64,000 bases of DNA, from the NCBI RefSeq assembly GCF_019654975.1, contig NZ_BPEW01000014.1, positions 1 through 64,000 on the forward strand. Reading direction: 5' to 3'. Numbering within the stretch: the stretch's first letter is position 1; the number at the start of each line of letters is the position of its first letter. This document shows, in pieces, positions 1 through 64,000 of this stretch. The DNA comes from Shewanella sp. c952 (GTDB taxonomy: Bacteria; Pseudomonadota; Gammaproteobacteria; Enterobacterales; Shewanellaceae). The translations under genes and the position numbers were made by a program. Under the pieces are notes generated by a model, which was not told the origin of the DNA, made no database searches, and saw only the letters and a program-made list of their open reading frames with translations.

Positions 1-87
1 GCGTGAAGTCATCTTTCATACTTCGCCGAAGACGCTAGGTCGTTGGCTTGAGGAGGCGTATTCTACACTCTCCAGTGGCGGCGTCAA
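1..87 (-). promoter_or_regulatory. rrn P2-type promoter and start of the rRNA leader
   Basis: On the minus strand TTGACG (82-87) and TAGAAT (60-65) are separated by 16 bp, a good sigma70 promoter about 220 bp downstream of the P1 promoter, as in tandem rrn P1/P2 arrangements. The sequence from 59 down to 1 would be the leader of the rRNA transcript. The boxA antiterminator and 16S gene are not in the window. A short open stretch on the plus strand (2-100) is read as a coincidence. Confidence 0.7.
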
Positions 88-255
88 GCGCTTATTTTAA
101 GAAGTTTTTCAAGCGATGATTTCTTAATCACTCTCGTGAAAAGAAGCACTACCCGAAGCCCTTAAAGCGTTTGTCACCTGAATCAAATCCCCGAAGGTTT
201 TTAACTCTCTAACACCGCTGCAAGTCCCGTACTACCTAAGCATTCGTTTAGTTAG

Positions 256-350
256 TTGGCCTGCTGTGCCGTGTCAGTGGATGCGCATTATAGGCAAATC
301 CTGACAGAGCGCAAGCGCTTTTATCAATTAAAACAACCTTTTTTAAAAGT
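256..350 (-). promoter_or_regulatory. rrn P1-type promoter with UP-like element, reading leftward
   Basis: On the minus strand a TATAAT -10 box (287-292) follows a 16-bp spacer and a TTGCGC -35 box (309-314). Downstream it runs GCGCATCCACTGACACGG, which closely matches the discriminator and start region of E. coli rrn P1 promoters; by analogy transcription starts near 278. Positions 316-350 are A/T-rich on that strand, as in an UP element. The 16-bp spacer and GC-rich discriminator are typical of growth-rate and ppGpp-controlled rRNA promoters. The 16S gene itself would lie to the left of position 1. Confidence 0.8.
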
Positions 351-969
351 CACAGCTAAGACACACCATACACACCACTTACCCCCAGATTTATCCACAA
401 ATAGATATTTTATTGTCGCTAAAGCCTTTAAAAAGATGTTATGTATCGACTCTAAAGGATAATCAGTTTAGTTCATTACCCAAAACTTGCGCGAATCATA
501 ACAATGCCTCTTCTTTACAAAAGACTCAAAGCGGACAAAGGAGTAAATTATCAATTCAAAGTACATGCATAAGTCACGACGGCGCGCTATTAGGAGATAG
601 AGCATGAATGACTTTCCATAAGTTGCTTTCTAACGCTCTAAACCTACGAACTACACTCACGACTTAATATAATAAAACTGTACATAAGATCGGGGGGGTA
701 AAAGGCAACAGTAAAATCTAACCACTGCGCTTCTATTCACCGACTAAATCTAGAGGTATAAATGGGATTATCTATTTCGCTGCCTTTTAGACTCAAAAAT
801 TCAAAAAATATAGTGCCTTTTAAGAAACGCATACATGGATCTATTTGCCCCTTAAGCATCTAATAGCAACACTGAAAATTGATAATGAACGTAATCGTAT
901 TAAAACTGTATGAGAGCTATACTAAAAAATGTTCTATTACATTAACAATGTCGTTCTGAACTTCTATCA
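351..969. other. Non-coding stretch between rrn promoters and M16 peptidase operon
   Basis: About 600 bp upstream of the rRNA promoters. It contains only short open frames without a good ribosome binding site, family resemblance or codon pattern. It is A/T-rich, with one run of seven G at about 690. Fis or other rrn activator sites could lie at its left end, but I cannot place one with confidence. Confidence 0.5.
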
Positions 970-995
970 AAAAGCCGCGAATTATCGCGGCTTTT
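970..995 (-). terminator. Rho-independent terminator of the M16 peptidase operon
   Basis: Stem AAAAGCCGCGA (970-980) pairs with TCGCGGCTTTT (985-995) around a 4-nt loop. Read on the minus strand it is followed by a short T run and lies 40 bp past the stop codon of the gene at 1035-2513. It is nearly symmetric and could also stop plus-strand transcription. Confidence 0.8.
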
Positions 996-1034
996 GCTAT
1001 CTCAATGAGCGAAACTCACCCATTTACTTATTAC

Positions 1035-2513
1035 TTAACCACCAAAGCCCACATCTTTAATGTCGACCTGCTTAACGCTACCGTATTGCTTAGCAATTGG
1101 TGCAATTTTGGCGGCATTACCGATAATCACGAACTGTAAGTTTTCTTTCGGAAAGTAACTGTCGATTAAACGCTTTGACTCTTGCAATGTTAAGCCATCA
1201 ACCTTTGCTTGAAACTCATTGATAAACGCATCATCAAAGCCATAAAGGTACATATCAGACATCAAGCCCGCTAGCTGGCCACTCGTTTCATACTTAGGTG
1301 GAAACTGGCCTTTAACGTATGCTTTAGCTGAATCAAGAGTCTTTTGATCTAAGCCTTGCTCCCACAGACGATCATAGGTTTTAAGCGCTAGGTCGATAGT
1401 CTCTTTAGTTGTCGCAGTCTTAGTAAAGGTGCTAATTCTAAACGTACCAGCTGCAGAATAAGCACTGAAGCCTGAACGAGCACCGTAAGTTAATCCCGCA
1501 TTAACCCTTAACTCGTCATTGAGCCATGAAGTAAAACGCCCACCCAAGATGGTGTTGATCACTGTTAAACCAACAAAATCAGGGTTGTCGCGACTAATCC
1601 CCATACCGCCGACTAAAAAGGTGGTTTCAACTGCATCACCTTTATCAACTAACAACACCTTGTTAGCATCAAGCTTCGGTAAACCTTGTTTAAGATTTAA
1701 TGGAGTAATGGTTTCACTGTCTTTCCAGTTGGCAAACAACTGCTGTAACTGTGCCTTCATCTTCGCAGCATCGAAATCACCGACAACACTGATAGCTGTG
1801 TTCGATGGCTGATAGTAACTCTTATGAAAAGCTCGGAGCTGCGATACATTCAATTCTGCCAATGACTTGCTATTACCCGATGTCGCATTGCCATATGGAT
1901 GGTCAGCAAAAATGAGTTTGTCATAGTAGCGGCTAATCACAGCTCTTGGACTCTCTTTCGATTGCCCTAAACCCGCTATCTCTCGTTGACGTAACTTGTC
2001 GAACTCAGCAGCATCAAAGTCTGGCGATAGCAACACACTTTGGATCAGTGGCAACATGATGTCAGCATCTTTCGCCATAAAGTTAGCACTTAAATAGCTA
2101 CCCTCTTTACCTGCTCCGCTTGAAAGGCTAGCGCCGAGAAAGTCTACCTCTTGCTCTATCTCTAGCTTAGTCTTACCTGCTGCGCCCAGCATTAAACTCG
2201 CAGCGGTGACTTGCGCCACCCCCGAAGTGGTATCGTTTACCGCTCCAGCTCTGACTGTAGCATTGACCGTAATGAGTGGCACTTCAGTTTGTGGCATCAG
2301 ATAAATAGTCAGGCCGTTATCAAGTGTTAATTGCTGATACGCAGGCACACTAAAGCTGCCCGTATCGACGGTAGTGCTTTGCATGTCAGTGGCAGCACAA
2401 CCCGTAAGTGTTATCGCGCTTGCCATCGCCATTGCGCTAACAAGTTGCTTTGTTCTCACGAGCAAAGGCGCAGAAACTGACAATCTAGTTACTCTGTTGA
2501 TTAATGTTTTCAT
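1035..2513 (-). CDS. M16 family peptidase-like lipoprotein, inactive-type partner
   Basis: A 492-residue pitrilysin/insulinase (M16) family protein. The N-terminal M16 lobe (about 60-200) has the family framework (LDNGLTIYLMPQ, VRAGAVNDT, YYQPSNTAISVVGDF), but the zinc motif HxxEH is absent where it belongs, so this looks like the non-catalytic member of a pair. A lipobox LTGC puts the lipidated Cys near residue 39. The signal region is preceded by an unusually long basic stretch, so a later start (for example the Met near residue 28) is possible. It overlaps the upstream catalytic-type gene by 4 bp (ATGA), implying translational coupling. By analogy with other M16 pairs the two likely form a heterodimer in the periplasm; the substrate is unknown. 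Confidence 0.85.
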   Translation of the reverse strand: MKTLINRVTRLSVSAPLLVRTKQLVSAMAMASAITLTGCAATDMQSTTVDTGSFSVPAYQQLTLDNGLTIYLMPQTEVPLITVNATVRAGAVNDTTSGVAQVTAASLMLGAAGKTKLEIEQEVDFLGASLSSGAGKEGSYLSANFMAKDADIMLPLIQSVLLSPDFDAAEFDKLRQREIAGLGQSKESPRAVISRYYDKLIFADHPYGNATSGNSKSLAELNVSQLRAFHKSYYQPSNTAISVVGDFDAAKMKAQLQQLFANWKDSETITPLNLKQGLPKLDANKVLLVDKGDAVETTFLVGGMGISRDNPDFVGLTVINTILGGRFTSWLNDELRVNAGLTYGARSGFSAYSAAGTFRISTFTKTATTKETIDLALKTYDRLWEQGLDQKTLDSAKAYVKGQFPPKYETSGQLAGLMSDMYLYGFDDAFINEFQAKVDGLTLQESKRLIDSYFPKENLQFVIIGNAAKIAPIAKQYGSVKQVDIKDVGFGG

Positions 2514-3841
2514 TCGTCAGCCTCCTCAGTAGCAGCCAATACAGCAACAGTTCGATTTGAACGTTTTAGATAAGTTTGCGCCACGCGTTGAATATCCGCA
2601 GGCGTTACTTTGTTGTATTCTTGAGGAGCATTAAACAACTTATCGTAACTACCAAAGAACAGTTCATAGGTTCCTACTGTATTGGCCTTACCATTAATTG
2701 TTTCCATCGCTTGATAGAAGCCCATCAATTTGATGTTTTTAACCTTCTCCAACTCTTGCTCAGTGACACCTTCGCGACCGATACGGTTAATCTCAGCGAT
2801 CATACCTTTCTCAAGTTCGACTGCAGTAATACCTGGATTAGCCACACCCATAACGTAAAATAGGTTTGGGTCGAATGACATTGGCATATAGGTTTCTACT
2901 TCAATTGCCACCTGCTTATCGACTAACCCTTGATACATGCGTGAGCTGTTACCTGTAGTTAAAATAGACGACAACAGATCAAGCGCATAATAGTCAGCAT
3001 TTGAAGTTGCTGGCACATGGTAACCCAACATGACATTAGGTGTGCTCACCGATGCTTTTTGAACATAGACTCTACGCTCACCTTTCTGCAACGGCTCAAC
3101 GGTTTTCACTTCTCTAGGAGGGGCTTGCGCTGGAATAGGTGCTAAATATTGGTTTGCCAGACGCTTCACTTCAGCAAGCTTTACATCGCCCGCAATCACG
3201 ACAACCGCATTATTAGGCGCGTAATAAGTTTTATGGTACTGGACCAGATCATCTAACGTCCAAGCAGCAATATCTGACTCGTGGCCAATCACTGACCAGC
3301 TGTAAGGATGCGCTCTAAATGCTGCGCCTTTTAGCTCTTCTTGTAGGTTGCGCCAGTTAGAGTTTTCAAGACCTGTGAGACGCTCTGAAGCCACCACACC
3401 ACGCTCACTTTCAACCATTTCAGGATTAATATCGAGATTCTCAATACGATCTGCTTCTAAATCAAAAATGGTTTCAATCGCATTGGCCGGAAACCAATCT
3501 GTATAAACAGTTAAATTTTCAGTGGTGTAAGCATTGTTTGCACCACCAGCCGCTTCCATGGTGCGGTCAAACATTTTAGGGCCATATTTTTTAGCGCCAT
3601 TAAACATCATATGCTCAAAAAAGTGCGATATACCAGTGATGCCTGGCACCTCATTACGTGAGCCTACTTTCCAGAATAGGTACATATTAGCGTTAGGGAT
3701 CGAGCTGTCTTCTAACACCATTATTTTCATGCCGTTATCCAGAGTAAAACTCTGAATATCTTTGGCTTCCGTTGCCTGCACGGCGGATGCTGTAAATAGC
3801 ATACCCACTGACAGTAACAATGCCTTTGTATAGCGCTTCAT
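2510..3841 (-). CDS. M16 family zinc metallopeptidase, catalytic-type subunit
   Basis: A 443-residue secreted M16 peptidase. A signal peptide (about residues 1-23, cleavage after VQA) is followed by an N-terminal M16 domain with the zinc motif HFFEH at residues 73-77 and the distal Glu in VVASERL (E153), the spacing expected for pitrilysin-type enzymes. The second lobe (about 190-440) has the inactive M16_C fold. At 443 residues it is a half-size bacterial type, which works with a second half-size chain: here the HxxEH-less lipoprotein encoded directly downstream with a 4-bp overlap. It probably degrades or processes peptides in the periplasm; no substrate can be inferred. Confidence 0.9.
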   Translation of the reverse strand: MKRYTKALLLSVGMLFTASAVQATEAKDIQSFTLDNGMKIMVLEDSSIPNANMYLFWKVGSRNEVPGITGISHFFEHMMFNGAKKYGPKMFDRTMEAAGGANNAYTTENLTVYTDWFPANAIETIFDLEADRIENLDINPEMVESERGVVASERLTGLENSNWRNLQEELKGAAFRAHPYSWSVIGHESDIAAWTLDDLVQYHKTYYAPNNAVVVIAGDVKLAEVKRLANQYLAPIPAQAPPREVKTVEPLQKGERRVYVQKASVSTPNVMLGYHVPATSNADYYALDLLSSILTTGNSSRMYQGLVDKQVAIEVETYMPMSFDPNLFYVMGVANPGITAVELEKGMIAEINRIGREGVTEQELEKVKNIKLMGFYQAMETINGKANTVGTYELFFGSYDKLFNAPQEYNKVTPADIQRVAQTYLKRSNRTVAVLAATEEADE

Positions 3842-4167
3842 TATTCGCTCCTTGTTTGAGCACTTATGTCATCGTCATTACAAAAAATATCACTGCAAAT
3901 AGCAGTTTTTATTATCTAAATGACCTAATTCAGCTGATATAAAAAAGCAATTCGTGTTGAAAATCAAATTTGCTTCTCTTTTATTTGTAACGTTCGGTAA
4001 ACATATCGATACTTTTGTGAATAAAAACAGGGAGAGCTACTGTTTTTCTAACTCTGCAGTTCAAATCACCAAGCTGTCAATAAGACTAAAAAATATTCTA
4101 TAAATATCAACAGCAGCAATGTTTTATGCTAGTTTGAATCAAGGAATTCTTAAGCTACTGCCTGACT
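3842..4167. other. Divergent intergenic region, no gene seen
   Basis: This A/T-rich 326-bp region separates the leftward M16 operon from the rightward PilZ gene and must hold both promoters. I see no confident -10/-35 pair, operator or RNA. The PilZ gene has only a weak ribosome binding site upstream of its ATG. Confidence 0.5.
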
Positions 4168-4854
4168 ATGCCAACTGAAAATGATTTTAATGCGCTTGAT
4201 AATTTGACCTGCAGTACTGAAGTGCACCTGCAGATCCTGACCCCAACACAAGCGATTCGCTTGCGCAGTAAACTCATTGGAGTGGATTCAGGCCGTTCCA
4301 TTATTCTCGCTCACGGCAACGATAAAGCTTGGGCTGCTGCCACTCCATTTATTAGAGAGCGGCAAAGCGTAATCATGCGAGTGGTTAACAGCGATGAGCA
4401 AGATGCCAATATTCTTGCCTTTAGAAGTAGTATTCAAAAAGTCATTACTGTGGTTGGCCGTTGGCTTATCATTGATTACCCTAAGGCTTTACAAACAGTA
4501 GCGCTAAGGCAGCATTCTCGGATCCCTATCAACGTAACAGCAAGCTTAATCTGTACGACAAACAATGCGGTGGTTTCTCATGGCGATCTACGTGATATAT
4601 CGATAAAGGGTGGTGCTTTTGTCGGTGAGCAGATAGAAGGCTTTGAGCTTGATAGCCAATATAAACTGCAAGTTAGTCTTGATGAACAAAATGACACTGT
4701 CGACACCTTAGTCACCTTGAAAAACCAACAAGAAGCTGAAGGGCAAGCAGACCAGGTCCAATATGGCTTGATCTTAGAGGCAAATCATGAGGAAGCTGAA
4801 GTGATGGTGCAAAAAGTTATTTTGCACCATCTACTGCAAAACCCAAAAAACTAG
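4168..4854 (+). CDS. PilZ-domain cyclic-di-GMP receptor protein
   Basis: A 228-residue soluble protein. The C-terminal half is a PilZ domain with both binding signatures: R114-Q-H-S-R118 (RxxxR) and D143-I-S145-I-K-G-G (D/NxSxxG). This predicts real c-di-GMP binding. The first about 105 residues form a YcgR-N-like beta-rich domain, as in flagellar-brake type proteins, but with low similarity. The gene ends 9 bp from the converging gene at 4864. Two further c-di-GMP genes lie within 7 kb (7056-8603 and 9088-11205), although not in one operon. The output may be motility or surface attachment; this is inferred from the family only. Confidence 0.88.
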   Translation: MPTENDFNALDNLTCSTEVHLQILTPTQAIRLRSKLIGVDSGRSIILAHGNDKAWAAATPFIRERQSVIMRVVNSDEQDANILAFRSSIQKVITVVGRWLIIDYPKALQTVALRQHSRIPINVTASLICTTNNAVVSHGDLRDISIKGGAFVGEQIEGFELDSQYKLQVSLDEQNDTVDTLVTLKNQQEAEGQADQVQYGLILEANHEEAEVMVQKVILHHLLQNPKN

Positions 4855-4863
4855 TCACTATTG

Positions 4864-5826
4864 TTACTGACCCATTAATACTTGCTCTATCTTGAAAAGA
4901 ATTTTGGGCGATTTAAGTTCAGTTTCTTCAGTAACTAATAGGGCAAAGTTATCAGCAACAATCTCTTCGGGGTGAATAATATAGTTGGTATTACGTCCCA
5001 CTTGGTTAAAGAAACCTTTAAGATCAGGCACTGCAATGATTTCTGCTTGCTGCGGGTCGTAATCTGCTTTACTCGCCTGTTCCCCCCAGCCAACAATGAC
5101 AAACTTAAAGGTTAAATAATCAAAAAACTCCCCGCCTTTTTTGACATCATATTGCTCAACGTCTGAGTATAGGATTGGTACAACCCACACTAGCTCACCT
5201 TTATATTTAACTTGTATCGCAAAGTCATTTACCGGCGCATCGGGATTAGTAATCTTTTGCTTAGTCAGGTGGGCTGGAAATTCTATATCCCCAATAAATT
5301 GATAGCCTATGGCTTGATATAGCGCTTGCTTTATCTCAGGGTTAAAACGCGAATATACATGCAGTAGCTCATGAGCTATTAGCCTAGGTAACCCCTGTTT
5401 TTTCGCCAACTGCCGCGCTTGCAGGATAATTGCTTGGCCTCGGGTATAAGCCGCTCCGCCCTCCTCCAACCCAGTGGTTTTAATGAATTGAATCGGATCG
5501 GGTAAACTCACTTTTAGCTCTGCTAACTTAGCACTAATACTGTTAAATGCATCGCTAATGACCCGTTGTTCTTCCGGTGTCCAATCTAAAGTTTGCTGCG
5601 CGACAAAACCAAGGTAATCAGCCTTTGACTGAGCCGTGTCTTGTTTCATTCTGGCATCAATATCAAACTGACTCACCCGTTGAACAAAGTCATCATTCAA
5701 TGTCAGTAAATGAGTTGCTTCGGTTTTACTCAAAAACTCTATGTTGTACGTAGGTTTTGCCTGCACCATGTGACTAAATAGCAACACAGCGACAAAACAA
5801 CTGAAGAGAGATACTCTATTTAACAT
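4864..5826 (-). CDS. Exported HEXXH protein, predicted zinc metallopeptidase-like
   Basis: I prefer the start at 5826 (MLNRV...) over an in-frame ATG at 5871. It puts a clean signal peptide (hydrophobic core, cleavage after MVQA) at the N-terminus and has a GGA-type ribosome binding site, giving 320 residues. The motif HELLH (H167-H171 counted from the upstream start) is a classic zinc site embedded in a helix (LPRLIAHELLHVYSR). A later Glu in HPEEIVADNFALL is a plausible third ligand. I do not recognise a named family. Probable periplasmic location. It lies upstream of nothing obvious and converges on the PilZ gene with 9 bp between them. Confidence 0.7.
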   Translation of the reverse strand: MLNRVSLFSCFVAVLLFSHMVQAKPTYNIEFLSKTEATHLLTLNDDFVQRVSQFDIDARMKQDTAQSKADYLGFVAQQTLDWTPEEQRVISDAFNSISAKLAELKVSLPDPIQFIKTTGLEEGGAAYTRGQAIILQARQLAKKQGLPRLIAHELLHVYSRFNPEIKQALYQAIGYQFIGDIEFPAHLTKQKITNPDAPVNDFAIQVKYKGELVWVVPILYSDVEQYDVKKGGEFFDYLTFKFVIVGWGEQASKADYDPQQAEIIAVPDLKGFFNQVGRNTNYIIHPEEIVADNFALLVTEETELKSPKILFKIEQVLMGQ

Positions 5827-5900
5827 ATTTAAATTCCAATAGATTGATAGCCGCTCTGCTTCAAAATACATTTATCAAAGTCGGCAGAACGGCAATAGGT

Positions 5901-6539
5901 TTAAATCCGTTTGGTAAAAAACACCACGTCGGTGTCGATAATCTCTAATGCCCAATTATACTCGGCTGCAATCCACTTAAATGTCTCTACTGAGTAAAAG
6001 CAGATATGTGTTAAGTCTCTCTTATAGTGCCATTGAGTAAACGCAGCTTTGTCTATAACTCGTTTAGTCATCACCACTAATGTAGCCCCAGACTTGAGCA
6101 AATTATCCAACTTCTGTAATAACATCAAAGCATCGGCAACATGCTCAATCACTTCGGTTGTAGTGACAAAATCATACTGCTGCTGCAGCAACGCCATGTT
6201 GTTACAATAATAAGGATCATAATTGCTGATCTGGATACCAGATTCAGCAGCGATTACGCTAATAGTTGGCCCTGGACCACAGCCAAAGTCTAGTCCTTGA
6301 GCTTGGCTCGCGAGTCGTGAAAATAGCGGTACTAATGCCCGCGAAAGAAATTGCCTGTACCCCATGTCAGCCGCACTGTTCTGATGAAAATTATAAATAG
6401 CCTTTTCATCAGCCACACTCAAATGAAACTTTGGCGGAACAAAAACTAACTGACATGTCTGACAACGCCGGTAATACCGAGCTTTGTCTCTATCAAACAG
6501 CTCCGAATTAGTACATCCACACAAAGGGCACTGATCCAC
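5901..6539 (-). CDS. Class I SAM-dependent methyltransferase with N-terminal zinc ribbon
   Basis: A 212-residue protein. An N-terminal four-Cys zinc finger (CPLCGC...CQTC, residues 4-30) is followed by a Rossmann-type methyltransferase with motif I LDFGCGPGP (about residue 83), TTTEVIEHV (about 126-134) and a later strand in LKSGATLVVMTKR. This architecture fits the Methyltransf_23 group, whose substrates vary. It is in the same direction as the genes at 6571-6927 and 4864-5826, with about 30-bp and 75-bp gaps, so they may be cotranscribed. The substrate cannot be inferred. Confidence 0.8.
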   Translation of the reverse strand: MDQCPLCGCTNSELFDRDKARYYRRCQTCQLVFVPPKFHLSVADEKAIYNFHQNSAADMGYRQFLSRALVPLFSRLASQAQGLDFGCGPGPTISVIAAESGIQISNYDPYYCNNMALLQQQYDFVTTTEVIEHVADALMLLQKLDNLLKSGATLVVMTKRVIDKAAFTQWHYKRDLTHICFYSVETFKWIAAEYNWALEIIDTDVVFFTKRI

Positions 6540-6570
6540 GCAGTTCTCCCATTAGCCTCAGAGACATTAG

Positions 6571-6927
6571 TTATAAAGGTTTTGGTATTTTCCGCTCTAG
6601 TTTAGCCGCCTCTTTGGCTTCCCTTAAGTATTTATCTTCTCTAGATTCTCGCTCATTGAACTGCAACTGAGCTTTTTCACGCTGTTCGGTTTGCCAATCT
6701 CTCTGTTTCTCTTTGGCGAGCATCTCTTTTTCATGCTCAGCACTTTGACTGGCTGCATCCCGCGCTTTTTTCAACTGCTCTTGCTCGATTGTCAAAGAAC
6801 GCGCCTTTGCTTCTTCGGCCTTATCAGCCAGCATCGCAGGGTCGCTTTTGTCACTAGCCTGTAAGTCAGCGCTTAACCCAAGAGCTAGTGGTAGGAGAAT
6901 AGTCATTAATACTTTAGATAAAGTCAC
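6571..6927 (-). CDS. Small exported charged helical protein of unknown function
   Basis: A 118-residue protein with a signal peptide (TILLPLALGLSADLQA, cleavage near residue 24). The rest is almost entirely Lys/Glu/Ala/Gln-rich, with no Cys or aromatic core, and is predicted to form a long single helix or coiled coil. I do not recognise a family. It is 31 bp upstream of the methyltransferase gene on the same strand. Compositional bias makes weak similarity searches unreliable here. Confidence 0.6.
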   Translation of the reverse strand: MTLSKVLMTILLPLALGLSADLQASDKSDPAMLADKAEEAKARSLTIEQEQLKKARDAASQSAEHEKEMLAKEKQRDWQTEQREKAQLQFNERESREDKYLREAKEAAKLERKIPKPL

Positions 6928-7055
6928 TCATCGTTCCTTAAATAGCAATCAAACAGCTAGCTAATACTACCTTATACCAATTGCATTAAATATCGGCTTA
7001 TTTAGTCATGCTTCCGCCGAGCTTCTACAGCAAAGGGCCAAAAAAGCAGAGGGTG

Positions 7056-8603
7056 TTAGTTTTGTTTTGATAACCAAAAATGCACGAACTCTTCAGCGGG
7101 CAGAGGTTTAGAGAAATAATAACCTTGATGTAGGTGAACGCCTCTAGCGAGTAGCGCTAAAGATTGCTCCTGCTTCTCAACGCCTTCAGCAATCACTTCC
7201 ATCTCTAAAGTCTTAGCCATCTGTATATAGGCATCTAACACCGGTGTGTTATCAGGCGATAAGATCAAGGTATCAACAAACAGCTTATCAATCTTTAGAA
7301 TATCGATATTCAGCTCTTGCAGATATGAAGCTCCACCATAACCTGTTCCCGCATCATCCAGCTCAATCATCACCCCAAGCGCTTTCAACCGCTCAAGATG
7401 TTCATTCGCCACTTCTAAATTTCTTAGAGGCAAGCGCTCCGTAATTTCCACTGCTATCTGCTGGGTAGGAAAACCAGAAGCCGCTAACTGCTCTACATGA
7501 CGACAAAAATGTTCTTGCTCAACTTGCTCTGGAACCAGGTTTAAACTGCACCTGAATTCGTTGTCACCTGCAAATATCAGCTTTAAATCTTCAGGGATCT
7601 GCTCGAGCATCTGTATGGTTAGCGGATTAATTAATGCAGTACGTTCGAGCTCATCAATAAAGCGAGCAGGAGAGATCACCTCTCCATTTGGCCTTATCCA
7701 ACGAACGAGTGCTTCGGCTCCAACTATATGTCCTGTCGACGCATCCATAATAGGCTGGTAGAAGGCAACGAGCTCGCGCTGACGTATCGCTTGCTTTAGC
7801 CGTTGCTTGAGCGAACGCTCAGATCTTTGCAGTAATTTAAATAAATAGGCACATAAAAATGCCACCAACAATGATACCGGCAAGCTGAATATCATGCCGT
7901 TTTTCATCATAGCTAAGATACGATTGCGGTTTATCTGAGAGGCGACATAAAAAGGGTAGCGATTACTTTCGACTCGAATTGTCGTGATTAAGTCGGGTAA
8001 CGGTTGCCCCATCGAGTAAACCAAACTGTCATTATTGAGCTTAATCTCGACATGTCGACATTTTATACAGTCAGGATCAAAAAAAGCGTAACCATCATCA
8101 AGCGTGATACGAATAGCGCTAGTATTCCTCTCGCCTATATAGCCAAGAAACAGGCTGCGGCTGTCCTGCTCTCTCCAGTTATAATTGAGTACCGCAAGCG
8201 GAAACTGGCGATTAACTTCATCAAGTAAAATTAGGTTTTCGAAGTTACGATCTTTTTTCGCGACAACAATCTCACCAACCACAGAGCAATAAGTATATCT
8301 CTTAGCCTTATTGCTCCTAACAAAAAATAGCCCACCATTAAAATGATGCAGTAAAAACTGCTCTAACTCTGCACGACCTTTATCATCACACAGCTCATAG
8401 TGTAGCTGCTCAAGTTTATACATATTACGCATCGCGTAGTTAAGCTTATGTTCAACGTAATTGACCATCTGTTCAGCATCTGAATCCACTTCTAGAGTCA
8501 CTCGCCAATAGGCAACAGCATATGACAGCAGCATCATTAGTGAAAAAGTAACAATGAAAACACCACCAATAGGCAGAAAAAGCTTGCTTCGGAATTGGCC
8601 CAC
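7056..8603 (-). CDS. CSS-motif EAL-domain cyclic-di-GMP phosphodiesterase
   Basis: A 515-residue membrane protein. TM1 (about 10-32) is followed by a periplasmic CSS-motif-type region (33-232), TM2 (about 235-256) and a cytoplasmic EAL domain (270-515). Catalytic residues are present: EALVRW (E297-A-L), ITER, LDDAGTGYGG, KIDKLF and AEGVEKQEQ, so phosphodiesterase activity is expected. The periplasmic domain has Cys at 72, 106, 179 and 182. The CSS triplet reads C106-S-V here. In E. coli relatives disulfide formation in this domain controls activity, so redox sensing is the likely input. It is monocistronic, with a separate leader upstream. Confidence 0.9.
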   Translation of the reverse strand: MGQFRSKLFLPIGGVFIVTFSLMMLLSYAVAYWRVTLEVDSDAEQMVNYVEHKLNYAMRNMYKLEQLHYELCDDKGRAELEQFLLHHFNGGLFFVRSNKAKRYTYCSVVGEIVVAKKDRNFENLILLDEVNRQFPLAVLNYNWREQDSRSLFLGYIGERNTSAIRITLDDGYAFFDPDCIKCRHVEIKLNNDSLVYSMGQPLPDLITTIRVESNRYPFYVASQINRNRILAMMKNGMIFSLPVSLLVAFLCAYLFKLLQRSERSLKQRLKQAIRQRELVAFYQPIMDASTGHIVGAEALVRWIRPNGEVISPARFIDELERTALINPLTIQMLEQIPEDLKLIFAGDNEFRCSLNLVPEQVEQEHFCRHVEQLAASGFPTQQIAVEITERLPLRNLEVANEHLERLKALGVMIELDDAGTGYGGASYLQELNIDILKIDKLFVDTLILSPDNTPVLDAYIQMAKTLEMEVIAEGVEKQEQSLALLARGVHLHQGYYFSKPLPAEEFVHFWLSKQN

Positions 8604-9087
8604 TTATCACCTCAAGGTTGTTGAATCTATTTCAGATTACCGTAATCACCTGACGACATACCACATTAATTTAACAAAAGTTACATCACAAGCTCTACAT
8701 GTGGGTCCGCTCACTAAAAGTTGATTAAGCAACGCCTTTGCCCGAGACACCGAAAGTACCTATTCCTCACTTTGATATAATGGCAGAGAAAGGCCGCGGT
8801 ATAGATGAGTAATAAAAATACATCACCAAGCATCAATTCGCTTAACTTAAGCAACACCGACTCCAATCAAGCAATTAAACAAGCAAGTAAAAAACATAAA
8901 TTTGCTTATGCGTAGCATTTTTATGATCAAAAACAGATTTTATACAAAAAATTGTTACAACAAGTTTGTACAAAGCGTCAAATAAAGGTATTTTTGACGC
9001 TTCTAGAACAAAGTATCTAAAACTCTAGATTTATTCACTTTTAATCAGTACCGACCATTAGAATAATGTTATGAAGGAAAGGGAAAA
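8604..9087. other. Intergenic region with an extended -10 box and hairpin
   Basis: A 484-bp divergent region between two c-di-GMP enzymes. It holds an extended -10 sequence TGATATAAT (8773-8781), a 36-codon open frame directly after it (8805-8915), and an inverted repeat AAGCGTCAAA / TTTGACGCTT (8973-8982 and 8993-9002) with a 10-nt loop. The hairpin has no T run and lies about 85 bp before the start of the next gene, so it is more likely a leader structure or operator than a terminator. Confidence 0.45.
8805..8915 (+). CDS. Possible 36-residue small protein, unproven
   Basis: An open frame of 36 codons starting ATGAGTAAT and ending KHKFAYA before TAG. It is polar and Asn/Ser/Lys-rich, with no membrane segment. 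A well-formed extended -10 box lies 24 bp upstream, but there is only a poor ribosome binding site. I recognise no family. It is listed because of the promoter-like element; it may be non-coding or a leader. Confidence 0.2.
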   Translation: MSNKNTSPSINSLNLSNTDSNQAIKQASKKHKFAYA

Positions 9088-11205
9088 ATGAATATGCAAA
9101 AGTGGTCAGAGTTATACTCTCACCTAACATCTTCCACCCCTTCTCTTTCCGAGCAACTTATTCAACTAGATAGTGCAGAGTCACCCTCCGCCTTAGCTAT
9201 CGTAAAAGGATATCATTTTCTCGCTGCCAACCAGGCAACCTTAAGTTACTTCGAGAGTGTTGAACAAAATTTTGTCCATGCTACGCCCTATGATTTCTCT
9301 CCTAGAATACAATCATCAGGTAGAAATAGTGTCGAGTACGGCCAACAAAAGCTCCGCGAGGCCGCTAAAGGCAATATAGTCGCTTTTAACTGGCTACACA
9401 TTAGCCAGCAAGGCACCGAGCTGCCGACCAAAGTAACCCTTTACCCTGTAAAGCTTAGAGATGAAGATGTCATTTTGATTCAATTTACCCCTATGGATAG
9501 ACGGGGTAAACGTCGCACTCGCTCAAGCAATGGTTTTGAAGGGCTGCCGAAAGAGCTCATGTCGATAACTCTAGAAGATAGTGCAGAAGCTGTATATATC
9601 ACTAATGAAGACAATCGAATCTTGGCAGTAAACAAAGCCATGTGTCGTATTTGCGGTTATAGCGCTGAACATATGCTCGCTAAAACCCCTTATGAGCTCG
9701 GCCTTGAAGCTATGCTCAACGACACTATCAACACTAACCCATTGAAAGAAAAAGGTAACTGGCAAGGCGAAGTCTGGAAGTATCGTTCAGATGGCTCAAA
9801 GTTCCCCGCTTGGCAGAGTTGTCGCCGGATCTATGCCGACAATACAGTGTATTTCGTCAATTTATTCAGTGATATTAGCGAGAAAAAACGACTCGAAGCT
9901 AAGCTCACCCAGCAAGCTATGTACGACAAGCTAACCGGTTTACCGAATCGATTTCATCTTATCAAAATTCTTAATAAGGCGATTGAAGATATTAAACAGC
10001 ACAGCAGCATGATTGGTGCTTTAATGTTTTTAGATCTCAATGGTTTTAAAAATATTAATGATAGTTTCGGTCATGCAACAGGCGATAAGGTTTTGCAATT
10101 AGTTGCGGCAAGACTAGAAACTTGCTGCCTTGAAGACGCTGAGATTGCTCGGCTCGGTGGCGATGAATTTACCTTAGTACTGCCAAAATGTAAAAATAAA
10201 CAAGAGATAGAAACCTTCTCCGATCTCGTTCTTTCTTTGTTTGATGCGCCATTTGAAATCGATGGGCAAAAATTTTACCTTAGTACCAGTATTGGCATAT
10301 CACTATTCCCACAGCAGAGTCTCGAAGCAAATCAATTACTGAGCATGGCTGACACTGCTATGTATTCCGCCAAGAAGAGCCCTAACCACATTCGCTTTTA
10401 CAACGCCGCAATCAGAGAAGCTGCTGAGAAAAAACTTCATATACTTAACGATCTGAGGCACGCTCAAAGCTTGGGGCAATTTAGTTTGGTTTATCAGCAA
10501 ATTGTTGATCTTGAATCCAACGAAACGATTGCCGTTGAAGCACTATTGCGTTGGCAACGTAGTAACGGCGATATACTAGAGGCCAATGAGTTCATTCCTT
10601 TACTGGAAGAGACGGGCTCAATGGTCAATGTGGGTCTGTGGGCTCTCGAGCAAGCCTGTACCCAGATGGCTCTGTGGCATACTCAGTACAATAATACACT
10701 TAAAATCACGGTTAACATCTCAACTTCACAACTGGCACACCCAGATTTTGTATCAATGCTAACCAAGGTACTACAACAGACTCAGTTGCCATCAGATAAA
10801 CTGATTATCGAAATTGAAGAGTCAGCACTGATCCGCAAACCAGCGCTGATGTCAGCAGTATTAAGTGAACTTAAACAGCTTAATATCGGCATCGCCATCG
10901 ATGACTTTGGCGCTGGATTATCTTCATTAAGTCGATTAGGCAGTTTGCCAATTGATTGCTTAAAAATTGACTCCAGCTTTGCACAACGATTACATGAGCC
11001 TCAAGGAAAAGAGCTATGCAAAGCCATGGTGCAATTAGCCCAGACTTTGAATATCTGTTATATCGCAGAAGGTATCGAAACCAAAGAGCAAAAAGAGTTG
11101 TTAGCTAAAATGGGGAAAGGATATGGCCAAGGCTACCATTTTGGCTGGCCTGCAACGGCTGAGGTGTTTGCGACAGAGTCATTATATCTGCTCAAAAAAG
11201 CCTAA
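9088..11205 (+). CDS. PAS-GGDEF-EAL dual-domain cyclic-di-GMP enzyme
   Basis: A 705-residue cytoplasmic protein. Two PAS-like modules (about 25-140 and 155-268) precede a GGDEF domain with intact RLGGDEF (GGDEF at 357-361) and an EAL domain with VEALLRW (E484), IEESALI, IDDFGAGLSSL, LKIDSSF and AEGIETKEQ. Both active-site sets look complete, so the protein could make or degrade c-di-GMP, with the PAS domains sensing an unknown signal. There is no membrane segment. A strong GAAGGAAAGGG ribosome binding site precedes the ATG. It faces away from the EAL gene across a 484-bp region. Confidence 0.92.
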   Translation: MNMQKWSELYSHLTSSTPSLSEQLIQLDSAESPSALAIVKGYHFLAANQATLSYFESVEQNFVHATPYDFSPRIQSSGRNSVEYGQQKLREAAKGNIVAFNWLHISQQGTELPTKVTLYPVKLRDEDVILIQFTPMDRRGKRRTRSSNGFEGLPKELMSITLEDSAEAVYITNEDNRILAVNKAMCRICGYSAEHMLAKTPYELGLEAMLNDTINTNPLKEKGNWQGEVWKYRSDGSKFPAWQSCRRIYADNTVYFVNLFSDISEKKRLEAKLTQQAMYDKLTGLPNRFHLIKILNKAIEDIKQHSSMIGALMFLDLNGFKNINDSFGHATGDKVLQLVAARLETCCLEDAEIARLGGDEFTLVLPKCKNKQEIETFSDLVLSLFDAPFEIDGQKFYLSTSIGISLFPQQSLEANQLLSMADTAMYSAKKSPNHIRFYNAAIREAAEKKLHILNDLRHAQSLGQFSLVYQQIVDLESNETIAVEALLRWQRSNGDILEANEFIPLLEETGSMVNVGLWALEQACTQMALWHTQYNNTLKITVNISTSQLAHPDFVSMLTKVLQQTQLPSDKLIIEIEESALIRKPALMSAVLSELKQLNIGIAIDDFGAGLSSLSRLGSLPIDCLKIDSSFAQRLHEPQGKELCKAMVQLAQTLNICYIAEGIETKEQKELLAKMGKGYGQGYHFGWPATAEVFATESLYLLKKA

Positions 11206-11422
11206 CTTAAACAATAACAATAAGATAAAACACATTGAAAGATGGCTGCATCAATCACCTGAATAAATTCAGTGTCGCCCCCTGCAAAAGCCGTGAATGA
11301 GGCAGCCACTTACGTTAGCTAAAATAGCTTACATGACTATTAAACCCTATATTTCACTGGATTAGCGTGACCTAAATTGGGTTTTACTGAGTATTAGATG
11401 ACCTGATTCACAAATTCTACTT

Positions 11423-12025
11423 CTATTTATTATCTCTATATCGTGCTCTCACATCTGCTGGCATCGACGCCAACCTTTGCTCAACTAACGCCGCTAAAGC
11501 ATCGGTTAATGGCGTTACGTCTTTTAGCGGTTCTATCGCCTTCAACATCATCGCACTCGCCTCTAAAGTTGATAAACTATCACTGCGACTCGCTTTGCGG
11601 ATGGTGTAATTAGAAGCTGACTCTAGATCAAGGTGTAGAGCAGGAAAATCCGCTAACCACGGGTTTAACTGCAACAACTTGTAAGCTTTTCTCCAGGTAC
11701 CATCTAATAGCAAAAGAATCACCTCTTCATCCAGTGAGCAGCTATTCGCCAATTCACTGCCTTCTGATGGATAAACTAAATAGACCCGCTTTTCAGATTC
11801 AGTTAAATATTGTCTTAATGCAGAAAAATCTGCCGCAGTTTCACCCACAAAGACCTGCGTTTCAGGGATCACAAGCTCCATTAAACGTACGCTATTTTTG
11901 GCATGACCAACTTCACTAGGATCTTGTAACACGATCAACTCAGTTTTTACCTGCATTCTTCTAATGCTGGCACACAGGCATGCTTTTAATGGGTAATAGC
12001 ATGTAGGACAATCTGGACGAGACAA
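11423..12025 (-). CDS. tapT: DTW-domain tRNA-uridine aminocarboxypropyltransferase (TapT-like)
   Basis: A 200-residue DTW-domain protein. N-terminal Cys residues CPTCYYPLKACLC (residues 5-17) form the usual zinc knuckle. The family signature appears as LLLDGTWRKAYKL (about 110-122), followed by the conserved NPWL. The family transfers the aminocarboxypropyl group of SAM to uridine in tRNA (acp3U47 in E. coli, TapT/YfiP). Length fits TapT, and no fusion partner is present. It is isolated from its neighbours by about 170-220 bp on either side. The DTW signature is clear; the exact paralogue is an inference. Confidence 0.82.
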   Translation of the reverse strand: MSRPDCPTCYYPLKACLCASIRRMQVKTELIVLQDPSEVGHAKNSVRLMELVIPETQVFVGETAADFSALRQYLTESEKRVYLVYPSEGSELANSCSLDEEVILLLLDGTWRKAYKLLQLNPWLADFPALHLDLESASNYTIRKASRSDSLSTLEASAMMLKAIEPLKDVTPLTDALAALVEQRLASMPADVRARYRDNK

Positions 12026-12111
12026 AAGTGTAAGCCTTCTTCATTCCGCTAACTTGGTAGTGCTTAGTTTATACCAATTAGCTATGTTCTATCATTAAGC
12101 TTCACGCAAAA

Positions 12112-12143
12112 AAAACCTGCATAGATGGTTGCTCTATACAGGT
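12112..12143 (-). terminator. Rho-independent terminator of the MFS transporter gene
   Basis: Stem ACCTGCATAGA (12115-12125) pairs with TCTATACAGGT (12133-12143), with one mismatch and a 7-nt loop. On the minus strand it is followed by a run of eight T. It lies about 60 bp past the stop codon of the transporter gene at 12201. Confidence 0.85.
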
Positions 12144-12200
12144 CAAAGGGTGTTTCATCGTTAGCCGTAAAACAGCGCTAACTGTAATTTCATCAGTCGC

Positions 12201-13415
12201 TTAATAAGCATGTTGCTCTTGATGCCAATGGTCAAAACGGGACATGGCCATCATAGAGAGCAAGATGATCGCTAAACCGCCCATGACCAAAGCCACGGCA
12301 TAAGGTGCTGGAATACTGGTTTGTTGTACTAGCCCTGTCAGTAGTGATGCACCACTCATTTGAATAAAACCTAACATCGCTGTAGCAGTGCCCGCTCTCT
12401 CACCAAAGGCGGATAGCGCCATACTCGTTGCCGGCCCCAATAACAGTGCAAAGCCAATACAGAGCAACATCATTGGCAACATAAAGCTAAATGCCGCAGC
12501 TAACCCCGTTTGAGGACCGAATATTTGTACTAACACTTCGGTTGCTGCTGCAACTAGCATGAAGGCCAATGCAAGTATAACCGTCGGACGATTACCTAGC
12601 TTTTTAATCACTATTGGAGCTGCAAAACAAGCAACGATATTAACCGCAGCGTTAAGGCCGAATAAGCCACTAAAGGTCAACTCTGACACGCCAAGTCGAT
12701 CTATTAACCAAACTGGAGCATATGAGACGTAGCTTAAAATCGCCGCCATACCCGCCATACAAGCAAAGGCATAGAATAAAAAGTGTGTTTCAACAATCAC
12801 GGGTTTATAACGAGCCCAGCGATATAGTGGGCCTGAACTGACGGTATTTTTAGGGCGTGTTTCAGGTAGACGATAGCCGACAAAAACGAGGATAAGAATT
12901 GCGTACAGCGTCATAAAGACAAAGGTCGAGCGCCAACCAAATTGCAAGGCCAGCAAACCACCAAGCGTCGGTGCTAACGCTGGAATCACACATATCATAC
13001 CGTTAAGGTAACTGTAGTAACGAGCTCCTTCTTTCGGTGAAAAGCAATCACGTACTGCACTAAAGACCACAATAGAGGTCGAGCAAGCAGCCAAACCTTG
13101 TAACACCCGAGCAAACTGCAGCCATTCAAACTCAACAGCTACCGCAGCCAGCATACTACTTGCTGCATAAAGAATAATACCGCCTAACGCGACAGGTCTT
13201 CTGCCATATCTATCGGCTAAGGGACCAATCAATAACTGTCCAGTGCCCATAGCAAATAGGAACAACACCAAAGTCGACTGGATTTGGCTAGCAGAAACCG
13301 AAAACTCTGCAGCCATAGCAGGCATAGAGGGAAGGTAAATATCGATAGCCAAAGGGCTAAGAACCACCATCGACATTAAAATAGGTAATAAATTACGACG
13401 CATCATCTTTCTCAA
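12201..13415 (-). CDS. Bcr/CflA family multidrug efflux MFS transporter
   Basis: A 404-residue, 12-segment major facilitator protein. The start LSPLAIDIYLPSMPAMA is the hallmark of the Bcr/CflA drug/proton antiporter group. The loop-2 motif GPLADRYGRRPV is intact, and the motif-C-like sequence ALAPTLGGLLAL is in TM5. It probably exports a toxic compound, dipeptide or sulfonamide-like drug, as in relatives. It is divergent from a LysR gene 88 bp away, so that regulator probably controls it. A strong terminator follows. Confidence 0.88.
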   Translation of the reverse strand: MRKMMRRNLLPILMSMVVLSPLAIDIYLPSMPAMAAEFSVSASQIQSTLVLFLFAMGTGQLLIGPLADRYGRRPVALGGIILYAASSMLAAVAVEFEWLQFARVLQGLAACSTSIVVFSAVRDCFSPKEGARYYSYLNGMICVIPALAPTLGGLLALQFGWRSTFVFMTLYAILILVFVGYRLPETRPKNTVSSGPLYRWARYKPVIVETHFLFYAFACMAGMAAILSYVSYAPVWLIDRLGVSELTFSGLFGLNAAVNIVACFAAPIVIKKLGNRPTVILALAFMLVAAATEVLVQIFGPQTGLAAAFSFMLPMMLLCIGFALLLGPATSMALSAFGERAGTATAMLGFIQMSGASLLTGLVQQTSIPAPYAVALVMGGLAIILLSMMAMSRFDHWHQEQHAY

Positions 13416-13503
13416 ATATTGGAAACGTGACTATATTAATCAAACCATGGTATGAACAGAAATGATATTATTTCCATAATGAATTTCCATTGAGGAATAT
13501 CTA

Positions 13504-14499
13504 ATGAAATTAGAGAATTTAGCTCGTATCGACTTAAACCTATTGGTGATACTGCAAATACTGCTTGAAGAGAAGAGTGTTACCCGAGCGGCCAACCGTT
13601 TACATCTCAGCCAGTCTGCATTGAGCAAAAGCCTCAATAGACTGCGTGAAACCTTAGGCGACCCTCTTTTTCTGCGCACAGCTCATGGTTTAAAGCCTAC
13701 CGCTCACGCCGTTCAATTAGGAAAAATGTTGCCACAAAGTCTACAAAGCTTATATCAACTGACTCTACCACCCAGCTTTGAACCCGCTAGCAGTACCAGA
13801 CAATTCTCATTCGCCATGGTTGAAAGTGCATATGAGACACTTATTCCCTATTTTATTGGCCCACTTCTGACTAAAGCGCCAAATCTTAAGTTAGATAGCT
13901 ATGTTTGGACTGAGAATTCAACGCTAGCGATTCAGCAAGGTCAGATAGATTTCGGCATCTCTGGACGTGACCTTCATCCACAGTCAGCCTTTCAAGTAGA
14001 CAGGCTACCAGACGGAATAGCGCATCAAACACTCTTTACCGATGAGCAAGTTTGTCTAGTTCGAAAAGGCCATCCGCTGCTAAATGCGATAGCTGCAGGC
14101 CATTGGGATCGAGAGATCTATCTAGAGATGGCACACGTGCAAGTACGCTGTGAAGGAAATGATTGGTGGGCACTAGATTATCACTTAGCCGACTTAGGGC
14201 ATCATCGTCGTATCAGCACCACAGTACCTGATTTTTACGGTGCGGCGAGTATTTGCGCCCATAGCGATCTCATATTCACTCTACCGGCAAGCTTTGCTAA
14301 ACATGCCCAAAAGCTATACCCGCTGGCAGAACTACCTCTGCCCTTTGATTTCATGCCACTTGCTTATGTGTTGCTATGGCACCAGAGAAATGATGATGAC
14401 CCAGGACACCAATGGGTTAAGAACATAATTTGCCAGAGTGTTTCAGCAGCTTTTAGCTCGCCAGAGCTAAAAGAATTTGTAGAAGTTAGGGGGAGTTGA
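13504..14499 (+). CDS. LysR family transcriptional regulator
   Basis: A 331-residue LysR-type regulator. The N-terminal winged helix (about 8-67) reads LNLLVILQILLEEKSVTRAANRLHLSQSALSKSL..., followed by an effector-binding domain of the PBP2 type (about 95-300). It is transcribed away from the Bcr/CflA pump gene. The 88-bp gap contains imperfect palindromes (ATGGAAATTCATTATGGAAA read on the minus strand), as expected for a LysR operator. Likely role: local control of the pump in response to its substrate, inferred from position. Confidence 0.88.
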   Translation: MKLENLARIDLNLLVILQILLEEKSVTRAANRLHLSQSALSKSLNRLRETLGDPLFLRTAHGLKPTAHAVQLGKMLPQSLQSLYQLTLPPSFEPASSTRQFSFAMVESAYETLIPYFIGPLLTKAPNLKLDSYVWTENSTLAIQQGQIDFGISGRDLHPQSAFQVDRLPDGIAHQTLFTDEQVCLVRKGHPLLNAIAAGHWDREIYLEMAHVQVRCEGNDWWALDYHLADLGHHRRISTTVPDFYGAASICAHSDLIFTLPASFAKHAQKLYPLAELPLPFDFMPLAYVLLWHQRNDDDPGHQWVKNIICQSVSAAFSSPELKEFVEVRGS

Positions 14500-14577
14500 T
14501 CTTTCACGGTTGTTTTTGCCGCCGTTTATTGGTTATTTTAACAACGCGTTGGCTGTGCGGTTTAGTCATTCCCCCAA

Positions 14578-14760
14578 ATAATACCAATTCCATTAAGGAT
14601 ATACTCAGTTCGAGCTTTCTCAGTCTTTTCAATTCAAGGCGCATTGGTAAAGAAATGGTTATTCCCTTTTAAGCCAATGCAAAGAAGAAGTGGAAAGACA
14701 GAGAGCCTCACAATGCGCGGCCTTAGGGTTATAAACAAAGCTCGAAAGATCAACAGCCCC
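14578..14760. repeat. Fold-back repeat, diverged relative of the 33683 and 62934 elements
   Basis: It starts with the same AATACCAAT end as the two larger elements and shares with them TACTCAG, AATTCAAGGC and GGTTATTCCCTT in the same order. It also folds back on itself: CATTGG pairs with CCAATG around the TTATTCCCTTTTAAG centre, and CGAGCTTT occurs near the left end and as AAAGCTCG near the right end. It is non-coding. Its right boundary is uncertain. Confidence 0.45.
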
Positions 14761-14891
14761 TAATCAAGATTAACCTTTATTAACGTGATATCTGCTTAGT
14801 TTGTCGGCAATATGAAAGTCGTTAGTTTATTCATTCAGCCAGTATTCATCTTTGTGGTGTAAGCTAACAACTAAGAAATTATGGAGAAGAT

Positions 14892-15245
14892 ATGATTTAC
14901 AACCAGTTTCAAAGCAGTTCAATGCAAAATCGATTTTCTGGCTCTCGCGGCTGGTTAGCATTCGTCATCGGTTTAGCCTTTATGACTCTAGCCTTAGTTG
15001 CGCTGCCTTTCCTGTTACTTTTTGGCGCTATCACTTTTATAACGCTAAGCCTTTTTGGTCGCGTTTATTTAAAACGTCAGCTAGCACGTTTCCAGAAACA
15101 ACAAGCAGGACAAACATACCAAAGAGATAACGAACAGCAAACTGATGCTTTCAGCAATACAGATTTTAAAGATACTGCCTTTAAAGATAGTACGACTCAA
15201 CCAGCAAGAGCCGGACGCACTTTCGAGCACAATCCTAACGAATAA
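14892..15245 (+). CDS. Small membrane protein of unknown function
   Basis: A 117-residue protein with a GGAGAAG-type site before the ATG. It has a hydrophobic hairpin or one long membrane segment (about residues 25-60), then a basic patch (RVYLKRQLARFQKQQ) and a polar, disordered tail rich in Asp, Thr and Gln. I do not recognise a family. Its last 11 bp overlap the end of the converging peptidase gene. The about 390 bp upstream contain a fold-back repeat. Confidence 0.6.
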   Translation: MIYNQFQSSSMQNRFSGSRGWLAFVIGLAFMTLALVALPFLLLFGAITFITLSLFGRVYLKRQLARFQKQQAGQTYQRDNEQQTDAFSNTDFKDTAFKDSTTQPARAGRTFEHNPNE

Positions 15246-16518
15246 GCTTCATTGCAGATGCGCTGCGGGGTCTTGATAGCAAGGCCTCAAAACGCTGCCA
15301 ATGCATCGCTTTACTGTCAGATTCAAATTCAACCCAATCTGCTACAGTATCTTCACCAACACTGTAATTTATAATGTAAGAACGATTGCAGTCAAAAAAG
15401 CGCATACGCTGCTCAGCTCGCGAATGAGTATAAAGCGCATCATCAACCAATAAACGTATCGCTTCTTGCTGATCAATTTTTTTATCAGTCAGTAGCTTGC
15501 TAACATGGTTTTCAAAGTATCCCAGCCGCTTAATACACGCAAAAACTTTATGAAATAATGCCATATCCGCATCAAGCCCTGCTAAAGGCATTAATACATC
15601 ACGTTCAAAATCAACGATTTCGTCGGCAGTCATCAGTATCCGGAGCGCGTAATTAGCACTGCCTTCAGCTAAGAATGAAATGGGGCTAAATAGCGGGTAA
15701 ACAGAATACTCTAACCAACCTTTTCCTTTTACTAGCAGCTGCTCTTGCAAAGCATTAAACACATGATGTCCAGGGTAGCCTTCGTGAGTGGCAAGCTCTA
15801 GGTAACGATCGATCGTCAACGGTTGATCTTGATTAAGTTGGATAAGGCTATGGTAGTCGCCTTTAAACCAGTTATAGGCAGTCCAGACTTTGCCATTAAC
15901 ATACTCAATGTCACAGCTCTCGTTTTCAGGTAGTGTGAACTGCAACTTAGTTAACTCACGCGCCTTGTCAACCGCAGCATTGAATACAACTCCAGCCTTA
16001 TCTTTAGGTACAATGTAACTATCTTTAAATAAAGTAAAACGGCTCTGTAGGCTACCAAGGCCTGGCAATAATTGCTCAAGTTCAAGGTGTATGGCCTTTA
16101 ATTCATCCAGCTGGAATTCAGCCACTGAGGAGTCATATAACCTTGCAGCCTCTTCATCAAAGCTAAGCTCCTTACCCTCTAATAAGTCTAAATAAGCACC
16201 AATAGACGACCATTGCTTTTCTAAAAAGTTATAGCGTGCTTGTAACTCTGCATTAAACTTTTTGGCGCCCAACACATTAAGTAACTGACTACCTTCTTCA
16301 AACTGCGATCTAAGTGCTGTCATCGGCTGCCAGTAAGCTTCTTCCTTCCAAGCGCTTGGGCCAAAATAGGCGTCTATATAAAGGTCATCATGTTGCCCTA
16401 CAGCCAGCACCAATCGAACATAGCGCTCTGCAAAATGATTCAGCTCAGTATTTAGACTTTTCAAGGATAATTGAGAGGTCGGAATTGACTTCACTTCATT
16501 TGCTGCAGAGTAGGACAT
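15235..16518 (-). CDS. DUF885-like putative metallopeptidase
   Basis: I place the start at 16518 (MSYSAANE), which has GGAG seven bases upstream; an in-frame ATG at 16575 gives 19 extra residues without a good site. The protein (427 residues) contains THEGYPGHHVFNALQEQ, matching the HEGxPGHH zinc site of DUF885 proteins, and downstream FLAEGSANYALR, which can supply the Glu ligand. No signal peptide, so cytoplasmic. DUF885 proteins are predicted carboxypeptidase-like enzymes, but this one is shorter than most. It overlaps the converging small membrane-protein gene by 11 bp. Confidence 0.75.
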   Translation of the reverse strand: MSYSAANEVKSIPTSQLSLKSLNTELNHFAERYVRLVLAVGQHDDLYIDAYFGPSAWKEEAYWQPMTALRSQFEEGSQLLNVLGAKKFNAELQARYNFLEKQWSSIGAYLDLLEGKELSFDEEAARLYDSSVAEFQLDELKAIHLELEQLLPGLGSLQSRFTLFKDSYIVPKDKAGVVFNAAVDKARELTKLQFTLPENESCDIEYVNGKVWTAYNWFKGDYHSLIQLNQDQPLTIDRYLELATHEGYPGHHVFNALQEQLLVKGKGWLEYSVYPLFSPISFLAEGSANYALRILMTADEIVDFERDVLMPLAGLDADMALFHKVFACIKRLGYFENHVSKLLTDKKIDQQEAIRLLVDDALYTHSRAEQRMRFFDCNRSYIINYSVGEDTVADWVEFESDSKAMHWQRFEALLSRPRSASAMKLIR

Positions 16519-16851
16519 ATAGCGCTCCAATATTTTATTTGAAGCTAAGGTACACATATTGCATAATGTATACAAGGTAAATTAACAAACAATAAACTGA
16601 ATATTGTATTTTATAATTTACAGCTGGATTACCTGTTAATGATATAATTGCAGAACATAAAAACAAATAAAATTTCTTTGCCAAGCTTTATGCTTTTCAT
16701 AGAAGGTGTTGTAGAAAAGTAATCCCGTTTAGATTGATCGATATGCCACTATAAAATTGGATACGTGAATAGAATTAGCCTCACGAATCGCGATCACTCT
16801 GGCAGATTGCATCTAGTCATGAATCAATTTAAAGCCAGCATTTTTTATTAC

Positions 16852-18261
16852 TTAACTCAGTAATTCAGCAGCTTTTACTAATGCCTCTTTCTCTTGTGGC
16901 GAACTCGTCATCTGCATTACAGATAACACCTGCTGTTCTAGCGACGCCCACAGAGGCTCAATAACTGCCAACTCTTCTTCATTCGCATGCTCTTTAGCAA
17001 GCTTCAGTAAAGAGGCAGAAGCAACCACATCGATGCGACCAAGCACCCCATCAGCTAATGCAATACTTAACTCTATCATAGCTGGCACACTATGGCCGTA
17101 CTTTATAACTTCACGTAAATAGGTTTCAGCTTGAGTATAATCCTCTATAAGACCTGTATCGTCATGCAGCATAGTCTGAGCTCTAGAAAGCATAGCATCT
17201 ACCTGCCCTTGTTCAGCGGCTTCCGCTAGCCAGTATTCACTTTTTATCGCATCTACTTCGCAGCCTTCGCCACGAGATAACATCAGCGCGAGATGGAACT
17301 GTGCGTGTGGAAAACCTGCTTTTGCTGCACGGCTGATATATTTATAAGCACACTGCAAATCTGATTTTTGATAGTAGAGCACCCCTAAGTTAGCCATAGC
17401 CTCAGATTGCTCAAGCTTTGCTGCTTGACTTAAATACTGCTCTGCAAGTTCAATATCAGCGGTGAAATGCTGACTACCAACTAGATAGAAGTAACCGAGT
17501 AGCGCCATCGCATTGGCAACGCCTGCAGTCGCCGCTTTGGCGATAGCTTGTTCGCCTGCAATAACATCAAATTCGCCGCTGTACCCATGGATCAGCGCCA
17601 CGCCGTGTTCAAAGAGCGCATTAATATCATGCTCAGCAGCTTGAGAGAACCAGTAACTCGCTTGCTTGAAAGATGCGGTAGAACGCTCTTTTACGCTATC
17701 CTCACTCCGCTCTTGTAATGCGAGCTCTTGCTCTCTTTGCATCAATGCCCTCGCCTTGAGTGACATCCCCACCAAATACTGTGACTCGGCATCTCGCTCC
17801 ATCACTGCGCGGTAACAGAGATCTCTACCCGCTAAGGCGTCAAACTCTTCAAAATAATATTCAGGACAGGCATTGCCAGTGACTTGCTTAAACAAGGTAT
17901 CCACGAGGTGCAGCAGGTTCTTAATCGCTCGTTGACTAAGCTGCTGTAATTGCTCTGGCGTTAGGTGATATTTTTCGGGATGAGCACCACGGTTACCATC
18001 TGTGCGTAATTTATGCAGTGCTCGAGTGGTTTTTACATCAATTAATCGACGTTGATTAAGTAGCTCAATGCGGTCATAGAGGTTGGGACTATCAAAATGA
18101 ATTGCACGCTTCTCGGCCAGTAAACTGGTTAGTTTATGGCTAAAACTTCTTACATGCAGTAACGCCTGAGTAGGCACATCGGTAACAAAACTTTTGGCTT
18201 TACGGTAGTCTTGCCCCAGCTCTGCCGAAAACTGATTAACGAATTCTATATCGTTTAACAA
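16852..18261 (-). CDS. DUF4145-like domain plus Sel1 repeats
   Basis: A 469-residue cytoplasmic protein. Residues about 15-110 resemble the DUF4145-type helical domain often found at the start of restriction-enzyme subunits (LLAEKRAIHFDSPNLYDRI, LHKLRTDGNRGAHPEKY). Residues about 155-420 are Sel1-like/TPR repeats (AESQYLVGMSLKA, ANAMALLGYFYLVGS, SEAMANLGVLYYQKS, PHAQFHLALMLSRG, VDAMLSRAQTM). Sel1 repeats bind protein partners. The combination suggests an adaptor or sensor rather than an enzyme. It appears monocistronic. The function is unknown. Confidence 0.75.
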   Translation of the reverse strand: MLNDIEFVNQFSAELGQDYRKAKSFVTDVPTQALLHVRSFSHKLTSLLAEKRAIHFDSPNLYDRIELLNQRRLIDVKTTRALHKLRTDGNRGAHPEKYHLTPEQLQQLSQRAIKNLLHLVDTLFKQVTGNACPEYYFEEFDALAGRDLCYRAVMERDAESQYLVGMSLKARALMQREQELALQERSEDSVKERSTASFKQASYWFSQAAEHDINALFEHGVALIHGYSGEFDVIAGEQAIAKAATAGVANAMALLGYFYLVGSQHFTADIELAEQYLSQAAKLEQSEAMANLGVLYYQKSDLQCAYKYISRAAKAGFPHAQFHLALMLSRGEGCEVDAIKSEYWLAEAAEQGQVDAMLSRAQTMLHDDTGLIEDYTQAETYLREVIKYGHSVPAMIELSIALADGVLGRIDVVASASLLKLAKEHANEEELAVIEPLWASLEQQVLSVMQMTSSPQEKEALVKAAELLS

Positions 18262-18369
18262 GATACGCTCCTACGCCGCTGACTGCGTCACACAGTAATA
18301 TGTTGAAACTCTATTACGAGCATTTTACTCAATACTCGTAATAAAGCTGATCGGCAATATCCGTGATTA

Positions 18370-19095
18370 CTACTCTAGATTGCCCTGCACATCAGAGTCG
18401 TCACGTGCAACCATGTACAAACGGAACAGTGCAACGTTCACAAATAGGCCGAAGAATGCCACAACCACTTCGCCAATAAGCTGTAACGGCACGCCGCCTA
18501 GCTGTGTTGCAAGTGCCAATACGCCACCAGCAAGAGAGATAGGGACATAGATTAATAATACCGTGATGGTTTTCAGCGTGATTGGTCCACTAAAGGTGAA
18601 ACTACGCTTAATAGCTTCCAAGGGGGTTAACCGCTCTACAACCACCATAAAATTAACGAATGCGAGTCGAGCAAATAGATAAATACTTAATACTAAACCG
18701 ATAATGCCAAGCATTGGGTTAATCGCTAGTAATACAATAAATGGTCCCACAACCGCTAAGCCAGATAACACTCCGGCCAACAAAAGGGTGGGTACAAAGT
18801 TCAGACTGGTTTTTAAGATCATAGCATTACTCGGACTGTGTCCCTGCGAGCGGATCTCTAAAAACAGTGTCAGAGCAGCGATAAGAAAAGAAAAAACCAA
18901 CAACAACACCATCATGGCGACCATGTGACTAGTGCCAAACTGTGGGTTTTCAAGATCGGCAGCGTTAATTTCTAGGCTCAACCATAACTGTATACCCACC
19001 TGGATAAACAATACAGGAACCAGCAGCATTGCTAATTGGCTAATATTATTACGAAAAAAATTAAAAGCTTGAGTCAAGATGGCTGATAATGACAT
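18370..19095 (-). CDS. YciC-like (UPF0259) inner membrane protein
   Basis: The start is set at the ATG at 19095 (MSLSAILTQ), with GGA seven bases upstream; a TTG at 19107 is in frame but less likely. The 241-residue protein has about six membrane segments. The opening FNFFRNN, the central VGPFIVLLAINP and FMVVVERLTPLEAIKRSF, and the C-terminal LFRLYMVARDD match the pattern of E. coli YciC. Function of the family is unknown. It is followed about 110 bp later by the Sel1 gene on the same strand. Confidence 0.72.
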   Translation of the reverse strand: MSLSAILTQAFNFFRNNISQLAMLLVPVLFIQVGIQLWLSLEINAADLENPQFGTSHMVAMMVLLLVFSFLIAALTLFLEIRSQGHSPSNAMILKTSLNFVPTLLLAGVLSGLAVVGPFIVLLAINPMLGIIGLVLSIYLFARLAFVNFMVVVERLTPLEAIKRSFTFSGPITLKTITVLLIYVPISLAGGVLALATQLGGVPLQLIGEVVVAFFGLFVNVALFRLYMVARDDSDVQGNLE

Positions 19096-19280
19096 AGGGT
19101 ATTCCAAACATTGAAATTGAATAACACGAATTAAGGCTAAGGATACCCAAATTTGGTAATTAATGCACAGTTCAAATCACGTATTTACTATTTCTAAAAA
19201 GTAAAAAAACTGCAAACGAACTGTTAAAACCGTTAAACTAATAAAAAATGCAACAGATAAACCTTAAAAGGATGACCCTC

Positions 19281-19790
19281 ATGAAATTATTGACCGCGAC
19301 TTTTCTCGCTATGCTTAGCCTTGTATCGACTCAGGCTACCGCTCACGGGTTAGACTCGCTAACAGAAGTCACCAACGCTATATCTAAACCATCAGAATCA
19401 AGTGATTTAGTAGGCAGTGTCATGTCACAGTTGGGTTTAAGCCAGGGCCAAGCAGAAGGTGGTTTAGGTAGCTTGCTATCATTAGCACAGTCTTCTTTGG
19501 GTAGCAGCGACTTTAGCACTATTTCAGATTCTATCCCTGGTATTGACGGCTTACTAGGTGCAGTGCCAAAGCTAGACAACGATTCGGGTATGTCTGGCTT
19601 ACTTTCCAAAGCTGGCGGATTCGGTGAATCATTACAGGGCGGAGCAATGGTTTATGATGCCTTCGAAAAGCTAGGGATCTCTAAAGATCTTGCCGCACCT
19701 ATGGTTGATATCGTTAAAGGCTACCTCGATGCGAATGGTACTTCTGGTACTTCAGATCTTTTGATGAAGGGTCTTGGCGCCATTTTATAA
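19281..19790 (+). CDS. Secreted DUF2780-family protein
   Basis: The ATG at 19281 is chosen because AAGG lies nine bases upstream and the signal peptide then begins at once (MKLLTATFLAMLSLVS, cleavage after TATA). The 169-residue protein is Gly/Ser/Leu-rich with LVGSVMSQLGLSQGQAEGGL and LGSLLSLAQSSL, the pattern of the DUF2780 family of small exported proteins. No Cys. Function unknown. A strong hairpin follows the stop codon. Confidence 0.75.
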   Translation: MKLLTATFLAMLSLVSTQATAHGLDSLTEVTNAISKPSESSDLVGSVMSQLGLSQGQAEGGLGSLLSLAQSSLGSSDFSTISDSIPGIDGLLGAVPKLDNDSGMSGLLSKAGGFGESLQGGAMVYDAFEKLGISKDLAAPMVDIVKGYLDANGTSGTSDLLMKGLGAIL

Positions 19791-19801
19791 GCTTCATTGG
19801 T

Positions 19802-19843
19802 ATCTTGGCTTATCATTGATAAGCTATCAATATAAGCCAAGAT
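19802..19843 (+). terminator. Large hairpin after the DUF2780 gene
   Basis: ATCTTGGCTTAT (19802-19813) pairs with ATAAGCCAAGAT (19832-19843), and the inner ATTGATA / TATCAAT extends the stem to about 19 pairs with a 3-nt loop and one unpaired base. It begins 12 bp after the stop codon. There is no T run directly after it, so it may protect the 3' end as much as terminate. Confidence 0.65.
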
Positions 19844-20029
19844 GGAACTCTCTCTTTATTTGCCGCTCTAAGTTATATTCACCGTAATTACATTGAGTAA
19901 ATAACCATTCAGTTCTACTCAAACTTGCCATTCAGAATGTATAGATGAGACAACAGTGTCCCTACTTACGCAAACGGACGCTACTGACAACAGTAGAATG
20001 TAGTGGTTATTATCTATTGAGGAGTTTAC

Positions 20030-20488
20030 ATGCTTGCCAAGCTAAAACAGTTTTTTGAATCCCCTAATCAGACATTATCTGCCGAGGAGCAAGCTCATCA
20101 TCTCAACCTAGCAGCTGCAAGTTTACTACTAGAAGTTGTTATGGCCGATGAAACTATGTCAGATGAAGAAGCCAAGATACTGCCCGAGCTACTTACCACC
20201 AGCTTAGGCTTGTCCGTTAATGATGTCGGCGCATTGATACAAGACGCGACCGTATCACAAAGTAATTCAATCTCACTGTACGAATTTACTCAAGCGATTA
20301 ATGACAACTTTGATATTGAACAAAAACAGCAACTAATTCTCGCAATGTGGCGCCTTGCCTATGCTGATGGTCATCTGTGCCAATATGAAGACCAGATGAT
20401 CCGTCGCACTTCAGAATTACTTTACTTAAGACATAGCGAGCTTATTCAGATGCGTAATCTTGCCATTGAAACACAACAGAAGTCTTAA
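20030..20488 (+). CDS. TerB-family protein
   Basis: A 152-residue all-helical protein. Two halves carry the TerB-type acidic motifs: AAASLLLEVVMADETMSDEEAKIL (about 20-45) and MWRLAYADGHLCQYEDQMIRR (about 105-125). The fold resembles tellurite-resistance TerB and DnaJ-associated TerB domains, but no ter operon is nearby. There is a good GAGGAG site before the ATG. Its stop lies 1 bp from the end of the converging yjeH. Function not known. Confidence 0.78.
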   Translation: MLAKLKQFFESPNQTLSAEEQAHHLNLAAASLLLEVVMADETMSDEEAKILPELLTTSLGLSVNDVGALIQDATVSQSNSISLYEFTQAINDNFDIEQKQQLILAMWRLAYADGHLCQYEDQMIRRTSELLYLRHSELIQMRNLAIETQQKS

Positions 20489-20489
20489 G

Positions 20490-21746
20490 TTATTCCGTGA
20501 CCCATTGTTTACGGCTGAGGTGTGTTTTCTGTAGCCATAACATTGGAAATAACACCAGCATTAAGAGTATGGCGTAAGCCATATTCCAACCTAATGCAAA
20601 ACCAATCACTGCACATAACATACAACTAAGCGCGACCAAAGGCAGATAGCGCTTGCTCAGCAGTTTTACCGCAGCGAACATAGCTGCTAAGTAGATAATA
20701 ACAAACACTCCATTGCTCCAAGCAATCAGATCCTCTAGCTGCTGACCTGTTGCATAGGTCAGAATTATCACCAATGCCATTGAAACCAGTACCGCGATTG
20801 ATGCACGAGCAGGAGAATTGTGCTGATTTAGCTTGTTAAAGTACTTAGGCAACACACCGTCACGACTAAAGCTCCAGATAAGCCTAGATACACTGGCGGT
20901 ATACACATTAACGGTCGCCAAACCACTGACAATCCCTAGAATGCCGATGACCTGTGCACCATAACCGCCCAGCAAGCTATCGAACACTCCAACCATTGCC
21001 ACAGGCGTTTCGCTGGGGACGATAAGCAATAGCAAAGTACAAGCTAAATAGACAATACCCACCAGCACGGTGCCAATAAACATCGCCGGGATCATATCTC
21101 GCTTAGGGTTACGAAAATCGCCCGCCAGATGGGTCATTGCTTCAATACCAAGAAAGCTCCAAAAAGCGATACCGACAGCAGCCATCACTAAACTCACGTT
21201 AGGGCTATCTTGATGGGTAAAAGATTCAAGCTCAGACAAGCTCATTCCGACACCACCAAAAAGTGCCACGACTACCGAAACAATCGCTAGCGTTAAAGCA
21301 AACTGCAGTTTGGCAGAGACTTGAATGCCTCTTAGGTTTAATAGTAGCAATGCTCCAAGCAGTAACAATTCTGTAGCCACTTGTGCCCACCCCTCTATCG
21401 GCACCAGAGCATTCACAAATTGGAAGGTCATTAAAATTGCAGCTGGCGCTCCAATAGGCACCACCAGCAAAAACATTAGCCCTATGGTTCGTCCAGCAGT
21501 TCGACCAAATGCCTTTTCAACAAAATACGCAGGACCCGCAGCATGGGGCAGTACACTGGCTAAGCGGCCAAACACTAAGGTCACAGGAATAATTGCCAGA
21601 GTGAGCACCAACCAAGCAATTAATGCGCCCTGTCCCGCAGTGACTATGGTCATTTGCGGTAAGATAAATACTCCGGTACCCAACAAAGTGGTGGCCATCA
21701 AGCCAGCACCTTGCCAACGTCCTATTGTTGCTGATATTTGGTTCAT
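20490..21746 (-). CDS. yjeH: YjeH-type methionine/branched-chain amino acid exporter (APC family)
   Basis: A 418-residue, 12-segment APC-superfamily protein, the same length as E. coli YjeH. The TM1 motif LMATTLLGTGVFILPQ and the TM2-3 region PHAAGPAYFVEKAFGRTAGR match that exporter of L-methionine and branched-chain amino acids. TM6 contains GIAFWSFLGIEAMTHLAGDFRNPKRD. It is divergent from an Lrp/AsnC-family gene 142 bp away, so amino acid-responsive control is likely. Confidence 0.85.
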   Translation of the reverse strand: MNQISATIGRWQGAGLMATTLLGTGVFILPQMTIVTAGQGALIAWLVLTLAIIPVTLVFGRLASVLPHAAGPAYFVEKAFGRTAGRTIGLMFLLVVPIGAPAAILMTFQFVNALVPIEGWAQVATELLLLGALLLLNLRGIQVSAKLQFALTLAIVSVVVALFGGVGMSLSELESFTHQDSPNVSLVMAAVGIAFWSFLGIEAMTHLAGDFRNPKRDMIPAMFIGTVLVGIVYLACTLLLLIVPSETPVAMVGVFDSLLGGYGAQVIGILGIVSGLATVNVYTASVSRLIWSFSRDGVLPKYFNKLNQHNSPARASIAVLVSMALVIILTYATGQQLEDLIAWSNGVFVIIYLAAMFAAVKLLSKRYLPLVALSCMLCAVIGFALGWNMAYAILLMLVLFPMLWLQKTHLSRKQWVTE

Positions 21747-21888
21747 CTCATATACTCACTGACTTCAATGGCACCATTATAGTTCTAGACTTAACTGCAA
21801 TCTGCGCTTGCGCGCAACCAAGTTCACCGAAGATACCGTCATTTTGTCGGCATTCTATTTACTTACCGCCATTATGTGGAACTACACT

Positions 21889-22317
21889 ATGGATAAGTTT
21901 GATAACGCTATTATAACGGCCTTAAGAACCGATGCTCGTCGTAGTATCTCTGATATTGCGACGGAGGTTAACTTATCACGCTCGGCAGTCACAGAGCGAA
22001 TTAAGAAGATGGAAAAGAACGGCACCATTCGGGGTTACCAAGTGCTATTAAGCGCTTCGCAAACAGAAGGGGTAACGGCCTATTTTGAAATCCGTCATCA
22101 ATGTCCGAACTGTGCAGACATCGTTAAAGTGTTCCGTACCATTCCAGAGATCATTACCTGCAGAGGCATCACCGGTGATATGGATCTTTTAGTTTATGTC
22201 AATGCACCGTCAATGAAGCGATTACATCAAATTCGAGAATTTATCGATGCTCACCCAGATATAACTAAAACAAAAACTCATGTGGTGATGAGCGAGTGGA
22301 TTGATAATCAAGGCTAA
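21889..22317 (+). CDS. Lrp/AsnC family transcriptional regulator
   Basis: The start at 21889 (MDKFDNAI) gives 142 residues and the canonical Lrp N-terminus; an open frame extends upstream to 21808 but has no family match. The helix-turn-helix is at about 18-45 (SISDIATEVNLSRSAVTERIKKME), and a RAM/AsnC effector-binding domain covers about 65-140, with the conserved ITGDMDLLVYV. It lies next to, and divergent from, the YjeH-like exporter. The likely role is to sense an amino acid and control that gene; this is inferred from position. Confidence 0.88.
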   Translation: MDKFDNAIITALRTDARRSISDIATEVNLSRSAVTERIKKMEKNGTIRGYQVLLSASQTEGVTAYFEIRHQCPNCADIVKVFRTIPEIITCRGITGDMDLLVYVNAPSMKRLHQIREFIDAHPDITKTKTHVVMSEWIDNQG

Positions 22318-22428
22318 AGGTAAAAGCTGGGCTAGGATTTAGTGAAGTTGATATAAAACCAAAGCCGATCATATTCCTTTGCCCTAAAGCAAGTTAAACT
22401 AGCATTATCATTGGGATGGTAATTATCT

Positions 22429-24138
22429 ATGCAAACTGAACATACAGCTGAATTGAACTTGTTATGGGGAACATTGATCTTAGAGGAGCTTGCTCGTCTA
22501 GGCGTTAAACATGTGTGTATGGCACCGGGATCGCGCTCCACTCCGTTAACTCTTGCTGCCGCCAAGCAGACAAGCCTTCAGCAACACCTACATTTCGATG
22601 AACGTGGTCTAGGTTTTATGGCGCTAGGATTGGCTAAAGCGAGTGCTGCTCCAGTGGCGATAATTACCACCTCAGGTACCGCGGTTGCCAACCTATACCC
22701 GGCAGTAATTGAAGCCTGGTTAACCCATGTGCCACTTATCGTGCTCTCCGGCGACCGTCCACCAGAGCTGATTGACTGCGGCGCCAATCAAGCCATAAAC
22801 CAGCCAGCAATATTTACCCAATATGCTAAAGCGCTCAATCTACCGACACCGGATCTCAATATCAGTCCGGCAGCGCTATTAAGCAGCATCGATGATGCAG
22901 TGAGCAATCAAACCCAACCAGTACATATAAACTGTATGTACCGTGAACCGCTTTACCCTGCTGAACCACAAGCCGACTTTAGCCGGTACTTAAAACCTAT
23001 CGCCCAATGGCAGCAAGATCGTACGCCCTATATTCAGTATGCTGCAAATACCGCATCGCAGCTCCCAACCGCTGATGCACTCGCGCGATTTGTCCATGGC
23101 AAAGGGGTGATTGTGGCGGCAACGCTACCTCCTGAGCACAACCCAGAGCAGCTTATCGCACTTTCTATTAAGCTCGGTTGGCCAATTGTGACCGACGCAC
23201 AGTCGCAACTTAGACAAAGTAGTGCTGCCATTGGCAATGTCGATCAACTGCTATTGCATCCAAAGTCTCAAGCGATATTAGCGCAAGCGGAAAAGGTACT
23301 GGTGTTTGGCGGTCGTATTTTATCAAAGCGGCTCATCAGCTATTTAAACGAAAAACAGTGGAAGGATTACTGGCAAGTCTTGCCCCAACAACAAAGACTC
23401 GATCCTAGCCATAAAGCTAAACAACAGTGGATAGCCAAAGCAGATACCTTTAGCCAGTTGCCATGGCCGCGCTCATCCGAGGCGCAGTGGGCACTCGCAC
23501 TCACACAGCACAATGCTGCACTAGAGACACTATTCCAACAACAGATAGACCATGCTGATTTTGGTGAAGCGCAAGCCATTAGAGCGATAGCCCAGCGTCA
23601 AACCTCTTCGCAGCAATTGTTCATTGGAAATAGTTTGCCGGTACGATTATTTGATATGTACGCCCCTATCACTGCTGACTACGCCAATGTGTTTACCAAT
23701 CGCGGCGCATCGGGTATTGATGGCCTGTTAGCGACGGCATGCGGAGTTGCAATTGCAGATAAAAAACCAACGACATTGATTATTGGTGATATCTCTCAGC
23801 TACATGATCTCAACTCACTGGCGATTGCCCGAACAGTAACCAGCCCCTTTGTGATTGTTATCCTCAATAACGATGGCGGCAATATATTTAACCTGTTGCC
23901 AGTACCTAACGAGCAGCTAAGAACCGACTACTACCGCTTATCCCATGGCCTTGAATTTGGTTTCGGTGCCGCCATGTTTGGTTTAGCCTACAACCAAACC
24001 GACAACCTCGATGACTTTATTGAATCTTATGAGTATGCGATGACTTATGCAGGCCCATCAGTCATTGAGGTTAGCGTGTCGCAGAATCAAGCGAGCGATC
24101 AAATTGCTGCCATTGCCACTTGGGTAAAACAGAGTTAA
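22429..24138 (+). CDS. menD: MenD, SEPHCHC synthase of menaquinone biosynthesis
   Basis: A 569-residue thiamine-diphosphate enzyme that joins 2-oxoglutarate to isochorismate to form SEPHCHC, the first committed step of menaquinone synthesis. Visible features: [16 protein letters not shown] at the N-terminus with the substrate-binding Ser-Arg-Ser, [19 protein letters not shown]-type region ([14 protein letters not shown]), [17 protein letters not shown], and the C-terminal ThDP motif [12 protein letters not shown]...NNDGGNIF. First gene of menD-menH-menC-menE. Menaquinone is the electron donor to CymA encoded downstream. Confidence 0.96.
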
Positions 24139-24959
24139 TGCTAAGTTATCGCTGCCAAGGTCAACCTAACAACCCTGCCATAGTGCTACTGCATGGTTTC
24201 TTAGGCGATAAACAAGATTGGTTAGCTGTCACTGAAGTACTCGCTGAGCAATATTACTGTATTAGCATTGATCTGCCCGGCCATGGCGACACTCTCGATC
24301 AACCGCTGCCAACTCCTGGATTTGAAACTTGCTGCGCACTCATTGAGCAAACCGTCTCTAAATTAGGTATAGAGCAGTATCACCTCATTGGTTATTCGCT
24401 CGGCGGCCGTATTGCACTGCATCTGGCTCGCCGCTATCCGGGGTGTGTACTAAGCCTTATCCTAGAGTCTTGCCATCCAGGTCTACAATCCGAGCAAGAT
24501 AAAACACAGCGAAAAATCAATGATGCGCTATGGGCAGACAAACTCGCCCACCTTGATATCACGGCATTTTTAACCCAGTGGTACCAACAAGCCGTTTTTG
24601 CCGACCTTAGCAGCACTGAACAGCAAACGATGATTAAACGCCGTAGCGGTAATCAAGGCGCAAAACTGAGCAACTGTTATCAAGCCACTTCACTGGCACA
24701 GCAAGCTGACTTATGGGATACACCGGCAGTGATCAGTGCACCCTGTTTTTTTATTGCAGGTTCCGATGATAACAAGTTTCTGTCACTCGCCACGCGCTGG
24801 CAGCAACAATACCCACTCAAGCTTTATCCTGTGAATGCCAGTGGCCATAATGTTCATAGCGCAGCGCCTGACACCTTTAGTCAGTTAGTTTTGCGGCTAC
24901 TGAAACCCCTTGCCGTTAACCCAATATTACCTAATAGGCCTCTAAATGATCCTGAGTAA
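24138..24959 (+). CDS. menH: MenH, SHCHC synthase (alpha/beta hydrolase)
   Basis: The start is the ATG at 24138, whose first base is the last base of the menD stop (TAATG). The 273-residue alpha/beta hydrolase removes pyruvate from SEPHCHC to give SHCHC. Motifs: oxyanion HGFLGDKQDW, nucleophile elbow GYSLGG, FFIAGSDDNKF with the acid residue, and the catalytic His in ASGHNVHSAAP. It overlaps menC by 14 bp. Coupled translation within the men operon is expected. Confidence 0.92.
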   Translation: MLSYRCQGQPNNPAIVLLHGFLGDKQDWLAVTEVLAEQYYCISIDLPGHGDTLDQPLPTPGFETCCALIEQTVSKLGIEQYHLIGYSLGGRIALHLARRYPGCVLSLILESCHPGLQSEQDKTQRKINDALWADKLAHLDITAFLTQWYQQAVFADLSSTEQQTMIKRRSGNQGAKLSNCYQATSLAQQADLWDTPAVISAPCFFIAGSDDNKFLSLATRWQQQYPLKLYPVNASGHNVHSAAPDTFSQLVLRLLKPLAVNPILPNRPLNDPE

Positions 24960-25986
24960 ACTTAGCCTTTATCAATTCAGTATTGAACTCGATCGATTAC
25001 TGCCAGTGGGTAAACAACGGATAGATAACCGTAGCGGCTTAGTTCTGGCTGCAACTGCCGATGCAGATACTAGCGAACGCACTGAATATGTTGAGATCTC
25101 GCCCCTTTCTGGTCACGATGTCGATGGCAATCCACTCACAGGTTTTAGCCAGCACTCCTTAGCCCAAACCGTTACAGAACTAACTAACAACTTACCCGCA
25201 CTGCTACAACAGCCTGTCGATACACTGCTAGATTTAGCAGACAATACTGAGCAGCATGCTATCGCCTTTGGTTTAAGCTTGATGCACGCCAAACTGATGG
25301 GTTCACTTGACGGCCATAGCCTAGAGAGCCGCACAATACCGCTTATCTATCGCAACCAAGATGAACCTCTGAGCGCTGTTGCCGAGCGAGTAAAAGCACT
25401 TGCCAGCAATGTTCATGCAGTAAAAGTCAAAGTGGCGCAGACATCGCTAGAAGATGAAATTCAGCTTATTCATCAGATTTTAGCGATTCGCTCTGATCTC
25501 AAACTTAGGCTAGATGCCAATCGCGGCTTTGAGTTACAACAAGCAATCGAATTTATCGCCTGCATTCCACTAAATGCAATTGAGTACATTGAAGAGCCGT
25601 GCCGACAGCCAGGCGATAATCCACATTTTTATAAAGCCATTGAAGCACCTTGGGCGCTAGATGAATCGCTCAATGACCCCGATTACCAATTTGAGATGCA
25701 AGCGGGACTTTGCGCCATCATCATCAAACCTATGCTGTTAGGTAGCTTAAATAAACTACAAGCATTGCAGCATGTTGCTAATGAACACGCAGTGCGGACA
25801 ATTCTAAGTTCAAGTTTGGAAGCCAGCTTAGGCATTGATGCTCTGAGTCGCCTGGCTAGCATAGTTACACCGGATGAAATCCCTGGTATAGACACCTTAG
25901 CTGCCTTTAGCCAAGACTTACTGCAAAGCTCAGGTAAAGCTAAATGCCTAGAGCTGAGCGACCTACAACTGTTATTAAAGCTGTAG
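24946..25986 (+). CDS. menC: MenC, o-succinylbenzoate synthase
   Basis: A 346-residue enolase-superfamily enzyme that dehydrates SHCHC to o-succinylbenzoate. Catalytic features visible: KVKV (Lys base), LRLDANRGF with the first metal Asp, EYIEEP with a metal Glu, ALDES with the third acid, and IIIKPMLLG with the second Lys. It begins inside menH (14-bp overlap) and is followed 6 bp later by menE. Confidence 0.93.
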   Translation: MILSKLSLYQFSIELDRLLPVGKQRIDNRSGLVLAATADADTSERTEYVEISPLSGHDVDGNPLTGFSQHSLAQTVTELTNNLPALLQQPVDTLLDLADNTEQHAIAFGLSLMHAKLMGSLDGHSLESRTIPLIYRNQDEPLSAVAERVKALASNVHAVKVKVAQTSLEDEIQLIHQILAIRSDLKLRLDANRGFELQQAIEFIACIPLNAIEYIEEPCRQPGDNPHFYKAIEAPWALDESLNDPDYQFEMQAGLCAIIIKPMLLGSLNKLQALQHVANEHAVRTILSSSLEASLGIDALSRLASIVTPDEIPGIDTLAAFSQDLLQSSGKAKCLELSDLQLLLKL

Positions 25987-25992
25987 CCCGAG

Positions 25993-27450
25993 ATGTCACA
26001 ACATGATGCAGACAATACAATGATCTCGCCGATCCATCAGCGCGCAGCCATAGCACCTAATACCGCTGCTTACCGTATCGGAGAGCTAAAAGTCAGTTAT
26101 CAAACGCTCAGTCAACAAGTGCTGGCTATCGGCGAACAGTTGTTACAAGCCGGCGTACAACGAGGTGCTAGAATTGCCTGTATCGGCCATAACCAACCAG
26201 AATTACTCACGCTATATTGGGCCTGCGTTGATCGCGGTATGTTGTTCTGTCCTATCTCACCACGCTTTGCACCCAAGCAGCTAATAGAGCTGATTCAAAC
26301 TCATCAATATGGTTACTGCTGGTTAGCCGACAGTTCAAATAGCAGTCCCAACCCAGCGCTTAGTATTGATATTACTCAGCAATTAAACCTCGATTTTACT
26401 CAGCACAGCAGAGCTTCAGCACTAGCACTAAACATTGACCCAAGCCAAGGCGTAAACGCCATTCTCACTTCAGGCAGTACAGGATTACCTAAAGCAGCAG
26501 TACATAGCTTGGCGAATCATATCGCCAGTGCTAATGGCTCAAAATCGCTTATAGATATCGCAGCAAAGGATAGCTGGTTATTGTCGCTTCCACTGTTTCA
26601 TATTGGCGGGCTAGCGATTGCCAATCGCTGTGCTCTCGCCGGCGCCAGCGTGGTATTCGAAGACAAGTCAATGAGTCTGGCAACGCAGTTAAGCCGTGAC
26701 AAAATAAGTCATCTATCACTGGTCAGCGCCCAATTGCAAACACTGCTTGATAGCGACAACTGTGAGCTGAGCCAAGTCAAAGCCATGCTACTGGGCGGCG
26801 GCGTGATCTCTGCCGATCTTCTGCAGCAGCTCGAAACGCTTAACATTGCTGCCTATACCAGCTATGGCATGACAGAGATGAGTTCACAAATCACCACAGG
26901 TAAAGCACGTGCCGATAGCTCTAGCGGCACAGTGTTACCCAAGCGAGAACTCAAAATCGTTGATGGTGAAATATGGGTAAAAGGCGAGTGTTTGTTTCTT
27001 GGCTATTTAACGCAAGACAGCTTTCAACGACCGACAGATAGCGAGGGTTGGTTCTACACCAAAGACTTGGGACATTGGGATGAAAACGCCAACCTACGCA
27101 TTGATGGCAGAGCCGACAACATGTTTATCAGTGGCGGCGAGAATATCCAACCAGAAGAGATTGAGGCAGCGCTAAAGCTGCACCCGCAGATAGATGACGC
27201 CATCGTCTTTGCAATCGCCGATGACAAATTTGGCAGCCTACCCGCTGCGACTATTAAAATCGCCAACAATTCAGTAAGTCAGCCAGCAGAACCTGAGTTA
27301 ACCGCATTTCTTGCCGACAAAATTGCCCGTTTTAAAAGACCAAGACAATATTACCCATGGCCTGATATCACCACAGTGGGAATTAAAGTTGTGCGCAAAC
27401 AGGTTATAGCAGCGGTGATTAAAGCTAAATACTCTCAATTAGGGAAGTAA
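25993..27450 (+). CDS. menE: MenE, o-succinylbenzoate-CoA ligase
   Basis: A 485-residue AMP-forming ligase that activates o-succinylbenzoate with CoA. The adenylation P-loop is ILTSGSTGLPKAAVHS, the A5 motif is YTSYGMTEMSSQ, the A7 motif is GWFYTKDLG, and A8 is NMFISGGENIQPEEIE; the catalytic Lys is near the C-terminus (GIKVVRKQ). Last gene of the men operon. MenB and MenA are not in this window. No clear terminator follows; a 300-bp non-coding stretch and the 51-bp repeats do. Confidence 0.94.
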   Translation: MSQHDADNTMISPIHQRAAIAPNTAAYRIGELKVSYQTLSQQVLAIGEQLLQAGVQRGARIACIGHNQPELLTLYWACVDRGMLFCPISPRFAPKQLIELIQTHQYGYCWLADSSNSSPNPALSIDITQQLNLDFTQHSRASALALNIDPSQGVNAILTSGSTGLPKAAVHSLANHIASANGSKSLIDIAAKDSWLLSLPLFHIGGLAIANRCALAGASVVFEDKSMSLATQLSRDKISHLSLVSAQLQTLLDSDNCELSQVKAMLLGGGVISADLLQQLETLNIAAYTSYGMTEMSSQITTGKARADSSSGTVLPKRELKIVDGEIWVKGECLFLGYLTQDSFQRPTDSEGWFYTKDLGHWDENANLRIDGRADNMFISGGENIQPEEIEAALKLHPQIDDAIVFAIADDKFGSLPAATIKIANNSVSQPAEPELTAFLADKIARFKRPRQYYPWPDITTVGIKVVRKQVIAAVIKAKYSQLGK

Positions 27451-27762
27451 TTGCAGGCACGGTAATTCCAACTGCTTGCCGCCGTGCTGGTGCTCAAAAA
27501 CACGACCCATTTTGAATCGGTATCCACTATTTAGCGGCAAAATATAAAGATACGACAGAGATGCAGTTGTGGCCTAAACACATGCAACCAACTGACAGAA
27601 TCAACTCTCCCCCGTTGGAAATTTTGCTGTTTAAATTTCGCTGGGGCGCTGAGGGGTTACCTCATATGAAATCAACAGCGGGGACAAGCCCTTTCTCCCT
27701 TGGCTCTGCTCTGTATTACAAGAATAGGCGTATCGCCACAACGATAATCAAGCGCAGCTTAT
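27451..27762. other. Non-coding stretch between menE and the tandem repeats
   Basis: No supported gene. It contains an imperfect inverted repeat CCCCGTTGG...AAATTT / AAATTTCGCTGGGG at about 27609-27646 and a further GC-rich stretch to about 27690. The open frame that starts at 27561 runs into the tandem repeats and is not supported. The stretch may be a decayed dispersed repeat. Confidence 0.35.
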
Positions 27763-27938
27763 GGCATAAATGTTCCAGACATAAAGCCAAAAAATATCCA
27801 TCCATGGTTTTTTGGCATAAATGTTCCAGACATAAAGCCATAAGCTACCCACCCATGGGCTTATAGCATAAATGTTCCAGACATAAAGCCATAAGCTACC
27901 CATCCATGGGCTTATGGCATAAATGTTCCAGACATAAA
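27763..27938. repeat. 51-bp tandem repeat, three copies plus a partial fourth, hairpin-forming
   Basis: Copies at 27763-27813, 27814-27864 and 27865-27915, then 23 bp of a fourth up to 27938. Each holds a constant 26-bp block (GGCATAAATG... to ...AAAGCC) and a 25-bp part that forms, together with the next copy, a 9-bp stem with a 13-nt loop carrying CCATCCATGG. In copy 1 the stem is GCCAAAAAA/TTTTTTGGC; in copies 2 and 3 it is GCCATAAGC/GCTTATGGC. The array ends at the T run of the rpoH terminator. Confidence 0.85.
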
Positions 27939-27960
27939 AAAACCTGCTGTTAAGCAGGTT
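27933..27960 (-). terminator. Rho-independent terminator of rpoH
   Basis: On the minus strand AACCTGC (27960-27954) pairs with GCAGGTT (27947-27941) around TTAACA, followed by a run of at least seven T. It lies 25 bp after the rpoH stop codon and touches the last partial copy of the 51-bp repeat. Confidence 0.9.
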
Positions 27961-27985
27961 TTCTTTAAAGCACCAATAAAAAGCC

Positions 27986-28843
27986 TTAGCCTTCCATTCG
28001 TCCTTTTAACTTGTTCATTGCATTCTTCTCTAGTTGGCGGATACGCTCTGCCGATACTTGATAAGTTGCTGCTAGCTCTTGTAGCGTGGTTTTATCTTCA
28101 TTTAACCAACGAGCCTGAAGAATGTGCTGACTACGCTCATCAAGAGTCTTGATAGCTGACAGTAAACGCGTTTGGTTGCTTTGTTCCCAGTTGTCATTTT
28201 CAACTTGAGAAGCTAAATCAGATGAATGATCTTCAAGGTAATGCATAGGCGCATAATCTTTTTCATCATCGTTATCGCTAGCTAAATCAAACGCTGGATC
28301 TTGAGCTGCCATGCGTGATTCCATTTCGGTCACGTCGGCTTTAGAAACACCCAAGCTTTCTGCAACCATACCGACTTCATTATCACTAAACCAGCCAAGA
28401 CGCTTCTTAGTTTTACGAAGGTTAAAGAACAACTTACGTTGTGCTTTTGTGGTTGCCACTTTCACTATGCGCCAGTTTTTAAGCACATATTCATGAATTT
28501 CAGCTTTAATCCAATGTACGGCAAATGACACCAAACGCACGCCCACATCAGGGTCAAAACGCTTAACGGCTTTCATCAAGCCAATATTACCTTCTTGAAT
28601 CAAATCGGCTTGCGGTAGACCGTATCCTGAGTAGCCTTTAGCGACATGCACTACAAAACGCAGGTGCGACATAATCAGCTCTTTCGCAGCACTTAGGTCA
28701 CCAGTTTCCTGTAGACGCTTCGCTAGCTCATGCTCTTTCTCCGCATCCAGCATAGAGATGCTGTGCGCTGAGTGAATATAAGACTCGAGGCTTCCACTAC
28801 TTTGAGGAACCATTAGTGCCATTGTTTGCGTTTGATCAGTCAT
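27986..28843 (-). CDS. rpoH: RNA polymerase sigma-32 factor (heat shock)
   Basis: A 285-residue sigma70-family protein, the normal RpoH length. Region 2 is [24 protein letters not shown], the RpoH box [10 protein letters not shown] is at about 135-144, and region 4.2 is [29 protein letters not shown]. It directs transcription of heat-shock chaperones and proteases. It follows ftsX on the same strand with a 204-bp gap containing its own promoter, as in E. coli. A strong terminator follows. Confidence 0.96.
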
Positions 28844-28918
28844 TCACGCTCCTACCTATTACCAATACTACGGTCTATCTAAACCTAAAAATCACACCTC
28901 AAATGAGATGGACTGTGA

Positions 28919-28947
28919 ACTATCGACTAATTGACAAAATATGTCAA
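28919..28947 (-). promoter_or_regulatory. Probable sigma70 promoter of rpoH
   Basis: On the minus strand TTGACA (28942-28947) is a perfect -35 box, with a 17-bp spacer and GATAGT (28919-28924) as -10. It lies about 75 bp before the rpoH ATG. The -35 region is inside a small palindrome, TTGACATATTTTGTCAA, which could be an operator. Confidence 0.6.
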
Positions 28948-29047
28948 CCATCGGCGTTATCTAATATGTAAAGTTGGATTTTTACACTTACATAATGACA
29001 AGACAAATGAAGGATAGTTCATCTTGCTCATTGTGCTACATATACCG

Positions 29048-30016
29048 CTAAGAAGGCTCTATAGCTCGTAGATGTTGCCTTACAGAAAGGTAAGAGCCAA
29101 GCCATCCTAGAAAGGATGCCAATAGCACTAACTGGCCTAATTCGGTTAGCGTCAATGACTCCATATGTAACTGACTACCATACAAACCGAGTAACTCTGC
29201 CAATGCAAAATCGAGATACCATACTAATAAATTAATGATCACCCAGGCTAATACTCCACCAATAACACCGAACCAAATTCCGGTATAGAGGAATGGACGC
29301 TGGATAAAGGCTTCTGTCGCCCCAACTAGTTTCATCACCTCAATTTCAGTGCGGCGATTCATAATCGCCAAACGAATGGTATTACCAATCACCAATACCA
29401 CGGCTAATACAAGCAGCGCAGCAATAGCCAATACAGTGCGTTCAAGCAGTTTGACCACAGCTTGCAGTCGTTCAAGCCATTCAATGTCTAAACGGCCAAA
29501 GCTAACTTCAGCTTCTTGTTCTAGCTTGCTCAGTAATTCCCTTGCTCCTTCAGGGCTAGAATACTTAAGGCTAGGTGTCACCATCACCACCGCAGGTAGT
29601 GGGTTGGCATCTAAATAGGATAACGCTTCACCAAAGCCTGAAAGTCGTTGAAACTCCTCTAAAGCTTGATCGCGGTTGATATAATTTACTTCAGCCACTT
29701 CAGGGTAAACTTTTAAGCGAGTGATTAAGCTTTGAATACTCTTCTCACTGCGGCCTTCATCAACAAATAGCGAGATTTCTGCTGCGCTGTTCCATGACTG
29801 GGTAATGGTTTCAGCATTTTTGACTAACACTTGTAGCGCTGCAGGCAAACTAAGGCTAACGCCAAGTACCGCCATGGTCATGGCTGATGAAACAGGGTTA
29901 CGCCATAGCTCGCCAAGACTTGCCATGGCATGCTGAATGTGACGAATAAAGAACATCACTATTTGGCCAGAGAAGGGTAACTTGCTACGGGTTAACTGAG
30001 GTTGCTTAGTCATCAT
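29048..30016 (-). CDS. ftsX: FtsX, cell-division ABC-like membrane subunit
   Basis: A 322-residue protein with four membrane segments. A cytoplasmic N-terminal part with FFIRHIQHAMASLGELWRNP leads to TM1 (about 47-68), a periplasmic loop (about 70-195), then three C-terminal segments with NTIRLAIMNRRTEIEVMKLVGAT, the FtsX signature. It pairs with FtsE to activate peptidoglycan hydrolases at the septum through EnvC. It lies 5 bp downstream of ftsE in ftsY-ftsE-ftsX. Confidence 0.95.
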   Translation of the reverse strand: MMTKQPQLTRSKLPFSGQIVMFFIRHIQHAMASLGELWRNPVSSAMTMAVLGVSLSLPAALQVLVKNAETITQSWNSAAEISLFVDEGRSEKSIQSLITRLKVYPEVAEVNYINRDQALEEFQRLSGFGEALSYLDANPLPAVVMVTPSLKYSSPEGARELLSKLEQEAEVSFGRLDIEWLERLQAVVKLLERTVLAIAALLVLAVVLVIGNTIRLAIMNRRTEIEVMKLVGATEAFIQRPFLYTGIWFGVIGGVLAWVIINLLVWYLDFALAELLGLYGSQLHMESLTLTELGQLVLLASFLGWLGSYLSVRQHLRAIEPS

Positions 30017-30021
30017 AGTCC

Positions 30022-30714
30022 TCAGTAAGCACTTAAATTATCAGTTTCACTTAGCTCTTGAGCACCAAGCACTCGCCCTTGCTTAAGCGTTAAAGTCCGG
30101 TATTTCATCCGAGCGATAAGTCCTAAATCATGGGTAGCAATTAGTACCGTAGTGCCGGAGTCATTAAAGGTTTCAAATAAACGTAATATGTCCATCGACA
30201 ACTTAGGATCTAAGTTACCCGTAGGCTCATCGGCTAATAATAATGGCGGCTTATTCACAATCGCGCGGGCAATACCAACACGCTGCTGCTCACCACCAGA
30301 TAACATAATGGGCTTATGGCGTTCTTTGCCAAAAAGACCAACCATATCCAGTGCACCGGCAACTCGCTTACGGATCTCACCATGAGAAAAGCCTTCAATA
30401 ATTAAGGGCAAAGCCACATTATCAAAGACCGTCTTTTCCATTAACAGGTGATGATTCTGAAAAATCATACCGATGTCACGGCGCAGATAGGGAACTTGAG
30501 CACGACAGATCTTGGCAATGTCATGGCCATTAATAGCCACTTTACCGCCATTGGCGCGCTCTATCACAGTGATCAATTTGAGCAAGGTACTCTTACCGGC
30601 ACCAGAGTGACCAGTAAGAAACGCCATTTCACCACGTTTTAAATGAAAGCTCACATCCGAAAGGGCTTTTTGCCCTCCAGGATATACTTTGCTGACTTGC
30701 TCAAATCGAATCAT
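30022..30714 (-). CDS. ftsE: FtsE, cell-division ATP-binding protein
   Basis: A 230-residue ABC ATPase. Walker A GHSGAGKST, Q-loop IFQNHHLL, signature LSGGEQQR, Walker B LLLADEPTGNLD and the switch His in LIATHDLGL are all present. It drives FtsX at the divisome. It sits between ftsY (45-bp gap) and ftsX (5-bp gap) in the conserved order. Confidence 0.96.
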   Translation of the reverse strand: MIRFEQVSKVYPGGQKALSDVSFHLKRGEMAFLTGHSGAGKSTLLKLITVIERANGGKVAINGHDIAKICRAQVPYLRRDIGMIFQNHHLLMEKTVFDNVALPLIIEGFSHGEIRKRVAGALDMVGLFGKERHKPIMLSGGEQQRVGIARAIVNKPPLLLADEPTGNLDPKLSMDILRLFETFNDSGTTVLIATHDLGLIARMKYRTLTLKQGRVLGAQELSETDNLSAY

Positions 30715-30759
30715 TAGTTGTATTTCTTAGTCGTCGATATAGCTATCTATAAGTTAACG

Positions 30760-32517
30760 CTATTTTGTGTCGCTGTCGTCTTTTGATTGACTAAATAACG
30801 CTTCAATAAAGTCTTTAGCATCAAATGTGCGAAGATCGTCAATCTGCTCACCCACACCAATATGGCGAATTGGGATACCGAACTTGTCTGCAATAGCAAA
30901 GATAACGCCGCCTTTGGCTGTACCGTCTAACTTGCTAATGGTAATGCCCGTAACACCAACCGCTTCTTGGAAAAGCTGCGCTTGGCTAATAGCATTCTGA
31001 CCAGTACTCGCATCTAAGGTCAGCATCACTTCGTGAGGCGCTGATTCATCCTGCTTTTTCATCACTCGAACGACTTTCTTTAGCTCGTCCATCAAATGTG
31101 CTTTGTTTTGCAAACGACCTGCTGTATCAGCAATGAGTACATCCGCTTTACGCGCTCTTGCAGCCTGCAAAGCATCGAACAACACTGAAGCACTATCGGC
31201 GCCTGTATGCTGGGCAATCACAGGGATATCGTTGCGCTGACCCCATACTTGCAACTGCTCAACTGCAGCAGCTCGGAAAGTATCACCCGCGGCAAGCATC
31301 ACTGACTTGCCCTGCGCTTGATACTGCTTCGCGAGTTTACCGATGGTGGTTGTCTTACCCACACCGTTTACACCTACCATCAAAATAACAAATGGGCCGT
31401 CAGCATTTTCTGGGATCAGTGGCACAGAGACCGGATCGAGTGTCTTTTGCATCTCATCGCGCATCAAATCATATAGCGCTTCGCCATCTTTAAGTTGTTT
31501 ACGGCTGGCTTGCTCAGTTAAGTTTTTAATTAAGCGAGTGGTGGTTTCGACACCAACGTCAGCAATCAACAGCTGCTCTTCTAACTCTTCAAAAAGATCA
31601 TCATCAATCTTCTTGCCACTGAATATTCCCGCAAAGCCACTACCAATACTTTCACTTGTGCGCTTTAAGCCACGTTTAAGTCGAGCGAATAACCCCTCTT
31701 TAACAGGTTTTGCTTGTGGCTCTGGTTGCTGTTCTGCAACGTCTTGCTCAGCCTGCTCTTGAGTAACTCTTTCTGCTTCTAGCTGTTCTGCAGCAATACG
31801 CTCGGCTTCTGCCTCTGCAGCTTGTTCACTGGCAATTCTAGCAGCTTCCGCTTGCTCGGCAGCAATACGCTCAGCTTCTGCCTTTGCAGCTTGTTCACTG
31901 GCAACTCTGGCAGCTTCCGCTTGCTCGGCAGCAATACGCTCAGCTTCTGCCTTTGCAGCTTGCTCGCTGGCAATTCTGGTAGCTTCCGCTTGCTCGGCAG
32001 CAATACGCTCAGCTTCTGCCGCTGCAGCTTGCTCACTGGCAATTCTGGCAGCTTCCACTTGCTCGGCAGCAATACGCTCAGCTTCCACCTTTGCAGCTTG
32101 CTCGCTGGCAATTCTGACAGCCTCCGCTTGCTCGGCAGCAATATGCTCAGCTTCCACCTTTGCAGCTTGTTCAGTGGCAATTCTGGTAGCTTCCGCTTGC
32201 TCGCTGGCAATTCTTGCAGCTTCCGCTTGCTCGGCAGCAATATGCTCAGATTCTGCCTCTGCAGCTTGTTCACTGGCAATTCTGGCAGCTTCCGCTTGCT
32301 CGGCAGCAATACGCTCAGCTTCCGCCTTTGCAGCTTGCTCGCTGGCAATTCTGACAGCTTCGGCCTGCTCATCGGCAACGCGTTCAACTTCAACTTGTGC
32401 TGCATCAACCAGCTCTGTTTCTGCCTCAGTTGAAACATTCAACTCTGCTTCTACATCTTGCGGTTGTTCTTTAGATTTATCTTTGCGGAACCAGGAAAAA
32501 AAACCTTTCTTTGCCAT
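30760..32517 (-). CDS. ftsY: FtsY, signal recognition particle receptor, with repeat-expanded N-terminal domain
   Basis: A 585-residue protein, clearly longer than the about 500 of E. coli FtsY. The C-terminal NG GTPase (about 285-580) is complete: GVNGVGKTTTIGKLA, DTFRAAAVEQL, DTAGRLQNK and TKLDGTAKGG. The N-terminal acidic domain (about 50-265) consists of about eight imperfect 23-residue repeats of the type AEAERIAAEQAEAARIASEQ, predicted as a long charged helix that contacts lipid or translocon. It receives SRP-ribosome complexes at the membrane. First gene of ftsY-ftsE-ftsX, divergent from rsmD. Confidence 0.95.
   Translation of the reverse strand: MAKKGFFSWFRKDKSKEQPQDVEAELNVSTEAETELVDAAQVEVERVADEQAEAVRIASEQAAKAEAERIAAEQAEAARIASEQAAEAESEHIAAEQAEAARIASEQAEATRIATEQAAKVEAEHIAAEQAEAVRIASEQAAKVEAERIAAEQVEAARIASEQAAAAEAERIAAEQAEATRIASEQAAKAEAERIAAEQAEAARVASEQAAKAEAERIAAEQAEAARIASEQAAEAEAERIAAEQLEAERVTQEQAEQDVAEQQPEPQAKPVKEGLFARLKRGLKRTSESIGSGFAGIFSGKKIDDDLFEELEEQLLIADVGVETTTRLIKNLTEQASRKQLKDGEALYDLMRDEMQKTLDPVSVPLIPENADGPFVILMVGVNGVGKTTTIGKLAKQYQAQGKSVMLAAGDTFRAAAVEQLQVWGQRNDIPVIAQHTGADSASVLFDALQAARARKADVLIADTAGRLQNKAHLMDELKKVVRVMKKQDESAPHEVMLTLDASTGQNAISQAQLFQEAVGVTGITISKLDGTAKGGVIFAIADKFGIPIRHIGVGEQIDDLRTFDAKDFIEALFSQSKDDSDTK
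31780..32370 (-). repeat. 69-bp in-frame tandem repeats inside ftsY
   Basis: About eight imperfect copies of a 69-bp unit encode the 23-residue repeat of the FtsY N-terminal domain. One copy carries an extra 10-residue insertion (AEATRIATEQ). The copies differ at few positions, mainly Ala/Thr/Val and Lys/Glu/Ala changes. The composition also keeps other frames open on both strands, which explains long spurious open frames here. Confidence 0.9.
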
Positions 32518-32742
32518 GTGTATTACCGATGCTCAAATAACTGTACATAAATGCGTTAGGGTGGAGGACGTTATATCAAAAATAGACCAAGATTACGCTG
32601 ATTAAAACAGCAAAAGTATAACCGCTGCGCGACTAAGCGACGGCTTGTTACCTTTTAGCTGTGCTTTGATATAAAATAACGACCTTAAATCAGACGCTAT
32701 AGTCTACCACTTTCTGCCACAAGGCAAAATCACGAGGACACC

Positions 32743-33348
32743 ATGGTCAAAAAAAGACCCTCAAGCGGCCAAGTTAGGATCATCTCAGGCCAGTGGCGAT
32801 CGCGAAAGTTACCAATCCATGATCTGGAAGGTTTAAGACCGACAACCGATCGTGTACGTGAAACACTGTTCAATTGGATAGCAAATGACGTTCGCGGTGC
32901 TCGAGTATTGGATTGTTTCGGTGGCAGTGGTGCATTAAGTTTAGAGTCTTTGTCACGCTACGCTGCTTATGCCAGAGTGTTTGAACTGCAACCTCAAGCT
33001 GCCAAGCAACTAGTCGAAAACCTCGCCACGCTAAAGTGTAGCGATGCAGACGTGATTAAGGGAGACAGCCTTAAGCTGCTAACTACCTCTCCAGACAAAG
33101 GCTTTGACATCGTATTTGTTGACCCACCTTTTAGAAAGTCACTCACAGAGAAAAGTATCCAGCTGCTAGATCAACAACAGTGGTTACTGCCTGATGCACT
33201 GATTTATGTTGAAACAGAATCTGAACTAGCACTACTTGAGGTGCCAGCTAGCTGGACATTGCTAAAAGAGAAATCAGCAGGGCAAGTGATCTACCGCTTA
33301 TATCAGTACTGTCCACTTGAGCAAAATCCTGCCGAGGATAACCTATAA
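32743..33348 (+). CDS. rsmD: RsmD, 16S rRNA (guanine966-N2)-methyltransferase
   Basis: A 201-residue SAM-dependent methyltransferase. RIISGQWRSRKLPI (about 12-25) and RPTTDRVRETLFNW (32-45) are the family N-terminal signature; the SAM loop is VLDCFGGSGAL and the catalytic motif is D127-P-P-F130. It methylates G966 of 16S rRNA in the assembling 30S subunit. Divergent from ftsY as in E. coli; its stop overlaps the start of the next gene (TAATG). Confidence 0.95.
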   Translation: MVKKRPSSGQVRIISGQWRSRKLPIHDLEGLRPTTDRVRETLFNWIANDVRGARVLDCFGGSGALSLESLSRYAAYARVFELQPQAAKQLVENLATLKCSDADVIKGDSLKLLTTSPDKGFDIVFVDPPFRKSLTEKSIQLLDQQQWLLPDALIYVETESELALLEVPASWTLLKEKSAGQVIYRLYQYCPLEQNPAEDNL

Positions 33349-33644
33349 TGAAATGGGTATTAACAGCCGGTAAGTTGGCGACCGCTTTTGCTTGGTTGAT
33401 GATGTTCTATAACCTAGTTACACCATTTGCAGGCAATATCGCAGCTATTTTAAATATCCTGTTAGCTGTCACAGTGTTTATGCACTGCTTCCAAACCATT
33501 ATATTTCACACCCTGTTCAATCAACTACTGCCGTTAAAGAAAGTGGATTACCTACAAGTGTTTATGTTTGGCGTATTTAGCCTACTGCAATATCGTCAAC
33601 AGGTATTGGATAAGCAAAAAGCTAAAACAGATAGTCCTCAATAA
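33348..33644 (+). CDS. DUF1145 family membrane protein (YhhL-like)
   Basis: A 98-residue protein with two to three membrane segments (about 8-28, 33-53 and 70-85) and a short basic C-terminus. It begins on the last base of the rsmD stop codon. E. coli yhhL, also DUF1145, sits in the same place after rsmD, which supports the call. Function unknown. Confidence 0.82.
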   Translation: MKWVLTAGKLATAFAWLMMFYNLVTPFAGNIAAILNILLAVTVFMHCFQTIIFHTLFNQLLPLKKVDYLQVFMFGVFSLLQYRQQVLDKQKAKTDSPQ

Positions 33645-33682
33645 AAACGGTGAACCCGCTAATATAGGCTTCGCCAACAGCT

Positions 33683-33963
33683 AATACCAATCAGTATAAG
33701 AAGTTGATCTACTCAGAGCGTTTTTGGCACGCTAATTCAAGGCAGGCTAATTCAAAGTGAGTAATGACATAATGGTTGTTCCCTTATTAGTTTATTCAAC
33801 GCAGAAGTAGCAAGCCAAAAACACTCCTACAGGCGAGTTTTAGCGGCTATGATGCTGCGTTAATGAACTTGAACGTAGAATAACTATGCTCTTCATTCAT
33901 TGCCTTACCTCAAAGCCGCTAAACTCTCGCTGAGCGATCAAATCTTTATACTGATTGGTATAA
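33683..33963. repeat. MITE-like repeat with terminal inverted repeats (copy A)
   Basis: About 281 bp bounded by inverted ends: AATACCAATCAGTATAAG at the left and CTTTATACTGATTGGTAT at the right. It is non-coding. Large parts recur in reverse orientation at 62934-63360: the shared blocks run from both ends, including AGAAGTAGCAAGCCAAA, CTGCGTTAATGAACTTGAA and CCTTACCTCAAAGC. The remaining flank to 34130 contains no gene I can support. Confidence 0.8.
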
Positions 33964-34130
33964 CCAAAGAACACAAAACTAGTTATACCTTCTTTGGTTT
34001 GCTGTTTTAACTCTCATTTGCCCTTCCTGACTTGGCTCTTTCGGTTTTTAATTTCAGCTGTAACCGCCTTTCAACTTTGGCCTTAACCTGCTTTCCGTCT
34101 CTGCGCGACTCCCTAAACGTCAGCCACAAA

Positions 34131-34163
34131 AAAGCCCCGTGTTCACAATGAACACGGGGCTTT
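34131..34163 (-). terminator. Rho-independent terminator of cymA
   Basis: Near-perfect stem AAAGCCCCGTGTTCA (34131-34145) and TGAACACGGGGCTTT (34149-34163) with a 3-nt loop. On the minus strand it is followed by six T. It lies 50 bp after the cymA stop codon. Confidence 0.9.
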
Positions 34164-34213
34164 AAGTTAGCTACGAGCGTCTCATCCCGCTCACAGCTAG
34201 AAGACGCTGCTGA

Positions 34214-34780
34214 TTACTTACCTTTTGGGTAAACGTGAGCAACACCTTTATGACAGTCGACACAAGTCTTACGCTTGTCTTCGTCTTTCTTGAAGTTGTT
34301 AGCGTGCATTCTCTTCGCCATCTTCTTCATAGTTTCAGGCTGGTTCTCGTAGATACGAGTGTGACAGTGCTGACAGTTCGCTGAATCGTTAGCTTTAAAG
34401 TACTTAAGTGCTAGGTCAGCTTGCTCTTTACGGTTTTCATCCAACCACTCTTGAGTGTTGAAACCGTCAATAGTTAAGTAACCGTAAAGGTCTTTAGATA
34501 CGATGATCTTCTTAACTAGGTATTTAACTGGGTTGTGCGGTAAGTGACAGTCTTGACACTGAACAGTGACACCAGCGCGACCTCCGCCGTGAGCAGAAGC
34601 AAGTACTTCATCTTTCAATGAATGGTTGCTATGACAGCTCATACAGAACTCATCTGTACTTGTTGCATGTAAAGTTTGTTGTGTAGCAAAGTAACCTACT
34701 ACACCGACTACGATACCGACGACTAATAATGCCAGAATCGAAATTTTTGCGCTGGGTTTAAAAAGTGCTCGCCAGTTCAT
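34214..34780 (-). CDS. cymA: CymA, tetraheme c-type cytochrome quinol dehydrogenase
   Basis: The ATG at 34780 is chosen, with GGAG seven bases upstream; a GTG one codon earlier is in frame. The 188-residue NapC/NirT-family protein has a single N-terminal membrane anchor (about 11-33) and four CXXCH heme sites: C46-H50, C75-H79, C136-H140 and C173-H177. The sequence closely matches what I recall of Shewanella CymA, which oxidises menaquinol and passes electrons to periplasmic reductases for fumarate, nitrate, DMSO, Fe(III) and Mn(IV). It is monocistronic, with a strong terminator. The men operon upstream makes its quinol substrate. Confidence 0.95.
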   Translation of the reverse strand: MNWRALFKPSAKISILALLVVGIVVGVVGYFATQQTLHATSTDEFCMSCHSNHSLKDEVLASAHGGGRAGVTVQCQDCHLPHNPVKYLVKKIIVSKDLYGYLTIDGFNTQEWLDENRKEQADLALKYFKANDSANCQHCHTRIYENQPETMKKMAKRMHANNFKKDEDKRKTCVDCHKGVAHVYPKGK

Positions 34781-35162
34781 CACACATCTCCAAAGTTTAA
34801 TTTTTATATCGATGTAAGTTTTACTTCATCGCTATTTATGCGGTTATTATAAACCAATTATTACTCATTGATCTGGAACTAAAAGCGTAAAATGAGACAT
34901 GGCTCCAACTCTATTATCAGAATCAAAATTCACTCAATATATATGCGCTTTTACTAAAGCTAGCTTAAAGCCATGCCTACCGCAAGGGTTAAGGGTTATC
35001 AGCTTGATAATAAGGTAGTTAAAGTCACTTTTTGAAATTTTTTAATATCTAAAATAGAACTAAGTCTTAATTAGATATAGAAATAAATATTAATCATTTG
35101 AAACTAAATGCTTAAAAGCTAGGTCTATCTGATTACAACACTCTTATTTGCACAGGCTACGC
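34781..35162. other. Divergent region between cymA and the metal cassette
   Basis: An A/T-rich 382-bp region. On the minus strand TATAAT (34846-34851) about 66 bp before the cymA ATG is a likely -10 box with no good -35, suggesting an activator. On the plus strand TTGAAA (35032-35037), a 17-bp spacer and TAGAAC (35055-35060) is a possible promoter for the 35163 gene. I could not identify a convincing CRP or metal-regulator site. Confidence 0.4.
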
Positions 35163-35597
35163 ATGTACAAACGGTTTGCACATTTAGCATTACTCATCTC
35201 ACTGGTAGGGCAATTTCTGCTTTCGCCAGCGATGGCGATGCCTAAATTTTTGCATGCTAGCTCTCATGCTCAGCAAGACATTCAGCAACCGTTATCCATG
35301 ACACCAGTTCAGCCAGTACTTTTAAGTTCCGCTCTACAGGCAAATCAAGATTCAACCCATTGCGGTAATAGCAGCCCGAGCATTAATACCAGTATGGTCG
35401 ATTGTGATGCACTGTGTGAAATGTTGGGCGCAGGGGATTGCGTATCACAATGTGTCTCTACAGCCGCCATTATCGAACAAATGCAATTTAGCATTACGTC
35501 CCCAGCCGTTGTACAAAGCTTACAAACGGTATTTTGGTCTCCGCAAACGGCAGATCAATCACTCGTTAATCCCCCACCAATAGCACTCCACGCTTAA
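35163..35597 (+). CDS. Small exported Cys-containing protein in a metal-resistance cassette
   Basis: I start at the ATG at 35163 (MYKRFAHL), which has AGG six bases upstream; a TTG at 35148 is also in frame. The 144-residue protein has a signal peptide (cleavage near PAMA) and a central cluster CDALCEMLGAGDCVSQC that could bind metal or form disulfides. The C-terminus is hydrophobic then Pro-rich (NPPPIALHA). No named family recognised. It has the same layout as the protein at 36210-36626 (signal, Cys cluster, short hydrophobic segment, PPIA-type end), so the two may be distant relatives. Probably periplasmic. Confidence 0.65.
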   Translation: MYKRFAHLALLISLVGQFLLSPAMAMPKFLHASSHAQQDIQQPLSMTPVQPVLLSSALQANQDSTHCGNSSPSINTSMVDCDALCEMLGAGDCVSQCVSTAAIIEQMQFSITSPAVVQSLQTVFWSPQTADQSLVNPPPIALHA

Positions 35598-35683
35598 TCT
35601 CAAATACTCGCGTTTAGCAAAAAATCTATTTTAGTATTTATTCCATAGGTCTCTATGGGTATTGAGTTTGTTTGGAGTTTATT

Positions 35684-36100
35684 ATGAAAAATTTTATCAG
35701 CGTTATTGCACTCTCACTCGCTAGCTTCACCAGCATGGCTGCTTCGGTCTCATTTCCAGAATCGCTTGAAGTCATTGGCGTGAACGGCTTAAATAATGTA
35801 GACAGTCGCTATCTGCAATTAGATAACGGTCAGAACTTAATTGAGCTACAGTATCGAGATCTGTTTGAATCCAACGCAGACGACACTAGTTGGGTGCGTT
35901 CTGAGCCTTTATACCTGTATATAGACTTAGAAACGACGGCGAACTATAAAGCAATCACCCCTAAGATCCTTTCAGAAGAGGATGCTTATGAGTTTATCAA
36001 CTCACCTTTTATCAAACTGACGGATGAAGGCGGCAGCGAAAAACAAGTGGCACTAATGACCCACAGCCAATTGATGACTAAGCTATTACTATCAAAGTAA
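35684..36100 (+). CDS. DUF2057/UPF0319-like exported protein
   Basis: The start is the ATG at 35684, preceded by GGAG. The 138-residue protein has a signal peptide (MKNFISVIALSLASFTSMAA), then a beta-rich domain SVSFPESLEVIGVNG...LQLDNGQNLIELQYRDLFE, which resembles the start of YccT-type DUF2057 proteins, but it is shorter than those (about 220). No Cys. It lies between two Cys-rich genes of the metal cassette, although a metal role is not evident from its sequence. Confidence 0.6.
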   Translation: MKNFISVIALSLASFTSMAASVSFPESLEVIGVNGLNNVDSRYLQLDNGQNLIELQYRDLFESNADDTSWVRSEPLYLYIDLETTANYKAITPKILSEEDAYEFINSPFIKLTDEGGSEKQVALMTHSQLMTKLLLSK

Positions 36101-36121
36101 AAGCTAGTCTGTAGGGTTATC

Positions 36122-36161
36122 ACACATTGATGAAGCCATTTTGTGAACTTTATCAATGTGT
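36122..36161. promoter_or_regulatory. 10-bp inverted repeat upstream of the Cys/Met-rich gene
   Basis: ACACATTGAT (36122-36131) and ATCAATGTGT (36152-36161) are perfect inverted repeats separated by 20 bp. They lie 22 bp after one stop codon and about 50 bp before the next start codon. There is no T run. This could be a weak terminator or an operator for a metal-responsive regulator; the sequence does not decide. Confidence 0.4.
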
Positions 36162-36209
36162 AACTTCAATGCTATGTTAAACTAAAAAAGTTCATCACTT
36201 GGGATTATT

Positions 36210-36626
36210 ATGCTTAGCATACTTCGCCGTCATACATTATTAGCCTTTACGCTGCTCGCATTGTTGAGCCAGCTATTGCTAACTAATGGCTCTTTGATGG
36301 TACCGAATGCAATGGCAGACGAAATGCCAATGATGACCCTGCAAGATGGGGCTGAATGCCACCAAATGCAAATGGATAGCGATACTCATTGCTGTGATTC
36401 TGACGAGACTATGCAAATGCTTCCCGGCAACTCTAAGAATTGCTGCAACGGCAAAGGATCATGCCAGAGCGATTGTAACCACTGCTTGGTTATTTCAGTA
36501 ACAGGTACTCTGTTTAGTGTATTGTCATGGCCTGGCAACAACACCTCCGATATTGCAACGGCCACTCCAATGCCTCATTTCCACTCTATTTCATTGCCAC
36601 AAGATTTAAGACCTCCAATAGCGTAA
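36210..36626 (+). CDS. Exported Cys/Met/His-rich metal-binding protein (CopL-like)
   Basis: A 138-residue protein. Signal peptide (about 1-36), then a stretch with CHQMQMDSDTHCCDSDETMQM, CCNGKGSCQSDCNHC and PMPHFHS: ten Cys and many Met/His within 70 residues. The layout resembles CopL-type leader proteins of copper-resistance operons, which bind copper and help its induction. It is followed by the HMBD protein, CusB-type and CusA-type genes on the same strand, so a periplasmic copper or silver buffer is likely. Family assignment is tentative. Confidence 0.7.
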   Translation: MLSILRRHTLLAFTLLALLSQLLLTNGSLMVPNAMADEMPMMTLQDGAECHQMQMDSDTHCCDSDETMQMLPGNSKNCCNGKGSCQSDCNHCLVISVTGTLFSVLSWPGNNTSDIATATPMPHFHSISLPQDLRPPIA

Positions 36627-36751
36627 CTCGAGACTCGCCGTCTCTAAACCTAACAACGTTATTTATTCTTATTAAGCAATTATTTATGCCGTTAATTGTT
36701 CTGTGCGCTAGCACTAACAGCATTCGGCCATCTCTTTGATGGAGTTGAGTT

Positions 36752-37294
36752 ATGAAAACCTTTATTAGTATGGTATTAACTACCTTTTTATTTTTATCCT
36801 GGGCACCTGCGGTATCGGCTCATGCGCATGAACATGGCGCTGAACAGAGCCAAAGTTACGCTTGCCCAATGCATCCTGAAGTAATGGGTTCCCAAGGCGA
36901 TTCGTGCCCTAAATGTGGTATGGATTTACAAGCGCAGAAAGCTGCTGGACATCAATGTGATTCGTGCCCAAATAAAGGCAAGCAAGCTCATCATAAGATG
37001 ACTGCAGACACTCACGCGTGCCCAATGAACCCAGCCATTACCGGCAAAGCGGGTGATAGCTGCCCAAAATGCGGAATGGAACTGCAAGCGATGGAAACTA
37101 AGGGAAAGAGCTGTGATTCATGCCCCCACAAAGGTAAAAGTGAGCATCATAAGATGAGCGCCGATACTCATGCGTGTCCGATGAATCCAGCGATTACAGG
37201 GAAAGAGGGCGATAGCTGCCCTAAGTGCGGTATGGACTTAATGCCTATTGCTACGAGCGATAAAGCAAATAAAAATAGTCACATGCATCACTAA
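36752..37294 (+). CDS. Periplasmic protein with three heavy-metal-binding (HMBD) modules
   Basis: A 180-residue protein. Signal peptide (cleavage after VSA), His-rich HAHEHG, then three modules of the YACPMHPEV...CPKCGMDL type at about 35-60, 88-113 and 143-168. Between them are two Cys/His linkers, CDSCPNKGKQAHHKM and CDSCPHKGKSEHHKM. Each module (PF19335 type) has CPM[HN]P and CPKCGM, motifs known from CusB-like adaptors and copper ATPases. The standalone triple form is probably a metallochaperone that loads the adjacent efflux pump. 22 bp separate it from that adaptor gene. Confidence 0.82.
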   Translation: MKTFISMVLTTFLFLSWAPAVSAHAHEHGAEQSQSYACPMHPEVMGSQGDSCPKCGMDLQAQKAAGHQCDSCPNKGKQAHHKMTADTHACPMNPAITGKAGDSCPKCGMELQAMETKGKSCDSCPHKGKSEHHKMSADTHACPMNPAITGKEGDSCPKCGMDLMPIATSDKANKNSHMHH

Positions 37295-37316
37295 ATAAGG
37301 GTGGAGATAAGGCATT

Positions 37317-38972
37317 ATGAGTTTATTCAACGTAACAAAGTTTCGCAGCAATGCAGTCTGCGCCCTGAGCCTATTGCTTGTTACTGTGCCTATTGCAGGC
37401 TACAGCCAAGAGCATAAACAGCATCAATCAGCAGCAACCACTAACAATCAGCAACAGGATGCGCACTACTCTTGTCCCATGCATCCTGAAGAAACCAGTC
37501 ACGAACCAGGTCGTTGCTCTATTTGTAAGATGTTTCTAGTCAAAGATGAACAATCAGACACTCCTTCATCAGAGAATGAGGCAAAACTAGTCGCAAATAA
37601 AGACTACTACTGTCCGATGCACCCTGAAGTGACCAGTCACGAACCGGGTCGTTGCCCTAAATGCAATATGTTCCTCGTCAAAGAAGAGGAGGAAGGAAAT
37701 CAGATAGATGAGCATGCCGGTCACAACCATTCATCGGCTGAGCAAGCAGAGCCACAAAGTAAAGCTGACAAATTGTTGAGTCAGCCAAAACCAACATTAA
37801 TACCAGCAGCTCAAAGCAATGGCGACGGCAATGTAAAATATGTCTGCCCAATGCATCCACATGTGGTTTCTGACGTGCCAGGCACTTGTCCTATTTGTGG
37901 TATGAACTTAGAAAAAGTGAGCATTGGTGGTGTCGGTGAAGAGGTGGTCGTTGGTGTATCCGGTGGTATGCAACAAGCCCTAGGTATGCGCAGTGAACAA
38001 GTCACCAAAGGAACCCTGTGGAAGCTAGTTAAGACCATAGGCACAGTTGAATATAATGAAAATGCCATCGGACATGCCCACACCCGTGTTAATGGTTGGC
38101 TTGAAACCTTAATGGTGCATACCGTTGGCCAGCGAGTCAAAAAAGGACAACTACTCTATGAGCTGTATTCGCCTGAGCTAGTAAACGCTCAAGATGATTA
38201 CATGCAGGCTATAGATTATCTCAAGCAGGATAAAAATCGTGGCGCAGGTTTACTGCGTAAGGCCCGTTTACGTCTTGAACTTCTGGGCGTTAGCGCCAGT
38301 ACCATCAACCAGTTAGAACGTACCGGTGAAACCATCTACCGCGTGCCCTATTATGCTGACCAAGATGGTTTTGTCAGCCAATTATCCGTTCGTCACGGCA
38401 TGTATGTCCAGCCTGGAGACACTCTATTCGAGATAGTCGATTTGAGCAGCGTATGGGTGATTGCAGATGTATTTGAAAACGAACAAAGCTGGCTTGAACA
38501 AGGTCGTCCAGTAGAGATCACCTCCGCCGCTCAGGGTCTGTTCGATTTAGAGTCGACAATTGATTATATCTACCCAGAACTCGACCCCGTCTCACGTGCC
38601 ATGCGAGTGAGAGTAAAGTTAGATAATCCTGGGAAACTACTCAAACCCGGTACCTTAGTGGATGTGAAGCTGTTTGGCGGCCCCCAACGAGAAGTACTGT
38701 CGATCCCAACCGAGGCGCTGATTCTTACTGGTAGAGAAAACAGAGTCGTCGTGCAGCGTGCAGATAACAAGTTTGCCTCAGTTGCAGTCAAGGTGGGCAT
38801 GATAGCTCAAGGAAAAGCAGAAATAACCGAAGGTCTGAAAGCCGGTGATAAGGTTATTGTATCGGGTCAATTTTTACTGGATTCAGAAGCCAGTATCCAA
38901 GGTAGTTTACAACGCTTAAGTGGTAGCAATAGCAGCGAAGATGCCGCTAGCGATCCACACGCAAACCACTAA
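37317..38972 (+). CDS. cusB: CusB-type RND efflux periplasmic adaptor with three HMBD modules
   Basis: A 551-residue adaptor. After a signal peptide it has three HMBD modules: YSCPMHPEETSHEPGRCSICKMFL (about 49-71), YYCPMHPEV...CPKCNMFL (about 97-120) and YVCPMHPHVVSDVPGTCPICGMNL (about 175-198). The membrane-fusion core then follows (barrel-sandwich, helical hairpin and beta domains, about 215-530), ending with a HANH tail. It bridges the CusA-type pump to an outer-membrane channel and passes Cu(I)/Ag(I). Most relatives carry one HMBD; three is more than usual. It is 12 bp upstream of the pump gene. Confidence 0.9.
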   Translation: MSLFNVTKFRSNAVCALSLLLVTVPIAGYSQEHKQHQSAATTNNQQQDAHYSCPMHPEETSHEPGRCSICKMFLVKDEQSDTPSSENEAKLVANKDYYCPMHPEVTSHEPGRCPKCNMFLVKEEEEGNQIDEHAGHNHSSAEQAEPQSKADKLLSQPKPTLIPAAQSNGDGNVKYVCPMHPHVVSDVPGTCPICGMNLEKVSIGGVGEEVVVGVSGGMQQALGMRSEQVTKGTLWKLVKTIGTVEYNENAIGHAHTRVNGWLETLMVHTVGQRVKKGQLLYELYSPELVNAQDDYMQAIDYLKQDKNRGAGLLRKARLRLELLGVSASTINQLERTGETIYRVPYYADQDGFVSQLSVRHGMYVQPGDTLFEIVDLSSVWVIADVFENEQSWLEQGRPVEITSAAQGLFDLESTIDYIYPELDPVSRAMRVRVKLDNPGKLLKPGTLVDVKLFGGPQREVLSIPTEALILTGRENRVVVQRADNKFASVAVKVGMIAQGKAEITEGLKAGDKVIVSGQFLLDSEASIQGSLQRLSGSNSSEDAASDPHANH

Positions 38973-38984
38973 CCGGAGGCGATA

Positions 38985-41900
38985 ATGTTAGAAAAAATTA
39001 TTAGCGCTTCGATTAGACAGCGCGTAATGGTGTTAGTACTCACTGCGATTATCGCGCTAATTGGCTATCAAGCCATGCGCATGACACCACTAGATGCATT
39101 GCCAGACTTGTCTGACGTGCAGGTGATTGTAAAAACCTCTTACCCAGGACAAGCACCACAACTGGTAGAGGATCAGATCACCTACCCATTATCGACCGCA
39201 ATGCTCGCGGTACCCGGCGCAAAAACGGTACGTGGTTTCTCGATGTTTGGAGACTCTTATGTGTACATCATTTTTGAAGATGGTACCGATATCTATTGGG
39301 CACGTTCTAGAGTCTTAGAGTACCTATCGCAAACTCAAGGGCAACTGCCTGCCAGCGTCACCCCGACACTTGGGCCTGATGCTTCCGGTGTTGGTTGGGT
39401 ATTTCAGTACGCGTTAGTTGACCGTAAGGGTCAGCATGATCTAGCACAACTGCGATCACTGCAAGATTGGTTCTTAAAACTTGAGCTACAAAGTGTCGAG
39501 GGCGTATCTGAAATTGCCACTATTGGCGGCATGGAACAGTCTTATCAAATCATTGTCGATCCGCATAAATTAGCCCTCTATCAAATCGATTTGATGACGG
39601 TTAAAAATGCCTTAGATAACTCCAATAGTTCCACTGGCGGCTCTGTTATTGAGATGGCAGAAGCTGAGTATATGATCACTTCTGCCGGTTATCGTCAAAC
39701 CTTGGCAGATTTTGAAGAGATCCCTCTCGGCATAGTGTCTGAATCAGGGATCTCGGTGCTAATGAAAGACGTGGCGCAACTGCGAACGGGCCCAGCGGCA
39801 CGCCGCGGTATCGCCGAACTAGACGGTGAAGGTGAAGTTGTCGGCGGTATTGTGGTTATGCGCTACGGTGAAAATGCACTTGCCACCATCAATAACGTTA
39901 AAGATAAGCTGAAAGAGATTGAAAACGGTCTGCCTGATGGGGTGGAGTTAGTCATCACTTACGATCGCTCAGAGCTTATCCTTAACTCAGTCGATAATCT
40001 CAAACATAAAGTACTGGAAGAGATGCTGGTCGTTGGCATTATCTGCTTAATCTTTTTGCTGCATGCACGATCAACGTTGGTGGCTATTATCTCACTGCCA
40101 ATCTCTATCTTAATCAGCTTTATCGTTATGAACATTATTGGTGTTAACGCCAATATTATGAGCTTAGGAGGGATAGCGATTGCGATTGGCGCTGTGGTTG
40201 ATGCCGCCATTGTAATGGTAGAAAACACCCACAAACACTTAGAGCATTATCGCGAAAAACATAACGGTGCAGCCCCTACAGGCGACGCCCATTGGGAGTT
40301 GGTGCGGAAAGCATCCGTCGAAGTAGGCCCTGCACTGTTTTTCAGTCTGTTAATCATCACACTCAGCTTTGTGCCCGTGTTTGCCTTGGAAGCGCAAGAG
40401 GGACGTTTATTCCACCCTCTGGCATTTACCAAAACTTTCGCCATGGCCGCCAGCGCGATATTAGCGATCACATTGATCCCAGTCTTAATGGGTTACTTTG
40501 TGCGTGGCAAGATCCCCGATGAGAGAAAAAACCCGATCAGTCGGGTGTTAATCGCCATCTACGAGCCACTGCTACGCTTGGTGCTGCGCTTTCCTAAAGT
40601 CACTATACTACTGGCACTAATCACCCTTGGCAGTGCCGTTTACCCAATGACAAAAATGGGTAGCGAATTTATGCCAGAGCTTGAAGAGGGCGACCTGCTG
40701 TATATGCCGACGACTTTACCCAGTGTGAGTGCTGGAAAGGCTGCGGAGATCTTACAGCAAACTGACCGACTCATTAAAACGGTACCAGAAGTTAAGCGGG
40801 TATTTGGTAAGGTCGGCCGCGCGATGACAGCAACCGATCCCGCACCACTGACGATGCTTGAAACCACTATCATGCTTAACCCACGCGATACTTGGCGTGA
40901 AGGCATGACCCTTGAAGGTATTATTGGCGAACTGCAAAAAACGGTTAAAGTCCCCGGTATGACTAATGCGTGGGTGCAACCGATCAAAACCCGTATCGAT
41001 ATGCTCTCAACAGGAGTAAGAACACCAGTTGGTATCAAGATATCTGGCGCGGATATTGATGAACTACAACGGATTGGCACCGAGATTGAAGCAGTTGTCA
41101 GCAAACTTCCAGGAACAGCCTCGGCATTTGCCCAACGTACCAGTGGCGGGCGTTACATTGATATTGAGCCAAATCTAAAGAATGCGGCTCGTTACGGCAT
41201 GACACTTAAAGATATCCAAGACGTGGTGCAAATGGCGATTGGGGGGATGCAGGTTGGCCAGTCTATTCAAGGACAAGAGCGCTACCCTATAAACATCCGC
41301 TACCCACGTGAGTTACGCGATAGTCTAGAAAAACTAAAAGAGTTGCCAGTACTGACAAAAACGGGCAAGTACTTACCCTTAGGCAATCTAGCCAGCATTA
41401 GCGTGAGTGACGGTGCACCTATGCTAGCCAGCGAGAATGGCCGCTTGATCAGTTGGGTGTTTGTAGACTTAGAAAATACTTCTATTGGTGAGTACATCGC
41501 CACGGCAAGGGCTGCGCTAGACAAAGAGATCCAGTTGCCAGCTCGCTATAGCTACAGCTTTGCTGGTCAATATGAGTATATGCAACGAGTCGAAGCTAAA
41601 ATGCAGCTAGTGGTTCCGCTGATGCTAGCAGTTATTTTCATGCTGTTGATGATGACCTTTAGCTCATTTATTCAAGCATCTGTCATCATGCTTAGCTTGC
41701 CCTTTTCCCTTGTGGGTAGCGCCTGGTTACTATACTTCTTAGACTTTAACTTTTCGGTGGCTGTATCTGTCGGTATGATCGCTCTCGCGGGTGTGGCAGC
41801 AGAGTTTGGCGTGGTGATGCAGGTTTACCTGAACAACAGCATCAAAGATCGTAAACAAGCTGGTAATTACAATAATCGTAACGACTTAAGCGAAGCATTG

Positions 41901-42134
41901 ATCCATGGCGCCGTGATGCGTATTCGCCCCAAAGCGATGACCGTTGCTACGATTTTCTTTGGCCTGTTACCGATAATGTGGGGCAGCGGCACTGGTAATG
42001 AAGTGATGCAGAAAATTGCCGCTCCGATGGTCGGCGGTATGGTCACAGCACCAATATTGTCGTTGTTTGTGATCCCCGCAATCTACTTGCTGATCTATGG
42101 TAGGAAACTAGACAAAGGAAATATCGAAAAATAG
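38985..42134 (+). CDS. cusA: CusA-type heavy-metal efflux RND pump
   Basis: A 1049-residue, 12-segment RND protein, the usual CusA/CzcA length. The TM4 motif GGIAIAIGAVVDAAIVMVEN is the signature of the heavy-metal (HME) branch. The periplasmic cleft region around GRAMTATDPAPLTMLETTIML carries Met residues like those that relay Cu(I)/Ag(I) in CusA, favouring monovalent metals. It works with the adaptor 12 bp upstream. No outer-membrane factor gene (CusC) is found in the window, so TolC or a distant gene must serve. A terminator follows. Confidence 0.93.
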   Translation: MLEKIISASIRQRVMVLVLTAIIALIGYQAMRMTPLDALPDLSDVQVIVKTSYPGQAPQLVEDQITYPLSTAMLAVPGAKTVRGFSMFGDSYVYIIFEDGTDIYWARSRVLEYLSQTQGQLPASVTPTLGPDASGVGWVFQYALVDRKGQHDLAQLRSLQDWFLKLELQSVEGVSEIATIGGMEQSYQIIVDPHKLALYQIDLMTVKNALDNSNSSTGGSVIEMAEAEYMITSAGYRQTLADFEEIPLGIVSESGISVLMKDVAQLRTGPAARRGIAELDGEGEVVGGIVVMRYGENALATINNVKDKLKEIENGLPDGVELVITYDRSELILNSVDNLKHKVLEEMLVVGIICLIFLLHARSTLVAIISLPISILISFIVMNIIGVNANIMSLGGIAIAIGAVVDAAIVMVENTHKHLEHYREKHNGAAPTGDAHWELVRKASVEVGPALFFSLLIITLSFVPVFALEAQEGRLFHPLAFTKTFAMAASAILAITLIPVLMGYFVRGKIPDERKNPISRVLIAIYEPLLRLVLRFPKVTILLALITLGSAVYPMTKMGSEFMPELEEGDLLYMPTTLPSVSAGKAAEILQQTDRLIKTVPEVKRVFGKVGRAMTATDPAPLTMLETTIMLNPRDTWREGMTLEGIIGELQKTVKVPGMTNAWVQPIKTRIDMLSTGVRTPVGIKISGADIDELQRIGTEIEAVVSKLPGTASAFAQRTSGGRYIDIEPNLKNAARYGMTLKDIQDVVQMAIGGMQVGQSIQGQERYPINIRYPRELRDSLEKLKELPVLTKTGKYLPLGNLASISVSDGAPMLASENGRLISWVFVDLENTSIGEYIATARAALDKEIQLPARYSYSFAGQYEYMQRVEAKMQLVVPLMLAVIFMLLMMTFSSFIQASVIMLSLPFSLVGSAWLLYFLDFNFSVAVSVGMIALAGVAAEFGVVMQVYLNNSIKDRKQAGNYNNRNDLSEALIHGAVMRIRPKAMTVATIFFGLLPIMWGSGTGNEVMQKIAAPMVGGMVTAPILSLFVIPAIYLLIYGRKLDKGNIEK

Positions 42135-42154
42135 CTTTCTGGGTATAGCTATAG

Positions 42155-42183
42155 AAGCACAGCTAATCGCTGTGCTTTTTTTT
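42155..42183 (+). terminator. Rho-independent terminator of the metal efflux operon
   Basis: Stem AAGCACAGC (42155-42163) pairs with GCTGTGCTT (42169-42177) around a 5-nt loop, followed by a run of eight T. It begins 21 bp after the cusA-type stop codon and is 16 bp from the converging gene. Confidence 0.92.
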
Positions 42184-42198
42184 AAATAGAATAAATGC

Positions 42199-42981
42199 CT
42201 AGCCATTCATTGTTAGTTCTATAATTGAAAAAACGGCACCCGCTGGATCATTCACAACAGCAAAGCGACCTACATTGGCGATATCTGTTGGCGGCACGCA
42301 CACTGAGCCACCAAGCTCTGTCACTTTTGCCGCTGTAGCATCGCAATCATCAACAGTAAAATAACTCATCCAGTGAGCCGGTATGTCCCCCCACTCTGCA
42401 GTCATTTTCATCATGCCACCAATGTCTTGAGTACCGACCTGCCATTCTGTGTACTCAATATTGTCCATGTCAGCTTTACGACAGCCCCAACCCAATATAT
42501 GACTGTAAAAAGGCTTAGCCTCCTCTGTTTTTCTGCAAGCAAGTTCAACCCAGCATAAAGTCCCTGCCTCAGCAGCTCGCCTTGCTCCAATGTGGTTTTT
42601 AGCCTGCCACAACGCAAACTTGGCTCCCTCTAGATCTTTAATGACTGCCATTCTGCCGGCCTCACCAACATCGTGTGGGCCAAGTACAATTGTGCCGCCA
42701 GCCCCTGTGACATCAACTAAACTGTTTTCTAGGTTTTCTACGGCAAAGTAGATGAGCCAATGACTTTTATCACCTGCAGTCATCATCTCGTTAGGCAACT
42801 GGTACATCGCACCTAAATCATCACCTTCCAGGTTAAACATACTGTATGTGCCTTGCGGGATCGGCATATCTACAATATCCCAACTAAACAAAGCATGATA
42901 AAAATGCTTACTGACAGCAACATCTACAGACGCTAATTCCACCCAGCAGGGCTGCCCTTGGAAATATTGATCGATTTTCAT
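42199..42981 (-). CDS. Two-domain VOC (glyoxalase/dioxygenase-fold) protein
   Basis: The start at the ATG 42981 is chosen, with AGGG six bases upstream; a TTG two codons earlier is in frame. The 260-residue protein has two tandem vicinal-oxygen-chelate domains: PCWVELASVDVAVSKHFYHALFSW (about 15-120) and TLCWVELACRKTEEAKPFYSHILGW (about 142-258). Both end with PEGA/PAGA-type strands (DLEGAKFALWQ, DPAGAVFSIIE). Substrate unknown. It is isolated between the efflux operon and a GGDEF gene. Confidence 0.85.
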   Translation of the reverse strand: MKIDQYFQGQPCWVELASVDVAVSKHFYHALFSWDIVDMPIPQGTYSMFNLEGDDLGAMYQLPNEMMTAGDKSHWLIYFAVENLENSLVDVTGAGGTIVLGPHDVGEAGRMAVIKDLEGAKFALWQAKNHIGARRAAEAGTLCWVELACRKTEEAKPFYSHILGWGCRKADMDNIEYTEWQVGTQDIGGMMKMTAEWGDIPAHWMSYFTVDDCDATAAKVTELGGSVCVPPTDIANVGRFAVVNDPAGAVFSIIELTMNG

Positions 42982-43112
42982 AGCCAACCCTAATCCCCGA
43001 CTGCGGGGTAATTAACGAATGAACTGAGTTAAGACCTTAATTCAATCCCTGTCCAACCTTTCTCTTATAAAATACCGCTTTAATAGTAAAGCTTGCCCTT
43101 CCAACGCATCAA

Positions 43113-44402
43113 TTGACACACTTGCAAATCGAAAATACTGAAACTACAACTTATGTAGTACCAGCCACTATCGACTATAATATTGTTCATCTATCATCAG
43201 GGAAGAGATCAGTGTCAGCATTAACACGCAGTTTTCGCTATATTTTTGTTCCTGTAATGATGACCTTTATCTGTATTGCAGCAGCTCAACACTTTAAGGA
43301 TGTGTGGCAAGTTTGGCTGCCCAACATTATTGAACTGCCCTACTACCTCTTGCCGGTAGCAGCTATTCTTGCACTGCAATTTAATTTTACTAGACTCAGT
43401 CTCTTAGCCATATTACTGCTTGCTTATTACGGCTATGAGCAAGGCGTATTCATTGATTACTTGGCAGATAATATTCGTAACCAGATTTTTCTATCGGGTT
43501 CACTAATTATCGGATTTTTCTCCATCAGTAGAGATAGAGCGCTGTTTTCGTTCCACACGGTTAAAACTGTTGCAGGGATTGGCTTGTGTTTTGCCATCGG
43601 CTCTACATGGCAAATATTCACGTTGAAAATCGGCTCACCGACAGTTTTAGATATCCCCCCTGCCATCAATTTACTTACACCTTTGTATATCCCCGTCGGG
43701 ATATCTAGCATTATTGTCTGTATATATGCAGTCTGGAGGGCAAGCCTTATCGATTCAGTGCTGGTAGTGACTCTGTTTAGTTGGCTGTTTCTTTACTATG
43801 TACCTAATGGACTACCTCTGCCATTACTACTCTCTCTAGTCGCTACTGCTTATATCTGCGTGGTGATAGCTGAGTCTTACCATTTAGCCTATCGTGATGA
43901 CTTAACCGGACTATCTTCTCGACGAGCACTTAATACCATGTCTCTTTCACTCAATAGCCATTACAGTGTGGCGATGGTGGACATTGATCATTTCAAGAAT
44001 TTTAACGATACCTATGGTCACGATGTTGGCGATCAAGTGTTGCAACTAATCGCCAGTAAACTGACTAAAGTAAAAGGAAGTGGCAAAGTATATCGCTACG
44101 GAGGAGAGGAATTTACCATTGTATTTCCGAATAAAGATGTCGAAATCATCCTGCCCCACCTCGATGAGCTCAGGTGCAAAATTCGAGATTACGACATTGT
44201 ACTCAGAAATGAACTTCGTAAAAGCAGTAATAAATCTGATCGAAAAGCCAAAGAAGAAAACCACAGTACAACGGTTAATGTCACCATCTCTATCGGCGTT
44301 GCTGAACACCATGGACAACTAACATTTGCTCAAACGCTGAAGTTAGCGGATAAAGCGTTATATATAGCTAAGAAGAACGGCCGAAACCGTGTTTTCGCTT
44401 GA
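43113..44402 (+). CDS. Membrane diguanylate cyclase (GGDEF domain)
   Basis: A 429-residue protein. About six or seven membrane segments (about 42-260) precede a GGDEF domain whose active site is RYGGEEF, an active-type variant, with YRDDLTGLSSRRAL as the usual entry and IDHFKNFNDTYGHDVGDQ for metal/GTP binding. The extent given starts at a TTG with no ATG in frame. A GTG at 43212, with AGGGAAGAG just upstream, is a better start by ribosome binding site and removes 33 polar residues. It probably makes c-di-GMP in response to a membrane signal. A hairpin follows the stop codon. Confidence 0.87.
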   Translation: MTHLQIENTETTTYVVPATIDYNIVHLSSGKRSVSALTRSFRYIFVPVMMTFICIAAAQHFKDVWQVWLPNIIELPYYLLPVAAILALQFNFTRLSLLAILLLAYYGYEQGVFIDYLADNIRNQIFLSGSLIIGFFSISRDRALFSFHTVKTVAGIGLCFAIGSTWQIFTLKIGSPTVLDIPPAINLLTPLYIPVGISSIIVCIYAVWRASLIDSVLVVTLFSWLFLYYVPNGLPLPLLLSLVATAYICVVIAESYHLAYRDDLTGLSSRRALNTMSLSLNSHYSVAMVDIDHFKNFNDTYGHDVGDQVLQLIASKLTKVKGSGKVYRYGGEEFTIVFPNKDVEIILPHLDELRCKIRDYDIVLRNELRKSSNKSDRKAKEENHSTTVNVTISIGVAEHHGQLTFAQTLKLADKALYIAKKNGRNRVFA

Positions 44403-44414
44403 TCTGTTTAATGC

Positions 44415-44442
44415 CCAGCTAGCAGCAGAAGCGGCTAGCTGG
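44415..44442. terminator. Hairpin between converging genes
   Basis: CCAGCTAGC (44415-44423) pairs with GCTAGCTGG (44434-44442) around a 10-nt loop, 13 bp after the cyclase stop codon and 9 bp before the end of the converging HlyD-family gene. There is no T run on either side, so it is a weak or Rho-assisted terminator candidate. Confidence 0.5.
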
Positions 44443-44451
44443 CGGGGTAAA

Positions 44452-45675
44452 TCAAATTGAGTAGAAATAGTAAATCTGTGATTTCATTCTAATTACGATG
44501 CCACGAATAATATCCAAAAAAGCTAAAAACTCTATGGGTTTGGTACCAGAGATCCAGGCGAGTCCAACCGAACCAACCGGAATATCATAACTATCAGCTT
44601 CTATCAGTTTAAGCCTGACAAAGTGATGCTTATTATTGAGGTTCTGGCCAGTCGTCTGCCTAACATTGTCATCCAGTGCTAACAAACGCCCCTGAGACTC
44701 TCCTGTTGCCTCAATAATCCCTTCAACTTCTGCGCTAAAAACTTTACCCGGATAAACTGCCGAGGCAAATTCAGCCATTTGGCCAACTTTTACATTACGA
44801 ATCGCTTGATGATTAACCCGCATCAATACGTATTTTTCTTGAGTGTACATCTGCATGCGAGGGGCAACTCCAACATACTGTCCTTCGCGCATAATGAAAT
44901 TTGTCACGTAACCATCTGTGGGAGCGAATATCTTAGTGTTATCAAGATTCCATTGAGCCTGTGCTACATTTTCGTGCTCGCTATTTAAATCCGATTGACG
45001 ACTTTTAACTGCAAGGCGCGACTTCTTGATATTGAGCAGTGCTGTGCTCTCTGCCATCTGTGCTTTTTCTATCTGTGTTGAATAGGTACTCACTTGTGCC
45101 TGAGCAAGATCGACCGCGGTTTGCTGTTCATCGAGTAAACTCTTGGTGATGGTGTCGGGAACAACACGATTTTGCTCTATATAACGGGCGAGTGTTTTCT
45201 GCTTCCAAGCGAGATCCTTACTGGCTGAGTTAAGTTGGTTTTTACTGATACTGACATCAGCAATTGAAACATCATGTTGCTTGAGTGCCAGTTTTACATC
45301 TTCATCAGCCAAAGACAGGCTAACGTTTGCGGCTTCTTTTGCGACCAGCGCTTTATTCAAAGCTATCTGGTAAGGCTCTGCATCTAAATCATAAATGAGC
45401 TGCCCTGCTTCTACCTGTTGATTTGGCTTGATATAAATATTTTCAACTTTGCCTCGTATCTGACTATTAGCTGGACGCAGTTGAATATGAGGTGATTGCA
45501 CCAGTGAACCACCAGAGAGATCCATCGGCGTGTAGTTTAGGAGCCCGACCCAAACAAACATCAGCCAACCCGTGCCACCTAAATAAGCAAAACTCTTACT
45601 GTAAATATTCCAAGGCATACCGACTAAACGAAGTAGGTAAATAAACAATGCCCATACCGCTAATCCTTCCAGCAT
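44452..45675 (-). CDS. HlyD-family membrane fusion protein (YiaV-like)
   Basis: A 407-residue protein with two N-terminal membrane segments (about 2-22 and 28-48), then a biotinyl-lipoyl half (NSQIRGKVENIYIKPNQQVEAGQLIYDLD), a long helical hairpin (about 115-235), the second lipoyl half (IFAPTDGYVTNFIMREGQYV) and a beta domain. Its layout and its partner gene match E. coli yiaV, which forms a pair with yiaW. It likely serves efflux of an unidentified compound. The start ATG follows the stop of the DUF3302 gene directly. Confidence 0.82.
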   Translation of the reverse strand: MLEGLAVWALFIYLLRLVGMPWNIYSKSFAYLGGTGWLMFVWVGLLNYTPMDLSGGSLVQSPHIQLRPANSQIRGKVENIYIKPNQQVEAGQLIYDLDAEPYQIALNKALVAKEAANVSLSLADEDVKLALKQHDVSIADVSISKNQLNSASKDLAWKQKTLARYIEQNRVVPDTITKSLLDEQQTAVDLAQAQVSTYSTQIEKAQMAESTALLNIKKSRLAVKSRQSDLNSEHENVAQAQWNLDNTKIFAPTDGYVTNFIMREGQYVGVAPRMQMYTQEKYVLMRVNHQAIRNVKVGQMAEFASAVYPGKVFSAEVEGIIEATGESQGRLLALDDNVRQTTGQNLNNKHHFVRLKLIEADSYDIPVGSVGLAWISGTKPIEFLAFLDIIRGIVIRMKSQIYYFYSI

Positions 45676-46008
45676 TTATAGATCCTCTTTCATCGCGTTT
45701 TGCTCGGTTACTGTTTCTTTCTCGCGCCAGATATCTCTGACTCGGCGCAGAGCTTTTTCGCTATCGACAAAAGCGACAATGACCGCTAACACCCATACCC
45801 AGTGCCAAACAAAGCCTATCCAGGTAAGCGCGGTGATAAGTCCTATCTGTTGGTGTTGTTTCTTATGAGCCTGATTGATAGGTAACTCATGGATTTTCCA
45901 AAAACCAAAAGCAGCCGCAGCAACAGTCATTACCATCACAACAGCAGCAACGCCATGCAGGGCGCTATCAACACTAGTATCGACAAATGGCATACTGAAC
46001 AAACTCAT
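45676..46008 (-). CDS. DUF3302 inner membrane protein (YiaW-like)
   Basis: I place the start at 46008 (MSLFSMPFVD), giving 110 residues, close to the 107 of E. coli YiaW. The frame stays open to 46155, but that extension would overlap the divergent AraC gene and lacks membrane character. Two membrane segments (about 17-38 and 58-84) flank the KIHELPINQAHKKQHQQ loop, and a charged helix follows (SEKALRRVRDIWRE). It is cotranscribed with the HlyD-family gene, which begins one base after its stop. Confidence 0.75.
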   Translation of the reverse strand: MSLFSMPFVDTSVDSALHGVAAVVMVMTVAAAAFGFWKIHELPINQAHKKQHQQIGLITALTWIGFVWHWVWVLAVIVAFVDSEKALRRVRDIWREKETVTEQNAMKEDL

Positions 46009-46144
46009 AAGGAGATCTCGAAATAATATATCGGCTGAGTAGTTTGCCGTTTCTGTATTAGAGAGCAACACTAATGACGTATAGATATCATTTATCCACC
46101 ATTTATGATTCAATCGGCACAAATAGTTCTTTAGATACCTCACA

Positions 46145-47167
46145 ATGCTACTCAATACGGCCTTTATTCGTTTCTGCTATCTTTTACCTGTGCTTAAAGG
46201 CGTTGAGGCGCACTATGGCATAACTCCTGCGATGCTAAAGCTACCGCAACTTCTGCAACAAGATGCCATGATGTTAGTGCCATTTACCGAGGTGGCAAAG
46301 TGGTTAGAGCAGATTGAACAACTGACTGGCGATGCTGGTTTTATGTTGAAAATCCAGCAATATCTGACATTATCCAGCCTTGAAGTTCCGGGGAATTGGT
46401 TCTTGAGCGCACCCGATTTAGCCATAACATTTAGGCGCATTAACCATGGGATCACAAGCTTTCAATCTGGTGCCAGTTATTACGCTCAGCAATCGGGGAA
46501 AATATTGAAGTGGTGTTACAGCAATGCTTTTGTCAAAGATAGAGCTAAATCTCATGATTCATTGCGGGTGGCTATTACCCTGCTCAACGCTATCAAGCAC
46601 TACACAGGAAACAATCACAGCCTTTTGAAAGTTCGATTAAGTGGCTCTCCAAGCAAGCAATTGGAGACCGAAGCATTATTTGGTTGCCCGGTTTCTTGGA
46701 ATGCGCCACAAACAGAACTGTGGTTGAATATCGATGATCTTCTAGCATCGAATAGCGATTTTACTTATGTGCCTGAACCAATAAAAACCGCTATTCCTAT
46801 GTCACAGCTTGAAAACTATCTCAATATGCCTCAACCGACTGACACGCCGAAAGTGCTTTACGAGATGGTCAACTACTCTCGCTGTTACGGCTTTCCTAAT
46901 GTCGATACGGTAGCGGATCTGTTTGATATTTCGCGCCAGCAGTTGCAAAGACGTTTGCAAAAACTGGGTTTTAGCTTCACCTATTTATCGGGTTATATCC
47001 TGTGTAATCAAGCGATCAAATATATGCTTGAAGGGAAAGATCCTGCAGAAATTGCATCATTACTGGGCTACGCAAATGCCCACAGTTTTAGCCGCTCTTT
47101 TGCTCGCTTTCGCCAGCAAACACCAACACAGTATTTAAAAAACCTAAAAAACAAAAAGCCTCTTTAA
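46145..47167 (+). CDS. AraC family transcriptional regulator
   Basis: A 340-residue regulator. An arabinose-binding-like N-terminal domain of the OruR/PF12625 type covers about 15-195. The C-terminal AraC DNA-binding domain (about 235-335) has VADLFDISRQQLQRRLQKLGFSF and PAEIASLLGYANAHSFSRSFARFRQQTPTQY. It is divergent from the yiaW/yiaV-like pair and probably controls it. Its stop codon lies inside the loop of the terminator hairpin. Confidence 0.87.
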   Translation: MLLNTAFIRFCYLLPVLKGVEAHYGITPAMLKLPQLLQQDAMMLVPFTEVAKWLEQIEQLTGDAGFMLKIQQYLTLSSLEVPGNWFLSAPDLAITFRRINHGITSFQSGASYYAQQSGKILKWCYSNAFVKDRAKSHDSLRVAITLLNAIKHYTGNNHSLLKVRLSGSPSKQLETEALFGCPVSWNAPQTELWLNIDDLLASNSDFTYVPEPIKTAIPMSQLENYLNMPQPTDTPKVLYEMVNYSRCYGFPNVDTVADLFDISRQQLQRRLQKLGFSFTYLSGYILCNQAIKYMLEGKDPAEIASLLGYANAHSFSRSFARFRQQTPTQYLKNLKNKKPL

Positions 47168-47176
47168 GAGGCTTTT
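47154..47176. terminator. Bidirectional terminator overlapping the araC-type stop codon
   Basis: AAAAGCCTC (47154-47162) pairs with GAGGCTTTT (47168-47176) around TTTAA, whose TAA is the stop codon of the AraC gene. Reading leftward the 5' A run supplies the T tail for the permease gene that ends at 47203. It serves both converging genes. Confidence 0.8.
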
Positions 47177-47202
47177 GATTTCAATCGGGGTTAAATACAT
47201 AT

Positions 47203-48459
47203 TTAACCGTAGACGGGTAAGATCCCTGCCATTGCGAGCAAATGACAAGCTCCGGTAACAATACCAAACACAATAACCACCGCAATCAATGGCGTGCCAC
47301 CTGGTACCCTAAAACCTTCGCTATCAGCAAAGATTTTACGCGATTTATAAGCCATCATAGCAGGTACGATAGCCGCCCAAATGGTAGCCGCTAATGCAGC
47401 AAAACCGATCGCGATGAGGAAGCCATTAGGGAATAAAATACCTAAAATAGTCGGTGGAATAAATGTCACCGCCGCCGTTTTTAAGCGACCTTGACGAGAT
47501 TCATCAAAACCAAACAGATCTGCAAGGTAATCAAATAAACCTAAGGTCACTCCTAAGAAAGATGAAGCCACAGCCAAGTTAGCGAATAGGGTTAACATGG
47601 TGTTTAACCAGCTATTCGCTATAACCTCAGACAATGCTCCTACCAATACGCCCATATTACCGCCTTGAGCAATGATATCGACAAATTGGCTACGAGGAAT
47701 ATTGCCCATGGTAGCAACTAACCAGCAGCTATAAATAACTAAGGCAATAAAGGTACCGATGAACAAGGCCTTGATAATGGTCTTTGGCTGGTTACCGTAA
47801 TACTTCACCAAGCTAGGTACATTACCGTGGTAGCCAAAACTGGCTAAACCAAATGGCAGTGCCGCCAATAGGTATGGCGCATAACTGGTATCACCGTCAG
47901 GCACAAACAGCTTAGTGGTATCAACATCTATCAATAGATTACCGACAGCCAAGAAGAAGGTAATGATCATACCACCAAGCATAATGGTGGTGATTCTATC
48001 TACGGCTTTGGTGCTGATGATAACGATGGTAGCCAATACCGCAGCAAACACTAGCCCAGCAACACTTTGCGGTAAGCTAATACCGATACCTTCTAGGCTA
48101 TGATTGACTATCGAGCTGCCGCCACTTATGTAGGCGTAGGTCAATATATACAATACGAAGGCAATCGATAATCCATTGACGATGCGCCAAAATTGGCCAA
48201 GCGTGGTTTTAGTGAGGGTGTCAAAACTAGAGCCTGGTTCAAAATGAAGATTAGTCTCTAACAACATCAAGCCAGACACCAACATACAAAACCATATGCC
48301 TACCAACATTAACATTGAGTAGCCAAACCACATGCCTGCGCCCACAACTGGTAAGGAGAACATTCCCGCGCCAACGGTCGTGCCCGCAATAATCATTGCG
48401 CCGCCTAATAGTGATTTTCCTTCAGCCTTGTTTTTGGCCGCATTCATATGATTTGCCAT
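47203..48459 (-). CDS. Aromatic amino acid permease (HAAAP family, Mtr/TyrP-like)
   Basis: A 418-residue, 11-segment transporter. The N-terminal [26 protein letters not shown] is the hallmark of the hydroxy/aromatic amino acid permease family, with [12 protein letters not shown] after TM2 and [21 protein letters not shown] in the middle. It imports tyrosine or tryptophan with protons; which one cannot be told. The ATG follows the plsB stop codon directly (TAAATG), so it is probably translated from the same mRNA, an unusual pairing. Confidence 0.86.
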
Positions 48460-50883
48460 TTAATCTTTTTGCTCCGCATTGACGCTATCAACAATCGTCT
48501 GCCTAACTGATGAACGCAGTAGCAAGTTAGCTCTATCTTTTATTCGCTTAATATCGCTACAGCCTTCGCTATCCGTTAGATGACCTAACTCTTTTAATTT
48601 AACGCTTAGCGTAGCGTATAGCTTCTTGTCGTAGAACTCTGGCGCAGTAATACCGTGAAGTGCTCCCAACCTTTGTGCAAGGCGATGGCTATCACGCTCT
48701 AACTCTGAGCGTTCCATGTTAGGTTTCACTGCTAACAAGTTAAATAAGATAGCGTAGCGTTGCATCGTTTCGTCGATAGTGCCTGACAACAATAACAGCT
48801 GATTGATTTTGTCATCGGCAACTTCAAAATGACCATTTTCAACCACGAGTCCTTGCGCAACAAAGATATCTAAGATGCTATTCGCGTAGATCTTAGGGTC
48901 TTCAATACCCATAAATAACTCAGCTTGAAGCAGCGGATAAAAGTCATTAATCACACAAACAACATCATCACGGGTGCAACGTTCTTTACGCAATAAACAA
49001 GCAGCGATCAGTGAAGGAACCACCAACAGATGAATGATGTTATTACGATAATAAGTCATAGTGATCGCAATGCTGTCATCAATGGAGATAATGTCGCCAA
49101 GCGCATCACTTTCAATCTGAATCTTCTTCAGTTCGAGACCTTGCGAAACCAAATCTTTACCACTGCCATCAGGGACTGAGGTGTATTCGGTATAAGGCAA
49201 CTCTTTTAACAATGTAAGATAAAGATCTAACTGCTTTTCAAGCTGACTACGCTCAAGCGCATTTTGCTCTGACGCTAACAACACTAAGCTGGTTAACGTT
49301 ACCGAACTTACCGCTGCGGCATCGTTAATATTAGTCATTACTTGGCTGGCTAACGTATTCACCGCTGGCGTTAACCAAGTTGGCTTTTGCTCAGGATCTT
49401 GCGCAATATCTTCGCGCCAATTAGGCACTTCATCATTTAAGAAGTTATGCAGTGTTATAGGCTTACCAAAGTTCACATAGCCTTGTCCAAAGTTACCTAA
49501 CTTACGGATGGCGCCAAATACCTGCCAGACAGATTCTTTCTTTTTCTTTTTACCGCTTAGCTCTTTATGATAAGTCGCTACTTCCATCACATGATCGTAA
49601 CCCAAGTAAACAGGGACCAAGGTTACAGGTCGTTCGACACCGCGGAGAACACTATTAAGCGTCATCGCAATCATGCCTGTTTTTGGCGCCAATAAACGAC
49701 CTGTACGTGAGCGTCCACCTTCAGTGAAGTACTCAACCGAGTAACCTTTAGTGAAGAGCTGATCTAAATATTCACGGAATACTGCAGTGTAAAGTTTATT
49801 ACCACGGAAACTACGACGAATAAAGAATGCGCCGCCACGACGGAACATCGGCCCTGCAGGCCAGAAGTTAAGATTAATACCTGCAGCAATATGCGGCGGC
49901 ACCATACCTTGGTAATAAAGAATGTAAGACAGCAACAAGTAGTCCATATGGCTACGATGACACGGTACATAAACTATTTCGTGACCATCATGGTGTAGCT
50001 GACGGATCTGCTCCGCACCTTTGATGTTTATGCCTTTATAAAGCTTATTCCACAGCCAAGTTAGAAAACGCTCTGCTATACGTACCAAACTGTCTGAGTA
50101 ATCGGCAGCAACTTCATCAAGATATTCCATTGCTTTGGCACGAGCTTCAGCTTCTGAAATTTTCTTGCTAGCAGCTTCCTCTTTAATTGCTTTAGTTATC
50201 GAATCAGATTTAAGTAAAGCGTGGAAAAGTGCTTGTCGCTTAGGCAGTTGAGGACCAGTCATCACTTTACGCTGACGCTGAAAGTGCACACGAGCAACAC
50301 GCGCTAATTTTTGAGCAATACGCTTATCGGTTCCGTGTTCATCCGCCATGTAGCGCAATGAAACCGCGTTAGAAAACTGGACGAAGTTATGACGACCAAG
50401 AAATAAGATCATCAAACATTTACGTAGCCATGTTGGATTCTGACGTTCCAAAACAGCTGCGCGCATGGTGTCATCTTCTTTACCTGGGGTGCGTCCCCAG
50501 TAGAGACTTACAGGCACCAGCTGAATATCGAGCTCAGCATTTTGCTTATGCACACTCAGCAAACGCTTAAAGCAGTGTAGATACTGCTCTGCACTTTCTC
50601 GTTCACCGAATAACGGTTTGCTGCCTTCAAGACAGACAACCCGAGGCGCACTCACGCCATTAACCTCTAGGTCATCATAAGGACTAGGCAGACCTAGCGT
50701 ACCGGTCATTTCACTTAAAGCAGCAATATCACTCACTGATTCTGTTTTCATGACATAAACGAGCGGTTTGCTTGGATCGAGATTGAGATCATCAAAAGGA
50801 TCGTGAGGTACCACAATAGTGTGTACCAACTTTTTCTGGATCCAGCGTAAAGATTTAAACCAAAGAGAGTCTTTTTTCGACAT
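48460..50883 (-). CDS. plsB: PlsB, glycerol-3-phosphate 1-O-acyltransferase
   Basis: An 807-residue protein, the same length as E. coli PlsB. It adds the first acyl chain of phospholipids at the inner membrane. Block I is [14 protein letters not shown] with the catalytic HX4D, block II is [16 protein letters not shown], block III is [20 protein letters not shown] and block IV is [13 protein letters not shown]. The C-terminal regulatory part is intact. It is divergent from lexA across 312 bp. Confidence 0.95.
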
Positions 50884-51195
50884 GATTCGCTTGCAGTGTT
50901 AGTCGCTTCTAATAACCTCGTAGAATACCAGAATTTCCAACGGTTTGCGCAATTGCTTTACAATCCGCAGTGGAAGCTACTGTGTATTTATAGAACAATG
51001 ACTTAGTCACAATTTAGTGCATTAGCTCTATATCTAGCTTTTCATCTAGCCAGTCTGCCGTTGCACAGCCCCACATTTAAAGTGACACCATATAAATGTA
51101 AATTTAACTTATGCTTACATTAATTTGGTTAATACTTGCACTGAATCAATTACTGTATATACTGACAGTTACTGTATAGAAAAACAGGTTCAAGT
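50884..51195. other. plsB-lexA divergent control region
   Basis: A 312-bp region. The right end holds the lexA promoter and two SOS boxes (separate entry). The left 200 bp should hold the plsB promoter, but no clear -10/-35 pair is evident on the minus strand. Confidence 0.5.
51136..51187 (+). promoter_or_regulatory. lexA promoter with two LexA (SOS) boxes
   Basis: Box 1 CTGTATATACTGACAG (51153-51168) and box 2 CTGTATAGAAAAACAG (51172-51187) both fit CTGT-N8-ACAG and start 19 bp apart, the same arrangement as in E. coli lexA. A -35 TTGCAC (51136-51141) and -10 TATACT (51158-51163), with a 16-bp spacer, overlap box 1, so LexA bound here would block RNA polymerase. Box 2 ends 8 bp before the lexA ATG. 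Confidence 0.92.
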
Positions 51196-51816
51196 ATGAG
51201 ACCACTTACACCGCGCCAAGCAGAAATTTTAGAGCTGATTAAACGAAACATTTCTGACACAGGTATGCCACCTACCCGTGCTGAAATAGCGAGACGTTTA
51301 GGCTTTAAGTCTGCCAATGCCGCTGAAGAGCATTTAAAAGCACTGGCTAAAAAGGGGTGTATTGAGATCATACCGGGAACCTCTAGAGGTATTCGACTCA
51401 CTCAAGAGGAGCCAGAAGAGGCCGAACTCGGTTTGCCTTTAATTGGTCAAGTTGCAGCAGGTGAGCCAATCCTTGCCCAGGAGCACGTTGAACAACACTA
51501 TAAAGTCGACCCAGCCATGTTCCGTCCCTCTGCTGATTTTCTGCTACGAGTCCGTGGTGACAGCATGAAGGATATTGGCATACTCGAGGGTGATCTATTA
51601 GCTGTGCATAAAAGCCAGCAAGCACGTAACGGCCAAGTAGTCGTTGCTCGAGTAGAAGATGACGTAACCGTTAAGCGCTTTGAAAAGAAAGGTAATAAGG
51701 TCTTTTTACATGCTGAAAATGAAGAATATTCACCAATAGAAGTAGATCTAGCGAACCAGAGCTTAAGTATTGAAGGGCTAGCAGTTGGCGTGATCCGCAA
51801 TGGAGATTGGCAATGA
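51196..51816 (+). CDS. lexA: LexA, SOS repressor
   Basis: A 206-residue repressor. The winged helix (about 1-70) has [18 protein letters not shown] and [24 protein letters not shown]. The self-cleavage site is A88-G89 in QVAAGEP, with catalytic S123 (RGDSMKD) and K160 (DVTVKRF). RecA-stimulated cleavage relieves repression. It is autoregulated through two boxes upstream, and sulA starts at its stop codon (ATGA). Confidence 0.97.
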
Positions 51817-52325
51817 ACAAATTATTAGGTGTTAGCCCTCGTCATCCCGGTCTTTGGCAAGATATTCCAGCCTCGACCATGACGAAAAAGACAGTTGTAG
51901 ATATAGAAACTATGGTATCTCACACTCAAGGGCGTAATGAGCTAACAAAGATTAGCGCTCAGTTGGCTCAATTGAGTCAACAGGGGCGCTGGATCGTATT
52001 GATTAGCCCACCTAATATTGGTTATAAACAAATGCTAGCCGCGGCTGGTGTGCGCATGGACAGAATTTTATTGGTGCATGCTAAAGATGAAGTCGAAACT
52101 CTTTGGGCAATGGAAAAAGCGCTAACAAGCGGCACATCGAGTGCAGTAATTACCTGGGCAAATAGCCTAGATGCACGTGATAATAGACGCTTACAGTTAG
52201 TCGCCAAAAGTGCACAAGCGTTAGGTATAGTGATTGAAAATGCGAATGCTCACTTACCTGATAGCGCAATAAATACACAGGATGACAAGTGTAATCAAGG
52301 CTCTTTATTTAGTTCAATGCATTAA
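51813..52325 (+). CDS. sulA: SulA, SOS-induced cell division inhibitor
   Basis: The start ATG at 51813 overlaps the lexA stop; a TTG six bases upstream is in frame but unnecessary. The 170-residue protein has the SulA core [23 protein letters not shown] and [30 protein letters not shown], related to RecA-like folds. SulA binds FtsZ and blocks division after DNA damage. Being second in the lexA operon, it shares LexA control rather than having its own promoter as in E. coli. A terminator follows. Confidence 0.9.
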
Positions 52326-52348
52326 GCAGTTCTTTCTATTACAGTTCT

Positions 52349-52375
52349 AAGCTCTCTCCATGAGAGCTTTTTTAT
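52349..52375 (+). terminator. Rho-independent terminator of lexA-sulA
   Basis: Stem AAGCTCTC (52349-52356) pairs with GAGAGCTT (52362-52369) around a 5-nt loop, followed by a T-rich tail. It lies 24 bp after the sulA stop codon. Confidence 0.88.
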
Positions 52376-52399
52376 TTCCCTAATGAGTGAAATTAGTCA

Positions 52400-52470
52400 A
52401 AAAGTGATCTTGATCAATATTTCAACACCAAGTAGTGTAGGAACTGATAACAACGATATTTTGTTATATC
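52400..52470 (+). promoter_or_regulatory. CRP-like site and inverted repeat upstream of the oxidase operon
   Basis: AAAGTGATCTTGATCAATA (from 52401) matches the symmetric CRP consensus at the core GTGATCT-nGATCA, with mismatches at the outer edges; the inner TTGATCAA would also suit an FNR-like dimer poorly. GATAACA and TGTTATATC (52446-52452, 52462-52470) form a second imperfect inverted repeat. They lie about 300-360 bp before the coxB GTG, so a long leader would separate any promoter here from the gene. Confidence 0.35.
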
Positions 52471-52762
52471 CGAGCGATTTAGTCGTCGGTCTTTATGTAT
52501 GGACTGTAGATCCTTTAAGAGTATATGAAGACTGAGATCGGCCTGATATATTTCAGCCGTAGGTGCCAAAGTGGTTACACTAACCAGTAAACAATACTGG
52601 AAATAAATAAAGTCTTATCGATAGTCGACACAAAACGACACGATAGACAAACCACTCGTGTACTTTGAAGTCATCGTTGCTTTTTTGGGAACTGAAGAGT
52701 TTACATAGAGCAGAGACTTACTGTGTGACTCTTCTTTGTCTTGTTGACAGAGGAGAAGTCTA
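52471..52762 (+). other. Leader region of the cytochrome oxidase operon
   Basis: There is no gene here. It holds small inverted repeats: CCAGTA / TACTGG at 52584-52600 and GAAGAGT / ACTCTTC at 52694-52734. The latter ends just before the GAGGAG ribosome binding site of coxB and could tune its translation. I recognise no known riboswitch. Confidence 0.4.
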
Positions 52763-54322
52763 GTGAAGCAATTGTTGTATTGTGTGTTGGCGCTAATATT
52801 TACGCCTGCACTTTTTGCATCAGAAATGCCACTTAATATGACAGAGGGCGTGACGGCGATCAGTGAACAGGTTTATAGCCTACACATGATCATCCTTTAC
52901 ATCTGTTGTGCTATTGGCTTGGTTGTTTTTGGCGTGATGATTTATGCCATGATCAACCACCGCAAATCAAAAGGCGCAGTCGCCGCCAACTTTCATGAAA
53001 GTACTAAAGTCGAAATATTGTGGACTGTAGTGCCTTTTATTATTCTTATCATCATGGCTATTCCTGCAACCAAAACATTGATTGCTATGGAAGATCCAAG
53101 TAATGCTGATTTAACCATTAAGATCACTGGTTCGCAATGGAAGTGGCATTACAGTTACTTTGACCAAGACGTTGAATTTTATAGTTTGATGTCCACACCT
53201 CGAGCACAAATAGAGGGCACCGAGACTAAAGGTGAACACTACCTTCTTGAGGTAGATAAACCCCTTGTACTCCCTATCAATCGCAAAGTACGCTTCTTAA
53301 TGACATCCGAAGACGTTATTCACTCATGGTGGGTACCTGCTTTTGCTGTTAAAAAAGATGCTAACCCCGGCTTCATCAATGAAGCTTGGACTCGAATCGA
53401 TAAACCCGGTGTATACCGTGGTCAATGTGCCGAGCTATGTGGTAAAGACCATGGCTTTATGCCGATTGTTGTGGAAGCTGTCTCTGAAGAGGATTTTGAC
53501 AAGTGGTTGATTGCGCAGCAACAGCAAGCGAGTAATGCTGCAGCCGAGGCAGAAGCGGCGCTGTCAAAAACCTTAGGAATGGACGAGCTGATGGCTCAAG
53601 GCGAGCAGATTTATCTGGCTCGATGTGCGGCTTGCCACCAACCCAATGGTGCTGGCCTACCCGGTGTCTTCCCATCCCTCATTGGCAGCCCGGTTATCAA
53701 AGGCGCGGTATCAGGTCATATCGATATCGTACTTCATGGTAAACCGGGTACTGCAATGCAAGCCTTTGCAAAACAACTTACCGCGACAGAGATTGCAGCA
53801 GTAGTCACCTATGAACGTAATGCTTGGGGCAATAATTCGGGCGATACAGTACAGGCCGCAGATGTCAGTTCGGCTAACTCAGTTCCAGCAGCCTCTGAAG
53901 ATACCCCCGCGGTTCCCGTTACGTTGCCAGCAACGCTTCCTGATACAGAGCTAGCGGCATCGACCGCAAATGAAACTGTTAAGGACGTCAAAGCGGCCGT
54001 GTTAGACGATTTGAGCATGGATGAACTCATGGCCATGGGCGAAAAAGTTTACATGATCAAGTGCGTAGCTTGTCATCAGGCAGCAGGCACAGGCTTACCC
54101 GGCGCATTCCCGTCTTTAATTGCTAGTCCAATCATTACCGGCCCTGTAACAGATCATCTTGATATTGTTATTAATGGAAAACCAGGTACGGCAATGCAGG
54201 CATTCAGTTCACAACTGACGCCACAGGAGCTTGCAGCTGTTGTGACCTATGAGCGTAATGCTTGGGGTAATAACTCGGGTGATGCTGTTCAAGCGTCTGA
54301 TGTTGATGGCCACGGAAAGTAA
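52763..54322 (+). CDS. coxB: Cytochrome c oxidase subunit II with two fused cytochrome c domains
   Basis: The start codon is GTG with a strong AGGAGA site. The 519-residue protein has a signal/TM start, two membrane segments (about 42-63 and 85-105), a CuA domain (about 115-245) with H187 and C222-A-E-L-C226...H230...M233, and then two class I cytochrome c domains in tandem. Hemes attach at C288-AACH292 and C434-VACH438, each followed by a GTAMQAF Met ligand. Single fusion (caa3 type) is common; a double fusion is less so. First gene of coxB-ctaD-ctaG-ctaE and assembly genes. Confidence 0.95.
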   Translation: MKQLLYCVLALIFTPALFASEMPLNMTEGVTAISEQVYSLHMIILYICCAIGLVVFGVMIYAMINHRKSKGAVAANFHESTKVEILWTVVPFIILIIMAIPATKTLIAMEDPSNADLTIKITGSQWKWHYSYFDQDVEFYSLMSTPRAQIEGTETKGEHYLLEVDKPLVLPINRKVRFLMTSEDVIHSWWVPAFAVKKDANPGFINEAWTRIDKPGVYRGQCAELCGKDHGFMPIVVEAVSEEDFDKWLIAQQQQASNAAAEAEAALSKTLGMDELMAQGEQIYLARCAACHQPNGAGLPGVFPSLIGSPVIKGAVSGHIDIVLHGKPGTAMQAFAKQLTATEIAAVVTYERNAWGNNSGDTVQAADVSSANSVPAASEDTPAVPVTLPATLPDTELAASTANETVKDVKAAVLDDLSMDELMAMGEKVYMIKCVACHQAAGTGLPGAFPSLIASPIITGPVTDHLDIVINGKPGTAMQAFSSQLTPQELAAVVTYERNAWGNNSGDAVQASDVDGHGK

Positions 54323-54331
54323 GGGATTAAA

Positions 54332-55933
54332 ATGAGCACTATTACTCAAGATTCGCCAGCCGCTCAGGACGATCACCATGATGACCATCATGGGGCGCCA
54401 AAAGGCATTATGCGCTGGATATTAACCACTAACCACAAAGATATCGGCACGCTCTACCTATGGTTCAGTTTTATTATGTTCCTTACCGGTGGCGCGATGG
54501 CGATGGTTATTCGAGCTGAGTTATTTCAGCCGGGATTACAACTGGTAGAGCCTAATTTTTTCAATCAGATGACCACAGTTCACGGCTTAGTTATGGTCTT
54601 TGGGGCGGTGATGCCGGCCTTTACGGGCTTAGCTAACTGGCTTATCCCAATGATGATCGGCGCGCCTGATATGGCACTACCGCGCATGAACAACTGGAGT
54701 TTTTGGATCCTACCGTTTGCGTTTGCCATTCTGTTAAGTTCTTTGTTTATGGAAGGTGGCGGGCCTAACTTTGGTTGGACTTTCTATGCTCCATTATCAA
54801 CGACTTATAGCCCTGACAGCACTGCTCTATTCGTGTTTTCAGTACATATCATGGGCATGAGCTCGATTATGGGCGCAATTAACGTTGTGGTGACCATCGT
54901 CAATATGCGTGCTCCAGGCATGACATGGATGAAGCTACCGCTGTTTGTATGGACCTGGTTGATCACCGCATTCCTGCTAATAGCGGTGATGCCGGTATTA
55001 GCCGGAACTGTCACCATGGTATTAACCGATAAGTACTTCGCCACCAGCTTCTTCGACGCTGCAGGAGGTGGTGATCCAGTCATGTTCCAGCATATATTCT
55101 GGTTCTTTGGTCACCCTGAAGTTTACATTATGATTTTACCGTCCTTCGGTATTATCTCCGCCATTGTTCCCGCCTTCAGTCGTAAGCCTTTGTTTGGTTA
55201 TGCCTCTATGGTGTACGCCACAGCCAGTATTGCGGTGTTGTCGTTCTTAGTTTGGGCGCATCATATGTTTACCACGGGGATGCCGGTGTTCGCCGAACTC
55301 TTCTTCATGTATTGCACCATGCTTATCGCAGTACCGACTGGCGTTAAGGTATTTAACTGGGTCGCGACTATGTGGCGTGGGTCGATTAGTTTTGAAACAC
55401 CAATGCTATTTGCAGTGGCATTTATTATCCTGTTTACCATCGGCGGTTTTTCAGGGCTAATGCTGGCGATTACCCCCGCTGATTTTCAATACCACGATAC
55501 CTACTTTGTGGTGGCGCATTTCCACTATGTATTGGTAACCGGCGCGATATTTTCCATTATGGCTGCAGCGTACTACTGGCTGCCAAAATGGACTGGCAAC
55601 ATGTATAGCGAGAGTTTGGGTCGCTGGCACTTCTGGTGCTCGGTTATCTCGGTAAACGTACTGTTTTTCCCAATGCACTTCTTGGGACTTGCAGGTATGC
55701 CTCGTCGAATACCTGATTACGCTATTCAGTTTGCAGATGTAAATCAGATCGTGTCGATTGGTGGCTTTGCCTTTGGATTGTCGCAGCTAATCTTTTTAGC
55801 TGTAGTGATCAAATGTATTCGTGGCGGCGAAAAAGCCCCAGCCAAACCATGGGATGGCGCAGAAGGATTGGAATGGACAATACCAAGCCCAGCGCCTTAC
55901 CACTCGTTTACAACACCACCTGAGGTGAAGTAA
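54332..55933 (+). CDS. ctaD: Cytochrome c oxidase subunit I (aa3-type)
   Basis: A 533-residue heme-copper oxidase subunit with 12 membrane segments. Heme a/a3 and CuB ligands are visible: TTVHGLVMVFG, FGHPEVYIMILP with the cross-linked Tyr, WAHHMFTTGM and HDTYFVVAHFHYVL. The N-terminal 25 residues are His/Asp-rich (DDHHDDHH), which is not part of the core and could bind metal. It reduces oxygen to water and pumps protons. Confidence 0.96.
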   Translation: MSTITQDSPAAQDDHHDDHHGAPKGIMRWILTTNHKDIGTLYLWFSFIMFLTGGAMAMVIRAELFQPGLQLVEPNFFNQMTTVHGLVMVFGAVMPAFTGLANWLIPMMIGAPDMALPRMNNWSFWILPFAFAILLSSLFMEGGGPNFGWTFYAPLSTTYSPDSTALFVFSVHIMGMSSIMGAINVVVTIVNMRAPGMTWMKLPLFVWTWLITAFLLIAVMPVLAGTVTMVLTDKYFATSFFDAAGGGDPVMFQHIFWFFGHPEVYIMILPSFGIISAIVPAFSRKPLFGYASMVYATASIAVLSFLVWAHHMFTTGMPVFAELFFMYCTMLIAVPTGVKVFNWVATMWRGSISFETPMLFAVAFIILFTIGGFSGLMLAITPADFQYHDTYFVVAHFHYVLVTGAIFSIMAAAYYWLPKWTGNMYSESLGRWHFWCSVISVNVLFFPMHFLGLAGMPRRIPDYAIQFADVNQIVSIGGFAFGLSQLIFLAVVIKCIRGGEKAPAKPWDGAEGLEWTIPSPAPYHSFTTPPEVK

Positions 55934-55935
55934 AA

Positions 55936-56505
55936 ATGAGCCAGCCACAGAGCAAATCAAACCGAAAGTTAATTACCATGCTGCTATTAGGCGCTGTGGG
56001 AATGTTTGGCTTCGGCTTTGCTCTCGTGCCGCTGTATGACGTGCTATGCGACACGCTGGGTATTAACGGCAAGACCCAAAGTACCGCCAGTGTTTATAAG
56101 CCCGTTACGGTAGATAAAAATAGAACAGTCACCATTGAGTTTGTTTCCCAAGTACAAAGCGACATGCCTTGGGAGTTCAAGCCTCAAATGAACAGTATGC
56201 AAGTTCACCCTGGAGAACTTATTCGCACTCACTTTGTTGCTAAGAATTTGTCGGCGAAACATATTGTCGGCCAAGCAATACCGTCGGTGTCGCCAGGGCA
56301 AGGGGCTGCCTATTTTAATAAAACAGAGTGCTTCTGTTTTAATCAGCAAGTATTAGCGGCGACAGCTACTGCCGATCTACCACTTATCTTTTACGTGGAC
56401 CCTGAATTACCGGACTCCATCTCTACCTTGACCCTCTCTTATACCCTCTACAATATTACCGATAAAAGTTATGCCGGTAGCGTAGAGCAAGGAGCTGCAA
56501 GATGA
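55936..56505 (+). CDS. ctaG: CtaG/Cox11, copper chaperone for CuB
   Basis: A 189-residue protein with one N-terminal membrane segment (about 13-33, ending LVPLYDVLCDTLGING) and a periplasmic immunoglobulin-like domain. The copper motif is ECFCFNQQ (C-F-C), as in Cox11. It inserts CuB into subunit I. It starts 2 bp after ctaD, and its stop overlaps the ATG of a small frame (ATGA). Confidence 0.94.
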   Translation: MSQPQSKSNRKLITMLLLGAVGMFGFGFALVPLYDVLCDTLGINGKTQSTASVYKPVTVDKNRTVTIEFVSQVQSDMPWEFKPQMNSMQVHPGELIRTHFVAKNLSAKHIVGQAIPSVSPGQGAAYFNKTECFCFNQQVLAATATADLPLIFYVDPELPDSISTLTLSYTLYNITDKSYAGSVEQGAAR

Positions 56506-56636
56506 CATTTATTCAGCAACAAAATCACTATTTGCCCTTAAAAAGTCGTAGGCAAAATAAACAGTTAATTTCTACCCTAGCCAACTCTACTACTCTTTAC
56601 TCTATGGTTGAGAAAGGAGATAAAAATGACGACTAA
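56502..56636 (+). CDS. Possible 44-residue protein between ctaG and ctaE
   Basis: An open frame of 44 codons (MTFIQQQNHYLPLKSRRQNK at the start, ending EKGDKNDD) whose ATG overlaps the ctaG stop in an ATGA coupling arrangement, and whose end overlaps the ctaE start by 11 bp in another frame. It has no membrane segment and no recognised family. In other proteobacteria a small DUF2970 membrane protein occupies this place; this one does not resemble it. It may be a coupling device that carries ribosomes to ctaE, or a remnant. Confidence 0.35.
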   Translation: MTFIQQQNHYLPLKSRRQNKQLISTLANSTTLYSMVEKGDKNDD

Positions 56637-57501
56637 ACACGAACCCTATTATGTACCAGCACAAAGTGCCTGGCCGATTATCGGTGCAATCGGGCTGTTT
56701 CTTATCGCTTTCGGCGCCGGTAGCTTCGTATCTGAACTAAATAGTGAAGGCGGTATCGGCGGCTATATCTTATTAGCTGGAATTGCCGTAATTATTTTTA
56801 TGATCTTCGGTTGGTTTAGAACTGTTATTGCAGAATCAATGGCAGGTCTCTATTCAAAACAGATGGATCGTTCATTTAGACAAGGGATGAGCTGGTTTAT
56901 CTTCTCTGAGGTGATGTTTTTTGCCGCGTTTTTCGGTGCGCTATTTTACGCCAGAATGATTGCGATTCCATGGCTTGGCGGCGCATCCAACAATGCCATG
57001 ACCCACGAAGTACTGTGGCCAACATTTGAAGCGGTTTGGCCACTTGTCACCACGCCTGATGGCACTACGACCGAAGCGATGGGCTGGACAGGTTTACCGC
57101 TATACAACACCCTTATTCTGCTGACATCATCTGTGACACTGCACTTTGCCCATGTAGGGCTTGAAAAAAACAAGCGTCAGGCACTAACCGCCTGGTTAGC
57201 ATTGACCATTGTGTTGGGTATCGGTTTTTTATTCTTGCAAGCTGAAGAGTATATCCATGCCTATCAAGAGATGGGGCTAACACTCGAATCTGGCGTTTAC
57301 GGCAATACCTTCTTTCTACTAACCGGTTTTCACGGTATGCACGTGACGTTAGGCACCGTATTTCTGATTGTGTTGTTTTTCAGGGTACTGAAAGGCCATT
57401 TCAGCCCCGAACATCACTTTGCGTTCCAAGCGGGTAGTTGGTATTGGCACTTTGTTGATGTAGTTTGGTTGTGCCTATTTATATTTGTTTATGTGCTTTA
57501 A
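56626..57501 (+). CDS. ctaE: Cytochrome c oxidase subunit III
   Basis: The start ATG at 56626 follows an excellent AAAGGAGATAAAA site; a TTG at 56608 is in frame but would include that site. The 291-residue protein has seven membrane segments. Family landmarks: WPIIGAIGLFLIAFG, SEVMFFAAFFGALFYAR with the conserved Glu, LLTGFHGMHVTLGT and a C-terminal WYWHFVDVVWLCLF. It stabilises the aa3 core. Confidence 0.95.
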   Translation: MTTKHEPYYVPAQSAWPIIGAIGLFLIAFGAGSFVSELNSEGGIGGYILLAGIAVIIFMIFGWFRTVIAESMAGLYSKQMDRSFRQGMSWFIFSEVMFFAAFFGALFYARMIAIPWLGGASNNAMTHEVLWPTFEAVWPLVTTPDGTTTEAMGWTGLPLYNTLILLTSSVTLHFAHVGLEKNKRQALTAWLALTIVLGIGFLFLQAEEYIHAYQEMGLTLESGVYGNTFFLLTGFHGMHVTLGTVFLIVLFFRVLKGHFSPEHHFAFQAGSWYWHFVDVVWLCLFIFVYVL

Positions 57502-57529
57502 CAGCAATTAATAGCACACGGGTGGTTGA

Positions 57530-57748
57530 CTAATAAGGTCTGGGGTTTGGCGCAATAACCCCGGTCGCTAAGGCCACTAGCAGTAACATAATGACCAGCA
57601 CAGAGAAGAGTACCCGTCGGCCTAGATATTGGCTCATGGGTACACTCTTTTCACCTTTAACCATCACAAATAGGGCTCTCGCTAAATTAACCAATATGAA
57701 CAGCAGTAGTAGTACTAAAACCAGTTTAAAAACAAATAGCATATTCAT
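57530..57748 (-). CDS. DUF2909 twin-transmembrane protein, antisense to the operon
   Basis: The start at 57748 (MNMLFVFKLV) has GGAG five bases upstream, giving 72 residues; the frame is open to 57829 without a site. Two membrane segments (about 4-24 and 45-65) are joined by a basic loop (KGEKSVPMSQYLGRR), as in DUF2909 proteins that commonly sit beside oxidase assembly genes. It is encoded on the strand opposite to its neighbours and overlaps the probable start of the SURF1 gene. A role in oxidase assembly is inferred from context. Confidence 0.75.
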   Translation of the reverse strand: MNMLFVFKLVLVLLLLFILVNLARALFVMVKGEKSVPMSQYLGRRVLFSVLVIMLLLVALATGVIAPNPRPY

Positions 57749-58493
57749 TAAATCTCCAAAAATTGGGGCTTTAGGCATTTGGTTGTTTATCGTACTTTCT
57801 ACTTTGATGGTGTTTACAATTTTGGTCAAGCTTGGTTTTTGGCAGCTTGAACGGGCAGAGCAGAAACAGCAATGGCAAGCAGCGCTAAGTCAACGACAAA
57901 ACGCTAGCGTACTGACTTATGAGCAACTCCTCGCTCACCTTGGCAATGACAACCTAACTGGCTACAAACTGAGTACTCACGTCACGCCCATTCTGCAGCA
58001 AGTATTTCTTTTAGATAACCAAACCGTTAACGGTAGAGTTGGCTATTTAGCCTATCAAGCATTTGAGGTCGCGCCAGATAAACCATGGTTATTAGTCGAA
58101 TTAGGCTTTGAGGCGGGAAGTATTGATCGCTCAATGCTGCCTAACGTTGCAGCGCTAACAAGTCCTTTAGCGTTAAGCGGGCGTGTCTACCAAAAACAGA
58201 TGAATCCGATGAGTTCAGAGCTCATGGCCGAAACAGGCTCACCTATACGGATCCAAAATTTAAACATAGAGCAGCTTGCGCTGTTAATTGATAAGCCACT
58301 GCTGCCAGTCGTGCTGCAACCCAATAATATTCCAGGTGATAGTCGTATTCATCCATGGCAACCGATTCCATTATCAGCACAAAAACATCAAGGATATGCA
58401 GTGCAGTGGTTCAGTATGGCCGGAGTATTTGCAGTTATCATGCTCTTTTTGTTTTTTCGTAAATTAAAACAACAAGATAATCATAAAAATTAA
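57696..58493 (+). CDS. SURF1 family oxidase assembly protein
   Basis: A 265-residue protein from the ATG at 57696; the frame is open from 57591. The N-terminal start is uncertain because it runs opposite the DUF2909 gene and no strong ribosome binding site is present. TM1 (about 27-48) leads to GFWQLERAEQKQ, the SURF1 N-terminal signature, then a periplasmic domain with LLDNQTVNGRVGYLAYQAFE and PWLLVELGF, and TM2 (about 240-258) after HQGYAVQWFSMAG. SURF1 helps heme a insertion into subunit I. Confidence 0.85.
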   Translation: MNSSSSTKTSLKTNSIFIKSPKIGALGIWLFIVLSTLMVFTILVKLGFWQLERAEQKQQWQAALSQRQNASVLTYEQLLAHLGNDNLTGYKLSTHVTPILQQVFLLDNQTVNGRVGYLAYQAFEVAPDKPWLLVELGFEAGSIDRSMLPNVAALTSPLALSGRVYQKQMNPMSSELMAETGSPIRIQNLNIEQLALLIDKPLLPVVLQPNNIPGDSRIHPWQPIPLSAQKHQGYAVQWFSMAGVFAVIMLFLFFRKLKQQDNHKN

Positions 58494-58706
58494 AAACTGA
58501 CATGGCTATTGCTAAGGCAGAATAGACCATGTAGGTTAGAAAATATGCATCCTAGCCGTTCCGGGATGTACTGATATTAAGCTGTTCACGATTACCGTCG
58601 TTTTGCTTATTACCTTAGCTGTATTGGTAATGCATGCTGACAAGACCTCATAAAGGTACTGCAGCAATAAGGTAACGTGGTACCCAAATAATACAGAGGA
58701 GATGGA

Positions 58707-59252
58707 ATGAACTCCCCCAAAAAGAACGGCAAGAAAACACTACTATTACTACTTTTGGCTTTTGCGGTACCCGTTATTGCTGCCAAACTGATTTTAAGTT
58801 TTGGACTGTATAATGGTGGAGCAACCAACAAGGGCGAGCTGCTTGAAGTCGGTATGAACTACCAAAGCTTAGATATGACAAACCCTCAACCTAGAGAGTG
58901 GCAATTGTTGTATCAACTGCCCCCGATTTGCGACACAACCTGTTTAGATAGACTCTATATTTTACAGCAAAGCCATATTGCAATGGGTCGAAATCAAGAC
59001 CGCGTGCATACCATCATTATGCTTGATGAAAACAGTGACAGCTCAGCACTATCCTCATTCGATTTTATGACTGCAACGCCAACACCTGCGCTCACTCAAC
59101 TACTCAAAGATCAACAGTTTGTCGTCGTTGATCCCCTAGGTAGCATGGTCATGAGTTACCCAATCACCACCAGTCATCAGGCTCAAATAATGCAGGGTAA
59201 GGCAATTGTGGCTGACTTAAGAAAGATGCTTAAGCTTTCGAGGATCGGCTAA
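58707..59252 (+). CDS. Cytochrome oxidase-associated membrane-anchored protein
   Basis: A 181-residue protein with one N-terminal membrane segment (about 9-31) and a periplasmic domain containing LLYQLPPICDTTCLDRLYILQQSHIAMGR. The CDTTC pair at about 72-76 resembles the CxxxC of SCO-type thioredoxin folds, and DPLGSMVMSYPI near the end also fits such a fold. Similar genes are found in Shewanella and Pseudomonas cox clusters with no defined function. A redox or copper role is inferred. It has a GGAGATGG site, and its stop overlaps the ATG of the short frame before ctaA. Confidence 0.78.
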   Translation: MNSPKKNGKKTLLLLLLAFAVPVIAAKLILSFGLYNGGATNKGELLEVGMNYQSLDMTNPQPREWQLLYQLPPICDTTCLDRLYILQQSHIAMGRNQDRVHTIIMLDENSDSSALSSFDFMTATPTPALTQLLKDQQFVVVDPLGSMVMSYPITTSHQAQIMQGKAIVADLRKMLKLSRIG

Positions 59253-59377
59253 TGGATATAAAGCCGCTACTTAAGATCACTTTAGTTTTTACTCTGCCTG
59301 TAATTATGCATCAGTTGGCTTATACCTGCTTCTTTATGACAGATAACCAAAACATGGAGGTACTTAATGGATATTAA
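59252..59377 (+). CDS. 41-residue frame duplicating the CtaA N-terminus
   Basis: The frame starts on the last base of the preceding stop (TAATG) and encodes [19 protein letters not shown]..., nearly the same 19 residues as the start of CtaA 115 bp downstream, then diverges and stops inside the ctaA start region. About eight of the eleven codon differences in the matching part are synonymous. It is either a decayed partial duplication or a small leader peptide that couples translation to ctaA. Confidence 0.45.
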   Translation: MDIKPLLKITLVFTLPVIMHQLAYTCFFMTDNQNMEVLNGY

Positions 59378-60350
59378 ACCTCTACTAAAAGTCACTTTAG
59401 TTTTTACTTTGTGCGTCATCATGATGGGAGCTTACACCCGTCTTTCAGATGCCGGTCTTGGCTGCCCAGATTGGCCTGGTTGCTATGGCATGGTTAAAGT
59501 CCCAAGTGCGAGCCATGAACTCACAGCAGCAAAAGATGCCTTTCCAGAGTACACTGTAGAATCAGAAAAAGCCTGGCTTGAAATGATCCATCGCTATATT
59601 GCCGGCACATTAGGGTTGATGGTGCTAGTCATTTTGATCATGAGCTTACGTAAAGCAGATGCTCCCAAAAAACTACCGATGTTTATTGCTGCATTAATCG
59701 TTTTTCAAGCGGCACTGGGGATGTGGACAGTCACCATGAAACTGATGCCAATTGTGGTGATGTCACATCTTATCGGTGGCTTTGCACTATTCTCATTGCT
59801 CTTACTGCTCTACCTTCGCTGTAAGCCTTTACGAATACCGGGGGGGGACGCTCCCGCCAGAAAGCTATCAGCTTTCGCCTTAATGTGTATTGGCGTGCTG
59901 TTATTACAGATCATCTTAGGTGGCTGGACCTCTTCTAACTACGCAGCTCTGGCTTGTACTTCATTACCTATTTGCGAGGGTAATTGGGTAGATAATCTCG
60001 ACTTCAGTGCTGCTTTTTCACCATTCCAAGGCGATCATCCCAGCTATGAGTTTGGCGTATTAGATTACTCAGCTCGAATGACGATTCATGTTGCCCATCG
60101 TATTGGCGCGATTATCACCGCGATAATGCTGCTTTGGTTAGCTTTCAATCTTATCACCAAAGCGCATTCAAAAATTATTCGTAATGCCGCTTGGTTATTA
60201 GCTGGGTTAGTGGTGTTGCAGGTCATTCTTGGTATTAGCAATGTAGTGTTACACCTACCTTTAGGAGTAGCGGTATCTCATAACGCGGGGGCAGCACTTC
60301 TGCTGCTGACATTGGTATTTATCAATTACGCCTTATGGCGAAAAGCATAG
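59367..60350 (+). CDS. ctaA: Heme A synthase (COX15/CtaA)
   Basis: A 327-residue protein with eight membrane segments. It hydroxylates the methyl group of heme O to make heme A. Heme-ligand His residues lie in [33 protein letters not shown] and [12 protein letters not shown]. The opening [21 protein letters not shown], with its two Cys, is characteristic. It has a GGAGG site. A run of eight G at 59840-59847 encodes Pro-Gly-Gly. The next frame overlaps its end, but ctaB starts 84 bp later. Confidence 0.94.
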
Positions 60351-60433
60351 CAACACTCTGCGATGAACAAATAATAAGTAAGCGGATTTCAACCCATTTA
60401 AGTGTGTCCAGTGAGGACAATGAGGTGCAAGCC

Positions 60434-61339
60434 ATGGAAAAACAAATAACCATAACCAGAGGCGCAGCAACACCACTAATCCAGTGGCGTGCCTATTACG
60501 AAATGACCAAGCCCAAAGTCGTCGCCTTAATGCTATTAACTGTGCTGGTAGGAATGTGCCTCGCCGTGCCAGGAACGGTGCCACTGCAGCCTCTCATCGC
60601 GGGTATGGCAGGCATTGGTATGATGGCTGGCGCTGCAGCGGCATTTAACCACCTTATCGATCGCCGCATTGACGGCTTGATGGCAAGAACCTATAACCGC
60701 CCATTGCCCAAAGGCAAAGTCTCAATTGCCAAAGCGCTGATTTTCTCATTTGGCATTGGGATATTAGGCTTTGTTATTCTTTATGCTCTGGTCAATCCAT
60801 TAACTGCATGGCTCACTTTTGCTAGCCTCATTGGTTATGCTGTGGTTTACACCGCCTACTTAAAGCGTGCAACGCCACAAAATATTGTGGTTGGCGGGCT
60901 TGCAGGAGCGATGCCGCCACTACTGGGTTGGACTTCAGTAACCGGCGAGTTTCACGGCAATGCGCTACTGTTGGTGATAATCATTTTTGCTTGGACCCCA
61001 CCGCATTTTTGGGCGCTAGCTATTCACCGCAAAGCCGAGTACGCCAAAGTAGATATTCCCATGTTACCAGTTACCCATGGTGTTGAATTTACTAAAACCT
61101 GTATTTTCCTCTACACCATCTTACTTGCCATCGCTTGCTTGCTGCCTGTCCTAGTAGGTATGTGCGGCCCAGTGTATTTGGTCAGCTCTACCCTATTAAG
61201 CGCAGGTTTTATCTATAAAGCATGGCAGCTTAAGTTTCACGAAACACCAGGTCTCGCGATGAACGTATTTAAGTTCTCAATCTATCACCTGATGCTGCTG
61301 TTTATTGCACTCTTGGTTGACCATTACTTGTGGGTCTAA
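60434..61339 (+). CDS. ctaB: Heme O synthase (protoheme IX farnesyltransferase)
   Basis: The start at 60434 ([10 protein letters not shown]) is preferred, with GAGG eight bases upstream; the frame opens at 60335 inside ctaA. The 301-residue UbiA-family protein has nine membrane segments. The two Asp-rich motifs are [23 protein letters not shown] in the first half and [16 protein letters not shown] in the second. It adds farnesyl to heme B, providing heme O to CtaA. Confidence 0.94.
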
Positions 61340-61371
61340 TACCAACGCCAGCTTAAGGAGAGGAAATTAAA

Positions 61372-62004
61372 ATGAAATTGTCATGGATATTAACGGCGAT
61401 AGTTATCGCCTCAGCTGGCGCTTGGGCGGCAGTCCAATTTAGTCAGCCAAAAGAACTGCTGTTACAGACAAGTTTTGAGTTTCCTACTCCCCAAGCCATT
61501 GCTCCATTTTCTTTAACAGATCAGCATGGTAAAGCGTTTACTAATGATGACTTATCAGGAAAGTGGAGCCTGTTTTTTATCGGCTATACCTCCTGCCCAG
61601 ATGTTTGCCCTACCACTATGGGAAAACTCACTGCAGCCTATCCGTCACTATCAGAACATGCTGACTTACAAGTAATCTTCCTATCGGTTGATCCACAGCG
61701 AGATTCAACCGATACCTTACTTAATTACGCTAACTTCTTTAACCCTGAGTTTGTTGCCGTCACCGCTGAGCATAAACAGCTATACCCAATAACTCGTAGC
61801 CTCGGCTTTGTGTATGCCATGGTGGGTGATGGAGAAGATTATCAGGTCGATCACAGTGCTTCGTTTGCGCTAGTTTCCCCCCAAGGTGAGAAAGTGGCCA
61901 TTATCAAGCCTAAATCGGATACGCCAGGTAAGCTGCCGCAAATCAAGAACAGTGCGCTTATTCACGATGTGAATGCCCTGATTGAGAAGTACGGCACAGG
62001 ATAA
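61372..62004 (+). CDS. SCO1/SenC family copper chaperone
   Basis: A 210-residue protein with one N-terminal membrane anchor (about 3-22) and a periplasmic thioredoxin fold. Copper ligands are C75-P-D-V-C79 in FIGYTSCPDVCPTT and H161 in VDHSASF. SCO proteins deliver copper to the CuA site of subunit II. It is the last gene of the cox cluster; no strong terminator is seen after it. Confidence 0.93.
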   Translation: MKLSWILTAIVIASAGAWAAVQFSQPKELLLQTSFEFPTPQAIAPFSLTDQHGKAFTNDDLSGKWSLFFIGYTSCPDVCPTTMGKLTAAYPSLSEHADLQVIFLSVDPQRDSTDTLLNYANFFNPEFVAVTAEHKQLYPITRSLGFVYAMVGDGEDYQVDHSASFALVSPQGEKVAIIKPKSDTPGKLPQIKNSALIHDVNALIEKYGTG

Positions 62005-62202
62005 TTCATTTAAAATGACCTCTCCGGATATATAACTGCTCACTGACCTTGAAGGGTATTGCCAGCTTGCCTGAAACTTAACTAACTGAATAAATTTTTA
62101 ATAACAGCTACTTAAAATAATCCGCTATTTCGAAAATACTCAATAAAGCGCTATAGTGCACTGCAACCCCTATATGATGCGAATTGAATAAATTGAGTAT
62201 CG

Positions 62203-62802
62203 ATGTTTGAACTTGCAGAAGAATTAGAACAAGTAAAAATAGGCATAACAGCTGCCACTAAAATCGCTAAAGCTCACTTTGTAGAAGCTGATTTTTACCT
62301 GGCGATTGATAGCCTGTCAGAGAGTGCCATCTCAAAAGCCCGTCTCGATCTACTGCTTGTCAGTGGGGCCTCCCCAGCGAAAAAACTGTCCATTAAACAA
62401 GTCTGTGATGAACACGATTGCACCGCAGCATTTTTTGACAACATTTCAAATGAGCATGAGCCAATATGGAATGTTAAGACTAATCTGAAAGCAAAACTTT
62501 ACTCTCAAGAAATGCCTAATAATTTAGATATTGCAGATGTGCGGCTGCTAACAGATGCATCTGAGGTACTGCTAGCATTTAACTGTCATAAAACTCTGTT
62601 TAGTTACCTGCAACGCAGCGCTATCGAAACTGTTGTGGGCTGTATCTATCTCGCTCATGGCAATATAACTGTTGATGACTACACCCAGGTGAATCGAAAA
62701 ATAGCTAACATGTTAGCGCCATCAGCGAGCTTTATTTCCAGTATTTTATTTGATGGTGTCGGCGAATGTACCGCTATTGTGGCGATTAAGAAGATTCAAT
62801 AA
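62203..62802 (+). CDS. Unknown protein with degenerate FtsZ/tubulin-like layout
   Basis: A 199-residue soluble protein with no named family recognised. By eye it follows the FtsZ order. KIGITAATKIAKAHFVEADFYLAIDS is like strand 1 to strand 2 of FtsZ, where the glycine-rich loop is missing. RLDLLLVSGASPAKK stands where FtsZ has DMVFITAGMGGGTGTG, so the GTP signature is lost. The end HGNITVDDYTQV...SASFISSILFDG...CTAIVAI resembles the C-terminal subdomain, and the middle is much shorter. If so, it cannot bind GTP in the usual way. The gene is isolated. Confidence 0.6.
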   Translation: MFELAEELEQVKIGITAATKIAKAHFVEADFYLAIDSLSESAISKARLDLLLVSGASPAKKLSIKQVCDEHDCTAAFFDNISNEHEPIWNVKTNLKAKLYSQEMPNNLDIADVRLLTDASEVLLAFNCHKTLFSYLQRSAIETVVGCIYLAHGNITVDDYTQVNRKIANMLAPSASFISSILFDGVGECTAIVAIKKIQ

Positions 62803-62933
62803 TGAGGTTATTAGAGCACTTTTTTCAGAATCTAACTTACAACAACTCACCATTCCTGACCAAGAGCGCTTTAACTAAATAAAAGTACACCCTTGGTTAA
62901 TTGTCACCGCTAGCTTCTCCCACGAGTAAGTTG

Positions 62934-63360
62934 TTATACCAATAAGTATAAAGATTTTATCGCTCAGCGAGAATTTAGCCGCTTTGAGGTAAGCTCATTA
63001 AATGCTCCTCGGTAACTGCTCCTGCGTTACTCTCGATAATCGCTTCTGCATTATTCTAGCTTCGAGCATCCTTGCTCTCATCCCTCCGATACCAGACCTC
63101 TAAGGAGGGAGGGAGGGAGTGCCTTAAGCATGTCAGGAACAAGCTTGCTCATGTTGTTTGCAATGAATCAAGTGCATAGTTGTTCCATGTTCAAGTTCAT
63201 TAACGCAGCATCAGAGTCGCTAAAACACGCCTATAAGAAGAAGTGCTTTGGCTTGCTACTTCTGCGTTTCATAAGGGAATAATCATTGTGCCATTATCCG
63301 CATTGAATTAGTTCGCAAAAAACACTCTGAGTAGATCAACGTCTTATACTGATTGGTATT
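62934..63360. repeat. MITE-like repeat with insertion (copy B, inverted)
   Basis: About 427 bp. The ends TTATACCAATAAGTATAAAG and CTTATACTGATTGGTATT are inverted repeats, and most of the sequence is the reverse complement of the copy at 33683-33963. It has about 165 extra bp (about 62993-63160) that contain GGAGGGAGGGAGGGAG and several related GAGCA/GCTCC segments. Its right end overlaps the stop codon of the polysaccharide deacetylase gene at 63359. Confidence 0.8.
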
Positions 63361-64000
63361 ACTCTGCTATCCACTCACCATTATCTTTGGCTCTTACCCA
63401 AGGCTGCGAAAACCAGTAGTAACCGCCTTGATGTTTACTTGGTGCCGTACAGTTATAGCGCGAACGCCCCGCAGGCAAGTCGAGCTCTGCACGAATAGTA
63501 AATTCATCAGCACTGATCCAATTAGGCTTTTTAGCACCCTGCCCTTGGATAAAACACATCAGCTGTGACGCATTGATGTCAGACATATCCAGCTTCACTT
63601 TAATCTCCGGTCGCCACTGACCAAACTGCAACTGTGGGTCACTATTAGTCTGCTCAATCACTGGCATATTAAGGCTATGCAACTTGACCTTCAAACTATC
63701 TAGATCGGCGTAAGCCCCCGCAACCGGAAACCTTGGTAACGCCGTTAAAGGTGAGTGTGGTCCAGCTGCCCCCGATTGCTGACCAAAAGCCACGAAACCA
63801 TGCTTAGTCAACATATCTTCGATCTGTTGATTGTATTCGCCATAGGGGTAGGCCAACATTTTATGGTTTTGGCCAGTCGCTTGAGCAATCTCCGATTCGG
63901 TGCGCAAAATATTATTCTCGATGCGAGTTAACCACTGCTGTTCACTCTCACCTTTTTCCATACGGATCAGGTGTTCATGTCCCCAAGTATGGTTGGCAAT
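63359..64000 (-). CDS. Polysaccharide deacetylase family protein, 5' end outside the window
   Basis: Partial gene: the frame continues past position 64000, and 213 residues are visible. The first visible residues IANHTWGHEHL contain the H-T-x-x-H-type metal motif of the NodB deacetylase domain. LAYPYGEYNQQIEDML is the later NodB strand. The C-terminal about 110 residues (from DSLKVKLHSLNMP) form an extra beta-rich domain ending WFSQPWVRAKDNGEWIAE. It probably removes acetyl groups from a cell-surface or extracellular glycan. The stop codon is formed at the end of a fold-back repeat. Confidence 0.85.
   Translation of the reverse strand: MANHTWGHEHLIRMEKGESEQQWLTRIENNILRTESEIAQATGQNHKMLAYPYGEYNQQIEDMLTKHGFVAFGQQSGAAGPHSPLTALPRFPVAGAYADLDSLKVKLHSLNMPVIEQTNSDPQLQFGQWRPEIKVKLDMSDINASQLMCFIQGQGAKKPNWISADEFTIRAELDLPAGRSRYNCTAPSKHQGGYYWFSQPWVRAKDNGEWIAE

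Follow-up and report, generated by a model that had tools for sequence, protein, structure and literature searches.

The stretch of DNA analysed here (the window) comprises 64,000 nucleotides of the genome of Shewanella sp. c952, which is assembled into 5.05 Mb on 168 contigs. Between the convergent genes rpoH and a menE-like ligase gene lies a tandem array of hairpins and linkers, which we read on the rpoH-sense (minus) strand. Hairpin copies are numbered by rising coordinate and linker copies from the terminator. The features are:

25993 to 27450, plus strand: menE-like o-succinylbenzoate--CoA ligase (TIGR01923, 387.9 bits), the convergent neighbour
27757 to 27938, minus strand: whole tandem array, period 51 (TRF and 20-mer spacing)
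27765 to 27782, minus strand: linker copy 4, ATGTCTGGAACATTTATG, with the mini-hairpin ATGT-CTGGA-ACAT
27786 to 27816, minus strand: hairpin with AAAAAA/TTTTTT arms and loop CCATGGATGG (folding)
27816 to 27833, minus strand: linker copy 3
27837 to 27867, minus strand: hairpin with ATAAGC arms, one mismatch (G-U on the minus strand) and loop CCATGGGTGG, in which GGA is lost
27867 to 27884, minus strand: linker copy 2
27888 to 27918, minus strand: hairpin with ATAAGC arms and loop CCATGGATGG (folding)
27918 to 27935, minus strand: linker copy 1, immediately 3' of the T-tract
27936 to 27962, minus strand: rpoH terminator hairpin (CCTGCTTAACAGCAGG) and 7-T tract (reading and folding; not listed by the consensus scan)
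27986 to 28843, minus strand: rpoH, sigma-32 (TIGR02392, 422.8 bits), the gene upstream of the array via its terminator

TRF reports the repeat at 27757-27938 with a period of 51, 3.6 copies, 89% matches and a score of 301; the 51-bp tandem repeat that the first-pass annotation had placed at 27763-27938 is real in kind and period but longer, opening at 27757 with a lone half-hairpin. Three hairpins and four linkers make up the array, whose 51-bp unit starts at the T-tract of the rpoH terminator. In the direction of rpoH the order is rpoH, terminator hairpin, seven T, three rounds of ATGTCTGGAACATTTATG, hairpin and (C)TTT, then a fourth linker and a half hairpin, and the array does end, as annotated, at the minus-strand T-tract of the rpoH terminator. 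The 3' side of each hairpin bears a 3-nt bulge; the arms are 9 bp long and the apical part is CCATGGATGG, replaced in copy 2 by CCATGGGTGG. Four copies of the 20-mer CATAAATGTTCCAGACATAA are spaced 51 bp apart (27765, 27816, 27867 and 27918), in line with the claim of a kept linker, but the loop, claimed to be kept as well, is altered in copy 2 (CCACCCATGG). Copy 1 carries the arms GCCAAAAAA...TTTTTTGGC and copies 2 and 3 the arms GCCATAAGC...GCTTAT(A/G)GC, so that three positions per arm differ complementarily, which agrees with the compensated stem changes described at first. The description of copies near-identical outside this change is right about one AAAAAA/TTTTTT and two ATAAGC/GCTTAT hairpins but overlooks that copy 2 has a stem mismatch (GCTTATAGC) besides its loop change, which leaves one of the three window hairpin loops with GGG instead of GGA. 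The 182-nt plus strand folds at -57.2 kcal/mol (shuffles -35.3 +/- 4.1, z -5.4); folded alone, copy 2 barely beats its shuffles (33 of 200 as good), and copies 1 and 3 are equalled by 4 and 2 of 200. The suspicion that the copy 1 difference is a sequencing or assembly artefact, to which a draft assembly in 168 contigs lends some colour, can practically be dismissed because the relative G086 has the same AAAAAA/TTTTTT hairpin next to an ATAAGC hairpin at its own rpoH site (L174 = L148). Elsewhere in the window (31790-32427), tandem repeats with periods of 69 and 168 bp encode a part rich in alanine and glutamate close to the beginning of the ORF 30760-32517, which we take to resemble FtsY.

The array is a local copy of a Shewanella intergenic repeat family that is centred on one part of the genus. 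In the named genome collection, 44 of the 45 stretches with the exact 19-nt linker are from Shewanella; the other is a single match in Aquibacillus (L074), which has no hairpin, was taken as chance and was left out of the site table and the count of array starts. The window's own genome holds 13 linker matches at up to three mismatches (reversed control 0), one of which (L017, G000:C12) has no hairpin in the stretch read and is probably also due to chance. At up to two mismatches the linker is present in 33 of 145 genomes, namely 33 of the 87 in the genus (the window's own included) and 0 of the 58 outside it, while the reversed linker gave one match, in one genome outside the genus. Its presence tracks relatedness: all 19 genomes whose rpoH stretch scores closest to that of the window carry it, and in the full ranking by this stretch it occurs in 32 of the 42 closest genomes (the window's own included) vs 1 of the 45 others. 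The further copies that the first-pass annotation proposed to look for thus exist, as a covariance model (R1) built from 40 units gave at least 385 matches in at least 36 of the 87 genus genomes, with the best 60 candidates per genome scored under strict filters. Across the wider order, where the best 17 candidates per genome were scored, at least 8 of 295 genomes match, at least two of which, G108 and G162, with one scored match each, do not belong to the genus. These two genomes carry two and four tandem two-hairpin modules (L341, L344) with other stems and ANGGA or CNGGA loops, whose computed folds are mixed, several GGAs lying in loops and others being paired. Among the best candidates scored, G007 and G073 have one weak model match each, and reading showed both to be related two-GGA hairpins; L342 holds a two-GGA module with a different stem. 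Several other origins were discarded. In viral contigs the linker has four exact matches, all without the hairpin and coding-like by eye, and BLAST of the repeat against phages and plasmids gave no match. By eye, the unit has no GTTRRRY core of an integron attC, and as for coding, short frames cross some arrays, yet the commonest periods are 50, 51 and 57.

Within this family, stem sequences turn over while their pairing is kept. In an alignment of 40 distinct units (A1), 92.3% of the cells pair and the covariation across copies that had been suggested as a check is evident, with two-sided changes at ten stem pairs and in 104 cells, the latter vs 35.4 +/- 4.4 in shuffles. The covariation score is 0.339 vs 0.094, every slid register scores lower, and sliding the partner by one to three columns lowers pairing to 30-49%. 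The 136 distinct hairpins from the loci then fetched have 68 different 7-nt arms, and 852 of their 947 inner stem pairs (the inner seven) are Watson-Crick; these pairing figures, and the GGA figures below, are raised by the selection of hairpins, which demanded a net stem score of 4 or more and a loop differing from the motif by at most one substitution, and count distinct sequences, orthologous loci included, not independent events. The conserved loop itself was noticed before any loop or stem filter was applied. Where 13 neighbouring pairs of hairpins have different stems, 154 of 182 positions are Watson-Crick within a hairpin but 42 of 91 across the linker, so the unit that is kept is the loop-centred hairpin, and the earlier idea of a hairpin preserved despite stem change extends from the window to all 136. 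The mismatched inner pairs comprise 16 G-T, 21 A-C and 58 others; with 58 of 947 plain mismatches and 37 G-T or A-C, stepwise change is likelier than perfect copying between arms, which speaks against the inversion or conversion that had been offered as the driver.

The kinds of mismatch bear on whether the stems are selected as RNA. Against the 16 G-T, 21 A-C and 58 others among the 947 inner-seven pairs of the array stems, the same count in 103 terminators of the same loci gave 14, 3 and 4 of 721, which is what a transcribed RNA should show (Fisher, stems vs terminators, p 0.009 for G-T vs A-C and p 0.0006 for G-T plus A-C vs other). Leaving out the loop-adjacent pair, array stems have 11 G-T, 15 A-C and 33 other mismatches among 811 pairs. 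Whole terminator stems (21, 9 and 7) gave p 0.047, and the inner-seven control speaks more strongly against RNA selection on the stems than this whole-stem count. Since G-T is not favoured, unlike in the terminators, the wobble signature expected of a selected RNA is absent from the stem. The outer stem pairs are G-T in 47 and 40 cells and A-C in none, probably the outcome of a few old events. The structured RNA or protein-binding array proposed in the first-pass annotation fits the constant GGA loops, but RNA-level selection on the stem stays unproved, as the stems are without the G-U preference of the adjacent terminators.

As to placement, 101 of 116 distinct array starts lie directly 3' of a hairpin and T-tract, and among the remaining 15, two have a T-tract but no hairpin by the cut-off and six follow a CCCC...GGGG hairpin plus TTT of a second repeat family. 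The rpoH site is empty in G072 (T7-ATGTCTAGAGTTTACC) and filled in G076, where the units are flanked by TTTATGTCTGGA on both sides (L181 vs L182); just a palindrome, ATGTCTGGAAC...GTTC(C/T)AGACAT, remains in G054 and G004. In G027, G058 and G011 the second family sits behind the same T-tract, with stems GTATA/TATAC and CCCC/GGGG and GGA loops, and in the linker-negative Shewanella G007 it (GTATATGGATATAC, CCCC...GGGG) lies behind another T-tract (L343, about 1480-1580). Filled and empty versions also occur at the cysS-folD site among 30 genomes, and the longest tandem expansion reaches 19 linkers (L082). Thus, relatives vary in the presence and copy number of the units, which are usually anchored at the T-tract. 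The downstream gene is convergent at 38 and in the same direction at 22 of 77 tabulated sites, a table that includes some chance linker matches. By eye, a related hairpin element appears to lie inside the linker in L005 (1330-1500) and L062 (about 6536, plus strand), inverted relative to the terminator and with its GGA loops on the opposite strand. Other repeats were seen as well: AGAACCT heptamer runs lie behind the cysS terminator at five cysS-folD loci (L239, L240, L246, L247 and L254) where other species carry hairpin arrays, and a repeat with two NGGA hairpins lies behind rpoH in L036 (600-670), with similar ones by eye in L047, L060 and L071.

What stays constant is the loop, together with the linker. 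On the rpoH-sense strand, CCANGGANGG holds the motif CANGGANG with both N free, and its columns over the 136 hairpins read C 132, A 136, N (T 87, G 25, A 20, C 4), G 134, G 136, A 134, N (T 108, C 20, G 6, A 2) and G 133. The motif characterises the hairpin loops of this set, one substitution having been allowed in its selection, and is present in window copies 1 and 3 and absent from copy 2. The site consensus of RsmA, RsmE and CsrA, in the passages of two papers considered here, is (A/U)CANGGANG(U/A) (PMC4353343, PMC6692469); the repeat loops match the CsrA/RsmE consensus and are thus candidate binding sites. Each unit joins a hairpin of free stem sequence to an 18-nt linker, where the second GGA of the unit lies at a distance of some 26 nt in a mini-hairpin ATGT-CNGGA-ACAT whose N is variable (T 209, A 11, C 7, G 6 of 233). 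The outer pair of this mini-hairpin covaries (A-T 158, G-C 50, G-T 17, A-C 5, other 3 of 233), and the G-U test is weakly positive for the linker, with 28 G-T vs 10 A-C types by context and 18 vs 10 by distinct linker. The TTATG of the linker is conserved at 97-99% of 233, a conservation that is partly built in because most loci were found via the linker pattern. In the window, CANGGANG alone is not enriched (9 vs 21.1 in shuffles). Local folding of the window's minus strand (span 45) gives GGA an unpaired probability of 0.73-1.0 in the two intact hairpin loops and of 0.48-0.98 in the linkers, and without a limit on the span most linker GGs pair.

Its rows of ANGGA-loop hairpins liken the array to the decoys CsrB, CsrC, RsmY and RsmZ, which have their own promoter and terminator and are not known to have a strict tandem unit. 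No Rfam Csr family matches the arrays, the CsrB model giving no match up to E 1 on those tested, and among small RNA models STnc50 scores best over the window array (39.1 bits, below its cut-off of 55). The window's own genome does encode a CsrB-like RNA (G000:C11:63122-63453, L232) with 15 GGA and 74.8 bits vs a cut-off of 71, next to another (G000:C11:62483-62851, L233) with 23 GGA and 33 bits, below that cut-off. A precedent is offered by the E. coli RNAs RrA, RrB and RrF, which, according to the passages considered, arise by read-through of the first terminator behind rRNA genes and bind CsrA in vitro (PMC8144298). Both lie behind a first terminator and have GGA motifs in loops; as far as those passages go, the Rr RNAs are one conserved RNA between two rRNA terminators, whereas the array is a member of a family of repeats that follow various genes and have free stems, and the window shows no clear second terminator (one weak minus-strand candidate, 27519-27503). 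GGA in hairpin loops is also a trait of TwoAYGGAY RNA (RF01731; PMC2864571, seen in part), whose model gave no match on the arrays of 10 loci and a sub-threshold match outside the arrays at the L036 repeat (39.2 bits, cut-off 43).

As short intergenic palindromes in tandem or mosaic arrays, the units resemble REP/BIME elements as portrayed in parts of two papers (PMC3733652, PMC2817692), but the 40 aligned units have no GTAG/CGTC tag at the stem foot, which is TTATG instead. A RAYT partner was at first suspected because, among the 14 genomes passing the RAYT cut-off, the 13 with strong matches (at least 131 bits) are all among the 33 array-bearing ones; the fourteenth, G026 (91 bits), is not array-bearing. 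No unit lies within about 1.5 kb at any of the 14 RAYT loci, with partial matches amounting to one linker-like sequence with two mismatches (L212) and two loop-like ones with 3-pair stems (L215). In the Shewanella G067 (L202, 1000-2060), the RAYT gene is flanked by repeats of the types GTAGGAGC and GTAGGAGCG, and 20 array-bearing genomes, the window's included, lack a strong RAYT, so this partnership was rejected. Among the open-licence papers, as far as their passages go, we recognised none that describes these Shewanella repeats, and the passages on Csr RNAs of Pseudoalteromonas (PMC11882849) make no mention of Shewanella. While an interspersed palindromic repeat is of a known kind, its CsrA-type loops and post-terminator position are new.

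Our main reading, to which we give a probability of roughly 0.4, is that a mobile-looking repeat places CsrA-type sites behind terminators, where they would serve as decoys on read-through RNA. Some machinery may have spread the units to terminator T-tracts, or kept them there, after which they would multiply in tandem. The GGA motifs read on the sense strand of the terminated gene, and polymerase reading through the terminator would yield RNA with GGA sites about every 25 nt. Such minus-strand RNA might expose rows of CsrA/RsmA-type hairpins and bind CsrA, whose presence in the genome we assume, and the bound arrays could act as an extra decoy beside the CsrB-like RNAs or tag the read-through RNA. 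This is supported because stems covary while loops keep CANGGANG and array starts adjoin terminators, and because the second family with its unrelated stems and the modules of G108 and G162 also keep GGA loops. The variable N and covarying outer pair of the linker mini-hairpin, the E. coli precedent and the CsrB-like RNAs of the genome speak for it too. Against it stand the location of the GGA strand downstream of a terminator, stems without G-U bias, the lost GGA in one window loop, and the conservation of TTATG, which CsrA binding leaves unexplained. The negative promoter scan, the missing enrichment of CANGGANG in the window, the inverted related modules (L005, L062), the lack of an Rfam Csr match and the mostly paired linker GGs of the unrestricted fold count against it as well.

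A mobile or selfish hairpin repeat acting purely at the DNA level, organised like REP/BIME or MITE elements and yielding no functional RNA, is nearly as likely. A recombinase or transposase would read the hairpin with its fixed loop and linker and target T-tracts, as suggested by the 101 of 116 starts at such tracts, by the filled and empty orthologous rpoH sites with a direct repeat TTTATGTCTGGA around the filled one, by the expansion to 19 linkers and by the element apparently inserted within the linker. Stem mismatches without the strand bias of terminators fit it too, and recognition by a recombinase, for instance, could explain the strictly conserved linker. On the other hand, no partner protein was found, the RAYT loci being without units, there is no plasmid or phage match, the loop varies at the very positions left free in the CsrA consensus, and GGA loops are retained across unrelated stems and families. 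The main reading and this one are weighted as they are because the terminator G-U control is negative, no promoter is listed (a sigma-70-like scan near the window array found 0 vs 1.8 in shuffles, and the same scan missed the rpoH terminator) and the strict linker needs another explanation. A function on the other strand, the array presenting UCC loops or stem-loops that protect mRNA ends in the 3' untranslated RNA of the convergent gene, seems improbable: a bidirectional terminator would put the array within the convergent transcript, and the downstream gene is convergent at about half of the tabulated sites (38 of 77, some chance linker matches among them), but it runs in the same direction at 22, and the outer stem and outer linker pairs show G-T rather than A-C on the GGA strand, which would leave no wobble on the UCC strand. 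We consider it equally hard to credit that the repeats have no function and that quasi-palindrome template switching keeps their arms complementary while tandem duplication multiplies them. Tandem arrays and long inverted repeats are known substrates of such processes, but template switching would not hold GGA at 134-136 of 136 during stem turnover, would not place 101 of 116 array starts behind terminators, and should produce perfect arms, yet 95 of 947 inner pairs are imperfect.

The two-GGA arrangement is wider than the tandem family. The window's own genome contains 63 occurrences of CCANGGANGG (31 for the reversed control) and 46 of TGTNNGGAACA (27 for its reversed control), with 21 same-strand pairs of hairpin and then mini-hairpin 26-29 nt apart, two of them in the window array. 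Among the matches listed, about a dozen of 17 aligned loci lie, by eye, within a MITE-like repeat with ends such as ATACCAATC.GTATAA...TTATAC.GATTGGTAT; the repeat with these inverted ends (ATACCAATC.GTATAA) is found in the own genome at L278, L280, L283, L285, L287, L288, L290, L293, L295, L305 and L306 (about 1501). Its two-GGA module has differing self-complementary stems (AGCATGT-CAGGA-ACATGCT, ATTTTGT-ATGGA-ACAAAAT), and an Rfam scan of the module at 12 loci matched no family. Because a similar module rides in this second repeat, a broader and more doubtful proposal is worth stating, namely that the portable cargo of a repetitive, mobile-looking element is a CsrA-binding pair of GGA hairpins, spaced by about 26 nt, which the element deposits behind the terminators of many genes within one part of the genus and then multiplies in tandem, read-through feeding the Csr network. 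Related modules are also carried by the separate MITE-like repeat and, as tandem copies, by two genomes from other families of the order. Should the loops bind CsrA, repetitive DNA would act both as a source and as a spreader of regulatory decoys, and terminator read-through would be an input to the Csr system. Even without CsrA binding, this repeat family is anchored to terminators almost to the base, its covarying stems number in the scores and no transposase is known for it, which makes both its movement and its constraint directly testable.
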